From NCBI RefSeq assembly GCF_900115185.1, contig NZ_FOVN01000001.1:868001-932000 (forward strand): a stretch of DNA of 64,000 nt. Direction: 5' to 3'. The DNA is from Algorimicrobium echini (GTDB lineage: Bacteria > Bacteroidota > Bacteroidia > Flavobacteriales > Flavobacteriaceae). The translations under genes and the position numbers were made by a program. Positions 1 through 64,000 of this stretch are shown here, one piece after another. The notes under the pieces were generated by a model. The model had not been told where the DNA came from, made no database searches, and was given only the letters and a program-made list of their open reading frames with translations. Numbering within the stretch: the first letter of the stretch is position 1; each line of letters opens with the position of its first letter.

Positions 1-233
1 TTATATAACGGTAGTACCAGAAATTAAGAAACAGTAAGCAATTAGTTTGGGTTAAATAACCAATTATAAAAGCAAAAAGCCTATTCAAAAGTAAAAATAC
101 TTCTGTTTAGGCTCTTGTGTATTAGTTGATTAATAGCATTACAAATTTAATTAAAAATAGTTTTAATAGATTTAGAAATACATAACTGGTAACATATTTT
201 TTATTCTTGGTATGTATTGATGTGTAACTAACA

Positions 234-1364
234 TTAATTGTATTGTACTTTTCTTAAAATTCGCATGGTTTGCTTATAAAGTAAGTATATTTCAGGATAA
301 ATTTTCAGTAGTAACTTGGCATCTATAAGTTTGTTAATGGCTTCTTCAAAATCATTTAAATAGCAAATTAAATAGGTTGCGGGTAAATTTTTTAAATCAA
401 TTAGTTCATTATCTGATAAAACGTGTTCATTTTTTATTTTTTCTAATAGGGCATTATTAGCATTGTAAATATGATGTAATACTTTCTTATCATATTGTGG
501 TGGTTTAAAAATAAGCTTACTGGTAATGCTGTATTTTCCTTGCTCTGAAAAGCAAATGGTAGTTTTCTCTAACGGATAATATCTAAAAGCTTTTTGCAAC
601 CCTAAATTAATATATTCAACAATTGTAAAGGAATCTTCAGTAAATGATATAGAAACTTCATCTAAGGCAGAATAAAATAATCGGACTTGTTCATTTATAA
701 GTTCAATATCTACTCTAGAATAAAATGTTTCATGTTTGACTACTTTTTTCTGTCCAGCCCAGCAAACCACAAAATACTCTTTAAAAACCTTGTATTGTGG
801 ATTGTAGTCTTTTCTGTTTTTTAGAAAATCAAAAACACCATCTAGAGTATATGCTATATTGTTTTGAGAATGTGCTTCAATAGCTTCTACAATATGAGAG
901 TTGACATCGGTAATTTCTATATCAAAAACTTTAGGCATGCTAATGCTGCCATCTCTAAAAAAAACGGCACCACCATAATATTTCCAAATGTTTTTTCGGA
1001 GTGATGTTATTTTTCCTGTTGCTCTAATAGTTACCAATCCAACTACTTTATCTTCTGGTAAATGCGGAAACGAAATATTTTCATATTGAACAATTGGTGG
1101 ATTGGTTAAATACGCATTGATGAGGTTTTGTATTTTACTGTCATCAAAAAAATCAACACCAATAATCTGGCTGTCTTCATCTTCAACACCAATTACTATA
1201 TAAGAATTGTTTTTAGGATTGCTATTGGAAAGTGCGCAAATATGTTTTAAAAATTTAGCTTTTCCTTCTTTGAGACTAATATCTATTTGACGCTTTTTAT
1301 CATAGAAACTGTTCTCATCGTTGTGAGCCAGTAAGTTTTTTATGAGGAGGCGTTTGTTTAACAT
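234..1364 (-). CDS. AlbA_2 (Schlafen-type) domain protein
   Basis: A 376-residue protein whose N-terminal ~125 residues look like the AlbA_2/divergent AAA_4 domain: an acidic 'ENSFYDKK' entry, then 'HICALSNSN', then 'YIVIGVEDED' followed by 'IIGVD', the usual AfaN-x-GG-x-iGV order of that family. The remainder has no motif I recognise. Family members are thought to bind nucleic acid or act as regulators, but the substrate is unknown. I start at the ATG at 1364 because the upstream TTG at 1385 adds only seven unremarkable residues. It lies 47 bp downstream of an SDR gene on the same strand and could be its last co-transcribed partner. No signal peptide or membrane segment is visible, so it is probably cytoplasmic. 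Confidence 0.7.
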   Translation of the reverse strand: MLNKRLLIKNLLAHNDENSFYDKKRQIDISLKEGKAKFLKHICALSNSNPKNNSYIVIGVEDEDSQIIGVDFFDDSKIQNLINAYLTNPPIVQYENISFPHLPEDKVVGLVTIRATGKITSLRKNIWKYYGGAVFFRDGSISMPKVFDIEITDVNSHIVEAIEAHSQNNIAYTLDGVFDFLKNRKDYNPQYKVFKEYFVVCWAGQKKVVKHETFYSRVDIELINEQVRLFYSALDEVSISFTEDSFTIVEYINLGLQKAFRYYPLEKTTICFSEQGKYSITSKLIFKPPQYDKKVLHHIYNANNALLEKIKNEHVLSDNELIDLKNLPATYLICYLNDFEEAINKLIDAKLLLKIYPEIYLLYKQTMRILRKVQYN

Positions 1365-1411
1365 GGTATTTATCGCGAATCCCAATAAATATCAGGAAGT
1401 TTTTTTAGGTT

Positions 1412-2170
1412 TTAGTTAAACTCCTTTTTAACAATCGTACTGCTGGCTTGAGCCGATGGAAACACTAACAAATCGGCAATGTTTACATGAGCTGGTCTGC
1501 TAATGGTAAAATAAATAATATCTGCAATATCTTCTGGTTGTAATGCTTTATAGCCTTTGTAAACGGAATTTGCTTGTTCTCCACCTTTAAAACGGACTTG
1601 TGAAAATTCGGTTTCTACTAGTCCAGGATTTATGGCACAGACTTTAATGCCATATGGGTTTAAATCTATTCGCATACCTTCTGTAATAGCCAAAACAGCA
1701 TGTTTACTAGCACAATAAATATTCCCTTTTGGGTATACTTCTTTCCCAGCCGATGAGCCAATATTAATAATATGCCCAGATTGGCGTGTAATCATTTGTG
1801 GCATTATTAGTTTGCTTACATATAATAACCCTTTTACATTAATATCCATCATTGCATCCCAATCGTCTGTATTTCCGTCTTGGATGGTATCCATGCCATG
1901 GGCATTTCCAGCGTTGTTAATTAAAATATCTATTTGTTTGAATTCTACTGGTAAGCTTTCAAAAGCGGTTTGTGCAGCTTTAAGGTCACGCACATCAAAA
2001 TTTAATGTATGAACTTCCGTTTGTTTTTGGAGGGCACTTTTTATGGTATCCAAACGGTCTTGACGCCTACCACATAGAATAAGGTGAATACCGTGTTTAG
2101 CAAATTCGTGAGCTGTAGCACGACCAATTCCGCTTGTTGCGCCTGTTATTAAGGCAGTTTTATTTATCAT
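1412..2170 (-). CDS. SDR family NAD(P)-dependent oxidoreductase
   Basis: A classical short-chain dehydrogenase of 252 residues, the normal length. The cofactor motif TGATSGIG is at residues 9-16, NNAG is near residue 86 and the catalytic YxxxK appears as YCASK near residue 152. An Arg-rich stretch (CGRRQDR) after the second strand is typical of NADP-preferring enzymes of the YdfG/serine 3-dehydrogenase group, which oxidise small hydroxy acids. The exact substrate cannot be read from sequence. It lies 41 bp after the aldo/keto reductase gene, also on minus, so the two reductases may share a transcript. Confidence 0.9.
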   Translation of the reverse strand: MINKTALITGATSGIGRATAHEFAKHGIHLILCGRRQDRLDTIKSALQKQTEVHTLNFDVRDLKAAQTAFESLPVEFKQIDILINNAGNAHGMDTIQDGNTDDWDAMMDINVKGLLYVSKLIMPQMITRQSGHIINIGSSAGKEVYPKGNIYCASKHAVLAITEGMRIDLNPYGIKVCAINPGLVETEFSQVRFKGGEQANSVYKGYKALQPEDIADIIYFTISRPAHVNIADLLVFPSAQASSTIVKKEFN

Positions 2171-2211
2171 CTTTAGTTTGTTATTTCTGTTTTTAATTTT
2201 AATGTAAATTA

Positions 2212-3075
2212 TTAAGGAACTTTATGCCCTTGTGAAGCTACTAAAATTAAAAACCAATCCTCTATTTCCAAATCTATTTTTGTTGCTTGCTGTGCCTGTG
2301 TAATACGTTCTAAATTAGTGGTTCCAATTACAGGTGTTATGCCGCTAGGGTGTTTTAAAATCCATGCTAAAAGTAATTGATCATGAGTAGCTTGGTATTT
2401 TTCAGATAGTATATCTAATTGCTTCTTAATTCGGAGTGTCTGATTGGTATTATCTTTGAAAACACATCCTAATGGTGACCAAGCCATGGGTTTTATTTGG
2501 TGTAATTGCATATAATCCAACGTGCCATCATGCATGGCTTTGTGTTGCGTGAGTGAAAATTCAATTTGATTAACAGTAGTAGGAATATATTTTGAAAGTA
2601 AGGCTATTTGACTTGCTGAAAAATTAGAAACACCAAAATGTTTAATTTTACCGTCCTTTTTAAGTTTAATAATTGCTTCCGCAATATCGTCAGGTTGCAT
2701 TAATGGGCTTGGTCTATGTAATAATAAGGTATCTAAATATTCTGTTTGAAGGTTTTTGAGTGACTGCTCGACAGACCAAAAAATATATTCTTTACTATAA
2801 TCGTAATGTTTAACGCTGTTATTCCTGTTAGTACTCATATATTGAATACCACATTTAGAAATAAATTGAACAGCTTCTCTGCGAATATTTGATTCTTTAA
2901 ACGCATGTCCAAACTCGTTTTCAGTAGTATAGCCGCCATAAATATCAGCATGGTCAAACGTGGTTATATTTTCTTTAAGGCAATGGTCTAAACGCGCCAT
3001 CATATCATTTTTTGAAAGTGATTTTCCCCATTGACCCCAAGTCATTGTCCCAGCAATAATTTTTGAATAAGTCAT
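2212..3075 (-). CDS. Aldo/keto reductase
   Basis: A 287-residue aldo/keto reductase with the (beta/alpha)8 family signature. The catalytic tetrad is visible as Asp and Tyr in DHADIYGG, Lys in FISKCG and His in LLLHRPSP; the C-terminal cofactor loop appears as PVIGTTNLERI. The sequence is most like the YdhF group of NADPH-dependent oxidoreductases that reduce carbonyls; the physiological substrate is unknown. The start at 3075 is an ATG directly followed by the first beta strand (KIIAGTMTWG), leaving no room for a longer N-terminus. It heads a minus-strand run of three genes. Confidence 0.9.
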   Translation of the reverse strand: MTYSKIIAGTMTWGQWGKSLSKNDMMARLDHCLKENITTFDHADIYGGYTTENEFGHAFKESNIRREAVQFISKCGIQYMSTNRNNSVKHYDYSKEYIFWSVEQSLKNLQTEYLDTLLLHRPSPLMQPDDIAEAIIKLKKDGKIKHFGVSNFSASQIALLSKYIPTTVNQIEFSLTQHKAMHDGTLDYMQLHQIKPMAWSPLGCVFKDNTNQTLRIKKQLDILSEKYQATHDQLLLAWILKHPSGITPVIGTTNLERITQAQQATKIDLEIEDWFLILVASQGHKVP

Positions 3076-3297
3076 TCTGTTATGCTATTGGTATTGATTG
3101 TTAATTTATTTAAAATACCATGCAATTTAATCGTTAGAATGTTTGTTTTTTTAAATAAATAGTTAAATTTTTAATATTTCACTTTAAAAAGACCTCTTAA
3201 TTTTTAACCAATTATTAACAGCATGAAAGCAAAAATTTTAACAATTTAGCAATCTTAAATAAGCCCATTATTTTAGGGTGTTTTAAATTGAAAAAGA

Positions 3298-4299
3298 ATG
3301 GAAGATACGCGTACAATTGACATTGCGTCTATTAACGAGAAAATTGAAAAAGAAAGTGCTTTTATAGAATTACTAATGTTTGAAATGAACAAAGTAATTG
3401 TTGGGCAAAAGCACATGTTGGAACGTCTGCTAATTGGTTTATTAGGTCAAGGCCATATTTTACTAGAAGGTGTGCCAGGCTTAGCAAAAACATTAGCTAT
3501 TAATACACTGTCTCAAGCTGTTCATGGGTCTTTTAGTAGAATCCAGTTTACACCCGATTTATTACCTGCAGATGTTGTTGGTACGCTTATCTATAACATG
3601 AAGGAAAACGATTTTAAAATAAAAAAGGGACCCATCTTCGCCAATTTTGTGTTAGCAGATGAAATTAACCGTGCGCCTGCAAAAGTACAGTCGGCTTTAT
3701 TAGAAGCCATGCAGGAAAAGCAAGTTACCATTGGCGATGAAACCTTTGTGTTAGATAAACCATTTTTAGTAATGGCAACTATGAATCCGGTTGAGCAAGA
3801 AGGAACCTATCCGCTGCCTGAAGCACAAGTAGACCGTTTTATGCTGAAAGCAGTTATCGATTATCCAAAAATTGATGACGAACAACTCATTATGAGAGCC
3901 AATCTTAAAGGCGCATTCGATAAAGTAAAACCAGTTGTTTCAGTAGATCAAATTTTACAAGCACAAAAGTCCGTTCGTGAGGTGTACATGGATGAAAAAA
4001 TAGAAAAATACATTCTTGATATAATTTTCGCAACACGCTATCCTGAAAAATATAAATTAGCCGAATTAAAACCACTTATTTCTTTTGGAGCGTCGCCTCG
4101 TGGAAGTATTAACTTGGCAACTGCAGCAAAATGTTATGCGTTTATCAAGCGTCGTGGTTATGTAATTCCAGAAGATGTGCGTGCCGTAATTTATGATGTA
4201 TTGCGTCATAGAATTGGAATAACTTACGAAGCGGAAGCGGAAAACGTAACTTCAGAAGATATTATTAGCAAAATTGTAAATGAGATTGAAGTACCGTAA
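3298..4299 (+). CDS. MoxR-family AAA+ ATPase
   Basis: A 333-residue MoxR ATPase. Walker A is GVPGLAKT at residues 58-65, Walker B is LADEINR at residues 119-125, and the sensor-1 region MATMNPVEQEGTYPLPEAQVDRF is the diagnostic MoxR stretch. It opens the Bat operon. MoxR proteins are thought to act as chaperones that assemble or activate vWA-domain partners, here the DUF58, BatA and BatB products encoded just downstream. A gap of 102 bp separates it from the DUF58 gene. The 222 bp upstream hold no clear TAnnTTTG box. Confidence 0.95.
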   Translation: MEDTRTIDIASINEKIEKESAFIELLMFEMNKVIVGQKHMLERLLIGLLGQGHILLEGVPGLAKTLAINTLSQAVHGSFSRIQFTPDLLPADVVGTLIYNMKENDFKIKKGPIFANFVLADEINRAPAKVQSALLEAMQEKQVTIGDETFVLDKPFLVMATMNPVEQEGTYPLPEAQVDRFMLKAVIDYPKIDDEQLIMRANLKGAFDKVKPVVSVDQILQAQKSVREVYMDEKIEKYILDIIFATRYPEKYKLAELKPLISFGASPRGSINLATAAKCYAFIKRRGYVIPEDVRAVIYDVLRHRIGITYEAEAENVTSEDIISKIVNEIEVP

Positions 4300-4401
4300 C
4301 ATGAGTTTTCAGTATTTAGTTACAGTAAACTGTAAAAGGTCTGCTGGAATTTGAATACAAGAAAAACTTAAAACTGCGACTGAACACTGTTTACTGAAGC
4401 G
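4300..4401. repeat. ACTG/CAGT-rich degenerate repeat between moxR and the DUF58 gene
   Basis: This gap is built from scattered copies of CAGT and ACTG in both orientations. It contains a 16-bp inverted repeat at 4320-4335 (arms TTACAGT and ACTGTAA, 2-nt spacer). The second half (ACTGCGACTGAACACTG, then TTTACTGAA) is roughly the reverse complement of the first half (TTCAGTATTTAG, then TTACAGTAAACTG). This gives an imperfect fold-back of nearly the whole gap. Whether it affects transcription between the two genes is unknown. Confidence 0.5.
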
Positions 4402-5268
4402 ATGGATACTAAAGAATTACTAAAAAAAGTACGAAAAATAGAAATTAAGACACGTAGGTTGTCTGATCATATTTTTGGAGGCGAATACCACTCTACTTTC
4501 AAAGGTCGTGGTATGACTTTTAGTGAAGTTCGCCAGTATCAATATGGAGACGATGTTCGTAATATTGACTGGAATGTTACCGCCAGAACCAACGAACCAC
4601 ACATTAAAGTATTTGAAGAGGAACGCGAGCTAACCATGATGTTAATGGTAGATGTTTCAGGTTCTGAATTTTTTGGAACTGATTCCCAGTTTAAAAATGA
4701 AATAGTAATCGAAATTGCAGCAACTTTAGCATTTTCAGCCACTCAAAATAATGATAAAATAGGTTTAATTCTATTTTCAGATGCTATAGAACTTTACATA
4801 CCACCCAAAAAAGGACGCTCACACGTTTTACGAATTATTCGTGAACTCATTGAATTTAAACCACAAAGTCAACAAACTAATATATCAGAAGCATTAAAAT
4901 TCTTATCCAATGTTATGAAACGAAAGGCTATCGTTTTTATGCTCTCCGATTTTATGGCAGACGACTACCGACACAACCTGAAAATTGCTGCTGGACGTCA
5001 TGACATTTCAGGTATTCGTGTGTATGACAGACATGAAGAAAATATGCCTAATTTGGGTATGGTGCAAATGCTAGACCAAGAAACGGGTAAACGTATGTTG
5101 GTAAATACAGCATCAAAACGTGTTCGTTTAGGATATAGTACCTATTATAAAGATCAAGTTGCTTATTTTAAAGAAAGCTTTTCCAAATCTGGAGCAGGTG
5201 TTATTGATTGTCGTGTTGATGAGAGTTATGTTAAAAAATTATTAGGCTATTTTAAACAAAGAGGCTAA
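4402..5268 (+). CDS. DUF58 domain protein of the Bat operon
   Basis: A 288-residue DUF58 protein. The signature runs from GRGMTFSEVRQYQYGDD to RNIDWNVTAR in the first 60 residues and is followed by a vWA-like core with a DVSGS metal-site motif (MMLMVDVSGSEFFGT). There is no membrane segment, so it is probably cytoplasmic or bound to the membrane through its partners. Its position between moxR and batA is the canonical arrangement and supports a role as a MoxR client in envelope maintenance. The stop codon directly abuts the reading frame of the next gene. Confidence 0.93.
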   Translation: MDTKELLKKVRKIEIKTRRLSDHIFGGEYHSTFKGRGMTFSEVRQYQYGDDVRNIDWNVTARTNEPHIKVFEEERELTMMLMVDVSGSEFFGTDSQFKNEIVIEIAATLAFSATQNNDKIGLILFSDAIELYIPPKKGRSHVLRIIRELIEFKPQSQQTNISEALKFLSNVMKRKAIVFMLSDFMADDYRHNLKIAAGRHDISGIRVYDRHEENMPNLGMVQMLDQETGKRMLVNTASKRVRLGYSTYYKDQVAYFKESFSKSGAGVIDCRVDESYVKKLLGYFKQRG

Positions 5269-5283
5269 TTGATATTACAATTT

Positions 5284-6948
5284 ATGAACCCATATTTACG
5301 ATTTAATAGACATAGAAATTCCGTTTTTGGTTTACCATTAACGGTTGTTTTTTCTTGTATCTTATTTCTTTTCTCGGCGGTTTCTGTAGCGCAAGTAAAA
5401 TCGGCTGCCAATGTTTCTGAAATTAAAATTGGCGAAGAAATTACCTTTCAAATTGAAGTAGAAGCAGATACTACAGATTTAGTTGTGTTTCCTGAAGGCG
5501 CTACATTTTTACCTTTAGAAATTATAGAGTCTTACGCAATTGATACCACTAAAAATGCGGCAAAATTCAATTTGATAAAAAAATACGGATTAACCCAATT
5601 CGACTCTGGAGCCTACACCATTCCAAGACAAAAAATTATTATAAACAATCAAACGCTTTTTACAGATTCGCTTAAAGTTTTTGTGAATCCTGTTGAGGTT
5701 GATACTACCCAACAAGGATTATATGGTATAAAACCTATTATTTCAGTTGAAAAAAGTAGTAGTAATTGGTGGAAAACATTACTGATTGTTTTACTAGCTA
5801 TTGCTTTAGTAGCAGCTTTATTATATTGGTTTGTTTGGCGTAAAAAACCACTAACTGAAGAAGAAAAAATAGCTTTATTACCTCCTTACGATCGTGCAAA
5901 ACTAGCCTTGAAACAGTTGGATGAGCATCGATATCTAGAGGAAGATGCCTATAAAGAATACTATTCTGAATTAACCCTAGCCATCCGTCGTTATTTAGAT
6001 GAAAAGGTCTATGATCACGCTTTAGAAAGTACCACCGATGAGCTTATTTCCCGTTTACGATTATTAAAAGACGGCAATCAAATTGATTTAAGTCTGGAAA
6101 CCATTAAAAATCTAGAAAGTATTTTTAAACGTGCCGATTTAGTAAAATTCGCCAAATCAGCACCAGATAAAGAATTAGCCAAATTTGATAGAAAAACAAT
6201 TGATGAAGAAATAGATCATGTAAAAGAAGTTTTACCAGAACCAACAGAAGAAGAAAAACTGCTAGACGAACAATATAAGGAGGCTCAAGAGCGTAAAAAG
6301 AAACGCCGAAAAATAGTTATTTCTGCCTTGGTGGTTGTGGGGCTATTGGTAGCCACATTTGTTGGGTTTGGCTTAAAATATGGTTTCAATTATGTAAAAG
6401 ACACCTTGCTGGGAAATAACAGTTTGGAATTATTAGAGGGCAATTGGGTACGCAGTGATTATGGTTTTCCACCCATTATAATATCAACACCTAAAGTTTT
6501 AAAACGGGTTGAAATAGATTCTGTTCAAAACAAAAATGCTCAAGTGGATTACACAACTTTTAATTATGGCAATTTAGGAAGTAACTTAAATATTACCTTA
6601 AATACGGCTACTTTAAAAAACCAGAAACCTGAAGATTCTATTAATTTAGTAGTAGTAGCTGAAAAAGCCATTCAGGATTTAGAAAACAAAGGTGTCACAA
6701 ATATCATTGTTAAAAACGAAAAATTTGTAACTCCAAATAATGCCGAAGGACTAAAAACTTTTGGTTATGCGCAATTCCCAATTGGAAGTTCAGATTCTTT
6801 TGTGGAAGGTGAATACATATTGTTGCATTTTACAACACAGAATATCATTCAGCAAATTATTATTATTTGGCAAAAAGATGATGAATATGCAGCTGAAATG
6901 GTTGAGCGTATTGAAAATTCCGTAGAACTAAAACCTGATATAGAATGA
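5284..6948 (+). CDS. BatD-like/DUF4381-type membrane protein of the Bat operon
   Basis: A protein of about 554 residues lying between the DUF58 gene and batA. It starts with an N-terminal hydrophobic segment ending near AVSVAQ (likely a signal peptide). A beta-rich periplasmic domain follows, then a TM helix near residues 170-188 (WWKTLLIVLLAIALVAALLY), a charged helical region (PPYDRAKLAL... as in DUF4381-like proteins), a second TM near 350-370 and a C-terminal domain of ~180 residues. I chose the ATG at 5284 over an in-frame TTG at 5269 that abuts the preceding stop. The stop overlaps the batA start as ATGA. Role inferred from context: a membrane partner of the MoxR/vWA complex. Confidence 0.75.
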   Translation: MNPYLRFNRHRNSVFGLPLTVVFSCILFLFSAVSVAQVKSAANVSEIKIGEEITFQIEVEADTTDLVVFPEGATFLPLEIIESYAIDTTKNAAKFNLIKKYGLTQFDSGAYTIPRQKIIINNQTLFTDSLKVFVNPVEVDTTQQGLYGIKPIISVEKSSSNWWKTLLIVLLAIALVAALLYWFVWRKKPLTEEEKIALLPPYDRAKLALKQLDEHRYLEEDAYKEYYSELTLAIRRYLDEKVYDHALESTTDELISRLRLLKDGNQIDLSLETIKNLESIFKRADLVKFAKSAPDKELAKFDRKTIDEEIDHVKEVLPEPTEEEKLLDEQYKEAQERKKKRRKIVISALVVVGLLVATFVGFGLKYGFNYVKDTLLGNNSLELLEGNWVRSDYGFPPIIISTPKVLKRVEIDSVQNKNAQVDYTTFNYGNLGSNLNITLNTATLKNQKPEDSINLVVVAEKAIQDLENKGVTNIIVKNEKFVTPNNAEGLKTFGYAQFPIGSSDSFVEGEYILLHFTTQNIIQQIIIIWQKDDEYAAEMVERIENSVELKPDIE

Positions 6949-7952
6949 TGATGTTGGAAGGAATCGATTTTTTACATAAACAGTTTTTTTGGTTGCTGTT
7001 GCTTTTACCTATTGCTATAATTTGGTATGTTTTAAAACACAAGCAGCAAACTGCCGAACTAAAAATTTCTAGTCTTAAGGGCTTTAAAGTCACACCATCT
7101 ATACTACCAAAATTTAAGCACATTTTATTTGTGTTACGGTTATTAGCTTTGGCAGCATTAATAACGGCTTTGGCAAGGCCACGATCGGTGGATGTCAGTA
7201 CGAAAACAAAAACTACGCGTGGTATAGATATTGTAATGGCTATTGATGTATCGGCAAGTATGTTGGCAAAAGATTTAAAGCCAAATCGTTTAGAAGCGTT
7301 AAAAGAAGTGGCTGCAGAATTTATTGAAGGCAGGCCAAATGACCGCATTGGTTTAGTAGAATATGCAGGCGAGAGTTATACTAAAACACCAATTACTAGC
7401 GATAAAGCCATTGTGTTACGGTCTTTGAAAAGTATAGAATACAACACCATTATTGAAGGCGGAACAGCTATAGGAATGGGCTTGGCAACAGCAGTAAACC
7501 GATTAAAAGATAGCAAAGCTAAAAGTAAGGTTATCATATTATTAACCGATGGTGTTAACAATTCTGGATTTATTGATCCTAAAATTGCCAGCGAATTGGC
7601 AGTGGAATTTGGAATAAAAACCTATACCATTGGTTTAGGAACTAATGGAATGGCTTTGTCACCAGTTTCTATGATAAACGGAAAACTTCAATATGGAAAT
7701 GTACAAGTGGAAATTGATGAAGAACTGCTCCAAGAAATTGCAGATGCTACGGGTGGAAAATATTTTCGTGCGACTGATAATGAAAAATTAAGCGCAATTT
7801 ATGACGAAATTAATAAGCTTGAAAAAACAGAAGTAGAAGAGTTTAAATTTTATAATTATCAAGAACTGTTTAGACCACTTGTGTTTTTAGCAGGTATTTT
7901 ACTATTATTAGAAGTCCTATTACGCGTTACCATTTTTAGGAGTTTTGTGTAA
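6945..7952 (+). CDS. batA: BatA, vWA-domain membrane protein
   Basis: A 335-residue protein with two TM segments near the N-terminus, a von Willebrand A domain and a C-terminal TM helix (LFRPLVFLAGILLLLEVLLRV). The MIDAS metal-binding motif DVSAS is present near residue 100 (MAIDVSASM), and ILLTDGVNNSG supplies the later conserved Asp. BatA is one of the Bacteroides aerotolerance proteins, an inner-membrane vWA protein thought to work with MoxR and the other Bat proteins in envelope or oxidative stress. Three ATG codons lie close together at 6945, 6948 and 6951, the first overlapping the preceding stop. Confidence 0.92.
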   Translation: MMMLEGIDFLHKQFFWLLLLLPIAIIWYVLKHKQQTAELKISSLKGFKVTPSILPKFKHILFVLRLLALAALITALARPRSVDVSTKTKTTRGIDIVMAIDVSASMLAKDLKPNRLEALKEVAAEFIEGRPNDRIGLVEYAGESYTKTPITSDKAIVLRSLKSIEYNTIIEGGTAIGMGLATAVNRLKDSKAKSKVIILLTDGVNNSGFIDPKIASELAVEFGIKTYTIGLGTNGMALSPVSMINGKLQYGNVQVEIDEELLQEIADATGGKYFRATDNEKLSAIYDEINKLEKTEVEEFKFYNYQELFRPLVFLAGILLLLEVLLRVTIFRSFV

Positions 7953-8002
7953 ATTAAAATTTAATAAAAATTAAAAGATTCCCATTGTCATGGGAAATTA
8001 AT

Positions 8003-9040
8003 ATGTATCAATTAGAAGAAAAAATATGGTTTTGGGTTTTAGCAGTTATTCCGGTAATTATGCTCCTATATTTGGTGCTTCAATTTTGGAAAAAACGAAC
8101 GCAAAGGAAATTTGCCGACAAGCGCTTATTAAAACGTTTAAGTCCTAATCAATCTGGTTTTAAAACGGCATTAAAAGTTCTTGTTTTAAGTTTAGCATTT
8201 GCATGTTTGGCTTTAGCTTTGGTTAACCCTAAAATTGGAACCAAACTTGAAACCGTAAAACGCGAGGGTGTAGATATTGTTTTTGCAGTAGATGTTTCCA
8301 AAAGTATGCTAGCCGAAGATATTGCGCCCAATCGTTTGGATAAGGCAAAACAGCTAGTAACACAAATTATTAATAACCTGGCAGGCGATCGGGTTGGAAT
8401 TATTGCATACGCAGGAAAAGCATTTCCGCAATTACCAATTACAACAGACTATGCTTCGGCAAAAATGTTTTTACAAGGTATGAATACTGATATGCTTTCA
8501 TCACAAGGAACTGCAATTAATGAAGCTATAGAATTATCCAAAACTTATTTTGATGATGACCAACAAACCAATCGTGTTTTAATTCTTATTTCAGATGGTG
8601 AAGATCATACAGAAATGGCAGAAAATGTAGCCAGTGAAGCCAATGAAGAAGGTATCAGGATTTTTACTATTGGTGTTGGAGATGTTAAAGGTGGCCCTAT
8701 TCCAATAAAAAGAAATGGTGTTGTTTTAAACTATAAAAAAGATAATACTGGCGAAACAGTCATTACAAAATTAGACGAAAGCACCTTAATGGAAATAGCT
8801 GATGAAGCAAATGGAACCTATATAAACGGTAGAAACACCAATGAGGTTGTGGATGCCATAACAGATATTTTGAACGGTATGGATAAAAAAGAATATGAGG
8901 CCAAACAATTTGCAGATTTTAAAGACCAATTTCAATGGTTTTTAGGCCTAGCAATTTTCTTCTTATTTATCGATATTTTCTTGTTAGAACGTAAAACAGC
9001 TTGGCTTAAACGGCTCAATTTATTCAACGAAAACCTATAA
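8003..9040 (+). CDS. batB: BatB, vWA-domain membrane protein
   Basis: A protein of about 345 residues, paralogous to BatA, with the same plan: two N-terminal TM helices, a vWA domain with MIDAS motif DVSKS (FAVDVSKSM), LILISDGEDHTE as the later metal-loop motif and a C-terminal TM helix (FLGLAIFFLFIDIFLLE). I start at the ATG at 8003 (MYQLEEKIWFW) because the upstream in-frame TTG at 7985 adds six residues with no conservation signal. It sits 50 bp after batA. BatA and BatB side by side are typical of the operon and suggest a hetero-oligomer. Confidence 0.92.
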   Translation: MYQLEEKIWFWVLAVIPVIMLLYLVLQFWKKRTQRKFADKRLLKRLSPNQSGFKTALKVLVLSLAFACLALALVNPKIGTKLETVKREGVDIVFAVDVSKSMLAEDIAPNRLDKAKQLVTQIINNLAGDRVGIIAYAGKAFPQLPITTDYASAKMFLQGMNTDMLSSQGTAINEAIELSKTYFDDDQQTNRVLILISDGEDHTEMAENVASEANEEGIRIFTIGVGDVKGGPIPIKRNGVVLNYKKDNTGETVITKLDESTLMEIADEANGTYINGRNTNEVVDAITDILNGMDKKEYEAKQFADFKDQFQWFLGLAIFFLFIDIFLLERKTAWLKRLNLFNENL

Positions 9041-9113
9041 AGATTTTCAAAAGGAATTTTATAATATATTTAACGGATTAGAAACCAGTAGTTTTATACT
9101 TTTAAAGGTACCA

Positions 9114-9953
9114 ATGAAAAACCTATTAATTTACATATTTGCTCTAATGTCGGTAGCTGTCTTTTCCCAAGAGGATGAAAAGGACGTGCAACTACAAGCA
9201 GCTAAAAACGCTAACGATCTTGTTTACCAAGGTAATAACCTTTTGGGTGAAGACGATTTTGTTTCTGCTGAAATGGCTTATCGTGAAGCTATTTCTGAAG
9301 CACCAACGGAAGCAGTAGGAGGTTATAATTTAGGAACTTCTCAAATTTTAGAAGGTAATTTAGAAGAGGCTCTGTATCAATTGCAAAAATCAGTCAAAGC
9401 AACCACTTCTAAATCTGAAAAGCATCAAGCATTTCATAACATTGGAAATATTTTAATGCAAAATAAAAAATGTAAAGAAGCGGTTGAGGCTTATAAAAAT
9501 GCTTTGCGAAATAACCCAACTGATGATGAGTCGCGATACAATTTAGCATTAGCCAAAGATTGTGCAAAACAGCAAGAAGATCAAAATCAGGACGATAATA
9601 AAGATCAAGAAAATCAAGACGACAATAAGGATAAAGACCAAGATAAAGATAAAGAAGGCGACCAAGACGACCAGAAAGACAAAGGCGACCAAGATAAAAA
9701 GGAAGGCGATGATAAAAAGGATGAAGATGGAAAGCCTAAAGACGATAAAGAAGAACAAGGTAAAGAAAACCAAGACCCTGGAAAAGATAATGAGCAACAG
9801 CAGCAACCACCAAAACCGCAACCAGGACAAATGTCGCCACAGCAAATGAAAAACTTATTAGAAGCTATGAATAATCAAGAGTCTAAAGTGCAAGAAAAAA
9901 TGAATGCTGAAAAACAAAAAGGTGTTAAAATCCAAACAGAAAAAGATTGGTAG
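9114..9953 (+). CDS. batC: BatC, TPR protein with a charged low-complexity tail
   Basis: A 279-residue protein with a signal peptide (cleaved near AVFSQ), two to three TPR repeats over roughly residues 25-150 (EALYQLQKSVKA, EAVEAYKNALRNNPTDDESRYNLALA) and then about 85 residues made almost only of D, K, E, Q and N. A PKPQPGQMSP segment and a helical end follow. Both the TPR region and the acidic/basic tail are features of BatC proteins. Location is probably periplasmic. The 73-bp gap before it is the longest after the DUF58 gene. Confidence 0.9.
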   Translation: MKNLLIYIFALMSVAVFSQEDEKDVQLQAAKNANDLVYQGNNLLGEDDFVSAEMAYREAISEAPTEAVGGYNLGTSQILEGNLEEALYQLQKSVKATTSKSEKHQAFHNIGNILMQNKKCKEAVEAYKNALRNNPTDDESRYNLALAKDCAKQQEDQNQDDNKDQENQDDNKDKDQDKDKEGDQDDQKDKGDQDKKEGDDKKDEDGKPKDDKEEQGKENQDPGKDNEQQQQPPKPQPGQMSPQQMKNLLEAMNNQESKVQEKMNAEKQKGVKIQTEKDW

Positions 9954-10013
9954 GTAGGTTACAAAATAGTTAAAAGTTATAAAAGAGATAATAGAAGCGG
10001 ATAGAACGATATC

Positions 10014-11786
10014 ATGAAACTCATAAAACACATTGCAGTTATTTTACTAGTACTATCAAGTACTATAGCAAGTGCCCAAATTACTTTTGAAGCTAAAGTA
10101 AGCAAGAAAAAATTAGGCATTAATGAGCGTTTGCGCGTTGATTTTGAAATGAATAAAGATGGCGATAATTTTAACCCACCAGACTTTAGCAATTTTACCG
10201 TTGTAGGTGGTCCAAATCAAGCCGTTAGCAATTCTTGGATTAATGGAAAACGCTCCTATTCCAAAACTTACAGCTATTTTTTAGCACCAAAACGGCAAGG
10301 AGCCTTTACCATCAATCAAGCTGTTATTGAAATTGATGGCGAAATCTATAAAACAACTCCCATTTCGGTTGTTGTTACTAGCGCAGTAGAAGCGCCTAAA
10401 GATGGTAATAATGCCGATTATATTGCTTCAGAGAACATACATCTTGTAGCTGAAATTTCAGATGATAAACCCTTTTTAAACGAGGCGATAACTGTTGTTT
10501 ATAAACTATACGTTTCACCAGATACTGGTGTTAGTAATTGGCGTGAAATAGATAATCCAAAATACAGTGATTTTTGGAGTCAGAATATAGATATCCGACA
10601 ATTAAAAGTTCAGAACGGCACATATAAAGGCGAAGATTATCGGTATGTGATATTGCGAAAAACGGTTTTATACCCACAAAAAACGGGTGAACTAGAAATT
10701 GAACCGTTAAGTTTAGATATTACGGTGGAGGTGCCAACAAATAGGCGTGATATTTTTGGAGGCCGTTTAATGTCTCAAGCGCATAAAACCGTTTCTGCTG
10801 GAAGACGAACCATTAATGTAAAACCGCTTCCAGAACAAGGAAAACCAGCCGATTTTACAGGCGCTGTAGGCGATTTTAATTTTAAAGTGACTACTTCTAA
10901 AACCTCATTAAACGCTACAGAGTCTTTACAAGCAAAAGTGGAAGTTTCGGGTTCAGGTAATTTAAAGTTATTCCAACTACCTAAATTAAATTTACCGAGT
11001 TCATTGGAGGTTTATGAGCCAGAGCATTTAGAAGATGTCCGCACCAATTTAAACGGTATGCAAGGGCGTATTTCAGATAGTTATACGGTTGTACCACAAT
11101 TTAAAGGAAAATACCCTATTCCAAATATCTCCTTTTCTTATTTCGATTTAAAAACAGAGTCTTACAAAACCATAAATTCTAATGAAATTATTATTGATGT
11201 GTTACAAGGGCCAACAAATCAAACAGGTAATCAAGATATTACAGCTGCAGGAGGCGATAAGCAGCGTGTTGTTTTAAATAGTAATCAGTTTGCATTTATA
11301 AAAACGGACACCAATTTTACCAGTACCAAGCCCAATCACTTTTTTAAATCTATTGGATTCTGGACAGCCCTTATAATGCCATTTTTGGCTATTCCATTAG
11401 TTATGGTGTTTAAAAAGAACAAAGAAAAGCGTGATGCGGATGTCTTTGGAAACAAAATTCGTAAGGCTGATAAACTTGCTAAAAAATATTTAAGTGAAGC
11501 CAAAAAAGCTTTAGGAAAAAAAGAAGCGTTTTACATAGCTTTAGAAAAAGCTTTACATAACTATTTAAAAGCCACCCTTCATATTGAAACCACAGAATTA
11601 AGTAAAGAAAAAATACAGGAACTTTTGTCTAAAGGACAAGTAAGTCAGCAAACTATAACGGGTTTTATAACCATTCTAAAAAATTGTGAATTGGCGCGTT
11701 ATACACCAATTACACAGGTAGAAATGCAACAAGATTATGAGCGCGCTGCAAGCACTATTTCACAAATTGATAAAGAATTAAAATAG
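10014..11786 (+). CDS. batD: BatD (oxygen-tolerance family) protein
   Basis: A 590-residue BatD protein: signal peptide ending near IASAQ, several beta-sandwich repeats in the periplasm (FEAKVSKKKLGINERLRVDF, then VGGPNQAVSNSWINGKRSYSKTYSYFLAPK, which is a strong BatD signature), one TM helix near residue 455 and a cytoplasmic helical tail. It follows batC and is only 2 bp from batE. BatD is required with the other Bat proteins for aerotolerance phenotypes in some Bacteroidota; the molecular activity is not established. Confidence 0.93.
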   Translation: MKLIKHIAVILLVLSSTIASAQITFEAKVSKKKLGINERLRVDFEMNKDGDNFNPPDFSNFTVVGGPNQAVSNSWINGKRSYSKTYSYFLAPKRQGAFTINQAVIEIDGEIYKTTPISVVVTSAVEAPKDGNNADYIASENIHLVAEISDDKPFLNEAITVVYKLYVSPDTGVSNWREIDNPKYSDFWSQNIDIRQLKVQNGTYKGEDYRYVILRKTVLYPQKTGELEIEPLSLDITVEVPTNRRDIFGGRLMSQAHKTVSAGRRTINVKPLPEQGKPADFTGAVGDFNFKVTTSKTSLNATESLQAKVEVSGSGNLKLFQLPKLNLPSSLEVYEPEHLEDVRTNLNGMQGRISDSYTVVPQFKGKYPIPNISFSYFDLKTESYKTINSNEIIIDVLQGPTNQTGNQDITAAGGDKQRVVLNSNQFAFIKTDTNFTSTKPNHFFKSIGFWTALIMPFLAIPLVMVFKKNKEKRDADVFGNKIRKADKLAKKYLSEAKKALGKKEAFYIALEKALHNYLKATLHIETTELSKEKIQELLSKGQVSQQTITGFITILKNCELARYTPITQVEMQQDYERAASTISQIDKELK

Positions 11787-11788
11787 AT

Positions 11789-12571
11789 ATGTTACAGATG
11801 ATACAATTTCAAAAGACATATATCTTTACGCTAGCAATAGCGCTATTTAGTTTTTGTTCAATGGCGCAAAACACCCAGTTATTTGAACAAGGAAACACCT
11901 TATATAATGATGCTCAATACGAAGAGGCTATTAAAAAATATCAGCAGATTTTGGATACGGATATGCATTCAGCAGAATTGTATTTTAATTTGGCCAATGC
12001 ACATTACAAACTAAACCATATTGCACCTAGCATTTTTTATTATGAGAAAGCGTTACAATTAGCGCCTAACGATTCGGAAATTAAGCAGAATATGGCATTT
12101 GCTAAAAACATGACATTGGATGCTATAGACGTGGTTCCAGAAGTAGGTATCTCAAAAGTAATTAATCAGGTGTCTCATGCTGTAAGTTTTGACGCTTGGG
12201 CAATTCTGGCCATTTGTTTTGTGTTTTTGTCCGTATTTGCATTTATTAATTATTATTTGGCTAAAGGAACAAAAACCAAACGCTTTTCATTCACTTTAGG
12301 ATTTGTTGGTCTTGTTTTAATGTTAGGATCTCTAGTTTCAGCATTTAATAAATACGATTTGGATAAAAATGATAATCCAGCTATTGTATTTGCGCAAGAA
12401 AGTAAAATAAAAAGCGAACCAAATTTACGAAGCACTGAAGCCTTTATTCTTCATGAAGGGACTAAAGTTCAAGTGTTAGATACCGTTAAAAATTGGAAAA
12501 AAATAAAACTAACCGATGGTAAAACAGGTTGGATACATTCTGAAGATATTAAGTTATTGGATTCGTTTTAA
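11789..12571 (+). CDS. batE: BatE, TPR and SH3 domain protein
   Basis: A 260-residue protein with a signal peptide ending near CSMAQ and TPR repeats (ALYNDAQYEEAIKKY-type, roughly residues 30-100). Two TM helices follow near residues 135-155 and 168-190, then a bacterial SH3-like domain at the C-terminus (SEPNLRSTEAFILHEGTKVQVLD, WKKIKLTDGKTGWIHSEDI). This domain order matches BatE. It is the last gene of the canonical Bat set. The start may be the ATG at 11789 or a second one at 11798. Confidence 0.9.
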   Translation: MLQMIQFQKTYIFTLAIALFSFCSMAQNTQLFEQGNTLYNDAQYEEAIKKYQQILDTDMHSAELYFNLANAHYKLNHIAPSIFYYEKALQLAPNDSEIKQNMAFAKNMTLDAIDVVPEVGISKVINQVSHAVSFDAWAILAICFVFLSVFAFINYYLAKGTKTKRFSFTLGFVGLVLMLGSLVSAFNKYDLDKNDNPAIVFAQESKIKSEPNLRSTEAFILHEGTKVQVLDTVKNWKKIKLTDGKTGWIHSEDIKLLDSF

Positions 12572-12604
12572 GAAAATTTAACATCATAAAAAATCTAAAA
12601 AAGG

Positions 12605-12612
12605 TATATTTG
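12605..12612 (+). promoter_or_regulatory. Bacteroidota -7 box before a small secreted protein
   Basis: TATATTTG matches the Bacteroidota -7 consensus TAnnTTTG exactly and lies 18 bp before the ATG at 12631. No clear -33 TTG was found at the expected distance. It would start a separate transcript after batE. Confidence 0.5.
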
Positions 12613-12630
12613 TTTTTTTAAGATTATTTC

Positions 12631-12915
12631 ATGAGGAAACATACTATTGCAATTTTAATGTCTGTCCTATTTTTGGCGTTTATTTCAGCGCCATCAATAC
12701 TTATTGCAGTAGATGATACTATTGATGTTTCCATGTTCTACAGTATTGCTGAAGAAGAAAATGAAAACTTAAAATTTCCCATTTCAAACAATGAATACCA
12801 TGAATCGGACAACCTATATGGAACAGATTCAAAAGAATATTTAGGATATTATTTTAAAAATTATTCTAAACCTCATCTAAATTTAATTTCACCACCACCC
12901 GATTACATCATATAA
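12631..12915 (+). CDS. Small secreted protein of unknown function
   Basis: A 94-residue protein not recognised as any family. The first ~27 residues form a hydrophobic signal peptide (AILMSVLFLAFISAPSILIAV), and the mature part is acidic and ends in proline-rich PPPDYII. It has its own -7 box just upstream and lies 60 bp after batE, so it may be independent of the Bat operon. No cysteine lipobox is present. It is probably a real gene given its signal peptide, promoter and normal codon use. Confidence 0.6.
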   Translation: MRKHTIAILMSVLFLAFISAPSILIAVDDTIDVSMFYSIAEEENENLKFPISNNEYHESDNLYGTDSKEYLGYYFKNYSKPHLNLISPPPDYII

Positions 12916-12925
12916 ATTTCGTTTT

Positions 12926-12948
12926 GGCTAATGAGTTAGCCTATTTCT
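12926..12948 (+). terminator. Weak hairpin after the small secreted protein
   Basis: GGCTAA (12926-12931) pairs with TTAGCC (12936-12941) over a 4-nt loop, followed by a T-rich but interrupted tract. It is a short hairpin and only a possible terminator. Confidence 0.35.
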
Positions 12949-12958
12949 TTTATTAACA

Positions 12959-12988
12959 CTTCTAATCAAAAAAAAGAAAGATTAGAAG
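12959..12988. promoter_or_regulatory. Perfect inverted repeat upstream of the SulP/carbonic anhydrase operon
   Basis: CTTCTAATC (12959-12967) and GATTAGAAG (12980-12988) are perfect 9-bp inverted arms around a 12-nt purine-only spacer. The site ends 17 bp before the sulP start. It could be an operator for a dimeric regulator or an RNA hairpin in the leader; the sequence alone does not decide. Confidence 0.5.
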
Positions 12989-13005
12989 CATAATTATTTA
13001 TATGT

Positions 13006-14598
13006 ATGTTTAAAAATATTAAGAACGACTTACCAGCGAGTATTGTCGTGTTTTTTGTGGCTTTGCCTTTATGTTTAGGTATTGCTCTTGCCAGTGGTGC
13101 ACCTTTGTTTTCAGGATTAATAGCAGGTATTGTTGGTGGAATTGTTGTAGGAAGTTTAAGTGGCTCCAAAATTGGAGTAAGTGGTCCGGCAGCAGGTTTG
13201 GCTGCAATTGTATTAACTGCTATTGGAACTTTAGGAGGTTATGAGAATTTTCTTGTTGCTGTTGTTTTAGGAGGTGCTATTCAATTGATTTTCGGAATTC
13301 TTAAAGCTGGAATTATTGGATATTATTTCCCGTCATCCGTAATTAAAGGGATGCTAACAGGAATTGGTATTATCATAATTTTAAAACAAATCCCTAATTT
13401 TTTCGGTTATGATGAAGCATCAGCTTGGGATTTAGAATTTTTTGAAATTGACGGTGGAAATACCTTTTCTGAATTGTTTACTATGTTAAGTAATATTCAT
13501 CCAGGAGCTGCTCTAATAGGAATAGTTAGTTTGTTTTTATTGGTGTTTTGGGAGAAAATTTTAAGTAAAAAATCAAAACTTTTTGAACTTATCCAAGGGC
13601 CTTTTGTTGTGGTTGTTTTAGGGATTATTTTCTATACAGTTGTCCAAGGTAGTGACATACTTTCTATAGGAAAAAATCATATGGTAAGCGTGCCTATTCC
13701 AGAAAATGCTTCTGATTTTTTGAATCAATTTAGTTTTCCTAACTTTTCTGTTATAACCAATGTAGATATTTGGGTAACAGCCTTTACTATTGCGTTAGTG
13801 GCAAGTTTAGAGACCTTATTATGTGTGGAGGCGTCAGATAAATTGGATCCTAATAAAAACGTAACACCTACAAATAGAGAATTATTAGCGCAGGGAACAG
13901 GGAACATGATTTCGGGCTTAATAGGTGGTTTACCAATAACGCAAGTAATTGTTAGAAGTTCCGCTAATATACAGTCGGGAGGAAAAAGTAAATTATCAAC
14001 TATTTTACATGGATTCATGTTGTTAATTTCTGTAGTTTTAATACCTAAATTATTAAACATGATACCGTTGTCTGTTTTGGCAGCTATTCTTTTACTGGTA
14101 GGATATAAGCTTGCTAAACCTGGTTTGTTTAAAGAAATGTATCATTTAGGCTGGAAACAATGGGTACCATTCATAGTTACTGTACTTGGTATAGTATTTA
14201 CAGATTTACTCTTCGGAATTGGATTAGGTTTAATGGTTGGAATTGTGGTAATTTTATTAAAAAGCTACCAAAATTCTCATTTCCTTCATATTGAAGATAA
14301 AAGCAATGGCAAGCATAAAATAAAAATGACACTTGCTGAAGAAGTTACTTTCTTTAATAAAGGCGCAATTCTTAACGAACTGGATAGTTTACCTAGAGAC
14401 ACTTATTTGGAACTAGATCTAATTAAAACGCGTTATTTGGATCATGATATTGTTGAAATATTAGAAGATTTCTTGCACAAAGCGAAGGAACGAAATATTG
14501 ATATCAAATTAATGTCAAAACGGGGAATAGTTGAAAACCCATCAAGTTTCATCAGGTTTTTTAAAGAGAGACCAAAATCAAACTTAAGTTTAAGTTAA
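13006..14598 (+). CDS. SulP-family inorganic anion transporter
   Basis: A 530-residue SulP/SLC26-type permease. The N-terminus NDLPASIVVFFVALPLCLGIALASGAP is the typical first TM region, about 10-12 TM segments follow, and GVSGPAAGLAA and GLIGGLPITQVIVRSSANIQSGGKSK are conserved transport motifs. The C-terminus is a short STAS-like domain (LPRDTYLELDLIKTRYLDHDIVE). SulP proteins carry sulfate, chloride or bicarbonate; the nearby carbonic anhydrases favour bicarbonate. Ten bp separate it from the next gene. An alternative ATG at 13002 is out of frame. Confidence 0.9.
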   Translation: MFKNIKNDLPASIVVFFVALPLCLGIALASGAPLFSGLIAGIVGGIVVGSLSGSKIGVSGPAAGLAAIVLTAIGTLGGYENFLVAVVLGGAIQLIFGILKAGIIGYYFPSSVIKGMLTGIGIIIILKQIPNFFGYDEASAWDLEFFEIDGGNTFSELFTMLSNIHPGAALIGIVSLFLLVFWEKILSKKSKLFELIQGPFVVVVLGIIFYTVVQGSDILSIGKNHMVSVPIPENASDFLNQFSFPNFSVITNVDIWVTAFTIALVASLETLLCVEASDKLDPNKNVTPTNRELLAQGTGNMISGLIGGLPITQVIVRSSANIQSGGKSKLSTILHGFMLLISVVLIPKLLNMIPLSVLAAILLLVGYKLAKPGLFKEMYHLGWKQWVPFIVTVLGIVFTDLLFGIGLGLMVGIVVILLKSYQNSHFLHIEDKSNGKHKIKMTLAEEVTFFNKGAILNELDSLPRDTYLELDLIKTRYLDHDIVEILEDFLHKAKERNIDIKLMSKRGIVENPSSFIRFFKERPKSNLSLS

Positions 14599-14608
14599 AA
14601 GAAATAGC

Positions 14609-15418
14609 ATGAAAAAAGGTAAATATAACATTCTCGTGCTATCTGACTTAAAAGATTCAAATAACCAACTATTAAAAAGTGCGGTTAGTTTATCAAAAAA
14701 AATTGATGGTCATGTGCAATTTTTCCATGTAAAAAAACCAACAGATATTGTAGAAAGAGAAAGTCAGTTATCCACCTTTCGCAGTATCAATGAACAACAT
14801 ACTAAAACCAAGAAAAGTATAGAAGAACTTGTAAGCTCGGTTCATAAAACCTATGATTTAAAGGTAGATTACAGCTATACTTTTGGTAATGTAAAAAATG
14901 AAATAGGTGATTATATTTCTAAAAATAAACCAGACATTATTATTTTGGGGAATAGAAAACCGAAACCTATAAGCCTTTTAGGAGATAGTATAACGGAGTT
15001 TGTATTGAATACACACAAAGGAGCTATACTGATAGCTAATAATGATCATGTATTAGAGCCCAATAAAGACATGTCAATCGGTGTTCTAAATGGTGAGCTG
15101 ACTTTATTACACAATGAATTTCCAAAAGAACTTTTAGAGGGTACGAATGAATCTTTAAAAATTTTCAGCTTTACTAATAATCAAATAGACATGGCTCAAG
15201 AAAACCAACATGAACAGACCAAAATAGTTGAGTATGTTTTTGAGCATAATGATAACACCATAAATAACTTGTCTAACTATGTATTGAAAAGTAATATAAA
15301 CCTATTGTTAATCGATAGGAATAAAAAGGAAAATAAACAGAAAAACACGAAACAGATTGATGTTAAAAATATCATTGATAAATTAAATGTATCCTTATTA
15401 ATATCAAGTCAAAAATAA
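14609..15418 (+). CDS. Universal stress protein family protein
   Basis: A 269-residue protein with an N-terminal UspA-like domain (KYNILVLSDLKDSNNQLLKSAVSLSKK at the start, IIILGNRKP and then the GDSITEFVLN helix near residue 130). A second, diverged half follows. The ATP-binding G-x2-G-x9-G(S/T) motif is not clearly preserved, so nucleotide binding is uncertain. It is 10 bp from the SulP gene and 23 bp from the carbonic anhydrase gene, so it probably modulates or accompanies the transporter. Cytoplasmic. Confidence 0.75.
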   Translation: MKKGKYNILVLSDLKDSNNQLLKSAVSLSKKIDGHVQFFHVKKPTDIVERESQLSTFRSINEQHTKTKKSIEELVSSVHKTYDLKVDYSYTFGNVKNEIGDYISKNKPDIIILGNRKPKPISLLGDSITEFVLNTHKGAILIANNDHVLEPNKDMSIGVLNGELTLLHNEFPKELLEGTNESLKIFSFTNNQIDMAQENQHEQTKIVEYVFEHNDNTINNLSNYVLKSNINLLLIDRNKKENKQKNTKQIDVKNIIDKLNVSLLISSQK

Positions 15419-15441
15419 TTAACAATTTTTAAAATAAAATT

Positions 15442-16071
15442 ATGAAAGCACACACAAGAGAAACACAAGCTACAATGACACCCGAAAAGTCATTACAGTA
15501 TTTAAAAGAAGGAAATGTTAGGTTTCAAAATAATTTGAAAGCGAATAGAAATTTACTAGAACAAGTAAATGATACAAGTGATGGGCAATTTCCATTTGCA
15601 ACGATATTAAGTTGTATTGATTCTAGAGTATCTGCCGAATTAGTTTTTGACCAAGGATTAGGAGATATTTTTAGTGTTAGAATAGCTGGGAATTTTGTCA
15701 ATGAAGACATTTTAGGGAGCATGGAATTTGCCTGTAAATTAGCAGGAACAAAGCTAATAGTTGTTTTGGGTCATACAAGTTGTGGAGCCATAAAAGGAGC
15801 CTGTGACGATGCTAAATTAGGGAATTTAACACGTATGTTAAGTAAAATTAAACCAGCAGTCAAAGCCGTTTCAGAACCTGCAGATGAAAGCAAAAGAACT
15901 TCTGCAAATTTAGATTTTGTAGACGCTGTTTCTGCTAAAAACATTGAACTTACCATTGCTAGAATTCATGAGGAAAGTCCGGTTTTAAGTGATATGGAAA
16001 AAAATGGCCAAATTATGATTGTTGGCGCTATGTATGATATTAATACTGGTGAAGTAAAATTTATTGAATAA
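15442..16071 (+). CDS. Beta-carbonic anhydrase
   Basis: A 209-residue beta-class carbonic anhydrase. The zinc ligands and catalytic dyad are seen as Cys-x-Asp-Ser-Arg (SCIDSRVSAE) and His-x2-Cys (LGHTSCGAI). It interconverts CO2 and bicarbonate in the cytoplasm. It lies in the middle of the SulP unit, so it likely processes bicarbonate brought in by the upstream transporter. No signal peptide is present. It is distinct from the second carbonic anhydrase in the unit, with low overall similarity. Confidence 0.93.
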   Translation: MKAHTRETQATMTPEKSLQYLKEGNVRFQNNLKANRNLLEQVNDTSDGQFPFATILSCIDSRVSAELVFDQGLGDIFSVRIAGNFVNEDILGSMEFACKLAGTKLIVVLGHTSCGAIKGACDDAKLGNLTRMLSKIKPAVKAVSEPADESKRTSANLDFVDAVSAKNIELTIARIHEESPVLSDMEKNGQIMIVGAMYDINTGEVKFIE

Positions 16072-16087
16072 AGAAGATAATTGATAT

Positions 16088-16744
16088 ATGAACAAGGAAA
16101 TAAATATGGTAGTGTTAACTTTGTTGCTAATACTACCTTCTTTTTTAAAAGCACAAGACAGTAATTTTGGAAATTGGTTAATTTACATTGGAAATAAAAA
16201 AATTAATTCTAAATGGAATATCCATAATGAATTACAATACAGAAATTATAATGCTATAGGAGATTTAGAACAGTTACTTTTAAGAACCGGATTAGGCTAT
16301 AGTTTTAATGAAGGTAAAAGTAATGTATTATTAGGGTATGGATATATTTTATCAGAAAATTACTTGTCTAATTCAGAAGATAAAATTTCAATTAATGAGC
16401 ATCGAATTTTTCAGCAGTTTATTTCAAAACAAGATATAAGCTTTGTTAAGTTATTACATCGTTATAGGTTCGAGCAGCGATTTGTTGAAAGCGACTTTAA
16501 AATGCGGTTTAGATATTTTTTAGGTATAAATATTCCTCTCAATAAATCTAATACGTATTTTGTTTCTGCATATAACGAGATTTTCCTTAATTTAGAAAGT
16601 CCTGTTTTTGATAGAAATAGAGCTTATTTAGGTTTAGGCTATAAAATCAGTGATGCCATAAAATTGGAGGCAGGATATATGAATCAATTCTTTGAATCTT
16701 ATAACCGAGATCAATTTAATATCATGACCTTTGTAACATTCTAG
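16088..16744 (+). CDS. DUF2490 outer-membrane beta-barrel protein
   Basis: A 218-residue protein with a signal peptide ending near LKAQ and alternating hydrophobic/polar strands typical of a small outer-membrane barrel. The segments NFGNWLIYIGNKKIN, NIHNELQYRNY and HRYRFEQRF are characteristic of DUF2490. It sits 16 bp after a carbonic anhydrase and 48 bp before the second SulP gene. It might be an outer-membrane pore for the substrate of this unit, but that is an inference from position only. Confidence 0.8.
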   Translation: MNKEINMVVLTLLLILPSFLKAQDSNFGNWLIYIGNKKINSKWNIHNELQYRNYNAIGDLEQLLLRTGLGYSFNEGKSNVLLGYGYILSENYLSNSEDKISINEHRIFQQFISKQDISFVKLLHRYRFEQRFVESDFKMRFRYFLGINIPLNKSNTYFVSAYNEIFLNLESPVFDRNRAYLGLGYKISDAIKLEAGYMNQFFESYNRDQFNIMTFVTF

Positions 16745-16792
16745 AAAAAAGAAGCAGAACCAATAGTACAAAGACCAAAATTTAAAATAATT

Positions 16793-18664
16793 ATGAAAAA
16801 ACTATTTTCAAACTTCAAAGGTGATGCATTCGGCGGAATTACAGCCGGAATAGTTGCACTACCTTTAGCACTAGCATTTGGAGTTTCTTCGGGTTTAGGG
16901 CCAAGTGCCGGACTGTATGGTGCTATTTTTATTAGTTTTTTCGCAGCCCTTTTTGGTGGAACCAATACACAAATTTCTGGTCCAACAGCACCTATGACAG
17001 CTGTAAGTATGGTGGTTATTGCGGGTATAATTGCTGCAAACGATGGTGATGTAACTAAAGCTTTACCAGCTATTTTAACGGTATTTTTATTAGCAGGTCT
17101 CATTCAAATTGGATTGGGAGCTTTAGGACTAGGAAAATACATTCGATACATACCGTATCCAGTTGTATCTGGTTTTATGACTGCCATTGGTGTGATTATT
17201 TTAATTACTCAAATCTTGCCTGCTGTTGGTTATTACCCAAAAGAAGATACCGAATTTGTTAGTACTTTTAAACCACAAGCAGAAGAAGCGATATTAGAAA
17301 ATATTTTAATTGAAGAGGCTGGTGAAGGTATTTTGGTTCTTGAGGATTTTAGGGAAACAATTGCTAGAGCAGAATTAGTAACAGAAGCTGATATTTTAAA
17401 AGAATCTAAAACCTTGGCTGCCAAAGAAGCTTCAGGTGTTTTAGGTACAATAAAAGTTTTAGGACGTGCACTTCAAAATTTTAATTGGCTGGAAGTCCTT
17501 TTGGCTCTTGGTACCATTATTATAATCTATGGATTTAAACGGATTACAACCGTTGTGCCAAGCACATTGGTATCCCTTGTCGTTATGTCGGGTGTGGCCA
17601 TGATTTTTGGTTTAAACTATAGGCCAATAGAAGAAATTCCAAGTGGATTGCCCATTCCAAATTTAGAGATTTTAACCAATTTTAAATTGGGTACAATAAC
17701 GCCTTACATTTTTACAGCTTTAACACTTGCGTTATTGGGCGCTATAGACTCTTTATTAACCAGTGTGGTGGCAGATAACATGACTAAAACCAAGCACCAA
17801 CCCAATAAAGAATTAGTAGGACAAGGAATTGGAAACAGTGTTGCAGCCTTCTTTGGAGGAATTCCAGGAGCAGGAGCAACTATCCGAACAGTGGTAAATA
17901 TTAATTCAGGTGGTAAAACCAAGTTGTCTGGTATGATAGCTGGATTATTATTACTCTGCATTCTTTTAATACCAGGTTTGCCAGGATTGGCATCAGATAT
18001 TCCTGCAGCAGTTTTAGCAGGTATTTTAATTACCGTAGGTATAGGTGTCATGGATTATAAAGGTTTAAAAGCCATTCCAAGCTTACCAAAAGATATAAAA
18101 ATTGGGCCTTTAAAATTAAGTTCGGAGGTTTTAATTATGCTCATTGTACTATTTCTTTCAACCTTTTGGAATTTAGTGTATGCTGTTGGAATTGGATTAG
18201 TTATTGCTTCATTAATGTTTATGAAAACAATTGGAGATTTAACAGCCCAACGTTCTGATGTTAAAGCTCTTTCAAAAGAAAAATCATGGGCAGATGAATC
18301 GGACTTTCCTGAAAAATTAAAAGAAGAAGTTTTTATTAAGCACTTAAAAGGACCACTGTTTTTTGGTTCAACTAGTGATTTTCAAAGTTTGGCAGGACAA
18401 ATTCCACTCACAGCTAAAACCGTTATCATCCGTTTAGGACGCATGCAATATATGGATCAGTCTGGGTTATATGCTATGGAAGATGTGCTACAAGAATTAA
18501 ATAAAAATAATATTACGGTTTTATTTGTAGGCTTATTAAAACAACCCGAATATATGATGGAGCGTATTGGTATCATTCCAGATTTGATACCCAAAAATCA
18601 TATTTTTTCTTCTTTTAAAGAATGTATACTTTGGGTTAAAAATAATGTAAAAGATACCTACTAA
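16793..18664 (+). CDS. SulP-family anion transporter with STAS domain
   Basis: A 623-residue SulP permease. The N-terminal FGGITAGIVALPLALAFGVSSG is the SulP signature, GGIPGAGATIRTVVNINSGGKTK is the conserved transport loop and the C-terminal ~100 residues form a STAS domain (RLGRMQYMDQSGLYAMEDVL). Unlike the first SulP of the unit it carries an extra, acidic ~75-residue insertion at about residues 145-220, between TM segments. The next gene, a carbonic anhydrase, begins 4 bp after its stop, so the two are almost certainly translated together. Bicarbonate is the likely substrate. Confidence 0.92.
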   Translation: MKKLFSNFKGDAFGGITAGIVALPLALAFGVSSGLGPSAGLYGAIFISFFAALFGGTNTQISGPTAPMTAVSMVVIAGIIAANDGDVTKALPAILTVFLLAGLIQIGLGALGLGKYIRYIPYPVVSGFMTAIGVIILITQILPAVGYYPKEDTEFVSTFKPQAEEAILENILIEEAGEGILVLEDFRETIARAELVTEADILKESKTLAAKEASGVLGTIKVLGRALQNFNWLEVLLALGTIIIIYGFKRITTVVPSTLVSLVVMSGVAMIFGLNYRPIEEIPSGLPIPNLEILTNFKLGTITPYIFTALTLALLGAIDSLLTSVVADNMTKTKHQPNKELVGQGIGNSVAAFFGGIPGAGATIRTVVNINSGGKTKLSGMIAGLLLLCILLIPGLPGLASDIPAAVLAGILITVGIGVMDYKGLKAIPSLPKDIKIGPLKLSSEVLIMLIVLFLSTFWNLVYAVGIGLVIASLMFMKTIGDLTAQRSDVKALSKEKSWADESDFPEKLKEEVFIKHLKGPLFFGSTSDFQSLAGQIPLTAKTVIIRLGRMQYMDQSGLYAMEDVLQELNKNNITVLFVGLLKQPEYMMERIGIIPDLIPKNHIFSSFKECILWVKNNVKDTY

Positions 18665-18668
18665 AATT

Positions 18669-19295
18669 ATGGATTTAAAAACTGTTTTCGATAATAACAA
18701 AGCGTGGATTCAAAATAAGTTACAAGCAGACCCAAATTATTTTAACGAGTTAGGTGAAGGACAAAGCCCTGAATTACTGTTTATAGGTTGTTCAGATAGT
18801 CGTGTAACAGCTGAAGAATTAATGGGTCTTGGACCTGGTGAAGTTTTTGTGCATAGAAATATAGCTAATATGGTTTCTGGAACAGATTTAAACGCAATGT
18901 CTGTTGTTGAATATGCTGTGGTACATCTTAAAGTAAATCATGTTGTGGTTTGTGGACACTATTCGTGTGGTGGTGTAAAAGCTGCTATGCAATCTGCTGA
19001 TTTAGGTATTTTAAACCCATGGTTACGAAATATAAGAGACGTGTATAGAATTCATAAAGATGAATTAAATGCTATAGAAAGTGAGGAAAAACGGTACGAT
19101 AGGTTAGTTGAACTCAACGTTAAAGAACAATGCGTTAACCTAATTAAAACAGCTGCCGTACAAAAGGCTATACGCGAGCGTAATTTACAGGTTCACGGTT
19201 GGGTATTTGATATCCATTCAGGAGAATTGATTGACTTAAAAATTAATTTTGTAAAATATCTTGAAGATATTCGAGAAATTTATCACTTGGATTAA
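18669..19295 (+). CDS. can: Beta-carbonic anhydrase (Can type)
   Basis: A 208-residue beta-carbonic anhydrase of the Can/CynT type. Zinc ligands are Cys and Asp in GCSDSRVTAEE and His and Cys in CGHYSCGGVKAAM; HRNIANMV is the conserved active-site loop. The length is normal for Can. It is the last gene of the SulP unit, sits 4 bp behind the second SulP gene and is followed by a strong terminator. Confidence 0.95.
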   Translation: MDLKTVFDNNKAWIQNKLQADPNYFNELGEGQSPELLFIGCSDSRVTAEELMGLGPGEVFVHRNIANMVSGTDLNAMSVVEYAVVHLKVNHVVVCGHYSCGGVKAAMQSADLGILNPWLRNIRDVYRIHKDELNAIESEEKRYDRLVELNVKEQCVNLIKTAAVQKAIRERNLQVHGWVFDIHSGELIDLKINFVKYLEDIREIYHLD

Positions 19296-19300
19296 ATCAT

Positions 19301-19330
19301 AAAAAACCGCTTCAATTGAAGCGGTTTTTT
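19301..19330 (+). terminator. Strong intrinsic terminator after the carbonic anhydrase
   Basis: A 30-bp perfect inverted repeat: an A6 tract, ACCGCTTC-type stem, central AATT, the complementary stem and a T tract. It works in both orientations and separates the SulP unit from the convergent haem-uptake genes. Confidence 0.9.
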
Positions 19331-19362
19331 TATGGTTTATCATTCCGAAGAAAGATGATATC

Positions 19363-20454
19363 TTATTGCAATAAACTATACACAAATTCTGGATGCCCAC
19401 GCTCACCATCAGCATTTGTTAATGCTAAAAATTTCAATTTGTATAAATTACCTTCTGTATCGTTAACAATGTAAAACACGTTTTCTTTTAAGGAAGGCAA
19501 CGTTCCTGGTCCACCACCATTTCTCCAGCTACTTCCAATTGAACGTTGATCGTTACTAAAGTTTGTGTCTACAACATTGGCTAACATAAAGTTTTCATAA
19601 CTTAATTCGGTGTCAACATCGGAATCAATCATATAAGCGGTTGTATTTCCTTTACTATTATTAACTACAAAATCGGTATAACCATAAGCACCATATCCTG
19701 TAATTTCATTAGTAAACACGGTAAAGTTTAAATCCCATTCCGTTTTTGGAGGCTCTACACTAACTTCAGATTCTGTATCAAAGCTAAAAAATGTAAAATT
19801 ATAATCTGTGTTTTTTGAAATAGTAACGGTATTATGCGTTGTAGCATCTAAATCAGCATATTGTAATACGTAATCGTTTCCGCTTTTAGTAATACGAATT
19901 TTTTTCCAACCCCTTGGATTGCCTGAAACTTCTACGCTACCATTAGCTGGCGTTACGGTGCTTACTTCATAACCTAAATTAACTAAATACACATGGTTTG
20001 AAATAGCATCATCAGAAATAACATTAATGGCTGTCCTGTCAATATTACCAAAAGGCGCATCTATAAAACCTGCACTAACATCTTCAAAAGTACCAACTGC
20101 TACTTGCGGTTGTAAAGTTTGAACTTCTAAATTTGAAGAATTTATGACATCAATATCTGAAGCCGTAAGTTCCGCTACAGCCATATAAATAGACCCATTA
20201 ATAGCTACTCTAAATTCCGATCCAGAATAAAACCCTAAATCCCAAGAATCGCGTTGTACACTGGTTGCTGTATTGGTACTCAAATCAATATAAACTTGAT
20301 TTTGCTGGTTTGGACCACCAACTTCTGGTGCTACCGATGCGCCTTCAATAACTATATTAATAGGGCTAGAAGGTGTGTTGTTGTCATCACTACTACAACT
20401 AAAAGTAGTAAATAATGCGAATGTGAAAAGAATTGATAAGAATTTGTTAATCAT
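19363..20454 (-). CDS. HmuY-family haem-binding lipoprotein
   Basis: A 363-residue lipoprotein: signal peptide with lipobox FTTFSC (Cys near residue 20), followed by an Asp/Asn linker and a HmuY-like beta-rich domain (STNTATSVQRDSWDLGFYSG, EWDLNFTVFTNE). HmuY of Porphyromonas gingivalis binds haem at the cell surface and hands it to its TonB-dependent receptor, and here the receptor gene lies 12 bp upstream on the same strand. The second half (ENFMLANVV..., RSIGSSWRNGGGPGTLP, FYIVNDTEGNLYKLKFLALTN) completes the HmuY fold. It is likely induced by iron limitation together with the receptor. Confidence 0.88.
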   Translation of the reverse strand: MINKFLSILFTFALFTTFSCSSDDNNTPSSPINIVIEGASVAPEVGGPNQQNQVYIDLSTNTATSVQRDSWDLGFYSGSEFRVAINGSIYMAVAELTASDIDVINSSNLEVQTLQPQVAVGTFEDVSAGFIDAPFGNIDRTAINVISDDAISNHVYLVNLGYEVSTVTPANGSVEVSGNPRGWKKIRITKSGNDYVLQYADLDATTHNTVTISKNTDYNFTFFSFDTESEVSVEPPKTEWDLNFTVFTNEITGYGAYGYTDFVVNNSKGNTTAYMIDSDVDTELSYENFMLANVVDTNFSNDQRSIGSSWRNGGGPGTLPSLKENVFYIVNDTEGNLYKLKFLALTNADGERGHPEFVYSLLQ

Positions 20455-20466
20455 AATATGTAGTGT

Positions 20467-22605
20467 TTAAAATTTGAATTTATATAATAGTTTTAAGTAA
20501 AATGAGCGTCCATAACCTAACGTGATATTTTGGGTGTTTCCAGCGTGTGTACCACCATTAGAAGTGGAATTTTGAAGATCCACAGTTGTAATATCCAATA
20601 TATTTCTAGCCCCAAGAGTTACATTAAAAACATCATGAAAAAATGATTTTTTAATAGAAGCATCTAGCCAGCTATAGGCCTCTAAAGTTTCTTTAACAAA
20701 AAGATTATTTCCTTCAGAGTCAGTGCCACCACTAGCAACATAGTTTTCTTGAGCTCCATTGTATTTGTAGAGTACGGTGAAATAAGTATCCCATTTTTCG
20801 GCATTGTAAGTAGCACCTGAATTAATTTGGAAGGCATATAAAAAATCGTTGTTTGCATTTGCTTCATTCTCTAAACCACGCGAAATTCCTTGAAGCGTAG
20901 CGCCTAAATTAAAGGACCAATTATCAGCTTTAATACTATTATCTATAGTAGCACCAATAAGCTTGTAGTTATCTATATTTATGTATTGATATTGAAGTGG
21001 TAGTGCGTTTACAATGGCTAAATCAATTTTATCATCCAAAGACAAGTAGCTAATTTTAAATTCATTAACCAGAGCTAGTTTATTAAACCAACTGCGTTTT
21101 TTTAAATTTAAAAATGCGGTATAACCGTTTTCTGGATTTAAATTTTCGTTACCCTGGACATCATGATTGGAATCTACAAAGTAATAATACAACTCCTCAA
21201 AACTTGGTGTTCGGTAAGAGCTTCCTAATTCGGCGCGTAATTCAAACCCATGATTCATTAAATAACGTGCACTTAAAGATCCTGTTACTTTTGAATTGAA
21301 TTGTGAATTATATTCATAACGCATACCTGGACGAACAGATATTTTATCGGTAAAGTGATATTCAACAGATGCATAACCTGCTAAACTAGACACCGATTGC
21401 GATTTATCAAGTTGGGTTTGTACGCCTGTTGCTTGTGTATCAAAACCTTCAATAAAGCGTGTTTCATATCCTAATTGGAAATTGAATTTTTCATTTTTAA
21501 TGAGGTTATTTATAGCACCATTAGAGAAAAACACTTTGGTGGATTGGTAGGTTTCGTCTGTTTCATTGCTTGTATCTTCAGTAAGAATAAAATAATTAAA
21601 CTCATTAAGACGACGTTCCTGTTGCTGGTACGAAAAGGATGCTTTATAATTGATTCCAGATTTAAAATGTCCTGATAAATTAATGTTGTTTACAAAACGG
21701 TTTGTTTTAAAAATCCTATCGGTAGCAGATGGGTTGGAAGTTTGAGCGTTAATATCAATATTAGGTCTTACGGTTGTACCGTAAAAATTTAAAATCTCAT
21801 TAAAGTAATCAAAGCGGTAAGTGATTCTAAAGGCTTCAGATTGATAATTAATTAAAGCATTTGTGTTTAGCTGTATTTTAGGCAACCACTCATAACCACG
21901 CAACCCATCATTCTGGTAGTATTCTTTTCCTTGCTGATCACCAAAATAACCGGCAAATTGATTTCGGTTAAAACCCACTCTTGTAAACCATTTATCAGTA
22001 ATATTATGGGCGACATTTACAAGTTGTATGTGGCGTCCTTCGTTAAACCAAGCATATTCATCTCCTACGGTTTCTTCTTGAATAGCGGTTTGAATTTCCC
22101 ATTTATTGTCAATAGATTTTTTGGTGATAATGTTTATAACTCCAGAAACAGCATTCGCACCATATTCCACACCCATGGCACCTTCCACAATTTCAATACG
22201 CTCTATATCATCTAAATTTATTTGCGTTAAATCTATGTTGTTTCCCACACCGCTGTCGCTTACTAATGGAATATTATCCACTAGAATCGTAAAATATTGT
22301 TCGTCTAATCCAAAAAAAGAAATATTAGATTTTCCGGTTTGTGCATTTGGAATGATGGTTAAATTTAAATTGAAATTCAATAAATCAGCTATGTTATTTG
22401 CGGCCTGACTTTCAATTTGTTGTCTATCGATCACTTTTACATTATGAACTGATTTTTTTATAGACTGCGGATTATACTGACCAGTAATAACTATTTCATG
22501 CAATTGTTCTGTTTTTGTTGAGTCGGTTTCTGTGTTTTGAGCAAAGACAACCGAATTCAAAATAATTAGAAAAAAAAGTAAATAGTTATTTTTATTTAGA
22601 CTCAT
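20467..22605 (-). CDS. TonB-dependent outer-membrane receptor (haem/iron)
   Basis: A 712-residue TonB-dependent receptor. It has a signal peptide ending near VVFAQ, a plug domain (HEIVITGQYNPQSIKKSVHNVKVIDRQQIE, ANNIADLLN, IERIEIVEGAMGVEYGANAVSGVINIITKK) and a 22-strand barrel ending in the usual aromatic residue (LLYKFKF). The carboxypeptidase-like N-terminal extension of SusC proteins is absent. The downstream HmuY-like gene points to haem as substrate. A near-consensus promoter and a 25-bp palindrome lie just upstream, so repression by an iron regulator is likely. Confidence 0.93.
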   Translation of the reverse strand: MSLNKNNYLLFFLIILNSVVFAQNTETDSTKTEQLHEIVITGQYNPQSIKKSVHNVKVIDRQQIESQAANNIADLLNFNLNLTIIPNAQTGKSNISFFGLDEQYFTILVDNIPLVSDSGVGNNIDLTQINLDDIERIEIVEGAMGVEYGANAVSGVINIITKKSIDNKWEIQTAIQEETVGDEYAWFNEGRHIQLVNVAHNITDKWFTRVGFNRNQFAGYFGDQQGKEYYQNDGLRGYEWLPKIQLNTNALINYQSEAFRITYRFDYFNEILNFYGTTVRPNIDINAQTSNPSATDRIFKTNRFVNNINLSGHFKSGINYKASFSYQQQERRLNEFNYFILTEDTSNETDETYQSTKVFFSNGAINNLIKNEKFNFQLGYETRFIEGFDTQATGVQTQLDKSQSVSSLAGYASVEYHFTDKISVRPGMRYEYNSQFNSKVTGSLSARYLMNHGFELRAELGSSYRTPSFEELYYYFVDSNHDVQGNENLNPENGYTAFLNLKKRSWFNKLALVNEFKISYLSLDDKIDLAIVNALPLQYQYINIDNYKLIGATIDNSIKADNWSFNLGATLQGISRGLENEANANNDFLYAFQINSGATYNAEKWDTYFTVLYKYNGAQENYVASGGTDSEGNNLFVKETLEAYSWLDASIKKSFFHDVFNVTLGARNILDITTVDLQNSTSNGGTHAGNTQNITLGYGRSFYLKLLYKFKF

Positions 22606-22622
22606 TCTTTATAAATTTGTCG

Positions 22623-22630
22623 CAAATATA
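22623..22630 (-). promoter_or_regulatory. -7 box of the TonB-dependent receptor gene
   Basis: On the minus strand this reads TATATTTG, an exact TAnnTTTG match, 18 bp before the receptor ATG. A TTG about 16 bp further upstream would serve as the -33 element and falls inside the palindrome at 22635-22659. Confidence 0.7.
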
Positions 22631-22634
22631 AAAT

Positions 22635-22659
22635 CTTATTTTAATTCAATCTAAATAAG
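22635..22659. promoter_or_regulatory. 25-bp palindrome in the divergent haem-uptake promoter region
   Basis: The site starts CTTATTT and ends AAATAAG, centred at 22647, with an inner ATT/AAT pair. Ten of twelve positions per arm are complementary. It overlaps the receptor -33 region and lies between the receptor and the divergent DUF6607 operon, which is where an iron-responsive repressor would act. A Fur-type protein is the natural candidate, but the regulator is not encoded in this window. Confidence 0.65.
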
Positions 22660-22708
22660 AATAACAAAATTTTGAATTTATTTCAAAAGAAAAAATAAAA
22701 CACTAAAA

Positions 22709-23614
22709 ATGAAACATGTAGCCCTTACCTATTTTTTATTATTAGCATGTATGTTTAAATTGCACGCACAAACAAAGCAACAACTAGATCAAGAAGCCAT
22801 TAAATCCATGTGTGGATGTTATGAAGTAAGCTTCAATTTTGCAGAAACTTTTGAATATTCTGGTGATTCAACTTATGTGCCATCAGATACAAAACATGAT
22901 AAAGGAATCGAGTGGGTAGAGCTGGTTCAAGATGATGCCGATAAAATTGTCATGCAACATTTATTAATAGTGGGTTCTAAAGAGCGTCCATACATTGTAA
23001 AGCATTGGCGACAAGATTGGGAGTTTGAAAACACCAATTTATATGTTTACGACCATGATAACAAGTGGAACTTTGTAACACTTCCAAAAGAAGACGTGGC
23101 TGGTCAATGGACACAGCGCGTTTTTCAAGTAGATGACAGTCCGCGTTATGAAGGCTCTGCTACTTGGGTTCATGTCGATGGAAAAAGTTATTGGGAAAAT
23201 ACCACAGCTGCACCATTAGCAAGACGTGAATATACAACACGTAGCGATTATAATGTGTTGTCTAGAACCAACAGACATGAAATTGTTGCCAACGGTTGGA
23301 TTCATGATCAGGATAACGATAAGGTTATTCGTCAAACAGGAAAGGAAGACGTGATTTTGGCTCAAGAAAAAGGACATAATACCTACGTGAAAATTGCCGA
23401 TAGCGAATGCAAAGCTGCTCAAGACTATTGGGTAAAAAACAAAGAAAAATGGGCTGTAGTGCGTGCTAAATGGGATACTGTTTTTGCACGAAATACGGAT
23501 TTGCTTTTAGAAGAAAAAGTAGATAACAAAACTATGTTTAAATACTTATTGGATGATGAAAATTACAACACATCTGAAACCATCAGTCCTATTATTGATG
23601 CATTTGTAAAATAA
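22709..23614 (+). CDS. DUF6607 family secreted protein
   Basis: A 301-residue protein with a signal peptide ending near LHAQ. Recognised as DUF6607 by the segments SMCGCYEVSFNFAETF and IVKHWRQDWEFEN. The family is common in marine Flavobacteria and often sits near iron-uptake genes; no activity is known. It is the first gene of the plus-strand haem/iron operon, divergent from the receptor and 8 bp ahead of the ankyrin gene. The CGC motif could hold a metal or disulfide. Confidence 0.8.
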   Translation: MKHVALTYFLLLACMFKLHAQTKQQLDQEAIKSMCGCYEVSFNFAETFEYSGDSTYVPSDTKHDKGIEWVELVQDDADKIVMQHLLIVGSKERPYIVKHWRQDWEFENTNLYVYDHDNKWNFVTLPKEDVAGQWTQRVFQVDDSPRYEGSATWVHVDGKSYWENTTAAPLARREYTTRSDYNVLSRTNRHEIVANGWIHDQDNDKVIRQTGKEDVILAQEKGHNTYVKIADSECKAAQDYWVKNKEKWAVVRAKWDTVFARNTDLLLEEKVDNKTMFKYLLDDENYNTSETISPIIDAFVK

Positions 23615-23621
23615 GAATACT

Positions 23622-25097
23622 ATGAAAATTAAATCTATAATATCCGCTTTAATCCTTGTTTTAAGCCTTCAAAGCTATGCCCAAGATAATGTGTTTTTAA
23701 ATCGCGATTTTTGGAGCAACAAACCATCTGTGGAAGATGTAGATATCCAAATTAAAGCAGGACATGATATAACGCAAGCTAATAGCAATAATTTTGATGC
23801 CGTTGTATATGCCATTTTGCAAGAGGCTCCCAATGAAACCATTCAATACATTCAATCCTATAATGGAAATGACGTCAATAAATTAACCCATGACGGACGA
23901 ACCTATATTTTTTGGGCCGCTTACAAAGGTAATACCGAAATCATGCAATACCTTTTAAAGAAAGGTGCCAAAACGGATATAACGGATGATAAAGGAAATA
24001 CTATTTTAAATTTTGCAGCTGGTTCAGGACAAACCAATACCAAAGTATATGATATGTGTTTGGCACATGGTGCCAATTTAAAATCGGACCTTACACCGTC
24101 AGGAGCTAATGCACTACTACTTGCTGCACCTTTTGATACGGATTTTAAACTCATCAATTATTTTACATCCAAAGGGCTCGATATCCAAAGTGTAGATGCT
24201 AATGGTAATGGCGTTTTTAATTATGTTGCTAAAACGGGTAATGTAGAAATGTTAAATCAGCTGCTTAAAAAAGGTGTTACAGGAAATAACCAAGCCTTTA
24301 TTTTTGCGGCTTATGGAACCCGAAGCCACACGAATAATTTAGACTTTTACACCTATTTAGAAGGAATAGGATTAAACTCCAATACGTCTTCAAAAGAAGG
24401 TAAAACACCTTTGCATATTTTAGCCGCTCGTAGTAAAGATCTAGACTTGATACGCTATTTTATAAAAAAAGGAGTTGATGTAAATCAGGCGGATGCTGAT
24501 GGAAATACAGCCTTCTTAAACGCAGCTTACCGAAATAATTTGGAAGTCATTACCATTCTTAACAAACAGGTAAAAGATATTAATACGGTGAACAAGAAAG
24601 GTGAATCGGCTTTAGCTTTAGCTCTTAAAAACAACACGTATGTGGTGGTTGATTTCCTAATAAAAAACAAAGCAGAAGTTTCGGTTATTGATGCCAATGG
24701 AAACAATATTATAGCGTATGCTATGGATTCCTTTAATGCTAATAATCAAAAGGAGTTTCAACAAAAAATAGCCTTAATTAAAGCTAATGGAATAGATATT
24801 AGCAAACCTCAAGCAAACGGAAATACCTTATTTCATTTAGCCGTTTTACAAAATAACTTGGATTTAGTAAAATGGGTAAACACCTATCCTGTTAATGTAA
24901 ATGCAAAAAATAGTGAAGGTAATACAGCTCTGCATTTGGCTGCTATGCGTGCTAAAAATTCAGACATATTAAAATATTTAGTTTCAATAGGCGCTAAAAC
25001 GGATGCGGTAACAGAATTTGATGAAACCGCTTTCGATTTGGCATCTGAAAATGAGATTCTAAAATCCAGTAAAAGCAATTTAGATTTTTTGAAGTAG
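23622..25097 (+). CDS. Ankyrin-repeat secreted protein
   Basis: A 491-residue protein with signal peptide (ending near SYAQ) and about ten ankyrin repeats over the whole mature length, e.g. DGRTYIFWAAYKGNTEIMQYLLKKGA, EGKTPLHILAARSK and EGNTALHLAAMRAKN. Ankyrin repeats mediate protein-protein contacts; exported ankyrin proteins are thought to act in the periplasm. In this operon it probably helps assemble the membrane reductase or the haem-handling proteins. It is 7 bp behind the DUF6607 gene. Confidence 0.88.
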   Translation: MKIKSIISALILVLSLQSYAQDNVFLNRDFWSNKPSVEDVDIQIKAGHDITQANSNNFDAVVYAILQEAPNETIQYIQSYNGNDVNKLTHDGRTYIFWAAYKGNTEIMQYLLKKGAKTDITDDKGNTILNFAAGSGQTNTKVYDMCLAHGANLKSDLTPSGANALLLAAPFDTDFKLINYFTSKGLDIQSVDANGNGVFNYVAKTGNVEMLNQLLKKGVTGNNQAFIFAAYGTRSHTNNLDFYTYLEGIGLNSNTSSKEGKTPLHILAARSKDLDLIRYFIKKGVDVNQADADGNTAFLNAAYRNNLEVITILNKQVKDINTVNKKGESALALALKNNTYVVVDFLIKNKAEVSVIDANGNNIIAYAMDSFNANNQKEFQQKIALIKANGIDISKPQANGNTLFHLAVLQNNLDLVKWVNTYPVNVNAKNSEGNTALHLAAMRAKNSDILKYLVSIGAKTDAVTEFDETAFDLASENEILKSSKSNLDFLK

Positions 25098-25104
25098 TTA
25101 ATTG

Positions 25105-25140
25105 AAAACCTGTTAGTCTTTCATCAACCTAGCAGGTTTT
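25105..25140 (+). terminator. Hairpin between the ankyrin and DUF2271 genes
   Basis: AAAACCTGTTAG at 25105-25116 pairs with CTAGCAGGTTTT at 25129-25140, a 12-bp stem with a single G-U wobble. There is no long U-tract beyond the four at the end of the stem, so it may be only a partial terminator that lowers expression of the downstream genes. Confidence 0.4.
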
Positions 25141-25156
25141 AGTAAAATTAGAAACC

Positions 25157-25639
25157 ATGAAAATAAAACATATAATACTTGTTAGTTTTTTAACCTTTGG
25201 ATTATTATCCTTTACAACCCTTACAGATTCTACCAAATACAAATGTATGATACAAATGACGAATTATACAGGTGAAGCTGCGTATGTGGTTATTTCCTTA
25301 ATTAATCCAGATGGCGAATACGAAAAAACCCTATACGTACAAGGAGATGACAGCGAATGGTATCATGATATAACGGACTGGTGGAAATTCTACGGAAAAA
25401 AACGTAGCAATATAGATGCCATTACTGGAGCAACCATTGCTGGAGGTGCCAGAACGATTAGTGTTATAGATATTGAAGATTCTAAAATTAATGCTGGTTA
25501 TAGTATCCGTTTTGAAACAGCCGTGGAAGATCAGGAATATTACACCAAAGATGTGGAATTTCCATTGACTTCTGAAACAGTAAAAAGCAAGAAAGCAGGC
25601 AGCGGATTTATTCGTTATGTTCGGATGATGCCAAATTAA
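25157..25639 (+). CDS. DUF2271 domain secreted protein
   Basis: A 160-residue protein recognised as DUF2271. It has an N-terminal hydrophobic segment, the IQMTNYTGEAAYVVISLINPDGEY strand pair, YHDITDWWKFY and the diagnostic IDAITGATIAGGAR segment. DUF2271 proteins regularly lie directly before PepSY-domain membrane reductases, as here (33 bp gap), and are thought to be periplasmic flavin or electron-transfer partners. This assignment is family context, not proven chemistry. Confidence 0.85.
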   Translation: MKIKHIILVSFLTFGLLSFTTLTDSTKYKCMIQMTNYTGEAAYVVISLINPDGEYEKTLYVQGDDSEWYHDITDWWKFYGKKRSNIDAITGATIAGGARTISVIDIEDSKINAGYSIRFETAVEDQEYYTKDVEFPLTSETVKSKKAGSGFIRYVRMMPN

Positions 25640-25672
25640 TTTTTTTAAACTTATAATTAATACGTTTGGTTT

Positions 25673-27865
25673 ATGACCATTTCAATCTGGAGATACAGTC
25701 ACCTTGCCCTGGCCGTGTCTTCTTTTGTTTTTATTCTTTTAGCCTCCATAACGGGAATTATTTTGGCGTTTCAGCCTATTTCTGAACAAATTCAACCTTT
25801 TAAATCAGCCGATTTTGAAACCATAACGGTAGCCGAAACCATTTCCACATTAAAGCAAACCTATCCGGAAATTATAGATGTTCAAATTGATGCTAATAGT
25901 TTTGTTTTAGCTTCCGTAATTACCCATGAAGGCGACAGTAAAACGGGTTATATCAATCCAAAAAATGCTCAATTTATTGGCAGTAAACTAGAAGTGAGTC
26001 CCTTTTTTCAATGGGTAACCAATTTCCATCGATCCTTATTTTTAAAAAGTACAGGACGCTTTTTTGTTGGTCTCTGTTCTTTTTTGTTGTTTTTAATTGC
26101 AGTGACGGGTTCTATTCTAATTCTGAAAAGACAGCGTAGTTTTAAAAAGTTCTTTTCAAAAATTATCAATGAGAACTTTAATCAATATTGGCATATTGTT
26201 TTAGGGCGTTTGTCTTTAATTCCCATAATTATTATCACCATTACAGGTGTGTATTTGTCTTTAGAGAAATTTGATTTTCTACCAACTTCCAATACCACAC
26301 ACAATATTGATTTTGATGCTATTTCAGTTACACCAGAATTAAACATTGAAGATTTTCCTGTGTTTAAAAACACACAACTCTCTGAAGTTCGCGCCATAGA
26401 ATTTCCGTTTTCTGATGATGTGGAAGATTATTACACCCTAGCATTAACTAATCAAGAATTAGTAATTAATCAGTTTACAGGCGAAATTTTAAGTGAAATT
26501 AAGTATCCGCTTGTTGCATTTTACTCGGAGTTGAGTCTGAATTTACATACGGGAAAAGGCAGTATTTTATGGTCTGTTATTTTAGCGCTTGCTACGGCAA
26601 ACATCCTGTTTTTCATTTATTCAGGATTTGCTATGACAGTAAAACGCCGAAAATCTAAACTAAAAAATAAATATAAAAAGGAGGTTTGTGAGTTTGTTAT
26701 TCTAGTAGGATCAGAAAACGGAAGTACCTTACCGTTTGCTAATGTTTTACATGAGCAACTTTTAGAAGCTGGTAAAAAATCTTACATTACAGAGTTGAAT
26801 AGTTATACAACTTTTAATAAGGCAGAACACCTAATTATTCTAACCGCAACCTATGGTCAAGGAGATCCACCAACTAATGCAACTAAATTTTTAGAGCTTT
26901 TAAAAACAACCCAACAACCACGTACCTTACAATATTCCGTAGTTGGTTTTGGTTCCTATGCCTATGCTGATTTTTGTAAATTTGCCTTGGATGTAGATAA
27001 GGCCATGCAAACCAAATTCAAACAATTTTTACCTGTTTTTACTATTAATGATAAATCGGTTGATGCTTTTAAACAATGGACAAATTCGTGGACGGAAAAA
27101 ATACATGTTCCCGTTCAAATTGCTGAAGAAAAATTAGTTGCTAAACCAAAATTAACCAATTCACTGACGGTTGTTCACAAAACAGACGTAGCGGATAATC
27201 CAGATCAAACATTTATACTGACACTGAAAGCCAAACAAGCCAAACGGTTTGTTTCTGGCGATTTACTGGCTGTTTATCCAGCTAATGATTATCGGGAACG
27301 TCTATATTCTATAGGAAAAGTAAATGGACATATTCAATTAAGTGTGAAATATTACGACAATGGATTGGGTTCTAATTTTCTAAACGGTTTTAGTTTGGGC
27401 AGTACCTTTAAAGCTCGCATTATTAATAATGCAGCTTTTCATTTTCCTAAAAAAGCACCACATGTCGTGATGATTGCTAATGGAACTGGTATTGCTCCAT
27501 TTTTAGGAATGTTAAATGCAAACACCAAACTAAAAACAGTGCATTTGTATTTCGGATTACGGACAAGCGAATCATACAAATTATACAAATCGCAAATAGA
27601 AGGCTATTTAAAAACTCAAAAATTAGCCCGTTTGGAATTAGCACTATCACGCGATACCAATAATAATTATGTTCAAAATTTACTTTTAAGGGACTCTGAA
27701 TTTATGGCAGCTACGCTAAAAAACAAAGGTGTTTTAATGTTATGTGGCTCATTGGCCATGCAAAACGATGTACTTAAAACCTTGGAGCTTATTTGTGAAA
27801 AACACCAATTAGAAGGGCTGCATATCTATAAAAAAAACGGACAAATTCAATTGGATTGTTATTAG
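25673..27865 (+). CDS. PepSY-TM / flavodoxin / NADPH reductase fusion
   Basis: A 730-residue membrane oxidoreductase. Residues 1-330 are a PepSY-associated TM unit with four TM helices (WRYSHLALAVSSFVFILLAS first, the fourth near residue 305). A flavodoxin domain spans about 340-470 (VGSENGSTLPFANVL, TATYGQGDPPTNA) and an FNR-type FAD/NADPH module 490-730 (RERLYSIGKV for FAD, ANGTGIAPFLGM for NADPH, KNGQIQLDCY end). It should pass electrons from NADPH through FAD and FMN across the inner membrane, probably to reduce ferric iron or haem iron in the periplasm. It ends the iron operon and its stop overlaps the convergent cvpA stop. Confidence 0.9.
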   Translation: MTISIWRYSHLALAVSSFVFILLASITGIILAFQPISEQIQPFKSADFETITVAETISTLKQTYPEIIDVQIDANSFVLASVITHEGDSKTGYINPKNAQFIGSKLEVSPFFQWVTNFHRSLFLKSTGRFFVGLCSFLLFLIAVTGSILILKRQRSFKKFFSKIINENFNQYWHIVLGRLSLIPIIIITITGVYLSLEKFDFLPTSNTTHNIDFDAISVTPELNIEDFPVFKNTQLSEVRAIEFPFSDDVEDYYTLALTNQELVINQFTGEILSEIKYPLVAFYSELSLNLHTGKGSILWSVILALATANILFFIYSGFAMTVKRRKSKLKNKYKKEVCEFVILVGSENGSTLPFANVLHEQLLEAGKKSYITELNSYTTFNKAEHLIILTATYGQGDPPTNATKFLELLKTTQQPRTLQYSVVGFGSYAYADFCKFALDVDKAMQTKFKQFLPVFTINDKSVDAFKQWTNSWTEKIHVPVQIAEEKLVAKPKLTNSLTVVHKTDVADNPDQTFILTLKAKQAKRFVSGDLLAVYPANDYRERLYSIGKVNGHIQLSVKYYDNGLGSNFLNGFSLGSTFKARIINNAAFHFPKKAPHVVMIANGTGIAPFLGMLNANTKLKTVHLYFGLRTSESYKLYKSQIEGYLKTQKLARLELALSRDTNNNYVQNLLLRDSEFMAATLKNKGVLMLCGSLAMQNDVLKTLELICEKHQLEGLHIYKKNGQIQLDCY

Positions 27866-28398
27866 ATTTCAGGGAAATATGAAGCAGCATCGGTTTCTTC
27901 TACTTCTTGATTTTCAGCTGATTTTATTACAAATGGAAAAATCATGGGAGCAATGGATTTTACAGGTTTGTAAAGTATAGCGTTTTCCGTATTTTCGTCA
28001 TCTACAAAAGTAATCGTGGTGTTCATAGCATCAAAAATATTGAGTAACACACTTAAAATTAATGCCATTTTTACCACACCAAAAAGCGCACCTAGTAGCT
28101 TATTTAAAATTCCTAAAGCAGCAAAATCAGCTAACTTGGTCAAGGCTCTTCCTGCCAAAGCAATGACTAAAACAATCACAATAAAGGTGATGGCAAATGC
28201 AGCTACATTAATGGTTTTCTCATCCCAATCAACTTGATTCATAAGCATTTCAGCAGCATAATAACTGAAGTGAATAGCACCATAAATTCCTGCAATTAAT
28301 GCCACCAATGAAGCTATTTCTACAAAAAAACCTTTTAAGAAACCACGTATAAGTCCGAAACCCAAAAATGCCACTAAAATGATATCAATTACGGTCAT
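27862..28398 (-). CDS. CvpA family inner-membrane protein
   Basis: A 178-residue protein with four TM segments and the CvpA signature at the N-terminus (IDIILVAFLGFGLIRGFLKGFF, then ALIAGIYGAIHF). E. coli CvpA is linked to colicin V secretion and envelope stress; the Bacteroidota protein is a general homologue. The C-terminal ~25 residues are acidic. Its stop overlaps the end of the PepSY reductase gene by 4 bp in convergent orientation. Confidence 0.9.
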   Translation of the reverse strand: MTVIDIILVAFLGFGLIRGFLKGFFVEIASLVALIAGIYGAIHFSYYAAEMLMNQVDWDEKTINVAAFAITFIVIVLVIALAGRALTKLADFAALGILNKLLGALFGVVKMALILSVLLNIFDAMNTTITFVDDENTENAILYKPVKSIAPMIFPFVIKSAENQEVEETDAASYFPEI

Positions 28399-28416
28399 AT
28401 TACATCAGAATTTCGT

Positions 28417-28424
28417 CAAATATA
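28417..28424 (-). promoter_or_regulatory. -7 box of cvpA
   Basis: Minus-strand TATATTTG, exact TAnnTTTG, 18 bp before the cvpA ATG. It sits 3 bp from the plus-strand box of the divergent gene. Confidence 0.6.
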
Positions 28425-28427
28425 AGT

Positions 28428-28435
28428 TAACTTTG
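28428..28435 (+). promoter_or_regulatory. -7 box of the small gene before pheS
   Basis: TAACTTTG, exact TAnnTTTG, 65 bp before the ATG at 28502. Upstream, TTTCG at 28411 is a weak -33 candidate. Confidence 0.55.
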
Positions 28436-28501
28436 CCAAAATAAAACGGAATTTGAAATGGAAGTCCTGCTTTCATTTAATTTTCAACTTTAATTTTCAA
28501 C

Positions 28502-28858
28502 ATGTCTAGAGACGAACAATTAAAAGAACGATGGGAACAAGTGGTGCATAAATTATCTGCACAATTTGCTGATGGAGACAAGCTAGATTTAGATGCTATT
28601 ATTTATCTAATTGGTGTGCAAGAGCTAGGTCAGTTGGATCGGAAGTTTAAAAAAGACCATAAATTAGATTTGATGCATATAGCTATCTGCCGACTTTTGG
28701 AGCCTTATGGTTATTATGAATTTGATTATTTTGATGACGACAAATGGCCACATTATAAAGTTAAAGAGCAGCTACCAAACTTAAAAGCAGGCGAGCAAAG
28801 TGTATTGATGAAAGAAGCCATAGTAAACTATTTTATAGAAGCTGATTATATAAAATAA
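28502..28858 (+). CDS. Conserved small protein upstream of pheS
   Basis: A 118-residue acidic cytoplasmic protein (no signal peptide or TM) that I recognise only as a conserved Flavobacteria protein often found near pheS. It has DAIIYLIGVQELGQ and an aromatic, acidic stretch YGYYEFDYFDDDKWPHY; function unknown. It is divergent from cvpA and 35 bp before pheS, which has its own -7 box in the gap. Confidence 0.7.
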   Translation: MSRDEQLKERWEQVVHKLSAQFADGDKLDLDAIIYLIGVQELGQLDRKFKKDHKLDLMHIAICRLLEPYGYYEFDYFDDDKWPHYKVKEQLPNLKAGEQSVLMKEAIVNYFIEADYIK

Positions 28859-28865
28859 GAATTAG

Positions 28866-28873
28866 TAAATTTG
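28866..28873 (+). promoter_or_regulatory. -7 box of pheS
   Basis: TAAATTTG, exact TAnnTTTG, 20 bp before the pheS ATG, so pheS can be transcribed on its own. Confidence 0.55.
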
Positions 28874-28893
28874 CACTCATTTTCAATGATATC

Positions 28894-29913
28894 ATGATAG
28901 ATAAGATAAAAGAATTAATAGCTGAAGCTGAAGCATTTCAAGCAAAATCTAAAGAGGAAGTCGAAACGTTCCGAATTAAATATTTAGGAAAAAAAGGTTT
29001 ATTAAACGATTATTTTAAGGAGTTTAAAAACGTAGCCAATGATCAGAAAAAAGAGTTTGGTCAGGTTATAAATGCGCTTAAAAAAACAGCTGAAGACAAG
29101 GTTGCCACACTTAAAGAAGAGTTAGAAAACAACGAAGAAACGGTAGGTGTTTATGATGACTTATCACGCCCTGGCGAACCTATTGAAATTGGCGCTAGAC
29201 ACCCAATATCATTAGTGAAGAATCAAATAATTGATATCTTTTCGCGTATTGGTTTTAATGTTAGTGAAGGGCCAGAAATTGAAGATGATTGGCATAACTT
29301 TACGGCATTAAATTTACCAGAATACCATCCAGCTCGGGACATGCAGGATACATTTTTTATTCAAACCAATCCCGATATTTTATTGCGGACGCATACCAGT
29401 TCGGTACAAGTTCGTTATATGGAAAACAATAAGCCACCTATTCGAACTATTTCGCCAGGTCGCGTTTACAGAAATGAAGCTATTTCAGCACGTTCTCATT
29501 GCTTTTTCCATCAAGTAGAGGGTTTATACATTGATAAAGACGTTAGTTTTGCCGATTTAAAACAAACCCTTCAATATTTTACTACGGAAATGTTTGGGAA
29601 AAGTAAAATTCGTTTACGTCCATCCTACTTTCCGTTTACGGAACCTAGTGCTGAAGTAGATGTGTATTGGGGACTGGAAACCGAAACAGATTACCGGATT
29701 ACCAAAGGAACTGGTTGGTTAGAAATTATGGGTTGTGGTATGGTAGATCCAAACGTACTGGAAAACTGCGGAATTGACTCTAAAGAATATTCAGGTTTTG
29801 CCTTCGGGATGGGAATTGATAGGATTGCTATGCTATTACACCAAATTGGTGACATCCGTTTATTAAGTGAAAACGATGTGCGTTTTTTAGAGCAGTTTAA
29901 ATCAGCTTTATAA
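28894..29913 (+). CDS. pheS: Phenylalanine--tRNA ligase alpha subunit
   Basis: A 339-residue PheS of normal length. The N-terminal coiled coil covers roughly residues 1-90 (IKYLGKKGLLNDYFKE). The catalytic domain has the class II motif 2 (RTHTSSVQVRYM, GRVYRNEAI), HQVEGLYID and the motif 3 glycines (GFAFGMGIDRIAML). It joins phenylalanine to tRNA-Phe together with PheT, whose gene is not adjacent here. A strong terminator follows. Confidence 0.98.
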   Translation: MIDKIKELIAEAEAFQAKSKEEVETFRIKYLGKKGLLNDYFKEFKNVANDQKKEFGQVINALKKTAEDKVATLKEELENNEETVGVYDDLSRPGEPIEIGARHPISLVKNQIIDIFSRIGFNVSEGPEIEDDWHNFTALNLPEYHPARDMQDTFFIQTNPDILLRTHTSSVQVRYMENNKPPIRTISPGRVYRNEAISARSHCFFHQVEGLYIDKDVSFADLKQTLQYFTTEMFGKSKIRLRPSYFPFTEPSAEVDVYWGLETETDYRITKGTGWLEIMGCGMVDPNVLENCGIDSKEYSGFAFGMGIDRIAMLLHQIGDIRLLSENDVRFLEQFKSAL

Positions 29914-29936
29914 AGACATTTTTAACGATAAAATTT

Positions 29937-29964
29937 AAAGCCGATGATACCATCGGCTTTTTTT
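29937..29964 (+). terminator. Intrinsic terminator after pheS
   Basis: AAAGCCGATG pairs perfectly with CATCGGCTTT over the 4-nt loop ATAC, followed by a T tract. Confidence 0.9.
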
Positions 29965-29987
29965 ATTTAACAATTATTTAACTTCGA

Positions 29988-30011
29988 TTAGTTCGGGAAT
30001 AACCGAACTAA
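29988..30011. promoter_or_regulatory. Perfect operator in front of the GbsR/MarR-type regulator and RND operon
   Basis: TTAGTTCGG (29988-29996) and CCGAACTAA (30003-30011) are perfect 9-bp arms around a 6-nt spacer. The site covers the expected -33 position of the promoter whose -7 box is at 30015-30022. It is a strong candidate for the binding site of the regulator encoded next. Confidence 0.8.
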
Positions 30012-30014
30012 CTT

Positions 30015-30022
30015 TATTTTTG
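30015..30022 (+). promoter_or_regulatory. -7 box of the efflux operon
   Basis: TATTTTTG, exact TAnnTTTG, 3 bp after the operator and 17 bp before the regulator ATG. Confidence 0.65.
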
Positions 30023-30039
30023 CCTTTCTATTTAAGGCA

Positions 30040-30549
30040 ATGATAAAAACATTAAAAGAAAAAAAACACGAATTAGTTGAAAAGCTAGGTGTTCATTTTG
30101 AGAATTCCGAGCAGTTAGCACCCGTTGCTGCGCGTATTTTGGCTTATATTATTTTAACTGGAAAAGCAGGCGTTACTTTTGATGATTTAGTATCCGATTT
30201 ATGCGCCAGTAAAAGTACTATTTCATCACATCTGAATCATTTGCAAGATATTCATAAAATTTCCTATTTCACCAAAATGGGCGATAGGAAAAAATATTTT
30301 GTAATCAATTCAGATTCGTTAATTCAAAGTATCGATGCTATGATTGGGCAGTGGGAAATGGAAAAAGAACTACATATAGAAATAACAGATTATAAGCGCG
30401 AAATTAACACTTTAAAAAGCACGAGTTCCGAGCTTAAATTTGATTTAACCTATCATCATAATTATATAAAATTTTTAAATTTAGCTATGGCTTCCATGTC
30501 GGAATTAAAATTCCAAGTAGCTTCAATGAAAACTCAAACGTCATCTTAA
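30040..30549 (+). CDS. GbsR/MarR-type transcriptional regulator
   Basis: A 169-residue regulator with a winged helix (ILAYIILTGKAGVTFDDLVSDLCASKSTISSHLNHLQ, recognition helix near residues 60-75) and a C-terminal coiled-coil dimerisation region. The organisation matches the GbsR group of MarR-like proteins. It is the first gene of the efflux operon, 1 bp from the adaptor gene, and has a perfect palindrome across its own promoter. It is therefore probably an autoregulated repressor of the pump that responds to a pump substrate. Confidence 0.88.
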   Translation: MIKTLKEKKHELVEKLGVHFENSEQLAPVAARILAYIILTGKAGVTFDDLVSDLCASKSTISSHLNHLQDIHKISYFTKMGDRKKYFVINSDSLIQSIDAMIGQWEMEKELHIEITDYKREINTLKSTSSELKFDLTYHHNYIKFLNLAMASMSELKFQVASMKTQTSS

Positions 30550-30550
30550 C

Positions 30551-31669
30551 ATGAAAAAAAGTATAATCAACATTGGTATTCCATGTGCATTAGTTCTTGC
30601 ACTATTTAACTGTGGAGAGAAAGAAACACAACAAAAAGCACCACCTATCATGCCATATCCTGTTGTTGAGGTTGCCAAACAAAATATAACGACTTATGAA
30701 AATTTTCCAGCGAGTATAGAAGGTGAAGTGAATAGTGAGGTTCGACCTAAAATTTCTGGTTATATAAAGGAGGTATTGGTTACAGAAGGTCAAGCGGTAA
30801 AGCAAGGTCAATTATTATTTAAATTAGAAACTCAATCGTTAAGTCAGGATGCTCAAGCAGCTAAAGCAAATGTTAATGCAGCGCAAGTAGAGGTGAATAA
30901 ATTAAAACCGTTGGTTGAAAAAAACATTATAAGCAGTGTCCAGTTAGAAACGGCAAACGCCAAACTATTACAGGCTCAAAGTACCTATAATAGTATTGGA
31001 GCTAATATTAATTATGCCAATGTTAAAAGTCCTGTTGATGGTGTTGTAGGCTCCATCAATTTTAGAAAAGGGGCTTTGGTAAGTGCTCAAGACCCTATGC
31101 CTTTAACAAATGTTTCGTCTATTAGTGATGTATATGCCTATTTTTCAATGAACGAAAAAGCATTTATTTCTTTTTTTAGTGAAGCCAAAGGTGAAACTTC
31201 TAAAGAAAAATTAGAGTTGTTTCCAGAGGTGAAATTACTCCTTGCTAATGGTGAATTGTACGATAAAACGGGAAAAATTGAAACGATTACTGGTGATATT
31301 AATGCCCAAACGGGATCAATAACATTTCGTGCTAAATTTGATAATAAAGCAGGAATACTCCGAAACGGAAGTAGTGGAACCGTTCTAATTCCTAAAATAT
31401 ATACCGATGTTATGGTTATTCCATCTGAGTCTACTTTTGAAAGACAAGGTAAAAGCTTTGTGTATAAAGTTATAAATGACTCTTTGGTAGATAAGCCTGT
31501 AACGGTATTAAAGTCTACAGGGCGTATATATCTTATTGAAGATGGGTTAGAAGTGGGTGAAACAATTTTAGCAAAAGGACTTAATAAAGTGAGTTCAGGA
31601 AGCAAAATTAAGCCAATAAAAAAACCATTAGATAGTATTATTAACTCGTTTGAGACGGTATTTAAATAA
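30551..31669 (+). CDS. RND efflux periplasmic adaptor (lipoprotein)
   Basis: A 372-residue membrane-fusion protein of the AcrA/MexA type. The lipobox is ALFNCG (Cys near residue 22). The biotinyl-lipoyl half-motifs flank the hairpin (VRPKISGYIKEVLVTEGQAVKQGQLLFKL and INYANVKSPVDGVVGSINFRKGALV), with a coiled-coil hairpin rich in Ala and Gln in between and beta-barrel and membrane-proximal domains after it. It links the inner-membrane pump to the outer-membrane channel encoded downstream. Confidence 0.95.
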   Translation: MKKSIINIGIPCALVLALFNCGEKETQQKAPPIMPYPVVEVAKQNITTYENFPASIEGEVNSEVRPKISGYIKEVLVTEGQAVKQGQLLFKLETQSLSQDAQAAKANVNAAQVEVNKLKPLVEKNIISSVQLETANAKLLQAQSTYNSIGANINYANVKSPVDGVVGSINFRKGALVSAQDPMPLTNVSSISDVYAYFSMNEKAFISFFSEAKGETSKEKLELFPEVKLLLANGELYDKTGKIETITGDINAQTGSITFRAKFDNKAGILRNGSSGTVLIPKIYTDVMVIPSESTFERQGKSFVYKVINDSLVDKPVTVLKSTGRIYLIEDGLEVGETILAKGLNKVSSGSKIKPIKKPLDSIINSFETVFK

Positions 31670-31677
31670 ATCCAATT

Positions 31678-34600
31678 ATGTTAAAGAAATTTATTGAAAG
31701 ACCCGTTTTGTCTACGGTTATTTCTATTATCATCGTTATTTTAGGTGTTTTAGGCTTACTACAATTACCTGTTACTCAATATCCTGATATTGCACCACCA
31801 ACCGTTCAAGTTACGGCCACATACCCTGGAGCAAATGCGGAAACTATTTTAGAAAGTGTTATTGTTCCTATTGAAGAACAGATTAATGGTGTAGAAGGAA
31901 TGACCTATATCACTTCAACAGCAAGTAATTCAGGAAGTGCCACTATTCAAGTGTTTTTTGAACAGGGTTATGATGCGGATATTGCAGCCGTAAATGTTCA
32001 AAACCGTGTAGCTCGTGCCAATGCTTTATTACCTTCCGAGGTTATTAGAGCTGGTGTTATCACTCAAAAGCAACAAAATTCCGCCTTGCTATATGCAGCT
32101 ATATACTCTACAAATCCAGAATACGACGATACCTTTATTCAAAATTATTTAAATATCAACATTAAACCAGAGTTACAACGTGTTAACGGTGTTGGTGCTG
32201 TAAATGTTTTTGGAGGTAAAGATTATTCCATGCGTATTTGGTTAGACCCAGTTAAAATGGCAGCTTATAAATTAGAACCTCGCGATGTGACGCAAGCCAT
32301 TAACGAACAAAGTTTAGAAGCCGCTGCAGGATCTTTAGGACAAAATACAGGAGAATCTTTTGAGTACGTAATCAAGTATAAAGGGCGTTACAAAGTAGCA
32401 ACAGACTACGAAAATATTGTTGTTAAAGCCCTAGGTAATGGTGACTATTTACGTGTTAAAGATGTGGCAAAAGTAGAATTGGATGCCTTTTCATATGCAT
32501 CTGTGTCTAGAACTAAAGGGAAGCCTGCTGTTAACTTTGGTGTTTTTCAAACACCAGGTTCTAATGCACAAGAAATTATTGAAAATATTTATACTAAAAT
32601 GGACGATCTTAAAAAGGATTTTCCTGAAGGAATTGATTATTTAGTAAACTATGATACCAATAAGTTTCTTACTGCATCCATTGAAAAAGTGTTGCATACC
32701 TTATTAGAAGCTTTTTTATTAGTGTTCTTGGTAGTTTTTATTTTCTTACAAGATTTTAAGTCTACATTAATTCCTGCCATTGCAGTTCCTGTTTCTATTA
32801 TTGGTACATTCTTCTTTTTAAATGTGTTAGGTTATTCCATTAACTTATTAACTTTATTTGCACTTATTTTGGCTATTGGTATTGTAGTTGATGATGCCAT
32901 TGTAGTGGTTGAAGCGGTTCATGCCAAGCTAGAGGAAGGCTTTGATGATGCTAAAAAGGCCTCTGTGTCTGCCATGAGTGAAATTAGTGGTGCCATTGTT
33001 TCCATAACACTGGTTATGATTGCCGTTTTTGTTCCAATAACATTTATTCAAGGGCCATCTGGTGTATTTTATGAGCAATTTGGTGTTACTTTAATGATTG
33101 CCATATTTATTTCAGCGCTAAACGCCTTAACGTTAACACCTGCTTTGTGTGCCATTTTCTTAAAACCACATAACAATCATGAGCATAAGAAAAAATCAAT
33201 TTTACAACGTTTTTATGATGCGTTTAATAGTGGGTTTAATGCTACAACTAGAAAATATACTCAATCGTTAGGCTTTTTATTAAAGCATAAATGGATCACG
33301 TTTTTAATTCTTGGGTTGGGTGTTTTTGCTATTATTTCAGCAAATAAAGTCATACCAACTGGTTTTGTACCGTCTGAAGATCGTGGTGTTATTTTTATGA
33401 ATGCTGAATTACCTCCTGGTTCTTCATCCGATCGTTCATATAAAGTGAACGAAAACATGTATAATATTATTAAAGATATTGAAGGTATTCAAGCCGCTTC
33501 ATTTATTAGTGGTCAAAACTTCTTTTCGGGAGCCGGTAGCTCGAATGCCATGGGTTTTATTATTTTGGAGCCATGGGAAGAACGTGAATCAGAAGCCGAG
33601 TCTGTTGATGCAATTATTGGTCAATTATTTCAGAAAGCTGCACTAATTCCTGATGCCAATATTTTATTCTTTACACCACCAAGCGTGCCAGGATTTGGTA
33701 GTGCAGATGGTTTTGAAATGCGATTGTTGGACAGAAATGCAAGACCCCTTACCGAACTAGATGCCACTGCAACCGATTTTGTTCGATTATTAAATCAGCA
33801 ACCCGATATTGCTTTTGCTTCTAATTCATTTAGCACCAATTTTCCACAATTAGAATTGGATATAAATGTGGAACGCGCTAAAGAGGCTGGTATTTCAACG
33901 AGTGCCATTTTATCAGCCTTACAAGGTTATATTGGTGGTAATTATGTAGCAGATTTTAGTCGCTTTGGAAAACAGTTTCGTGTATTTATTCAAGCCTTAC
34001 CAGAAGACCGTGTGGATGAAGCTAGCTTGAATAGCATGATGGTAAAAACACCTAGTGGCCAAATGACACCAATTTCACAATATGTATCTTTTAAACGGGT
34101 TTATGGACCACAAACGGTTAATCGTTTTAACCTATTTAATGCGGTAACTGTAAATGGTTCGGCAACACCGGGTTTTAGTTCAGGAGATGCCATTAAAACT
34201 ATTAACGAATTGGCAGAAGCTAATTTACCAGAAGGGTATCAAGTAGCTTATTCTGGAATTACACGTGAGGAAATAGCATCGGCTGGACAATCGACAATTA
34301 TCTTTATGATTAGTATTCTGTTTGTGTACTTTTTATTATCAGCACAATACGAAAGTTATTTATTACCACTAGCTATTATTTTGTCACTGCCAATTGGTGT
34401 AGCTGGCGCCTATTTTACAACATGGTTAACGGGATTAGAGAATAATATTTATTTCCAGATTGCTTTAATTATGTTAATCGGACTTCTAGCCAAAAATGCC
34501 ATTTTAATTGTGGAATTTGCTGTTCAGCGTCGCCATCATGGACTCTCACTTGTAGATGCCGCTATTGATGGTGCCAAGGTACGTTTACGTCCTATTTTAA

Positions 34601-34821
34601 TGACATCCTTTGCCTTTATATTAGGACTATTACCGTTGGTTTTAGCCAAAGGTGTTGGAGCCGCTGGTAATAACTCTATTGGAACCGGAGCTGTTGGTGG
34701 TTTACTAATAGGTACTATAATAGGCGTTTTTATCATTCCAGTATTGTTTGTCATTTTTCAATGGTTACAAGAAAAAGTAACAGGTGTTCCTGAAGCTGTA
34801 AATCAACAAAATCAAGCTTAA
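31678..34821 (+). CDS. RND multidrug efflux permease (AcrB/HAE-1 type)
   Basis: A 1047-residue pump of normal HAE-1 length with twelve TM helices in two halves. Motifs: FIERPVLSTVISIIIVILG at TM1, GIVVDDAIVVVEAVHA with the proton-relay Asp pair in TM4 (VVDDAIVVVE), PVTQYPDIAPPTVQV and LLAKNAILIVEFA in the second half. It exports hydrophobic drugs or metabolites using the proton gradient. The adaptor gene ends 8 bp before it and the channel gene starts 6 bp after. Confidence 0.97.
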   Translation: MLKKFIERPVLSTVISIIIVILGVLGLLQLPVTQYPDIAPPTVQVTATYPGANAETILESVIVPIEEQINGVEGMTYITSTASNSGSATIQVFFEQGYDADIAAVNVQNRVARANALLPSEVIRAGVITQKQQNSALLYAAIYSTNPEYDDTFIQNYLNINIKPELQRVNGVGAVNVFGGKDYSMRIWLDPVKMAAYKLEPRDVTQAINEQSLEAAAGSLGQNTGESFEYVIKYKGRYKVATDYENIVVKALGNGDYLRVKDVAKVELDAFSYASVSRTKGKPAVNFGVFQTPGSNAQEIIENIYTKMDDLKKDFPEGIDYLVNYDTNKFLTASIEKVLHTLLEAFLLVFLVVFIFLQDFKSTLIPAIAVPVSIIGTFFFLNVLGYSINLLTLFALILAIGIVVDDAIVVVEAVHAKLEEGFDDAKKASVSAMSEISGAIVSITLVMIAVFVPITFIQGPSGVFYEQFGVTLMIAIFISALNALTLTPALCAIFLKPHNNHEHKKKSILQRFYDAFNSGFNATTRKYTQSLGFLLKHKWITFLILGLGVFAIISANKVIPTGFVPSEDRGVIFMNAELPPGSSSDRSYKVNENMYNIIKDIEGIQAASFISGQNFFSGAGSSNAMGFIILEPWEERESEAESVDAIIGQLFQKAALIPDANILFFTPPSVPGFGSADGFEMRLLDRNARPLTELDATATDFVRLLNQQPDIAFASNSFSTNFPQLELDINVERAKEAGISTSAILSALQGYIGGNYVADFSRFGKQFRVFIQALPEDRVDEASLNSMMVKTPSGQMTPISQYVSFKRVYGPQTVNRFNLFNAVTVNGSATPGFSSGDAIKTINELAEANLPEGYQVAYSGITREEIASAGQSTIIFMISILFVYFLLSAQYESYLLPLAIILSLPIGVAGAYFTTWLTGLENNIYFQIALIMLIGLLAKNAILIVEFAVQRRHHGLSLVDAAIDGAKVRLRPILMTSFAFILGLLPLVLAKGVGAAGNNSIGTGAVGGLLIGTIIGVFIIPVLFVIFQWLQEKVTGVPEAVNQQNQA

Positions 34822-34827
34822 TAGATT

Positions 34828-36246
34828 ATGAAAGTATTTTTAAATAAACACATGTTTTTAAGAGGTAGTGTTCTAGTCTTTGTGTTGATTACCATGCAAA
34901 GTTGTTTGGTTGCAAAAGATTATGAACGACCAGATTTGGAAAATGAAACCGAAAATTTGTTTCGAACAGATGCGCTACCAACCGATAGCTTATCTATGGC
35001 AGATGTGTCTTGGAAAGACGTTTTTACCGATCCGTATTTAACACAATATATTGAGGAAGGACTTCAAAATAATATTGATATTCGCGTTGCTATTCAGCAA
35101 ATTATTGCTGGTGAAGCCTATTTAAAACAAGGTCAAGCAGGATATCTACCAACCTTAAGTGCAGGCGCTTCGTTAACACATCAAGAATTGGCAAAAAACA
35201 GCCAGTTTGGCTCGTTCTTTAACGGTGCCATAGACCAGTATGAAGCGGTAGCGAGTCTGTCATGGGAAGCTGATATTTGGGGAAAAATACGTAGTAATAA
35301 ACGCGCTTTTCAAGCAGGCTATTTAAAAAGTATTGCGGCTCATCAAGCGGTAAAAACCAAATTGATTGAATCTATAGCAACTACGTATTACACCCTTGTG
35401 GCTTTAGATGCGCAATTAGAAATAGCCAAGGAAACTACTGAAACGCGACGAAAAAGTGTGGAAACTATTGAGGCATTAAAAGAAGCTGGTCAAGTTACCC
35501 AAGTAGCTGTAGACCAAAATGTGGCGCAATATAATAATGTGCGTGTGCTTCAAATTGATATCCAGCGGGAGATTTTTAAAACAGAAAATGCTTTAAGTAT
35601 TTTGCTAGGTAAACAACCACAAAATTATGAGCGTAATTCATTAGATGCACAAGAAATAACCACTGAAATGAAGCTAGGTGTGCCGTATGTATTATTGCGA
35701 AATAGACCAGATGTTATTGCTGCAGAAAACGATTTTATACAAGCTTTTGAAATGACAAATGTAGCCAAAGCAAACTTTTATCCATCGTTAACATTAAGTG
35801 CTTCAGGAGGTTTTCAAAGTTTGGAATTTGATAATTGGTTTAATACCAACTCTCTTTTTGCTAATATTGTAGGTGGTTTAACACAGCCTATTTTTAATCA
35901 GCGAAAAATTAGAACCCAATACGAAGTATCGCAAGCACAACAAGAACAGGCCTTTTTAAACTTTAAGCAAACGTTGTTAGTAGCTGGCCAGGAAGTTTCA
36001 AACGCACTTTATGCCTACCAAGCAGAAGTTGATAAATTTGAATTCCGTGAAAACGAAGTAGAAGCCTTACGTCGGGCAGAAAGTAATTCTGAAATTCTAT
36101 TAGATAATGGTTATGCTAATTATTTAGATTTATTAACAGCTAGACAAACCGTATTAACCGCTGAATTGAATAGTATTGACAATAAGTTAGAACAGTTATT
36201 AGCCGTTGTCCGTTTTTACAAAGCATTAGGAGGCGGTTGGAAATAG
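34828..36246 (+). CDS. RND efflux outer-membrane channel (TolC/NodT type)
   Basis: A 472-residue outer-membrane factor. The lipobox is TMQSCL (Cys near residue 26), followed by the two-repeat TolC fold. Conserved stretches are WKDVFTDPYLTQYIEEGLQNN, LLRNRPDVIAAENDFIQA, ANFYPSLTLSASGGFQS and NGYANYLDLLTARQTVL. It completes a tripartite pump with the two genes before it and is followed 13 bp later by a small fourth gene. Confidence 0.95.
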   Translation: MKVFLNKHMFLRGSVLVFVLITMQSCLVAKDYERPDLENETENLFRTDALPTDSLSMADVSWKDVFTDPYLTQYIEEGLQNNIDIRVAIQQIIAGEAYLKQGQAGYLPTLSAGASLTHQELAKNSQFGSFFNGAIDQYEAVASLSWEADIWGKIRSNKRAFQAGYLKSIAAHQAVKTKLIESIATTYYTLVALDAQLEIAKETTETRRKSVETIEALKEAGQVTQVAVDQNVAQYNNVRVLQIDIQREIFKTENALSILLGKQPQNYERNSLDAQEITTEMKLGVPYVLLRNRPDVIAAENDFIQAFEMTNVAKANFYPSLTLSASGGFQSLEFDNWFNTNSLFANIVGGLTQPIFNQRKIRTQYEVSQAQQEQAFLNFKQTLLVAGQEVSNALYAYQAEVDKFEFRENEVEALRRAESNSEILLDNGYANYLDLLTARQTVLTAELNSIDNKLEQLLAVVRFYKALGGGWK

Positions 36247-36259
36247 AACCTGTTAAATT

Positions 36260-36655
36260 ATGAAAAAAGATATTGAAATTCCTAAAGTAGAAGGCGTTTA
36301 TATTGCGGTAGTAAACGAGTATAATGACCTATATAAAACCCAAGATTGGAATGCCTATATTATTAACGATAAGGACGTAGACCTAGAAATGGTTATTATT
36401 GTTACCAGTGGCTACTCTAAAGATAAAGCGACTTCAATTTTTAGAAAGAAAATAGATACCCTTCCAGCCAAAAGTTATGCTAAAATTGAGCTTATGCAAG
36501 AAGACTTATTTGCTTTAAATAATCAGTTTCAAGTCACGTTTTTTAAAGGGAACACTATGTTTGATAAAACCTACCTATTTCGTAAAAACACTATTAATTT
36601 AAAAGCTTTACAAGCCATTCCTTTAATGGATGTAAAAGGTGTTTTGGTTAAATAA
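36260..36655 (+). CDS. Conserved small protein at the end of the RND operon
   Basis: A 131-residue cytoplasmic protein (no signal peptide or TM) with no motif I can name. It is only 13 bp behind the outer-membrane channel gene, so it is probably co-transcribed with the pump. I recall similar proteins being called phenylalanyl-tRNA synthetase alpha in some Flavobacteria genomes, but nothing in this sequence supports that name. Real function unknown. Confidence 0.65.
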   Translation: MKKDIEIPKVEGVYIAVVNEYNDLYKTQDWNAYIINDKDVDLEMVIIVTSGYSKDKATSIFRKKIDTLPAKSYAKIELMQEDLFALNNQFQVTFFKGNTMFDKTYLFRKNTINLKALQAIPLMDVKGVLVK

Positions 36656-36745
36656 GCTCAATCTTTTCACAATACATATTCCCATATTACCACACAGCCA
36701 AAAACGGCATATTATAACCTAACACCATACTTGCTAAAATTTGAC

Positions 36746-36753
36746 TAAATTTG
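36746..36753 (+). promoter_or_regulatory. -7 box before the DUF6090 gene
   Basis: TAAATTTG, exact TAnnTTTG, about 75 bp before the ATG at 36829. Confidence 0.4.
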
Positions 36754-36772
36754 AGGTAGACCTATAAGTTAT

Positions 36773-36792
36773 ATATAGACTATGGTCTATAT
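36773..36792. repeat. Inverted repeat in the leader of the DUF6090 gene
   Basis: ATATAGAC (36773-36780) and GTCTATAT (36785-36792) are perfect arms around TATG. It ends 36 bp before the chosen start, so it is either an operator or a leader hairpin. Confidence 0.5.
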
Positions 36793-36828
36793 TTTATGTT
36801 GTGCTTCATTATCAGAAACCGCAAACCA

Positions 36829-37617
36829 ATGATAAAATTTTTTAGAAAAATTAGGCAAAACTTGCTGATGGAAAATAAAACTGGAAAGTATTTAAAATAT
36901 GCATTTGGAGAGATTATTCTTGTTGTTATTGGAATTTTAATTGCACTACAGATAAATAATTGGAATGAGCAAAGAAAAGACAGAACAAAAGAAAAGATTA
37001 TACTCAAACAACTTCAAGAGGATTATCAAGCAAATCTCAATCAACTAGAAGAAAAAATGGCAACAAGAGAAAAGATAATAATTTCAGCAGTTGCATTATT
37101 AGAAGCATTTGATTACCCACAGAGAGCGAATAGAGATAGTGTTATAAAAAAAATTGCAATTATCGGTAATGACCCAACATTTGACCCTATACAGAATGAT
37201 TTAAACAGCTCTGAAAATTTAAGATTGATTAGAAATGTAAAATTAAGTCGCTTACTATCCAATTGGTCATCAGATGTAGTTGCCGTAAAAGAGGTTGAAG
37301 ACGTCTGGTCTAAAATAGTTTATAATCAATTTGATTTAACTGCATTACAATTAGGTATTGGCAGGGATTTATCAAATAGTTTTATGAACGAACAAGACCA
37401 TCTTTGGTTATTGGATAAAGATGCTAATTCGCTTAAAATTAAAATTGGTAAATCAAAATTAGGAGCTACTCTAAATGAAATATTGACCAATAAAAATTTG
37501 GAAGGTGTTTTAGGGAATGCCATTACTGTAAACAAGTCAGCCAATTTACAATCAGAGGCATTACACAATAGAATTAGGGACATACTGGATATAATCGAAA
37601 TTGAATTAAATAAATAA
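36829..37617 (+). CDS. DUF6090 family membrane protein
   Basis: A 262-residue DUF6090 protein. The family hallmark is the N-terminus IKFFRKIRQNLLMENKTGKY, followed by one TM helix with GEIILVVIGILIALQINNWNE, then a long helical extracytoplasmic domain. I start at the ATG at 36829, where homologues begin, not at 36796, where 11 residues would precede the conserved block. DUF6090 genes occur in many copies in Flavobacteria, usually alone; function unknown. An attC-like palindrome directly follows its stop. Confidence 0.8.
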   Translation: MIKFFRKIRQNLLMENKTGKYLKYAFGEIILVVIGILIALQINNWNEQRKDRTKEKIILKQLQEDYQANLNQLEEKMATREKIIISAVALLEAFDYPQRANRDSVIKKIAIIGNDPTFDPIQNDLNSSENLRLIRNVKLSRLLSNWSSDVVAVKEVEDVWSKIVYNQFDLTALQLGIGRDLSNSFMNEQDHLWLLDKDANSLKIKIGKSKLGATLNEILTNKNLEGVLGNAITVNKSANLQSEALHNRIRDILDIIEIELNK

Positions 37618-37755
37618 CGAAAGCTCAACAATGGCTATAAGTAATTGCTTGTTCCCGTCTACTTCTGAAAATTCTAGCGGATTTTCAGTTTAGTGTGTAC
37701 TTGCAAAGTTAAGTGCTAATCCACGCAACTAATCTTATACAAAACCGTTACCACA
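37617..37755. repeat. attC-like imperfect palindrome (integron-cassette recombination site type)
   Basis: The element starts with GCTCAAC (fits the RYYYAAC core, near 37622) and ends with GTT at about 37748. In between, the outer arms AACAA-TGG-CTATAAG-TAATTGC and GCAACTAATCTTATAC-AAAACCGTT are imperfectly complementary with bulges. The centre holds a perfect hairpin CTGAAAAT...ATTTTCAG. This resembles an integron attC site directly behind the DUF6090 cassette-like gene. The right core (GTTACCA) departs from GTTRRRY. No integrase gene lies in the window. Confidence 0.5.
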
Positions 37756-37761
37756 TTTAAA

Positions 37762-38490
37762 ATGACAAAAAAGTTACTGATAATTATAATTTCAGGAATG
37801 CTCTTTCATTCTTGTCAGGATAGCAAAAAATCAAATTTGGTTTCTCAAGCAATAGAGGAAAAGAAATGGGATATTGGAAAATTAAACAATAGAGCTATTC
37901 AACATCTTGATAGTACTAAATGGGATCTAAATCTTTTTAATCAAGACATTGAAACCTATAATAAATATTCTGAAGTTTTTCAGAGTTTTCCTTTAAACAA
38001 ATCGCCTTTTCCAGTAGCTGAATATGATTATGCAGTTTCTAGTATTCCATTTTTTATTGAAATGGGCACTTCAGTTTTAAAAGGTGTTAGAATTGGAGAA
38101 TATGAAAGCCCTGAAAGCGAAAAAATAATCAATAAGTTAACCTTACTAGTTTTAACAAATGACAAGGATGCAGAAGAAACTACATTGGTGGATTCTCGAA
38201 ATTACCCTTATTTAACAGCACAAGGAATTTTTAAAGTAAAAAATAATGAATTGGATTGGGTATTTACCGTAAGTCCCGATGGGTTTTCTATTTTGCTTCT
38301 TAATATGAAACTTTTTGATTTAAGGTTTGGAGAAACCATCATTATTTATCCTCAAACAGACAAATCGTTTATTTACGAACAGATTCAAGATTCACCAAAT
38401 AATTATGAACATTTTGAAGATTTCAAGAAGTCAATAATGATTAATCCAAAAGTTAAGAAACAACTGATTTCTGAAATGAATATTAAATAA
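37762..38490 (+). CDS. Orphan lipoprotein of unknown function
   Basis: A 242-residue protein with a lipoprotein signal peptide and lipobox FHSC (Cys near residue 18), then a soluble domain that matches nothing I recognise. It lies directly after the attC-like element and before an unrelated phosphatidyltransferase gene, with no obvious partner. It may be part of an accessory cassette. Probably anchored in the periplasm or outer membrane. Confidence 0.6.
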   Translation: MTKKLLIIIISGMLFHSCQDSKKSNLVSQAIEEKKWDIGKLNNRAIQHLDSTKWDLNLFNQDIETYNKYSEVFQSFPLNKSPFPVAEYDYAVSSIPFFIEMGTSVLKGVRIGEYESPESEKIINKLTLLVLTNDKDAEETTLVDSRNYPYLTAQGIFKVKNNELDWVFTVSPDGFSILLLNMKLFDLRFGETIIIYPQTDKSFIYEQIQDSPNNYEHFEDFKKSIMINPKVKKQLISEMNIK

Positions 38491-38567
38491 AAACGTATTT
38501 ACTAGAGTGCTTCCGTAATTTCCTAACCTAATTTTAGATAGCAAATGCAACCTCTACATTTTAATGG

Positions 38568-38575
38568 TATCTTTG
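38568..38575 (+). promoter_or_regulatory. -7 box of the CDP-alcohol phosphatidyltransferase gene
   Basis: TATCTTTG, exact TAnnTTTG. Transcription would begin near 38582, which favours the ATG at 38623 over the in-frame TTG at 38584. Confidence 0.6.
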
Positions 38576-38622
38576 CATTTTGATTGGTATATTCCAAAAG
38601 TACAGTTTTTCTATGTTTACAC

Positions 38623-39387
38623 ATGTCCAAATTGCCAAAAGCGCATAAATTTCTAGATCTTTCAGATTATGGAAGACCACTAGCACGCGTTATAGCAAAC
38701 GCTTTAAAACACACTGCTTTCACACCCATTCATGTAACTATCGGTTTCATTATATCTGGCCTCATTGGTATTTTTTGTATTACACAAGGGTATTATATGT
38801 TAGCAGCTTTTTTTTTAATTTTTAAATCTATTTTAGATGCAGCAGATGGTGAATTGGCTCGTGTAAAACAAAAACCATCTTATACAGGTCGTTATTTAGA
38901 TTCGGTTGCCGATATTATTTTAAATGCTTTAATCTTTATAGCGATATGGTTGGTTAGTACCACCAATATTTGGATCTGCCTATTGGCTTTTTTAGGACTA
39001 CAATTGCAAGGCACGCTGTACAATTATTATTACGTTATTTTAAGAAATAAATTTGATGGCGACACCACGAGTCGCATTTTTGAAAACGAAATACCAACCG
39101 CGTTGTATGGTGAAAAACAAAAGCATGTAGATATTCTTTTTGGCTTGTATAAATTATTATACGGTGCTTTTGATAAAACAATTTATGCTCTCGATAGTCA
39201 AGCAGAAAAAGGTAAAACCATGCCTAATTTGTTAATGACCAGTATCTCAACTTTTGGTTTAGGGTTTCAATTATTAGTTATCTCAATCATGCTCGTATTA
39301 GGCTTAAAAGCGTTTATTCTGCCTTTCTTTCTAGGGTATACGGCTATGGTATTTGTTTTTATTGGTATTCGGAAGTATTTTTATTAA
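38623..39387 (+). CDS. CDP-alcohol phosphatidyltransferase family protein
   Basis: A 254-residue membrane protein. The CDP-alcohol motif D-G-x2-A-R-x8-G-x3-D-x3-D is intact as DAADGELARVKQ with GRYLDSVADIILNA. Several TM helices follow. Enzymes of this type condense CDP-diacylglycerol or another CDP-alcohol with an alcohol; the acceptor cannot be read here. I use the ATG at 38623 because the -7 box at 38568 would leave almost no leader for an earlier start. It is unlinked to other lipid genes. Confidence 0.88.
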   Translation: MSKLPKAHKFLDLSDYGRPLARVIANALKHTAFTPIHVTIGFIISGLIGIFCITQGYYMLAAFFLIFKSILDAADGELARVKQKPSYTGRYLDSVADIILNALIFIAIWLVSTTNIWICLLAFLGLQLQGTLYNYYYVILRNKFDGDTTSRIFENEIPTALYGEKQKHVDILFGLYKLLYGAFDKTIYALDSQAEKGKTMPNLLMTSISTFGLGFQLLVISIMLVLGLKAFILPFFLGYTAMVFVFIGIRKYFY

Positions 39388-39403
39388 GCATTTAACTAAT
39401 ACA

Positions 39404-39435
39404 AAATGGTAGAACATTTGTGTGTTCTACCATTT
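39404..39435. terminator. Bidirectional terminator between convergent genes
   Basis: A 13-bp perfect stem, AAATGGTAGAACA at 39404-39416 with TGTTCTACCATTT at 39423-39435, over a 6-nt loop. Convergent genes lie on both sides, so it can serve both. Confidence 0.8.
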
Positions 39436-39442
39436 AATTAAT

Positions 39443-39802
39443 CTAACATTTCCCAAACGTTTGACTGATAACAGTAACACCAGCAACGGTAACCGCTACT
39501 TTAATTCCAGTTGGAATTCCCCATGTTGTACAAATACTCAAACAAGCGTTTGCAGCAGTACCATTAGGGATACTAATTGGAATATGTAAACAGTGTTTTC
39601 CAAAACCAAAAGGCAGATTCAAACAAATTTTATTGTCTTCAACTTTAACAGAAATGCATTGTGCCTGGACTTGTAAATCGCCTCCACGACTCAAATCTGA
39701 ATCTGATTTTAAATTTGTTAAATCTAATCCTGCATGTGTTTGCCTGGCAGAATTTAAAGCATGTGAAATTGCTTGCTCGTCAAAGGAATAATAATTTTTC
39801 AT
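39443..39802 (-). CDS. Small six-cysteine protein of unknown function
   Basis: A 119-residue protein with six cysteines at residues 49, 60, 71, 87, 91 and 119, five in the second half and one as the final residue. The first 45 residues are polar and look like a leader or linker; the second half is hydrophobic with Gly/Pro (LPFGFGKHC, CLSICTTWGIPTG). There is no classical signal peptide. The layout is reminiscent of ribosomal peptide precursors or small exported Cys-rich proteins. I recognise no family, and no modification or export gene is adjacent, so this stays a hypothesis. Confidence 0.6.
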   Translation of the reverse strand: MKNYYSFDEQAISHALNSARQTHAGLDLTNLKSDSDLSRGGDLQVQAQCISVKVEDNKICLNLPFGFGKHCLHIPISIPNGTAANACLSICTTWGIPTGIKVAVTVAGVTVISQTFGKC

Positions 39803-40046
39803 AATACATGAATTAATAGTTTTTTCTACTCTATTAAATAGGTTTTTCGAATACCACCTTTATAGCTTGATGAATACTTTTACTTATATATTCAATCATT
39901 ACTACCTTACAAAGGTTTACATGTTTTGTGTTAAATTTAAGCGTGGTTTTTTCCATTGTCGTAAACGCGTGGTATTACGTAGGTTAAAAAGTCTCAAAAT
40001 TCTTTTTTTTTAGCTATATTATGCTTTAATTCATAATTACCAAATA

Positions 40047-40322
40047 ATGGCTCACGGCAGTTTATCACAATTTAAAGCAACATTAGAACGTAAAAAGGCT
40101 CGTGAAGATAAAAGGCGAAAAACTTTTGAAAGTGGTAATCAGTATTTTAAAGTTTTAGATGAGCAAACGGAATATAACTTTCCAGAATTATCAGAAGTTG
40201 AACTGGAAACCGTTAAACAAAATATTCGTGATAGACTTCAAACTCAAAAGAAAAAGGAACAATTTATAGTTATTAGTATTGTTGTATTTCTGGTTTTGAT
40301 AATTGTTTATTTAGCAGTGTAA
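40047..40322 (+). CDS. Small protein with C-terminal membrane anchor
   Basis: A 91-residue protein: a very basic N-terminal half (LERKKAREDKRRKTFESG), an acidic middle and one C-terminal TM helix (FIVISIVVFLVLIIVYLAV) with no tail. The pattern suggests an inner-membrane protein with a cytoplasmic N-terminus. No family recognised. It is flanked by 243 bp upstream and 204 bp downstream without other genes. Confidence 0.6.
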   Translation: MAHGSLSQFKATLERKKAREDKRRKTFESGNQYFKVLDEQTEYNFPELSEVELETVKQNIRDRLQTQKKKEQFIVISIVVFLVLIIVYLAV

Positions 40323-40526
40323 GATATTGCTTCAGATAATTAAGAACTGTAGTCTTATTTATTTTAAATCGTTGATGATTTCGATAGTTATTGTTCTAAA
40401 AATTGATCATTAATTAGTTTATGTATTTTAAAATTTGTCAAATTTGCAACAGTATTTATCAAATTATAAATGCTTATTTTAGCAGATAAATCAGTATGTT
40501 ATAACGAGATTTATCTATAAATTCAA

Positions 40527-41609
40527 ATGGGTCATATTAGAACTTTTCTTGCTATAATTGTAATTATATCACACACCCAAGCTTTTTTCGGTTTTAATTT
40601 TTTAGGAGGGCAGATAGCTGTTCAAACATTTTACATTATTTCGGGCTTTTATATGGCTCTTATATTAAATGAAAAATATATTGGAGTAAATAATTCCTAT
40701 AAACTATTTATTACCAATAGGTTAATGCGTCTTTATCCTGTTTATTGGGTTGTTCTGGTTGTTATTGTTTTCAGTTCACTTTTGTTTGGTATAGCAACAG
40801 ATGGAGCTAGCTATGGCCCTTTAAATGTTTTTATAGATAATTATGATACACTCCATTTTTCAAGCTTGATTATTGTTGGGTTTACAAATATTTTTATCTT
40901 CTTTCAAGATGCACTTCTCTTTTTTGAAGTTAATTTGAGTACAGGGATATTTTTCTTTCAGCCAAATTTTAATTTGCAGGCATTAAATGGATTTGATTTT
41001 GCATTAATACCACAGGCATGGACAGTAGCTTTAGAATTAATGTTTTATCTTTTATCCCCTTTTATTGTAAGACGAAAAGCAAAAATTATTTTTGGATTTT
41101 TCTTGGTTCTTCTTTTACTAAAATATTTTATGCAAACACATTTAGGCTTGAACCATATACCTTGGCTATTTAGGTTTTTCCCTACAGAACTTCCACTTTT
41201 TTTGTTGGGGGTTTTTGCTTATAAAATTTATAAATCCAATAAAATTAACTTCAAAAATGTAAAGGTAAATAGGCTAGTTATTTTTGTCTTGTTGGTGGTA
41301 ATGGTACTTTATGATAAAATCACTTTCGATTATAAGAATCAAATTTTCTTTGTCTTATTTTTTGCCTCTATTCCTTTTATATTCGAACTAACAAAAAATT
41401 CGAAATTAGATCGTTATATTGGTGAGTTAAGCTACCCACTCTATATCACGCATATATTTGTTATAGTAATTGTTAAAAACTTAAATGTTGTTATGGTTAA
41501 TAGGGGAATCATGGTCATTATTATTTCGATTATATTCTCTATTTTTTTAAAGCATTTCATTAGTGATAAGGTTGACAATTACAGGCAAAATAGGCTTGAA
41601 AAACAATAA
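40527..41609 (+). CDS. Acyltransferase 3 family membrane protein (OafA-like)
   Basis: A 360-residue protein with about ten TM helices and the acyltransferase 3 signature at its N-terminus (GHIRTFLAIIVIISHT with the conserved His, then QTFYIISGFYMALIL). Family members O-acetylate or O-acylate surface polysaccharides and other envelope molecules. There is no glycan gene around it, so the acceptor is unknown. It ends in a basic tail. Confidence 0.85.
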   Translation: MGHIRTFLAIIVIISHTQAFFGFNFLGGQIAVQTFYIISGFYMALILNEKYIGVNNSYKLFITNRLMRLYPVYWVVLVVIVFSSLLFGIATDGASYGPLNVFIDNYDTLHFSSLIIVGFTNIFIFFQDALLFFEVNLSTGIFFFQPNFNLQALNGFDFALIPQAWTVALELMFYLLSPFIVRRKAKIIFGFFLVLLLLKYFMQTHLGLNHIPWLFRFFPTELPLFLLGVFAYKIYKSNKINFKNVKVNRLVIFVLLVVMVLYDKITFDYKNQIFFVLFFASIPFIFELTKNSKLDRYIGELSYPLYITHIFVIVIVKNLNVVMVNRGIMVIIISIIFSIFLKHFISDKVDNYRQNRLEKQ

Positions 41610-41610
41610 A

Positions 41611-41647
41611 TAGCATCAATAATTAATGCTATCTAGTCGTTTTTTAC
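41611..41647 (+). terminator. Terminator after the acyltransferase gene
   Basis: TAGCAT (41611-41616) pairs with ATGCTA (41626-41631), then CTAGTCG and a T6 tract. The stem is modest. Confidence 0.5.
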
Positions 41648-41688
41648 AAAATTTTATTTTTGCAAAGTGGAATCTTTTTTCCTTGTTT

Positions 41689-42312
41689 CTAAAGGTTTCG
41701 CAAATGTGTTTTAAAGGGCTTGCTGTTGAGTTTTTGCTGCGCTTTATTTACTACTTTTTTAAACTTACTTTTTTTTAAAAACTCTAACAGTATGTTTTTC
41801 GTAATATCTGGATGATCCAGAATTATGTCTTGAATCTCTCGATTTCCATCTGCTAACACTTGAGAAACAAGTAGCTCCGTTAAACCTAAACTATATAATT
41901 CTAACCTATAATTTTCCGATTTGGTGTTTATTACACCTGGTTTATCTAAAATCCGTAAGTCCTTAAAAGGAGGTAGCTCCATCATACAAGACTCTAATTT
42001 ATCTACAATTGTTTTTCTAGATTTTGTTGAGAAGGATAAATATGGCTGCTCCCAGATTGGATGCACCTCAAGTTCATTTGATTTTGGATTAAATAGTTCT
42101 AAATAGTTTAGTACTTCTAATTTATACGCACCTTCTAGGTTTAATTCTGGTCGCCAGGAGAGATCTATAAATTTTAATAGACCACGGTTGTGTAGATGTA
42201 ATAAACTAGAACCATCAAAATAGGCTTCGTTACCTACTAACGGATCTATTTCGTAAAATTGATTATAGGTAACCTGCCAACCTGCAGATATTCTTAATGG
42301 TTGTAATTTCAT
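41689..42312 (-). CDS. Conserved hypothetical protein downstream of gpsA
   Basis: A 207-residue soluble protein with no signal peptide or TM that I cannot assign. The C-terminal third (LADGNREIQDIILDHPDITKNILLEFLKKSKFKK) is helical with a repeat-like look, similar to leucine-rich variant repeats. It lies 26 bp behind gpsA on the same strand and is probably co-transcribed with it. Cytoplasmic by prediction. Confidence 0.65.
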   Translation of the reverse strand: MKLQPLRISAGWQVTYNQFYEIDPLVGNEAYFDGSSLLHLHNRGLLKFIDLSWRPELNLEGAYKLEVLNYLELFNPKSNELEVHPIWEQPYLSFSTKSRKTIVDKLESCMMELPPFKDLRILDKPGVINTKSENYRLELYSLGLTELLVSQVLADGNREIQDIILDHPDITKNILLEFLKKSKFKKVVNKAQQKLNSKPFKTHLRNL

Positions 42313-42338
42313 GGATAAGTGATTCTGATTTTTTTAGG

Positions 42339-43340
42339 TTAATCCAACTTATCCGTTAATTTTTTAAAAACCGCTTTGGGTTCTTTTCCTTCGTATAAAA
42401 CAGCATAAACGGCATCTATAATTGGTGTTTTAGTTTTGCGTTTATTTTTTTCGTTAAGTAAATGTGCACTTTTGGTAGCGTAATAACCTTCGGCAACCAT
42501 ATTCATTTCCATTTGTGCCGATTTTACTGTGTAACCTTTCCCAATCATATTCCCAAACATTCTATTTCTAGAAAACACCGAATAACCCGTTACCAATAAA
42601 TCACCTAAATAAGCCGAGTTATTAATGTTTCGCTTCATTTTATGCATTTTCTTTATAAAACGCTTCATTTCACGAATAGCATTACTCATTAACACACTCT
42701 GAAAATTATCGCCGTAACCTAAACCATGCGCAATTCCTGCCGCAATAGCATAAATATTTTTCAACATAACGGCATATTCCGTACCAATAACATCGTCGCT
42801 AATTTTCGTTTTTATATAATCGCTTGCTAAATCTTTGGCAATTAACTTGGCTTTACTGGCATCTGCACACGAAATGGTTAAGTAAGATAAACGTTCTAAA
42901 GCCACTTCTTCAGCATGGCAAGGGCCAGCAATAACGGCAATGTTCTCAAAAGGAATTTTATAGATATCATGAAAATGTTCACCAACTAGTAAACCAGATT
43001 CAGGAATAATACCTTTTACAGCCGAAACAATGGTTTTATTCGTTACGTTGGCTGTTAGTTTTTCTAGTTCACCAAACATAAAGGCAGAAGGAATAGCAAA
43101 GATTAAAACATCGGCATAATTAGCCATGTCATTAATGTCATTACTTAATTTTAACTGGTCTATTTTAAACTCTACAGAACTCAAATAACTAGGATTATGG
43201 TGTTCCTTAAGCAAATGCTCCTTGGTATAAATACTGCGCATATACCAACCTACTTCGTCTAAATTTTCAGAAAGCATTTTTACAATAGCAGTTGCCCAAC
43301 TTCCCGATCCAAAAACAGCGTATTTTAAAGGTTTACTCAT
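42339..43340 (-). CDS. gpsA: NAD(P)H-dependent glycerol-3-phosphate dehydrogenase
   Basis: A 333-residue GpsA. The dinucleotide motif GSGSWATAIVKML starts near residue 11, the conserved VIAGPCHAEEVALERLSYLTI is present, and the catalytic-Lys region reads VMLKNIYAIAAGIAHGLGYGDN. It reduces dihydroxyacetone phosphate to sn-glycerol-3-phosphate for phospholipid synthesis. Length is normal. A minus-strand -7 box (TATTTTTG) lies 24 bp upstream. Confidence 0.95.
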   Translation of the reverse strand: MSKPLKYAVFGSGSWATAIVKMLSENLDEVGWYMRSIYTKEHLLKEHHNPSYLSSVEFKIDQLKLSNDINDMANYADVLIFAIPSAFMFGELEKLTANVTNKTIVSAVKGIIPESGLLVGEHFHDIYKIPFENIAVIAGPCHAEEVALERLSYLTISCADASKAKLIAKDLASDYIKTKISDDVIGTEYAVMLKNIYAIAAGIAHGLGYGDNFQSVLMSNAIREMKRFIKKMHKMKRNINNSAYLGDLLVTGYSVFSRNRMFGNMIGKGYTVKSAQMEMNMVAEGYYATKSAHLLNEKNKRKTKTPIIDAVYAVLYEGKEPKAVFKKLTDKLD

Positions 43341-43363
43341 AATTTGTATGGTATTTAGAAGTT

Positions 43364-43371
43364 CAAAAATA
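43364..43371 (-). promoter_or_regulatory. -7 box of gpsA
   Basis: Minus-strand TATTTTTG, exact TAnnTTTG. Confidence 0.55.
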
Positions 43372-43420
43372 CATAAAATATTACGCTTTATCGATATGTA
43401 AAGTCTCTGGTTTTTTCATT

Positions 43421-43437
43421 TTGGCACGTGTTTTGAA
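43421..43437 (+). promoter_or_regulatory. Sigma-54-like promoter before a lipoprotein gene
   Basis: TTGGCACG at 43421-43428, four bases, then TTGAA at 43433-43437. Compared with TTGGCACG-N4-TTGCA only one base differs, in the -12 element. Transcription would start near 43449, about 115 bp ahead of the ATG at 43563. Confidence 0.6.
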
Positions 43438-43562
43438 AACCTTGTAATAATAACTTTAAAATAATGGCCTGATTAAAGGAGCATGCTAAAAGTTTTTTGT
43501 CACTCAAATGAATGATTAATAGCGAACAGCATGTGTCTATTTATTAATTAAAAAAAGAACAC

Positions 43563-44510
43563 ATGAAAACAATAAAACTACTCTTCGCATTTGCAGTATC
43601 TGCAACACTTTTTACGGCCTGTTATACCGATGAAATTATTGTGGATAATTATACTCCAAGCCCAGCGCCTTCTATTTCTTTAAATCAATTATTAAATAGA
43701 TATGAGCTCTGGTATGTAGATATTAATGAAACTACTGGTTATAACGAAACACCATTTTTACAAATTGCTTTTACCATATCATTCAGAAATGGCAATTTAT
43801 TTGCTAATAATAATTTGGTTGGATTTGGTGATCAAGGTAATGGTTTTGGTATTCAAACAGGAACCTATGATGCTTACAATAATATTTTAGATGTTTATCA
43901 TGTTATTGATGGTTATCAAACCTTTGATGTGTACCAAATAGATAGTAATACCATTGAATTGTATAACCCAAATAACGATACATCCTACTTTTTGGATGGT
44001 TACCAACGTAGCAATTTTGATTATGATTATGTGTTTTATGATAATATTCATTATTTCCTTCAGGAATATGAAGCATGGGAGAAAACATATACCAGTCCAA
44101 CAGGTGCGCCAAACGAGTTTGATTATGAAAACTATTTACAGTTTTTAGCTGGTGGAAATGATTCTGAATTTAGAAGCTCACAGGATGTAAATGTGTACAA
44201 TCCAGATAACATTTATTGGGACTACACTGGACTTTACAATGTTAGAAATATACAAGGAAACCGTTATTTAAAAACCGTAACATTGGATTATGATTATTTT
44301 TCTGATGAGTTTTTTGAACTCCGCGTTTTAAATGATGCAACCATAGAATTTTATCAGCCAACATCTGGAACGGTTTATGAATTTACAGGACGTGGTTACA
44401 TCCAGTTTTTGAAGAATGCAGAAGGCAAACAAACAGAGCAACGTAAAAAACGAAAGTTTAAAGCTGAAAAACAAGATAATCCTCGCGAACCTACACGAGA
44501 AAACGCCTAG
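43563..44510 (+). CDS. Aromatic/acidic lipoprotein of unknown function
   Basis: A 315-residue lipoprotein (lipobox FTACYT, Cys near residue 20) rich in Tyr, Asp and Asn, with two similar beta-rich halves: LLNRYELWYVDINETTGYNETPFLQIAFT and FLQEYEAWEKTYTSPTGAPNEFDYENYLQF. The C-terminus is strongly basic (QRKKRKFKAEKQ). Similar Flavobacteria proteins have been called nicotinic acid mononucleotide adenylyltransferase, which nothing here supports. Probably a surface or periplasmic structural lipoprotein under sigma-54-type control. Confidence 0.7.
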   Translation: MKTIKLLFAFAVSATLFTACYTDEIIVDNYTPSPAPSISLNQLLNRYELWYVDINETTGYNETPFLQIAFTISFRNGNLFANNNLVGFGDQGNGFGIQTGTYDAYNNILDVYHVIDGYQTFDVYQIDSNTIELYNPNNDTSYFLDGYQRSNFDYDYVFYDNIHYFLQEYEAWEKTYTSPTGAPNEFDYENYLQFLAGGNDSEFRSSQDVNVYNPDNIYWDYTGLYNVRNIQGNRYLKTVTLDYDYFSDEFFELRVLNDATIEFYQPTSGTVYEFTGRGYIQFLKNAEGKQTEQRKKRKFKAEKQDNPREPTRENA

Positions 44511-44538
44511 AAAATTTAATTAGTCTATAATTTTGAGG

Positions 44539-44576
44539 GAACTGCCTGATGAGAAATCATTTGGTGGTTCTTTTTT
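44539..44576 (+). terminator. Terminator after the lipoprotein gene
   Basis: GAACTGCC (44539-44546) pairs with GGTGGTTC (44563-44570) with two G-U wobbles. An inner TGAT/ATCA pairing extends the stem, and a T6 tract follows. Confidence 0.7.
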
Positions 44577-44613
44577 GTATTAAAAAATTCAAAATAAGTA
44601 GGCATAGCAGTAA

Positions 44614-44621
44614 TAATTTTG
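44614..44621 (+). promoter_or_regulatory. -7 box of the BON-LysM gene
   Basis: TAATTTTG, exact TAnnTTTG, 53 bp before the ATG at 44675. Confidence 0.45.
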
Positions 44622-44674
44622 TAATTTATGATTTCAAGAAATCGACTATTAACATTAAAAACAAGTAAACAATT

Positions 44675-45178
44675 ATGGGATTATTTTCATTTATTAAAAA
44701 TGCAGGTGCAAAAGTATTTGGTATCGGGAAAACCGAAGCAGAAGAAGCAGCCGAAGCAAAAGCCGATGCAGCAGCAGCCAAGCTAAAACGTGAGTCCGCA
44801 GCAGCAAGCCGAATGGAAGAAACGGTTTCCGATTTAAAACTGGAAGCTAAAAACTTACAAATAAAAATTGATGGTGATACCGCAACCATAACGGGAATGG
44901 CTTACGATCAAGCAACCCGTGAAAAAATTATATTAGTAGTAGGAAACTCCAACGGGATTGCTGTAGTTGACGACCAAATGACAGTTGAACATACTGAACC
45001 AGAAGCCCAATTTCATACCGTAGTTAGTGGTGATACATTAGGGAAAATAGCAAAGAAATTCTATGGGAATGCTATGAAATATCCAGTTATTTTTGAAGCC
45101 AACAAACCCATGTTAACTGACCCTGATAAAATTTATCCAGGTCAAGTATTGCGTATTCCTGCAGTGGATAAAGCATAA
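44675..45178 (+). CDS. BON and LysM domain protein (Kbp/YgaU type)
   Basis: A 167-residue protein. An Ala-rich acidic N-terminus is followed by a BON domain (about residues 55-105: LKLEAKNLQIKIDGDTATITGMAYDQ...) and a LysM domain at the C-terminus (HTVVSGDTLGKIAKKFYGNAMKYPVIFEANK, then IYPGQVLRIPA). The order matches the E. coli potassium-binding protein Kbp (YgaU), a cytoplasmic protein that senses K+. No signal peptide. An intrinsic terminator follows. Confidence 0.9.
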   Translation: MGLFSFIKNAGAKVFGIGKTEAEEAAEAKADAAAAKLKRESAAASRMEETVSDLKLEAKNLQIKIDGDTATITGMAYDQATREKIILVVGNSNGIAVVDDQMTVEHTEPEAQFHTVVSGDTLGKIAKKFYGNAMKYPVIFEANKPMLTDPDKIYPGQVLRIPAVDKA

Positions 45179-45196
45179 AAAATATAGATGCAAAAT

Positions 45197-45226
45197 AAAA
45201 AAGCCAACTACCAGTTGGTTTTTTTT
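45197..45226. terminator. Terminator between the BON-LysM and CPBP genes
   Basis: CCAACT (45204-45209) and AGTTGG (45213-45218) with an A tract before and a T8 tract after. Usable in both orientations between convergent genes. Confidence 0.8.
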
Positions 45227-45242
45227 GTAAAAATAATGGTAT

Positions 45243-46124
45243 TTATTTTGTTCTTAATTTGATTAAATCACTTTCAGATAAAAACGTTCTGACTAAAGTA
45301 TAAAGATTTTGATTTGTATTACTGGTATCTTTTATTTTCATGTCTATTTTATAATCCATGTATGGTTCAGTAGGCACAAATTCTATCAAACTATCTTTAG
45401 AACTTAAATTCCATTCAGTAGATTTTAGTAAAAATATAACATTACAGCCTTTCGCCTCAATGACATTTTCACTTGTAGTATTAAAATTCACTATGGAATT
45501 CGATGTTTTGGAAGCTCTTTGCCATGTAACTTTTATCATCTCGTTTTCATATTCATGGATCGTTTCGTTTGGAAAAAATAAACCAATGGATAGAAGTGCC
45601 ATTAAAACAAAATTCCATGCAGCATGAAATATAATCGATTTCAATAAATTGAAGTTAATACAAATCCAAATAGAGAAGAAAGTAAAGGCAAACCTGAAAA
45701 GAAATCCTTGTAAGGATGAAATGGTAAAAAATTGTTCCAAATCTAAATGAAAAAGAGAAAACAATAATGCATTTCCAACATACAAACTGATTACTAATGT
45801 GTTTGGTTTTCTATAAAAGCTTACTATTAATAATGCTATATATATTATCATTAATGTTTTGAGTAATAAACTTTCAGAAAGTAGTAGAAAAACAAATAAA
45901 CCAATAATAGAAATTATTCTTATACTTTTAGATTTATTAAAACCTCCTCTAAAACTTAATTCTTCTGTAATAGGTGCAACAAATATGGCAATACATAAAA
46001 ACAAAAAGTATGGAACTTTAAAGTATTCACTTCCTGTAAAGTAGTCATGAGATGAAGGGGACACTAATAGATATAAGGAGGTCATTAACCCAAGAGCAAG
46101 AATAACAACACCTAGGGTCAACAA
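45243..46124 (-). CDS. CPBP-family intramembrane protease
   Basis: A CPBP (Abi/CAAX-like) membrane protein of about 290 residues with several TM helices. The catalytic EExxxR motif is present as ITEELSFRGG, and later histidines appear in FSLFHLD and IIFHAAWNF. CPBP proteases act in peptide maturation, bacteriocin immunity or protein processing. The open frame continues upstream to 46178 with no ATG; the first usable start is TTG at 46124. The frame overlaps the stop of the decayed lipoprotein gene upstream. The C-terminal ~90 residues are a soluble domain of unknown type. Confidence 0.8.
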   Translation of the reverse strand: MLTLGVVILALGLMTSLYLLVSPSSHDYFTGSEYFKVPYFLFLCIAIFVAPITEELSFRGGFNKSKSIRIISIIGLFVFLLLSESLLLKTLMIIYIALLIVSFYRKPNTLVISLYVGNALLFSLFHLDLEQFFTISSLQGFLFRFAFTFFSIWICINFNLLKSIIFHAAWNFVLMALLSIGLFFPNETIHEYENEMIKVTWQRASKTSNSIVNFNTTSENVIEAKGCNVIFLLKSTEWNLSSKDSLIEFVPTEPYMDYKIDMKIKDTSNTNQNLYTLVRTFLSESDLIKLRTK

Positions 46125-46171
46125 CCAGTTATATTTATATTTTAATATTAACTTATTCAGAAAATAAAATT

Positions 46172-46651
46172 TTAATTTTTAACACAGCTTAAGGAACAAT
46201 CATCTCCGCCCCACCATGAAGAAGATGCCTGCATATTTGTCGGAGTTCCATTCGCTGCCAAACATGCTTGCATTTGAGCGAGACAAGCTTGCGTCATATC
46301 CATTGTTGGTCCAGAAGTAACTATATCAACAACAACCGCTACAACTTCAAGTAAAACTGTAGCACAACGCCAACAAAATTTAGCGTCTCCTTGCAAATTT
46401 GTGAAACCCATATCTACTCCTTGACTGAAACGTGAAATTTTGTTATCAATGCTATTAATACGATATTCTACTCCGTCATTTGTTTATATAGAATTATTAC
46501 TACCTTTATATAGGTTATTGATTTCTGTGGGATTACTTTTTGAATGATTATATGAATTTTCCGTAATTGGATTGTTATCATTCGAACAACTAATTAGGGT
46601 TAAAGACATAACAGCAATAGTAAGAGCGAATTTAATTTTTACTTGTTTTAT
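46172..46651 (-). pseudogene. Decayed lipoprotein gene: ATA at the start position and in-frame TAA
   Basis: Reading minus from 46651, one continuous frame gives a lipoprotein signal peptide (ATA at the expected start, then KQVKIKFALTIAVMSLTLISC with lipobox LISC) and a Ser/Asn linker. A TAA at 46484-46486 interrupts it. The same frame then runs 102 more codons to 46172 with natural-looking sequence (NDGVEYRINSIDNKISRFSQGVDM, then KFCWRCATVLLEVVAVVVDIV, and CSLSCVKN at the end). The intact protein would have about 159 residues. Both changes are single-base explainable. An internal ATG at 46411, with AAGGAG just before it, could still make the last 79 residues. Confidence 0.75.
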
Positions 46652-46735
46652 TTGTTTTTGATTTTAGGTTAAGTATTAGACTTGGGTTTTTTGTTATAAA
46701 TAAAACAAATAAAACAAATAAAACAAAATTGGAAT
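46643..46735. repeat. A/T-rich inverted and tandem repeats upstream of the decayed lipoprotein gene
   Basis: TTGTTTTATTTGTTTTT at 46643-46659 is the reverse complement of the region around 46700-46735, where AAATAAAACA is repeated three times in tandem. Together they could fold into a hairpin with a ~40-nt loop just upstream of the lipoprotein gene. Confidence 0.5.
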
Positions 46736-46876
46736 CAAGCAGTTCAACGAAATTAACATTTCCTAGCATTATAATGTTTTTTATTGACTTGATGTACCTG
46801 AATCTTCTAAAAAACATTCACTATCAAATTTCATTCGAAGCCAACCAGTGTCTTTATAAACCGTATGACTTTTTTA
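46736..46876 (-). other. Stretch without an intact gene; possible C-terminal coding remnant
   Basis: Minus-strand frame at about 46784-46867 reads VYKDTGWLRMKFDSECFL and then EDSGTSSQ and stop, which looks like protein sequence but has no start. It may be the tail of a lost gene. Nothing else is visible. Confidence 0.3.
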
Positions 46877-47287
46877 TTACCTAATCTCTTCTTCTTCAGG
46901 CAATTTTATGCTATTTATAAAAGTAACTAATTCAGCTTTCGAATGGTCATGAACCATATTCATGTTAATAGAAAATTCTTTATGCTTGGTTTTTAACACA
47001 TAATCTCCAAATATTTTCTTGACTTGAATAATATCTTGTAGCAGAATTTTCTTTCCAAAAAGCGAATTATTTTTGATGAAACTATCAGTTATTGTTAAAT
47101 ATTGATTTTTAAATTCCCAAACGTATATACCCAAATATATTACGCCAATAATAATGTAAAAGTAGTTTGACCAACGAGAATATTCTGCTGCCCAACTAGT
47201 CAAAATACCCAGTATAATCCAAACCAATCCGATAATTAAATTAACATAGAGTCTTCTATTCTTGTATTTTATAATTAGGTTATTCAT
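46877..47287 (-). CDS. Two-TM protein with PH-like domain (paralogue A)
   Basis: A 136-residue protein: two TM helices near residues 13-33 and 40-58, then a PH-like domain (NQYLTITDSFIKNNSLFGKKILLQDIIQVKKIFGDYVLKT). It is clearly paralogous to the protein at 47946-48365, sharing the KRLY/RRLYVNLI start and the FGKK-I-LQDI core. This TM-TM-PH arrangement is seen in many small Bacteroidota membrane proteins of unknown role. Inner membrane, PH-like domain on the cytoplasmic side. Confidence 0.7.
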   Translation of the reverse strand: MNNLIIKYKNRRLYVNLIIGLVWIILGILTSWAAEYSRWSNYFYIIIGVIYLGIYVWEFKNQYLTITDSFIKNNSLFGKKILLQDIIQVKKIFGDYVLKTKHKEFSINMNMVHDHSKAELVTFINSIKLPEEEEIR

Positions 47288-47354
47288 TTAGAAAAATAGT
47301 GGTCTTGCATGTGGCTCCTAGTCAGTAAACGTTTCTTAACTCTAAATTAATCAA

Positions 47355-47933
47355 TTATTTCACAATCTCCTTTATAATTCTGCCTAAAGCTCCTTTTGTT
47401 CCGTCCGTTACAGTTTTGTCAGCAGAAGGAAAGTCCCAATATGAATTTCCCATATGAGTATTGTGTTTTGTATGCAATAATAGATGTCCATTTGCATCAT
47501 AATATTGCATTTCTACCTCTGTATCTTCACTTACGCCTATTGGAATAAACATACTACTATATTTGACATTCAAAAATTTGAGTTGTGTCAGTATCATTCC
47601 GTCTAACTGATTATCAGTACAAATACTCTTAATTTTAGTCTCATTTATACTTTCAAACCCATCATAGTTTTCGATAATTATTTTGTTAGATTTTATGTTT
47701 TGCGTTGCAAGTTGGTTTGTCATAGTACTGTCGTAAATTTTTGTGCTTCCTTTGACTATTTTTTCCATTATATCTTCGTTCGCAACTTGACTAAATCCAA
47801 TTTTGGTTGGTTTATTCAAATTAATTTCCGCTTTGTAAAGTGTTTTCGTTCCCATTGCACCACAGCTTGTCAGTGCAATTGCTAAAATTAATAAGATGAA
47901 TTTTGATGTGTTCTTCATAGGTTTCTTTAACAT
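47355..47933 (-). CDS. Lipoprotein of unknown function between two paralogues
   Basis: A 192-residue lipoprotein with lipobox ALTSCG (Cys near residue 23). The mature part (KTLYKAEINLNKPTKIGFSQVANED, DGMILTQLKFL, VEMQYYDANGHLLLHTKH) resembles secreted envelope lipoproteins of the GNA1162/LPP20-like type, but the match is weak. It sits between the two PH-like paralogues, 67 bp from one and 12 bp from the other, and is probably co-transcribed with them. A second ATG lies 15 bp into the gene. Confidence 0.65.
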   Translation of the reverse strand: MLKKPMKNTSKFILLILAIALTSCGAMGTKTLYKAEINLNKPTKIGFSQVANEDIMEKIVKGSTKIYDSTMTNQLATQNIKSNKIIIENYDGFESINETKIKSICTDNQLDGMILTQLKFLNVKYSSMFIPIGVSEDTEVEMQYYDANGHLLLHTKHNTHMGNSYWDFPSADKTVTDGTKGALGRIIKEIVK

Positions 47934-47945
47934 CCTTATAGCATG

Positions 47946-48365
47946 TTATATTTTTAATTCGTAGTACTCTTTTTCAGAAATTTCAATGGTGTTTAAAAAT
48001 GTGTCAAATTCAATCAAGGAATTTTCATCAATCAAATTTGTATGAATATTGAATTTTCGGTTTTCGGTTTTGACAGTATAACCACCAGCAAATTTTTCGA
48101 TAGCCGTAATATCTTTGAGTCTGATTTTTTTTCCAAAAAAGCCATTTATTTTAATACATTCATCTGATATAAATAGGTATTGCCAAAACAAATCATAGAA
48201 AAATTGGGTAAGATATAATAAACCTGCAAGCAGGTAACCGAAATTATACCAACGGATCGTATTACTTTCCCATAAAACAAAAACACCCAATGTTGTCCAG
48301 AAAAGAGCTAAAATCAAGTTAATATACAGTCTTTTTTTAGTGTATTTAATAATGATATCTGCCAT
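47946..48365 (-). CDS. Two-TM protein with PH-like domain (paralogue B)
   Basis: A 139-residue protein with the same plan as the one at 46877-47287: two TM helices near residues 12-32 and 40-60, then a PH-like region (FISDECIKINGFFGKKIRLKDITAIEKFAGGYTVKT). The pair most likely arose by local duplication. It lies 15 bp from the AMP ligase gene, on the same strand, but does not look like part of the pigment pathway. Confidence 0.7.
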   Translation of the reverse strand: MADIIIKYTKKRLYINLILALFWTTLGVFVLWESNTIRWYNFGYLLAGLLYLTQFFYDLFWQYLFISDECIKINGFFGKKIRLKDITAIEKFAGGYTVKTENRKFNIHTNLIDENSLIEFDTFLNTIEISEKEYYELKI

Positions 48366-48380
48366 TTTGGAACTATTAAA

Positions 48381-49676
48381 TTAGTCTTTCTTTCGGTTGT
48401 CAATAACCATAATTGGTTTCCTGCTCATGGCAGGAAACTGTAATTTTTGAATGACTTTTCTATCGTGAAATTCAATTTTAGGAGCCACGCGTAACTTGGC
48501 TCTAAAGTGGTCCTTAATACTTAATAGCAGTTTTTCTGTAGGTGTATCTGTAGCTATCTTAATACAAATTTCATCGGTACCAATACTGTTGTTTGAAATT
48601 TCAATAACATAACTATGTACAGCATTAAAATCGTTTAAAATATTATCCATAGCTGGCGGATACAAAGTAGTGCCTTTATACTTAATCATTTGTTTTTTGC
48701 GCCCAACAACAGGGCCTAATCGCATGGTTGTTCTGCCACAAGTACAGGCATCATGATGTGCTTGAACCATATCGCCTGTTTTAAACCGTAAAAGTGGCAT
48801 ACCCTCTATTCCTAGAGTGGTAATGGTTAATTCGCCAACTTCTCCAGCGATAACTGGATTTTCAGAATCGTCTAATATTTCAGCGATAATTAATTCTGGA
48901 TGATGATGACCACCTTGTTGTGCTTCACATTCGTTAAAAGCCGTATTCATTTCTGTTGAAGCATAGGTTGAATAGAGTTGGATATTCCATTCATCCGTTA
49001 TTTTTTCAGATAGTGCATTTGGTGTGAAATCTTGATTTCGAAGCGGTTCTCCAATACAAATGGCACCTTTTACACCCGATTTATTGATGTCAATATCATG
49101 CTGCTTGGCATATTCAATCAGTTTTAATAAAAACGACGGTACGACAATTAAATAGGTTGGATTAAATTTTAAAATCGAATCCCATTGTAATTCTGGGATT
49201 CCTGCACCAACGCGAATCATACCAGCTCCTAATTTTCTGGACCCTAAAAAGTAGGCCAATCCAGCCATAAAGCGTCTGTCCATGGTGGTCATGAGTTGCA
49301 TGACATCATTTTCAGTAACACCAGAACAGGCAAAAGATAACGCTTCATTATAAGCTAAACGCTCTAAATCTTTTTCGGTTAAGGCAAAGGTTACCGGGTC
49401 GCCTAAAGTTCCAGATGTGGTAACATAATCAATAACTTGATTTTTAGGAACACATAAAAATTCATCGTTATATGCTTGCAACTGGTCTTTGGATGTGGTT
49501 GGTATTTTTGTTAAATCTTCCAAGGTTTTTATCGAAGAAATAGCAATGTTATGCTTTTTAAAAACCTGCTGATAATAGCTTGAGTTTTCTTGTAAATACA
49601 CTAATAATTCAGCCAACTTTTCTTCTTGAAAAATTTTAATTTCTGCTTTAGTAGCTTGTTCTATTTTAGGAATCAT
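48381..49676 (-). CDS. Phenylacetate-CoA-ligase-family AMP ligase
   Basis: A 431-residue AMP-forming ligase of the PaaK type. Motifs: YVTTSGTLGDPVTFALT as the P-loop equivalent, YASTEMNTAFNECE as the acyl-adenylate motif, LRFKTGDMVQ and the zinc-like Cys pattern CTCGRTTMRLGPVVGRK, with RKPIMVIDNR at the end. In flexirubin and aryl-polyene clusters a ligase of this type activates an aromatic or acyl starter. It lies at the outer end of the cluster. Confidence 0.88.
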   Translation of the reverse strand: MIPKIEQATKAEIKIFQEEKLAELLVYLQENSSYYQQVFKKHNIAISSIKTLEDLTKIPTTSKDQLQAYNDEFLCVPKNQVIDYVTTSGTLGDPVTFALTEKDLERLAYNEALSFACSGVTENDVMQLMTTMDRRFMAGLAYFLGSRKLGAGMIRVGAGIPELQWDSILKFNPTYLIVVPSFLLKLIEYAKQHDIDINKSGVKGAICIGEPLRNQDFTPNALSEKITDEWNIQLYSTYASTEMNTAFNECEAQQGGHHHPELIIAEILDDSENPVIAGEVGELTITTLGIEGMPLLRFKTGDMVQAHHDACTCGRTTMRLGPVVGRKKQMIKYKGTTLYPPAMDNILNDFNAVHSYVIEISNNSIGTDEICIKIATDTPTEKLLLSIKDHFRAKLRVAPKIEFHDRKVIQKLQFPAMSRKPIMVIDNRKKD

Positions 49677-49724
49677 AATGTTTTTTGGAGGTTTGAGTCT
49701 GCAACTCTAGGTAATTTAGCAATT

Positions 49725-49871
49725 CTAAGCATTGTATCTATGTTTCTTCATAATTGTCTCACAGTCTTTTATTCTACCTTCTTTTATTTGTTGCAATCCA
49801 AGTTTAATTTCAGACTGTTGCTCTAACGGCAGTTCATCCCAAATATCTATTTTTTATGCTTGAATATCCAT
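49725..49871 (-). pseudogene. Antitoxin remnant (addiction-module type)
   Basis: One minus-strand frame of 49 codons reads MDIQA, then an in-frame TAA at 49854-49856, then KIDIWDELPLEQQSEI and continues to ETIMKKHRYNA. The DIWDELP...Q...I..G..QI..G....ETIMKKH pattern is the C-terminal signature of small antitoxins of RelE/ParE-type modules in Bacteroidota. MDIQA is a usual start of these proteins. The normal middle of about 25-30 residues is missing and a stop lies at the junction. No toxin gene is adjacent. Confidence 0.6.
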
Positions 49872-49908
49872 GACACTTTATAGTGTATTCAAAAATAAGG
49901 ATTCTATT

Positions 49909-51573
49909 TTATTTCAATTTGTTTTTAATCTTTTTAATGTACCAATCTATATGTTGTTGGTCTGGAACAGTGGTAATTTCTTTGGTTTGCGCTTTTTGAA
50001 AAGCCTGTAAAGCTGCTGTGTAATAGTGCTTTTTATAGTAATAGGTTCCCACTAAATAATAGGCTTCCCAAAAGTTTGGATTTACGGCAATTAGTTCGTC
50101 TAGAACGTTTGGTTCTACATGATTGTCTGTTGAAATAGCTTTGGAAATCTCCCGACTTAAAACCCGATATGTTTCATAATCTAAATACGCTTGCGTGAAT
50201 TGAAACGGATCGGCTTCTATTGTTAATTCATTATTATGGAATGATTTGGCAGCAGTTTCTGATGGTTCGTTTTTGAAAATCGTATTCAAATTATAGGCTA
50301 CAAATTCGCCTAGTTGGTACGGATTAGCGGATATCCAAACCAAACCTTGTTCAGGTTTAAAAACCACACCATGATGGGCTAATAATTGGTTTAAGGCTTT
50401 TTCGTTTCCATAGCCTATGGCTTTATTTTTTAATCCTTCTGTGTTTCTTAAAATAGATACCGCTTTTTCAACCGTTAGTTTGGGCGTTTCTGAAAGTAAT
50501 TCTTCCATACGTTCAAAACGATATTGCGAGTGACTTTCGGCAATTTGTTTCAAGTTATTTTCATCGGTAGCGTAGGCATCACTTTGAAAATGATTAGAAC
50601 AAATTAATTGATTGGAATTTTCAACATTATAAACCCCAAAATTGTTTGGCGAGACTTCAATAGTAACGGCACGATTATCCTTGGCACTTCCTATAAATAT
50701 AGATTCCGAAACAAAAACTTGGCGTTTTTTAGCAATAGCAACAGCCTCATCAATTGTGCTGGCATATTGTAATATTTCACGAGTTAAAATAGAAATTGGT
50801 GTTTTGGCTATTAACGGAATATCTGATTTTCCAGCATTAATTGTTACGGTCAACCCTTGGTCGTTCATACCTGAAACCACACCCATCATGCCAGCCCAAG
50901 TAACAGACATAAAATTATAACCGTTTGTAGGTTTTATAAAGGCAATGATTTTATTTTTGGCGAAATCGTCACCTGCATAAAAATCGAAATTTCTACCAAT
51001 AATCAAGCTGCCATCTTCGGTTTTATCTCCCCAAGCGGCAAAAGATGAACAACCAACAAGTGCCAAATCCTGTAAGGCGTGACCAATATCGTGGGCACTA
51101 TGAAAATAGAGTAATCGTAGATAATCATCAGCCACATAATCATAAGTGTCTCCTGCATATTTTGAAACCCCTAATATTTCACTTTTATACTCTTCAGGGA
51201 CGTGCAAGTACATTTTCCGGTTGTACCACGCCAATACTTTACGTAATAGATATTGTTTGGTTTTAGATGGAACGAGTTCTTCTACTTTTCCTAAAAAGGC
51301 CGTTTCCTGTTTTGCCATTAACTCTTGACTTAAACTGCCTGTATGCAAACCAATTTGATACGGATCGCCAGCAACATATAATTCCCATTGGGCATATTTA
51401 TTTTTGGTTAGCAGACCATTCTCAGTGGTAAATGTGGAATCGGAAATCTGGTTGCGTGCAGGAATACTTTGGTTATAGCTGGATACATCTGGAATATCAT
51501 GAAGCGATTTTTTTACACCACACGATGTAATAAGCAGCGTAAATACGAGTATGTTCCAATAGGTTTTCAGCAT
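49909..51573 (-). CDS. C45-type acyltransferase/hydrolase with TPR tail
   Basis: A 554-residue lipoprotein (lipobox LITSCG) with the C45/acyl-CoA:6-APA acyltransferase fold. LVGCSSFAAWGDKTEDGSLI carries the N-terminal nucleophile Cys and GRNFDFYAG is the next conserved element. The C-terminal ~60 residues form one or two TPR-like repeats (WEAYYLVGTYYYKKHYYTAALQAFQKAQ). Proteins of this kind occur in flexirubin clusters, where an amide or ester acyl transfer or hydrolysis step is suspected. Its ATG overlaps the stop of the oxidoreductase gene upstream (TAATG). Confidence 0.8.
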   Translation of the reverse strand: MLKTYWNILVFTLLITSCGVKKSLHDIPDVSSYNQSIPARNQISDSTFTTENGLLTKNKYAQWELYVAGDPYQIGLHTGSLSQELMAKQETAFLGKVEELVPSKTKQYLLRKVLAWYNRKMYLHVPEEYKSEILGVSKYAGDTYDYVADDYLRLLYFHSAHDIGHALQDLALVGCSSFAAWGDKTEDGSLIIGRNFDFYAGDDFAKNKIIAFIKPTNGYNFMSVTWAGMMGVVSGMNDQGLTVTINAGKSDIPLIAKTPISILTREILQYASTIDEAVAIAKKRQVFVSESIFIGSAKDNRAVTIEVSPNNFGVYNVENSNQLICSNHFQSDAYATDENNLKQIAESHSQYRFERMEELLSETPKLTVEKAVSILRNTEGLKNKAIGYGNEKALNQLLAHHGVVFKPEQGLVWISANPYQLGEFVAYNLNTIFKNEPSETAAKSFHNNELTIEADPFQFTQAYLDYETYRVLSREISKAISTDNHVEPNVLDELIAVNPNFWEAYYLVGTYYYKKHYYTAALQAFQKAQTKEITTVPDQQHIDWYIKKIKNKLK

Positions 51574-53105
51574 TAATTTTCAGTTTGATTGGCAGCAATA
51601 ATTTTTTCTAATAAATAGTCCTGACCCAATAATTCGGAACAGGTAACCACAGCGCCAATAGTAACGCCTAAAATACCGTGCATATTTAAACTTTGACCTG
51701 TAAATAGCAGATTGTCTATTTTTGTTTTCGGAGAAATAAAAGATTGCATGGATTTATTAACATCTTTAGTATATCCATACATGGAACCACGATTTGTGCC
51801 AATATAATCCCGATAAGAAAGTGGTGATGAGGTATAATACTCCTGAATACAATCGCGAATATCTGGGAATTTTTTCTCTAACTCATCAATAATTATTTCT
51901 GCTTTTTCTTTTTTGAAAGCTTCGTAAGTTTGACCACGTTCATTTTTATGAGCAACTGTATTGAAGGTGTTAGCCCAAGGTTCCACTTCCTCATAACGCA
52001 TATAGGTCATAATCGTTATATTATCGCCATATATGTTGTTATCTTTTTTAATTCCCATGGACATCATATAACTTTCTGGCCAACTTTCCTGCGAGTAATG
52101 TTGTGCATTCCAAACAGCATCTTGGGTCTTAAAATGGTAGTAATTTTTATTGATGTATTTAAAACAATTTGGTTTTAAAACAATATAAAGGCTAAAAGCA
52201 GCAATGGTACTTTCAATACCATCAATCCTGTTGGAGTAGGATTTTCTGAAGTGCTCTTTGCCAACTAGATTTAAGGTAACTTTAGGTTCAATATTGGAAA
52301 TAAAGGTGCTGCCATCAATCCGATTTCCATTGGTACAGACAGCTGCTTTTATTAAACCATCTTCACAAATTAAATTTTCAACCTCATGATGTTTGTAAAT
52401 GGCACCACCATGTTTTTTTAATTGTCTTATAAGTAATTTGGTTATTTGACTTCCACCATTTATACATCTGTAGGCGCTTTGTATATAAGAATTTACAGAA
52501 AGAGAATGTACATAAAACGGCGTTTTATAACCATCGCCAGCATATAAAAAATTGGATCCTGCCAGAACAGCTTGTAAGCGTTTGTTAGTCGTTATAGATT
52601 CTAAAAACGACCTAATTTGAAGCTTAAAAACACCATCTGCATAAGGTTTTCCAGATTCTAATTTGTATAGTGGAAATTTATTGCAGGTTTCTTGAATTTG
52701 TTTGCAATAGGTGTTTATAGCTGCTGCTTCTTCTGGGAAATAGGTGATTAATTGTGCTTTAAATTCATCAAAACCTTGAGCGTATGGATAGGTAATTTCA
52801 TCATCATCAAAACTAATGACATCAAACGCATCTTCATCCATTTTTTTAAGTGACAAACCATCCATAATACCCAAATAATTGAAATACTGGTAAAGATTTT
52901 CGCCTTTATTTAAACTACCAATATAATGGACACCAGTATCAAAAATAGATTTGTTTCTAGCGAAAGTTTGTAAGTTCCCACCAAATTGTTGGTTCTTTTC
53001 TAAAACGCAAACACTATAACCTTCTTTTGCCATAATAATAGCTGAAACCAGACCGCCTAATCCGCTGCCTACAATAACAATATCATAATGTGATTTTGGT
53101 TTCAA
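51573..53105 (-). CDS. Phytoene-desaturase-like FAD oxidoreductase
   Basis: A 510-residue flavoprotein. The Rossmann motif IVGSGLGGLVSAIIMAKEGYSVCVLEKN is at residues 9-36, and the C-terminal FAD signature appears as LLFTGQSLNMHGILGVTIGA. It belongs to the NAD(P)/FAD oxidoreductases of the CrtI/phytoene desaturase and carotenoid isomerase type. In pigment clusters such enzymes act on polyenes. It is separated from the MMPL gene by 1 bp and overlaps the C45 gene start. Confidence 0.9.
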   Translation of the reverse strand: MKPKSHYDIVIVGSGLGGLVSAIIMAKEGYSVCVLEKNQQFGGNLQTFARNKSIFDTGVHYIGSLNKGENLYQYFNYLGIMDGLSLKKMDEDAFDVISFDDDEITYPYAQGFDEFKAQLITYFPEEAAAINTYCKQIQETCNKFPLYKLESGKPYADGVFKLQIRSFLESITTNKRLQAVLAGSNFLYAGDGYKTPFYVHSLSVNSYIQSAYRCINGGSQITKLLIRQLKKHGGAIYKHHEVENLICEDGLIKAAVCTNGNRIDGSTFISNIEPKVTLNLVGKEHFRKSYSNRIDGIESTIAAFSLYIVLKPNCFKYINKNYYHFKTQDAVWNAQHYSQESWPESYMMSMGIKKDNNIYGDNITIMTYMRYEEVEPWANTFNTVAHKNERGQTYEAFKKEKAEIIIDELEKKFPDIRDCIQEYYTSSPLSYRDYIGTNRGSMYGYTKDVNKSMQSFISPKTKIDNLLFTGQSLNMHGILGVTIGAVVTCSELLGQDYLLEKIIAANQTEN

Positions 53106-53106
53106 A

Positions 53107-56100
53107 TTAGTGTTTGGTTAAAATTATTAATTTCGGTGTTTGGTGACTTATAAGATAGTTTTGTTTCTCAAATAGTGCTATATCACATGTTGTACTTTCT
53201 AGAAGCAATATAATGCGAGAAGCATTTTTTAAGCTTAATGTTTCCAATTCTGTATGTGTTAACGTTACAGCGTTAATAATAATTGTAGTTGTTAAATTTT
53301 CAATTGCTTGATGTAAAGAGTCAACTACATGAATTTTATAATGATTATTTGCGATAAAACTATTTTTTACCAATTGTCGGGAAGCTGAATTTTCTATAAA
53401 ACTCGTAATAGTTCTACTCGGACCATGAACAGCAAGTAAAAAATCTAATTGCCCATACGCGTTAGAAATGTGAGTAATCTGTTCATTATCATCCACCGTA
53501 TCTAATATAACTTTGTAGGTGTCTTGATGTGAATTTAAATCTGCTTTAATGCTTTGATACCTGTCGTGGCCCTTATACCTGAATTCTTCTAACACCATAT
53601 TGTGGAAATAGCTGGCGTTTTCATTTTGGTTTCTAAATTTCTTGAATTCGGATTTAAAATGAGTACTGATATTTTTTGTACGATTACGATCCGTAGTACC
53701 AAAGGCTTTATTTTTAAACGGAATGCGTTCTAATATTTTAACGGATAAGTGGCCACGTTTAATAACAAAATTCCCTTTTGGTAATATTTCAGAGTTCCCA
53801 TGAATTATAACTGGAACAATATCCAATTTAAATTGATGGGCTAAATAAAATGCACCTTTATGAAAGCGTTTCATTTTGTGTGTATACGACCGTGTTCCTT
53901 CAGGAAAAGCCATGAGCGAATAACCTTGATCTACTTTTTTCTGCAAATGGGATACACCATTCTCAATACCACTAGAAACTGGATAAAATCCAGCTAACTT
54001 AACGGCTTTACCAAAAAAAGGCGAGTTATAAACCCAATCATTTACTAAAAATATAATTTTCGGGTTTAGCATGCCAATTGCTAAAATGTCTAAAAAAGAG
54101 GTATGATTGGCAATGATAACAGCTTGTTTTTTAAAGCTTTCATTTGTTGGATTTATTACTTGGGTTTTAAAAAACGGATAGGAATCTAAAACAGATTTCA
54201 TGAACTTGGACATCACGCGGTGAAACCAACCCATTTTTTTCTTCATACTGATTGGGACTATTTTTGAAACAAAAACGCCAAAAAGTGATAAAATTAAACC
54301 GCCAAGACCATAGTAAGTAAATGATATAGATGAAAAAATAAACAATAAAACAGGAGCTGGTCTGCTGGTTTTACTGCCAATAAAGAATTTAAAAAATATA
54401 GGCTGCAAAACAAATGATACACATAAAGCAGAAAAAATACCAATAATAGATACCAAGGAAATACTAAACAAAGCAGGATGTTTTGCAAATACGAGAACAC
54501 CAACCCCTAAAATAGTGGTTATTACAGATAAAATTATGGATGTTTTATGCGTTGGTAAAACCCGCTCACCTGTTTTTAACTCATGTAATAAACCGTTGGT
54601 TATAAAAATGCTATAATCAATACCTAAACCAAATATAAACGTGGATATTATGATATTAAAAATGTTAAATTCTATTCCTGTTAAACCCATTACACCAATG
54701 GTTAATAACCAGGTTAATGCAATGGGTAAAGCGGTTACTATTGTTAGCGATACACTTCTATAAAATAGTAATAGTAAGAGTAAAACAATCACTAATGAAT
54801 AACCAACCAAACGATTAAAGTCATTTTTTAAACCACCTAAAAAGGTTTCGTTCATTTGTTTTCTATCTATAACCAATGTTTGTGGTTGGCGCTGAAAAGT
54901 TTTTATAAAAGTATCGGTTTGTTTGTCCTCTAATTTGACTAATGAAGTGACTGTATAAAAATCATCAGTTTCACTAACATAATCATCAATAGAAACCGTT
55001 TTTAACGCTTTAAAATCATCTAGATTTAAGATGTTGAAATCAGCCTCCATCAAACTATAGAATTTCTGGAAAGTACTTGGTTTAAAGCCAAGCGTTTCAC
55101 CATTAGAAATTAATTCTTGTTTAGTAAAAGCTACTGTTTCCGGTTGCCAGAAATTCTGCCAAGCTTCAATATGTTTTTTTTGTTGTTCTTGGCTTTGAAC
55201 TAAAGCACCAATGGAACTAAAATTGATAATCTGATTCTCTTTTTTAAGCTGTTGCAATTTTGAAAAAACCACATCATTGGCTGTAATAGCTTCTTTATAA
55301 TTAGAGCCAAAAGCTGCTAAATAAACAGATTTAGATTGGATATTAGTTAAAGCATCCAAGCGTTGTTGCGCTTGTAATAATTCCTTTGGTTCATAATTAA
55401 GTTGCGAAATATCATTATTAAATCCTGCTTTGTTATAAGTAAACATGCTTAATACAAATAGGGCAACTAAACCGCCAATAAGCCATTTATTTTTATGGAA
55501 TGGATAGAGGGCAATTGTATCTAAAATTGTTTTCTTTTGAAGGGGTTTTTTGCCTATTCCATACACTTGCGGAATAAAAATTAATGAGAATATAGAAGCT
55601 CCTAATACGCTAATAGCTGCAAAAATTCCTAAATCTTGAAGGGCTTGCGATTTTAAGAAGAGCAGACATAAAAATGCCAAAGCAGTTGTTAAACTACTCA
55701 TTAAAATGGGTTTAGTAATTTCCTGATATAGTTCTTTTATGTTATTGTTATTCCTAATATGGGTTAAAATATGAAGGGCGTAATCTAGGGTAATACCTAA
55801 TAAAACAGATCCAATTCCCAATGAAATAGCTGATATATTCGTACGAATTATAAACAACATGGCAACTGCCAGCAATGCACCAAAAGCAGTAGGTATAAAT
55901 AGAATTATTGGAATTGAAATCTTTCTATAAAACCCTATTAGTAGTATTAGTAAAACGCTCATGGCAATACCCACTGTAATTTGAATATCGCGTTTTATTT
56001 GTTTGGCATTGGCAACTGCAATTAAAGCACCGCCAAAATACTCACTGTTTACAGTGTTTTCGAATTCGCTGTTTAAATTATCACGAAGCTTGTAGAGCTG

Positions 56101-56790
56101 TTCGGCAAAAAGGGCATTTTCAGATGTTTCACTGGACTTGTGTTTTGGTGTAATAAATAATAATAAATGCTGTTTATCTTTGCTTAACAAAAAACCGTTT
56201 TCTAAAATAAACGCATCACCAAAACTTAATTGCTGTAATTTTTTTAAAGCTACAAAGGACAAACCTAAAGGATCGCGTAGAATGGTTTCTTTTGCCACAA
56301 AACCTGAAGGCGAAATTAATGTTTTATAGTGCGCATTAGTAATAGCTTGTAGGCTGTCTGTATCTAACTTGCTTTTTATTGTTTGGTAATCTTTAGCTTC
56401 TAGAAAAAGTGGTAAATTCTGGTAAACAAAATCCAAAGTGTTTTGAATTGTTTCATCTGGAACTTGACCTTGAATTTTTGTGAAATAGGGATGAGAATGC
56501 CTTTCTAAACTGTCAATAAATTGTGAGGCATACTGGGTTAAGTCTTGAACGGAAGCGCCAGATTCACGAGTGATATTGACAATGATTTTATCAGCAAAAT
56601 TAACCGTTTTTAAAACCTTTTGGGCATTTTTGTTTTCGTTACTTGTAGGAATAAGTTTGGTAATGTCTTCTTCAAACGTAATATTACTTGCTAAAAAAAC
56701 AAGTCCAGTAATCATGATTAATAAGCCCAGAAAACTGATTAATTTTCTAGAAGCTATCCATAGGTATATGTAATAAAAAAAGTTAATCAT
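53107..56790 (-). CDS. MMPL transporter fused to lyso-acyltransferase and degenerate methyltransferase-like domain
   Basis: A 1227-residue fusion. Residues 1-800 are an RND/MMPL transporter with about 12 TM helices in two halves (LGIGSVLLGITLDYALHILTH and FGLGIDYSIFITNGLL are the paired TM4/TM10 elements). Residues ~850-1060 are a PlsC-type acyltransferase with HX4D as NHTSFLD and FPEGTRS. Residues ~1070-1227 resemble a Rossmann methyltransferase fold but lack the glycine-rich SAM motif (THISNAYGQLDFLLAV in place of GCGxG). The protein probably exports the polyene lipid and acylates it. The GT2 gene upstream overlaps it by 8 bp. Confidence 0.88.
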   Translation of the reverse strand: MINFFYYIYLWIASRKLISFLGLLIMITGLVFLASNITFEEDITKLIPTSNENKNAQKVLKTVNFADKIIVNITRESGASVQDLTQYASQFIDSLERHSHPYFTKIQGQVPDETIQNTLDFVYQNLPLFLEAKDYQTIKSKLDTDSLQAITNAHYKTLISPSGFVAKETILRDPLGLSFVALKKLQQLSFGDAFILENGFLLSKDKQHLLLFITPKHKSSETSENALFAEQLYKLRDNLNSEFENTVNSEYFGGALIAVANAKQIKRDIQITVGIAMSVLLILLIGFYRKISIPIILFIPTAFGALLAVAMLFIIRTNISAISLGIGSVLLGITLDYALHILTHIRNNNNIKELYQEITKPILMSSLTTALAFLCLLFLKSQALQDLGIFAAISVLGASIFSLIFIPQVYGIGKKPLQKKTILDTIALYPFHKNKWLIGGLVALFVLSMFTYNKAGFNNDISQLNYEPKELLQAQQRLDALTNIQSKSVYLAAFGSNYKEAITANDVVFSKLQQLKKENQIINFSSIGALVQSQEQQKKHIEAWQNFWQPETVAFTKQELISNGETLGFKPSTFQKFYSLMEADFNILNLDDFKALKTVSIDDYVSETDDFYTVTSLVKLEDKQTDTFIKTFQRQPQTLVIDRKQMNETFLGGLKNDFNRLVGYSLVIVLLLLLLFYRSVSLTIVTALPIALTWLLTIGVMGLTGIEFNIFNIIISTFIFGLGIDYSIFITNGLLHELKTGERVLPTHKTSIILSVITTILGVGVLVFAKHPALFSISLVSIIGIFSALCVSFVLQPIFFKFFIGSKTSRPAPVLLFIFSSISFTYYGLGGLILSLFGVFVSKIVPISMKKKMGWFHRVMSKFMKSVLDSYPFFKTQVINPTNESFKKQAVIIANHTSFLDILAIGMLNPKIIFLVNDWVYNSPFFGKAVKLAGFYPVSSGIENGVSHLQKKVDQGYSLMAFPEGTRSYTHKMKRFHKGAFYLAHQFKLDIVPVIIHGNSEILPKGNFVIKRGHLSVKILERIPFKNKAFGTTDRNRTKNISTHFKSEFKKFRNQNENASYFHNMVLEEFRYKGHDRYQSIKADLNSHQDTYKVILDTVDDNEQITHISNAYGQLDFLLAVHGPSRTITSFIENSASRQLVKNSFIANNHYKIHVVDSLHQAIENLTTTIIINAVTLTHTELETLSLKNASRIILLLESTTCDIALFEKQNYLISHQTPKLIILTKH

Positions 56791-57979
56791 GTTGTAAAAC
56801 CGTTTTCTTCTTTTTTATGATGCTGAAGAAAAAATAGGCAGCAAAACCAAACACAATAGCACCAAGCGTTGCTAGTGTAAAACTTCCTACAATATACGTT
56901 TTAAGATGCTTTAAAACCTCAAAATTATCTAACAAATCTGTTATAGAATAAGAAATAGACTCTTGTAAAATTACTTGTCCTAACTCTAGGCTTGCATAAA
57001 TTATAAAGGGAATAAAAGGTGGTAGGCTGACATTGGAAAATGCAAAAGCTATGGTTTTATTCAGCCTAAAAAATACAGCAAGTGTTAACACAATTAGTGT
57101 ATGAAATCCCCACAGTGGCGAATAACCGATAAAAACTCCTAAAGCAACAGATAGCGCTTTCTTTTTTGGAGAATCGTTACTACCTAGAAAATCTTCAACA
57201 AAGAATCGTTTTAACCCTTTTTTTTTAATATTTCGGAATAGCTGTCTTGGTTTGTAATAAATAAGTGTTAGAAAAACCAACCAAGTATTTAGGATACTAA
57301 TACGTGTAAAATCTTGAAAGGGACGAAAGTGTGATACACGTTCCGTTTCATCATAAAGTACTTGTATGGGTATGTTTTTAACCTCTGTATCTTTCCAAGC
57401 AGATTTGACAATGACTTCAATTTCAAATTCAAATTTAGAGGTAAAAAACTTCAGATTTTTGATAATGTTTAAAGGGTACAGCCTGAAACCAGATTGGGTA
57501 TCCTTTAATTTAATGCCAGTTTCAAACCAGAACCAAAAGTTAGAAAATGTATTCCCAAAACTACTTTTTCCAGGTACACCTTCCTGTTTCATGTTTCTAG
57601 AACCAATAATTAACACGTTCTTGGTATCGTGTTTTTCAAGTTCTGAAATGAAATTTGGAATATCACTCGGGAAATGTTGACCATCTGAATCAACCGTTAT
57701 AGCAAATTCATAGTTTAATGCAATAGCGGCCTTAAATCCCGTTCGTAATGCAATTCCTTTTCCTTTGTTTTTTGGAAAATGGATTTGTTGAATTTTAGGA
57801 TAATCTTTTAGAATGTCAGCAGTGGAATCAGTTGACCCATCATTAACAATAATGATATTGTGTGTATATGCTAGAACACCATCAACGACACGTTTTAAAG
57901 TCCGCTGATTGTTGTACGTTGGAATTAAGATACAAACGTTTAAATCGGTAATTTTTTCTGTAATACTCTGGTTTTGCAC
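56783..57979 (-). CDS. GT2 glycosyltransferase fused to DUF2062
   Basis: A 398-residue protein starting at GTG. Residues 12-230 are a family 2 glycosyltransferase of the dolichyl-phosphate-mannose-synthase type (CILIPTYNNQ, IIVNDGSTDST and TVDSDGQHFPSDIP with the metal-binding DxD, and GSRNMKQEGVPGKS). Residues ~255-395 are a DUF2062 membrane domain with three to four TM helices. GT2-DUF2062 fusions are typical of flexirubin/aryl-polyene clusters and likely glycosylate or anchor the product at the inner membrane. It overlaps the MMPL gene by 8 bp. Confidence 0.9.
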   Translation of the reverse strand: MQNQSITEKITDLNVCILIPTYNNQRTLKRVVDGVLAYTHNIIIVNDGSTDSTADILKDYPKIQQIHFPKNKGKGIALRTGFKAAIALNYEFAITVDSDGQHFPSDIPNFISELEKHDTKNVLIIGSRNMKQEGVPGKSSFGNTFSNFWFWFETGIKLKDTQSGFRLYPLNIIKNLKFFTSKFEFEIEVIVKSAWKDTEVKNIPIQVLYDETERVSHFRPFQDFTRISILNTWLVFLTLIYYKPRQLFRNIKKKGLKRFFVEDFLGSNDSPKKKALSVALGVFIGYSPLWGFHTLIVLTLAVFFRLNKTIAFAFSNVSLPPFIPFIIYASLELGQVILQESISYSITDLLDNFEVLKHLKTYIVGSFTLATLGAIVFGFAAYFFFSIIKKKKTVLQHD

Positions 57980-58055
57980 GTACTAAAAGCCTTTTGGTGT
58001 TAGTGACTGAAAAATACTGATTTTTAATGGATTATGATAATTTAGTCAGTAGGAA

Positions 58056-58709
58056 CTAAAATTTTTGCCCAGGTTTTTTGCTTTGTTCTTTCAGTAGTTC
58101 CGTATAATGTTTAAACGCATTTAAAATAGATTCGGCATGATCGTGACCATCAACACTTAATACCAGTTTTATTTTATCCCACTTATTTTTCTTTTCATAC
58201 TTTAAAAAAGGGACAAAAATATTTAGATATGCTTGATCCTTATTTCTTTTATCAATGTTTTTATAAGCATAAACATTTTCAAAGTCATATAGCATGGAAT
58301 TTATAGCTTTGGTACCCTTTTTATTCATAACGGATAATCTTAAATAGTCTCCTTCAAAAGCAGCTTTGTATCCCTTTTTTAAATGACTGTTGTGTTCGTA
58401 ACAATATTTTTCAATGTTTTCTATTAAAAAAGCTTTTGTTTCTGTCAATGAAATACCGCTAGAATTGCTTGGTGCAACGGAATGAAAGGTTTCTACATGA
58501 CCATTTTGGAAGGTGATTTTTAAAACATCAGATTTTTTTATATGATAGGATGGTCCTGTGAGGTTATCAGATTTTTTATAAGAAATTGTCTCAATATGAA
58601 TTTCCTCTACTTTAGAAGAAATCTCTTCGTTATTTGTTGTTAAAATAATGTCTTGTGCAGACATTGAAAAGGTAAAAAAGAAAAGTAATAAATAAGTAAT
58701 TTTCCTCAT
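58056..58709 (-). CDS. Secreted protein of unknown function in the pigment cluster
   Basis: A 217-residue protein with a signal peptide ending near FSMSAQ. The mature part starts IILTTNNEEISSKVEEIHIETISYKK, a beta-rich pattern common in Bacteroidota envelope proteins, and ends basic. No family recognised. It is separated from the next gene by 11 bp and lies in the run of pigment-cluster genes. Periplasmic by prediction. Confidence 0.65.
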   Translation of the reverse strand: MRKITYLLLFFFTFSMSAQDIILTTNNEEISSKVEEIHIETISYKKSDNLTGPSYHIKKSDVLKITFQNGHVETFHSVAPSNSSGISLTETKAFLIENIEKYCYEHNSHLKKGYKAAFEGDYLRLSVMNKKGTKAINSMLYDFENVYAYKNIDKRNKDQAYLNIFVPFLKYEKKNKWDKIKLVLSVDGHDHAESILNAFKHYTELLKEQSKKPGQKF

Positions 58710-58720
58710 ATTTAGTTTAG

Positions 58721-59218
58721 TTATTTGGCTGTTATGGTTTGTTTTTCCTCATCTGTAAACACAGTAGATTGTAAAATAAAATCTTTAATATGGTTCTTTA
58801 AGTTACTAGAGGTTATATATTGGTATTGTTTTAAAATAAACTGCTTGTCCACTTCAATGGCATCTTTATACTTTAAAATTTTGGGTGTATTTTCTTGAAT
58901 GCCTAATCTTATAAAACGAGGTTCTATTGTATTGGGTTCGGTTTCAATAGCATATTCAATTAAGCTCACACCTTCAATAAAACCATCTTTTTTATCTTTG
59001 AGTGTTTTAGCGTTTCTAGCTTTTAAGGCAATAGCAGCACCTTTATAGGCTATTAAAGCTGCTGAATCTGTTTTAGAAACGCTTTGCATGGTTTTAAAAA
59101 ATGCATCCACGAGTTCTTGGTTTTGAGCGGCTTTTTTATACGCTTCACGCACCGTTTTCAGCTCTAACGTTTGTACGTTAGTAACCAGTAGCAGACAGCC
59201 TATAAGTAAATATTTCAT
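58721..59218 (-). CDS. Secreted helical protein of the pigment cluster
   Basis: A 165-residue protein with an N-terminal signal peptide (LLIGCLLLVTNVQT) and an otherwise helical, charged mature part. I recall homologues in flexirubin clusters of Flavobacteria but know no activity. It lies 9 bp after the dehydratase gene and 11 bp before the next unknown gene. Confidence 0.65.
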   Translation of the reverse strand: MKYLLIGCLLLVTNVQTLELKTVREAYKKAAQNQELVDAFFKTMQSVSKTDSAALIAYKGAAIALKARNAKTLKDKKDGFIEGVSLIEYAIETEPNTIEPRFIRLGIQENTPKILKYKDAIEVDKQFILKQYQYITSSNLKNHIKDFILQSTVFTDEEKQTITAK

Positions 59219-59227
59219 AATTGATGT

Positions 59228-59593
59228 TTAAATTACTTTGTATGCAGTAGTCAATTTTAATGCCACAGTATCATTGAATTTGGTTGTATTTTTAACACGA
59301 AAGCCTGTTTCTGTTTCATCAATATCCAATGTTAATTCCAAATCTGGTGTTTTTTCTGGATTAATAATCGCCATAAATTTCACGTTGCTTGCTGCTTCCA
59401 TAAAGAGTTTTTTGGAAAGGATTTCTTCTGTAAGCTCTTTGATAATTTGCATCATACAAACACCAGGTGTTACTGGATTTCCAGGAAAATGTCCTTTAAA
59501 AACATCATGGTTTTTATTAATGGTAATTTGGGCAAAAGCCTTACCATTATCGGATTCTAATTTATTTATGGTGTAAAAGTCCTTTAATAACAT
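59228..59593 (-). CDS. FabZ-like 3-hydroxyacyl-ACP dehydratase
   Basis: A 121-residue hotdog-fold dehydratase. The active-site block HDVFKGHFPGNPVTPGVCMMQ contains the catalytic His. It is shorter than FabZ (~145 residues) and lacks the C-terminal extension, as is usual for aryl-polyene-cluster dehydratases. It would form the conjugated double bonds of the polyene on ACP. It is 2 bp from the barrel gene upstream. Confidence 0.9.
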   Translation of the reverse strand: MLLKDFYTINKLESDNGKAFAQITINKNHDVFKGHFPGNPVTPGVCMMQIIKELTEEILSKKLFMEAASNVKFMAIINPEKTPDLELTLDIDETETGFRVKNTTKFNDTVALKLTTAYKVI

Positions 59594-59595
59594 GA

Positions 59596-60210
59596 CTATT
59601 TATTTTTAGTTAGATTAAATTTATAAGCAATACCAATTTGAAAAACGGCATTAAATTGGTTTTTAGTTTCATATAATTCTGAATCAAAATTATGAAATGC
59701 TTCAGAATAAACATCAATAAATCCTTGTTTATAACGAGCGTCAAAGGATAAGCCATTTTTTAATTCGAATCCCAAACCAAAAGACAGGCTAAAATCAATA
59801 AAGGTCGCATCGTTTCCATCAAAAAGGTCATCATCACTGTTTGATATATTGAAAAACGTATCATCTATATCAATATCAAAACCAGGTGTGATGGATAGAT
59901 ATAGGCCTTGAGCTGGAGCAAGAAAAAATTTATTAGTTGCTCCAAGTGTTATATATTCTATATAAACGGTATGGTTATCATTAGTTTTACCACCTTGATT
60001 GGAATAACCTAATTCGGGTTGTAAAGCATATAATTCAGAAAACCGCACTTGATAAAACAGACCCAAATAAAGGTTGGTTTTAGCCTCTAATTCTGAATTA
60101 GTTAAGGTGGAAATATTAGCACCTCCACGAAACCCTATTCCCTTTTCAGATTGTGAAAACGATAGATTTACAACGCAAACTAATGCAAAAAATAGGATTA
60201 GGTTTTTCAT
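59596..60210 (-). CDS. Outer-membrane beta-barrel protein (PorT-like, copy A)
   Basis: A 204-residue outer-membrane barrel: signal peptide ending near LSFSQ, then FRGGANISTL, YALQPELGYSNQGG and DARYKQGFIDVY as beta strands, with a last strand FQIGIAYKF. It matches the outer-membrane PorT/DUF-type barrel family. The neighbouring gene encodes a paralogue with the shared ARYKQGFIDV motif. A pore or anchor role in the pigment cluster is inferred. Confidence 0.8.
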   Translation of the reverse strand: MKNLILFFALVCVVNLSFSQSEKGIGFRGGANISTLTNSELEAKTNLYLGLFYQVRFSELYALQPELGYSNQGGKTNDNHTVYIEYITLGATNKFFLAPAQGLYLSITPGFDIDIDDTFFNISNSDDDLFDGNDATFIDFSLSFGLGFELKNGLSFDARYKQGFIDVYSEAFHNFDSELYETKNQFNAVFQIGIAYKFNLTKNK

Positions 60211-60218
60211 GGGTTCCT

Positions 60219-60863
60219 CTAAAATCCAAATTTATAATAAACGCTTAATTGAATGACTGAATTCAATTTGTTGTTTCCGTTGTAATAGTTATTATCATTT
60301 CCGTAGGTGAAATCATCATCGTAATAATTATTGTTATAAAAATCATCTCTAACATCTATAAAACCTTGCTTATAGCGTGCTTCTAAACCTAATCCCATTG
60401 GGAATTCATAACCAATACCGCCAAAAAAAGCAATGTCTATAGGAATGATATCGCCATTGGTGTTATCAGATACATTAATTTCTAAACTAGGTCCCACTAA
60501 AAAGTGTAAACCAACATCCGGAATAAAAAAGAATTTATTTGAAACTGCAGCACCTATATAATGGATGCTGACCTCGTTATTAGAATTTCTGTAAACTTCA
60601 CCATCATATGGGTTAATTGTTGTAAAATTATTTTGATTAAACCCTTGATTAGAATATGATGCTTCTATTTGTAACTCATACACTTTTGGAAAATGAATAT
60701 TGACAAACATGGCACCTTGAAAACCAATTCTTCGGCTGCTATGGTTAATATCCGTTACCGTTGCAGAGTTGATACCAGCTTTAAAGCCAGGGCGGACTTT
60801 TACTTGAGCAAAGCTCACTAAAGTAAAAACAAGGCAAACTAAAAATAATAATTGATTTTTCAT
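60219..60863 (-). CDS. Outer-membrane beta-barrel protein (PorT-like, copy B)
   Basis: A 214-residue barrel paralogous to the next gene downstream. It has a signal peptide ending near VSFAQ, FKAGINSATVTD, YELQIEASYSNQG and EARYKQGFIDVR. An Asn/Tyr/Asp-rich loop (DDFYNNNYYDDD) is unique to this copy. It is 8 bp before copy A and 4 bp after the upstream lipoprotein, consistent with one operon. Confidence 0.8.
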   Translation of the reverse strand: MKNQLLFLVCLVFTLVSFAQVKVRPGFKAGINSATVTDINHSSRRIGFQGAMFVNIHFPKVYELQIEASYSNQGFNQNNFTTINPYDGEVYRNSNNEVSIHYIGAAVSNKFFFIPDVGLHFLVGPSLEINVSDNTNGDIIPIDIAFFGGIGYEFPMGLGLEARYKQGFIDVRDDFYNNNYYDDDFTYGNDNNYYNGNNKLNSVIQLSVYYKFGF

Positions 60864-60867
60864 ATTG

Positions 60868-61473
60868 TTATTGAATTGATTTTAGGGCAATTTGAAGATT
60901 AATATTATGGTGTTTAATGATGATATGGTTTGCAATATTATTATTTATATCTGTAAACAAAAAGTGAACTTTCTCTTTTCGGTGTCCCGTGCGTATTATT
61001 TGATCCAACTGGTCTGAAACGTAATAAAAGTGGCTTTTACCTAAAATAGTTGTTTTGTATATATCAAAAGAGTCTTTTATATAACGCCGAGAAACCAAAT
61101 TACGCTCTTGGACTAAAGCCTTAAAGTCCGTTTTTAAAAGATTTATTAGAAGTTTTTTATTGAGGTCATCTAGAATATAATTGACCTTAAAATTGGTTTC
61201 GGTAATAGAAAAATCGAACAGTTTTGCTCCCATCTCTGTTGTAAAAACCACGCGATGATTACCGTCTTCAATTTTTTTAATAATCAATAAACCACCAAAA
61301 TTATTGTCGTAAACCTGAATGTTGGCTTTGTATACAAAATCTTGACTGGTGTCCGAGAAATAGGGATTTGTAATAAATTTGTTGCTTATTTCACGTTCAG
61401 TTAATTGGTGCTTTTTAGAATACGACCCACAACTAACCATTAAAAAACAACAACTAATTAGTAAATAGCGCAT
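60868..61473 (-). CDS. Lipoprotein of the pigment cluster
   Basis: A 201-residue lipoprotein with lipobox LMVSCG (Cys near residue 15). No domain recognised; the mature part is beta-rich with a basic middle (KHQLTEREISNKFITN, TGHRKEKVHFLFTDINN). Its start lies inside the lolA gene (20-bp overlap), so it is translationally coupled to it and probably works in the same export or anchoring step. Confidence 0.7.
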   Translation of the reverse strand: MRYLLISCCFLMVSCGSYSKKHQLTEREISNKFITNPYFSDTSQDFVYKANIQVYDNNFGGLLIIKKIEDGNHRVVFTTEMGAKLFDFSITETNFKVNYILDDLNKKLLINLLKTDFKALVQERNLVSRRYIKDSFDIYKTTILGKSHFYYVSDQLDQIIRTGHRKEKVHFLFTDINNNIANHIIIKHHNINLQIALKSIQ

Positions 61474-62071
61474 CAGAAACCGGATTGTTTAATTCTTTAT
61501 TACTAAAAACAATTTTGGTGTAATCGCCAGATGGTTCTATCATTTTTACAATTTCAACATCCCCTTGTTTATTAAAAGTTAATTGGAAAGAAGCAATAAA
61601 GGATGCCGATTTTTTGTCTTTCGGTTTAAAGTAAACCAAGCCATTCTCACCAGATTTGTAGTATTCTATAATGAATTCTTCAGCGTTAAACATATCGCCT
61701 TTAATACTTTTTATAATGAGACTGTTTAGTTGTTTAAACAGCTTACTAGAACGCATATCAATATGGCTTTTTTTGCCTTCATCATTAATAAAAAGTGTTT
61801 CGTTTTTAAAAACAACCGAATATGCAAAAGGCTCAACATAGGACCATTTTACAAGGTTTGGAGCTTTAAAATGCAAGGTGCCTTTTGTAACTATATCATT
61901 AGATAAAAAATCCATGTGTTTATACTGTGTAAAAGCACTGGTTATAGTCTTGGTTGTTTTCGCCTGTTGTTTCACTAAGCTTTTTAAAGCGTCTGCTTCT
62001 GCTGAATTCATGGGTTTTTGCGCCTGTAAATTAATAACAAATAAAAGGCAAATTATCAGGATGTTACGCAT
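61454..62071 (-). CDS. LolA-like outer-membrane lipoprotein carrier
   Basis: A 205-residue LolA-fold protein: signal peptide ending near LQAQK, then FTQYKHMDFLSNDIVTKGTLHFKAPNLVKWSYVEPF, the classical LolA pattern. I start at ATG 62071, where the signal peptide begins; an in-frame TTG at 62098 is less likely. The start overlaps the deacetylase stop by 8 bp (ATGCGTAA). LolA homologues in aryl-polyene clusters are thought to carry the lipid product across the periplasm. Confidence 0.85.
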   Translation of the reverse strand: MRNILIICLLFVINLQAQKPMNSAEADALKSLVKQQAKTTKTITSAFTQYKHMDFLSNDIVTKGTLHFKAPNLVKWSYVEPFAYSVVFKNETLFINDEGKKSHIDMRSSKLFKQLNSLIIKSIKGDMFNAEEFIIEYYKSGENGLVYFKPKDKKSASFIASFQLTFNKQGDVEIVKMIEPSGDYTKIVFSNKELNNPVSDALFTN

Positions 62072-62840
62072 ATGCTTTAATATTAAATAAGGTGTCAATC
62101 GTTACAGATTGAAAATTATTTTCACGTAAAAATAACAATAACTGTTCCAAAACCCTAACCGATTTGTCACTCGTGTCATGTAATAAAATAACATCTCCCG
62201 ATTTGAGATTTTTAGTTATTCGATTTAAAATCTGTTTTTCAGATAGATTTGTAGTATCTAGCGAGCGTTTATTCCAACCTATGGTTATTAAATTTAAATT
62301 TTGAACTGCTCGCCTAATATGAGGGTTGGTAACACCAAAAGCAGGACGATATAATTGAGGGTTTAAACCGCTGAGTTCTTTTATAACGCTATTTGTTTTT
62401 TCTAATTCTGATTGTACTCTTTCTGTATTATAAAAACCGAAATTATTAGCATGTGAATACGTATGATTCCCTATGGTATGACCAGCTGTTATAATTTGTT
62501 GAGATATTTCAGGATGAATTTCTATGTGCTTTCCGATGCAGAAGAACGTGGCTTTAGCCTGAAATTTATTTAATAATGCTAGAACTTGAGGTGTAAATTC
62601 TGAATTTGGACCATCATCAAAGGTAATGGATATATGGTTTTTTGTTGCGTTTTTATTACTATTCAGAATTTTTAAATGATAATTCCAACCAACTAATCCA
62701 GACCCTAAAGCTGTTACCATAAGCCAAATAAAAAGCAAGCATACAAACCACCAAATACTTATGGGGTTTACAAGGAATACAACTAATAAACTTATAAAAA
62801 TAACAAGAGTTGCTACATTTATCGATTTAAAATTTAGCAT
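62064..62840 (-). CDS. Polysaccharide deacetylase (NodB) family protein
   Basis: A 258-residue protein with two N-terminal TM segments and a NodB domain. The metal/catalytic motifs are ITFDDGPNSEFT and HTIGNHTYSH, and LLHDTSD is the later conserved element. It would deacetylate or hydrolyse a carbohydrate or acyl group at the membrane. It lies between the ketosynthase-like gene (overlap 7 bp) and lolA, inside the pigment cluster. Confidence 0.9.
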   Translation of the reverse strand: MLNFKSINVATLVIFISLLVVFLVNPISIWWFVCLLFIWLMVTALGSGLVGWNYHLKILNSNKNATKNHISITFDDGPNSEFTPQVLALLNKFQAKATFFCIGKHIEIHPEISQQIITAGHTIGNHTYSHANNFGFYNTERVQSELEKTNSVIKELSGLNPQLYRPAFGVTNPHIRRAVQNLNLITIGWNKRSLDTTNLSEKQILNRITKNLKSGDVILLHDTSDKSVRVLEQLLLFLRENNFQSVTIDTLFNIKAYA

Positions 62841-63898
62841 TGACGTAGTAACGTGAAACTATGATTTTCTCCTCGGTACTGGTTGTATAAAAGTATGGTT
62901 TTATATTGAGAAGATACAATATTATTCATTTGAAATGCTTTTGGAGCAGATTGCGTTTTTAGAATATTTGTGGCCAAAAGTACGCCAAAAGAAGAAGCCG
63001 TATTAAATTCGCCTATCCAAGGTTTGTAAACAAATTGTTGGACGTTTTGAAAGTCGGTTGTTGCTAAATGATTATAAAAAGTATCAAATTCAACATCACC
63101 ATTATTGCCTAATATAAGGGCGTCAATTTCGGAAGGGTGTAAGTTGTTTGCTAGTAAAAATTCGCGCGCTTTTTCGGCTACTGACTGTATCGGTAACGTA
63201 TTAAACGTTTGTAAATCTGCAACAATGGCTAAAGAGGAATCTTGCTTTTTATTTGAAAGGACAAAAAAGTTAGCACCTTCACCATAAATGGCGCCTTTAG
63301 TATTAGAGTTTAACACCTTTGAACTTTCTACGGGTGTTTCTTTAATGTGATGGATTGCTTTATTGAGTAAAATAGTATGAGCAGCCAATTCATCAACACC
63401 ACCAATTAAAATGTTTGTAGCTTCATCTAATTCTAATTGCATTTTGGCATCTAACAGAGCAGACTCAAACGAATTACTCCCATGAACGTAAGTAAAATTA
63501 TAGCCTTTACACTGAATTTCCAGTGCAATTTGTCCGCCAACTGTATTATGTGTCGATTGAATAAATGGCGTTGGTGTTAAGTATTCTTCATTATTATCAA
63601 TTATAGCACTTAAAAATTTTTCAGAGTCGTGTAAACAACCCATTCCAGTTCCTGTTATAATGGCATCCACGGTTTCCAAATTTGCTTTTTGTAGCGCTAT
63701 TTTGGAAGCTACGATACTCATTTTAATACCTTTTGCCATACGTCTTGCGGCAGCTGGAGGAATAAAATCTTTATAGTTAGGATTTAAGGCAGGAATAGTC
63801 GTGTCATTATAAGAAATGATTTCTTTTAGAAAATCCGCATCATCCGTCGTATTTTGGGAAGAAACAGAACCAACACTATTTATATAGACGTTTTTCAT
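62834..63898 (-). CDS. Ketosynthase-fold protein lacking the catalytic residues (chain-length-factor-like)
   Basis: A 354-residue protein with the beta-ketoacyl synthase fold. The nucleophile position reads YVHGSNSFESA (Ser where Cys is expected), the first His region reads ILGNNGDVEFDTFY (Asn), and the second reads YKPWIGEFNTASSFG (Glu). None of the Cys-His-His triad is kept, so it probably cannot condense acyl chains itself. In aryl-polyene clusters such proteins pair with an active ketosynthase, here the partial gene upstream whose stop overlaps its ATG. Confidence 0.85.
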   Translation of the reverse strand: MKNVYINSVGSVSSQNTTDDADFLKEIISYNDTTIPALNPNYKDFIPPAAARRMAKGIKMSIVASKIALQKANLETVDAIITGTGMGCLHDSEKFLSAIIDNNEEYLTPTPFIQSTHNTVGGQIALEIQCKGYNFTYVHGSNSFESALLDAKMQLELDEATNILIGGVDELAAHTILLNKAIHHIKETPVESSKVLNSNTKGAIYGEGANFFVLSNKKQDSSLAIVADLQTFNTLPIQSVAEKAREFLLANNLHPSEIDALILGNNGDVEFDTFYNHLATTDFQNVQQFVYKPWIGEFNTASSFGVLLATNILKTQSAPKAFQMNNIVSSQYKTILLYNQYRGENHSFTLLRQC

Positions 63899-64000
63899 TT
63901 GGCTTCTTTAGAAAATATAATGGTTGAACAATTTCCTCCAAAACCAAAAGAATTAGACATAACTGTTTTTAAAGGTTTTTCTTTAAGAGATATTTCAGGT
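63895..64000 (-). CDS. FabF-type ketosynthase, C-terminal end only
   Basis: Only the last ~34 codons are inside the window. They read VMSNSFGFGGNCSTIIFSKEAK, the C-terminal signature of active beta-ketoacyl-ACP synthases (NSFGFGGxN). The stop TGA overlaps the ATG of the dead ketosynthase (ATGA-type), as expected for a ketosynthase/chain-length-factor pair. The rest lies beyond 64000. Confidence 0.8.
   Translation of the reverse strand, partial: PEISLKEKPLKTVMSNSFGFGGNCSTIIFSKEAK

Follow-up and report, generated by a model that had tools for sequence, protein, structure and literature searches.

A lipoprotein gene in the window (the whole 64,000-nucleotide stretch of Algorimicrobium echini DNA analysed here) is, judged from its sequence, very probably a pseudogene, which appears to have lost its function recently. 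The downstream gene, which encodes a CPBP (Rce1-like) membrane protein, is open and constrained relative to that of Bizionia algoritergicola, without visible decay. Among related loci, lipoprotein loss beside a kept CPBP gene is one-sided and recurrent. The pattern in the window fits, without proving, a lost antibacterial weapon with a kept self-protection gene.

The lipoprotein and CPBP genes of the window

The lipoprotein coding region of the window occupies a single minus-strand frame. An ATA codon is found at the start position (46651–46649) and is followed by KQVKIKFALTIAVMSLTLISC-SNDNN..., a TAA codon in the linker (46486–46484) and 103 sense codons that lead to a stop codon at 46174–46172. 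The signal-peptide coding stretch (46586–46651) was aligned to an intact gene and ends in the lipobox LISC, with its Cys codon at 46588–46586. The post-stop part (46172–46483) contains CWRC and CSLSC sequences and encodes a Cys-rich tail with the pattern C-x6-C ... W-x5-C-x3-C. An internal ATG at 46411 opens a listed ORF of 79 codons (46172–46411), a putative cryptic product. The initial annotation had correctly placed the ATA, the signal peptide, the TAA and the Cys-rich end in one frame but had counted 102 codons after the TAA. Upstream of the dead gene, at 46699–46727, a 9-nt A-rich unit (ataaaacaa) is repeated head to tail approximately three times.

In a search over 99 genomes, the window's own genome included, a strong match was obtained in one other genome, that of a congener, with identities of 89% and 100% in its two blocks; three other rows, all weak (E of 0.03–0.07), were dropped. 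The congener, B. algoritergicola APA-1 (NZ_VSKL01000001.1), carries the lipoprotein gene as one open frame of 226 codons with an ATG start (L007, 5766–6446), directly upstream of the CPBP gene. The intact gene encodes a signal peptide with a lipobox, a middle region and a four-Cys tail. The two halves of the window frame correspond to one ORF in five genes of four other genomes, rather than to genes that are always separate. In the DNA alignment, the window ATA aligns with the B. algoritergicola ATG and the window TAA aligns with a sense codon, and a 201-nt in-frame segment of the B. algoritergicola gene is absent from the window at the 46414/46415 junction. The post-stop part of the dead frame is 92% identical to the intact gene, and the dead-frame pattern is thus not due to chance. 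These three lesions, one more than the initial annotation had described, are the grounds on which the window gene is taken as a pseudogene. A sequencing error, which had been listed as an alternative, or an assembly error would have had to corrupt a single gene three times, at the start codon, at the TAA and by spurious removal of 201 nt in frame, although the genome has a completeness rating of 99.99%. Such an error is hardly credible and is rejected as the sole cause, because miscalled bases do not account for a 201-nt difference that keeps the frame.

The CPBP gene (45243–46124, minus strand) uses a TTG or other non-ATG start. Its open frame reaches from 46172 or beyond to 45243 and lacks an ATG near the start, in line with the initial annotation, which had noted no ATG in the open frame; the first listed start, TTG at 46124, yields a 293-residue protein. 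The DNA from the lipoprotein stop codon to this TTG is identical in the window and B. algoritergicola, and TTG is likewise the listed start of the CPBP gene in Mangrovimonas G298 and ST2L15. The CPBP genes of the second B. algoritergicola pair (locus B) and of two Mesonia genomes (G058 and HuA40) start with ATG. A -1 frameshift was considered by eye as a route of CPBP expression and was dropped. The CPBP/Rce1-like motifs EExxxR, FxxxH and HxxxN are present in the CPBP proteins of the window, B. algoritergicola loci A and B, G298 and ST2L15, and the arginine of EExxxR is replaced by aspartate in Mesonia G058 and HuA40. The PF02517 scores of the window (21.5 bits), G298 (20.5 bits) and ST2L15 (21.3 bits) lie just under the Pfam gathering score of 22.4 bits, and those of B. 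algoritergicola loci A (31.1 bits) and B (32.5 bits) and Mesonia G058 (27.3 bits) lie above it. The CPBP protein also contains an extra C-terminal region of ∼120 residues. Its AlphaFold2 model is of low confidence (mean pLDDT of 53), and Foldseek returned no match at E ≤ 0.001.

Between the window and B. algoritergicola, dN/dS is 0.15 for the CPBP gene and 0.41 for the lipoprotein gene, and the direct contrast gives a p value of 0.056. Nonsynonymous changes are fewer than the neutral expectation in the CPBP gene (p = 4e-14), where much of the divergence may predate the lipoprotein loss, and also in the lipoprotein gene (p = 0.02), as a recent loss would leave such a pattern. Changes were polarised with Mangrovimonas G298 as the outgroup, for the lipoprotein only in the part that follows G298's own TAA. 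All five polarised amino acid changes in the lipoprotein fall on the window branch and none on the B. algoritergicola branch (13 unpolarised; binomial p = 0.06), and one of the five is the loss of the proline in CxPC. The CPBP changes are divided 7:7 between the two branches (14 unpolarised). The recent loss of function proposed in the initial annotation is supported by the intact congener copy and by this five-to-none distribution. Its view of a decaying two-gene locus holds for the dead lipoprotein gene and fails for the open and constrained CPBP gene, whose decay is rejected because the ATG-less start is conserved; the dN/dS value and the 7:7 distribution point the same way.

Synonymous divergence between the two Bizionia is 0.13 for the lipoprotein gene and 0.32 for the CPBP gene, compared with 0.50–0.94 in five neighbouring genes, and reaches 0.54 in the C-terminal CPBP part alone. 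Between the two Mesonia, the value is 0.023 for the CPBP gene, and two neighbouring genes reach 0.12 and 0.18. The lower divergence of the modules would be accounted for by recent interspecies exchange. Divergence from B. algoritergicola is also low relative to the surroundings at window positions 45813–46412 (0.02–0.08 per 60-nt block), a stretch that suggests exchange between species.

Lipoprotein loss in related genomes

Thirteen CPBP places were compared, which are partly non-independent, as several have a site or a genus in common: one site is occupied in both the window and B. algoritergicola locus A, and another, beside a paaZ-like aldehyde-dehydrogenase/MaoC gene, in Mesonia G058 and HuA40. 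A partial CPBP-like match with a TGA in G058 C5 was left outside this set. The counts follow the orphan-immunity pattern, in which a putative weapon is lost and its partner is kept: the lipoprotein gene is intact at 3 of the 13 places, and the CPBP gene is open at 12. The lipoprotein gene is intact and the CPBP gene is open at B. algoritergicola loci A and B and in Mesonia G058. At nine places, the window included, an open CPBP gene is found with a broken or absent lipoprotein gene. In Mangrovimonas G298, the lipoprotein ATG is, by eye, out of frame with the lipobox and is followed by a TAA in the linker, and in Mangrovimonas ST2L15, the lipoprotein gene is absent. The HuA40 gene, which is intact in the sister Mesonia, is deleted except for a five-codon start located 4 nt before the CPBP ATG. 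In Mesonia G817 C22, an ACG codon at the start position and a linker TAA precede 179 open codons, and a second broken lipoprotein gene also has ACG at its start position. In Mesonia G817 C25, the gene has ATA at the start position and is truncated. Mesonia G812, G818 and G813 encode more distant CPBPs with no adjoining lipoprotein ORF; the search for lipoprotein traces beside these three genes covered G813 only. At the remaining place, in B. myxarmorum, both genes are lost, with only the lipoprotein tail left and stops in the CPBP gene. The window and G817 C22 genes thus share two kinds of lesion: the start position is occupied by a near-cognate codon, and the linker contains a TAA.

Because lipoprotein loss recurs on one side with the CPBP gene open, an orphan-immunity reading is proposed. 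The lipoprotein would act as an antibacterial protein of the bacteriocin type, against which the CPBP protein would confer self-immunity; the window strain would have dropped the weapon and retained the shield, as in orphan immunity genes. Judged from the sequences, an antibacterial lipoprotein lost from the window strain with its CPBP immunity protein kept has about an even chance of being the correct description. The CPBP constraint and the polarised changes (5:0 for the lipoprotein, 7:7 for CPBP) are in line with it. Several observations argue against it. The substitution contrast between the two genes reaches only p = 0.056, and the places compared are partly non-independent. The B. myxarmorum locus lost the lipoprotein and has stops in the CPBP gene too, and three Mesonia CPBPs have no lipoprotein ORF at their side. 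The kept HuA40 CPBP gene is indistinguishable from neutral relative to its sister (10 nonsynonymous and 4 synonymous changes, p = 0.27), and the EExxxR arginine is missing in both Mesonia proteins. The putative weapon is not always accompanied by this CPBP partner, since G385 and G300 carry an intact lipoprotein gene and no CPBP of the window subfamily at E ≤ 1e-5, although they may have a partner of another kind.

The main rival to the weapon-and-shield reading casts the CPBP protein as a protease that matures or processes the lipoprotein, or the C-terminal tail of the latter; the lipoprotein would be a signal, an adhesin or a peptide precursor, and the CPBP gene would persist only through the recency of the loss. 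The tight co-directional pairing, with overlapping genes in Mesonia G058, the mostly kept catalytic motifs and the near-neutral HuA40 gene are consistent with this model, as is the ability of CAAX proteases to process peptides noted in the available portion of PMC9298176. The nine open CPBP genes without an intact lipoprotein, compared with three intact pairs over the 13 places, argue against it, as do the missing arginine in the Mesonia pair and the intact lipoproteins without a window-subfamily CPBP, and the model is considered rather unlikely.

The positions of the lesions bear on a further alternative, in which an internal start still gives rise to the C-terminal part (79 codons in the window), which is kept through coupled translation of the CPBP gene. 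The four frame-breaking lesions of the window, G298 and G817 C22 genes are all confined to the first quarter of the gene and leave the remainder open, an arrangement with a chance of ∼0.004 by our own arithmetic, although the pattern was noticed afterwards and in a small sample. Together with the ATG-less start of the Bizionia locus A CPBP genes and the five-codon mini-ORF retained in HuA40, this bias makes it possible that the 3' part of the lipoprotein gene must stay translated for CPBP expression. The window tail, however, has changed on its own branch, with the proline of CxPC lost, which speaks against a working C-terminal product, and this alternative is regarded as highly improbable.

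Intact lipoprotein genes are found at B. algoritergicola loci A and B, in an uncultured Mesonia (G058), and in G385 and G300. Six tails, that of the broken G298 gene included, contain four Cys residues and one Trp residue in the arrangement C-x5 to x7-C ... W-x5 or x6-C-x3-C. A profile of this C-terminal tail matches 5 of 397 sampled family genomes, the window genome included, and a middle-region profile matches 5 of 269 genomes, one of which, a weak new row for G160 (2.7e-4), was not counted. Counts obtained with a single protein and a full-length profile (53 and 56 of 397 genomes) were dropped, because many rows cover the signal-peptide end only. In the phylum sample, profile A3 at E ≤ 1e-6 matches 1 of 395 genomes, the window genome itself and no other. 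The protein that follows the TAA in G817 C22 resembles the middle region of the family (hhalign E of 5e-4, probability of 32%) and differs in the tail. A plasmid search with the second B. algoritergicola CPBP and lipoprotein gave no match.

The rarity of the family in the tail-profile sample and its patchy distribution within Bizionia, in a small sample, would also agree with a variable accessory locus that encodes an ordinary surface lipoprotein, with the lipoprotein loss and the CPBP neighbour as functionally unrelated hitchhikers. This explanation is judged distinctly improbable: the two genes are paired at different sites in Bizionia (two loci), Mangrovimonas and Mesonia, and the CPBP gene is under constraint.

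Searches for known families and folds argue against the weapon-and-shield reading insofar as the lipoprotein has no match to a known toxin family or fold. Neither the window fragment nor the five intact lipoproteins score above the cut-off in Pfam or NCBIfam, and the best E value in a sequence search against solved structures is only 0.11. The lipoprotein model is of low confidence (mean pLDDT of 50) and has no Foldseek match at E ≤ 0.001; no claim on the fold is therefore made for the predicted structures. The NCBIfam BLB8/JUQZ-1 family NF053514, whose JUQZ-1 bacteriocin is a Brevibacillus protein according to the source text available, was rejected at 13.8 bits over residues 2–70 versus a curated score of 40 bits.

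Module sites and repeated gene 3' ends

In the window, B. algoritergicola and Mangrovimonas G298, the module lies directly behind a LysM-domain gene (44675–45178 of the window, plus strand). In B. algoritergicola and G298, a second copy of the final ∼55–60 nt of the LysM gene lies beyond the module, and the two repeats begin within ∼10 nt of the same place. No such 3'-end repeat was found in the window, at B. algoritergicola locus B or in ST2L15. Bizionia G001, G002, G004 and G005 have no module at the LysM site, and the gene end and intergenic stretch of G001 are 91% identical over 283 nt to the sequence beyond the B. algoritergicola module. Two genes adjoin the B. algoritergicola module at L007 6981–9428, one of which is MBOAT-like, and both are missing at that place in the window.

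The modules of Mesonia G058 and HuA40 are located behind the aldehyde-dehydrogenase/MaoC gene, whose 3' end is repeated. In Mesonia G817 C22, the module follows an RNase H gene, and the last 46 nt of that gene are present in three copies, the original included. The copies separate a 57-codon ORF, the CPBP–lipoprotein pair, and an 87-codon ORF with the second broken lipoprotein gene, so that short ORFs, hydrophobic by eye, the CPBP gene, two ACG-start broken lipoprotein genes and RNase H 3'-end copies form one row (L121, 3144–5750). In total, copies of the 3' end of the upstream gene bracket the module in five genomes of three genera. In a control scan for a copy of each gene's 3' end within 3.1 kb downstream, such copies were observed for 0 of 57 window genes and for 6 of 151 genes in 18 loci. 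Five of the six directly precede a CPBP module, with two of these five at a single Mesonia site, and the sixth and its copy enclose a different lipoprotein gene. The same scan detected no 3'-end repeat beside G812, G818 or G813.

The sixth gene, a methyltransferase gene of Mesonia G817 C25 (L120, 5938–7458), precedes a 184-residue Cys-containing lipoprotein (6100–6654) without a Pfam match, and a 28-nt copy of its 3' end lies beyond that lipoprotein. The CPBP gene of G813 follows a methyltransferase gene similar to that of L120.

Recombination at the 3' end of a host gene, in this case the LysM gene, may be the way in which the modules are acquired and lost. A broader proposal, offered tentatively and short of being probable, is that marine Flavobacteriaceae possess an undescribed family of antibacterial lipoproteins whose immunity partners are CPBP proteins or small membrane proteins of other kinds. 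Their recombinase-less modules would insert after the 3' ends of housekeeping genes and leave a 3'-end copy; the lipoproteins would be silenced repeatedly in comparable ways (a near-cognate codon in place of the start together with a linker stop, or deletion), and the partners would pile up in arrays. If true, a family of secreted lipoprotein weapons would be added in marine Flavobacteriaceae, and a natural series of intact, half-dead, deleted and partner-only loci would be available to address why immunity outlives the weapon. The duplicated gene 3' ends would also offer a means of finding such modules computationally.

Comparison with known systems

Searches of the open-licence literature yielded no such CPBP–lipoprotein locus for Flavobacteriaceae or Bizionia bacteriocins and nothing that links a glutamic-type intramembrane CPBP with C-terminal sorting. 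NCBIfam family NF052640 (CPBP_M949_0222) exhibits weak similarity to the CPBP proteins studied here (E of 2e-5 to 2e-3), which are not members of it, with 18 to 25 bits versus a cut-off of 220.

According to the available portion of PMC9298176, CAAX proteases have repeatedly been tied to bacteriocin immunity and also to processing, and CPBP/Abi proteins of bacteriocin loci are described there with reference to Kjos et al. 2010; the CAAX protease studied in that work had no immunity role, which counts against the weapon-and-shield reading. The window CPBP resembles these CPBP/Abi proteins (Rce1-like, PF02517) as a membrane protein with EExxxR and FxxxH motifs that is encoded beside a putative secreted antibacterial protein. 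It differs from the cases in the available text, which come from Gram-positive bacteria and extend to roles as processing enzymes, receptors and regulators, in its pairing with a Flavobacteriaceae lipoprotein and in its additional C-terminal region.

The closest parallel to the proposed loss is provided by the type VI secretion system (T6SS) of Vibrio cholerae, in which, as described in the accessible part of Kirchberger et al. 2017 (PMC5361080), effector genes are replaced or lost, immunity genes are kept, and modules are added by recombination. Unlike in V. cholerae, no T6SS gene appears in the ORF lists around the modules studied here, the sites are LysM, aldehyde-dehydrogenase/MaoC and RNase H genes, and the putative weapon carries a lipoprotein signal. 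As in the orphan-immunity arrays reported in that part of the paper, a putative weapon is lost and its membrane partner is kept, and the modules stand beside a conserved gene, apparently through recombination, with a row of leftover partners.
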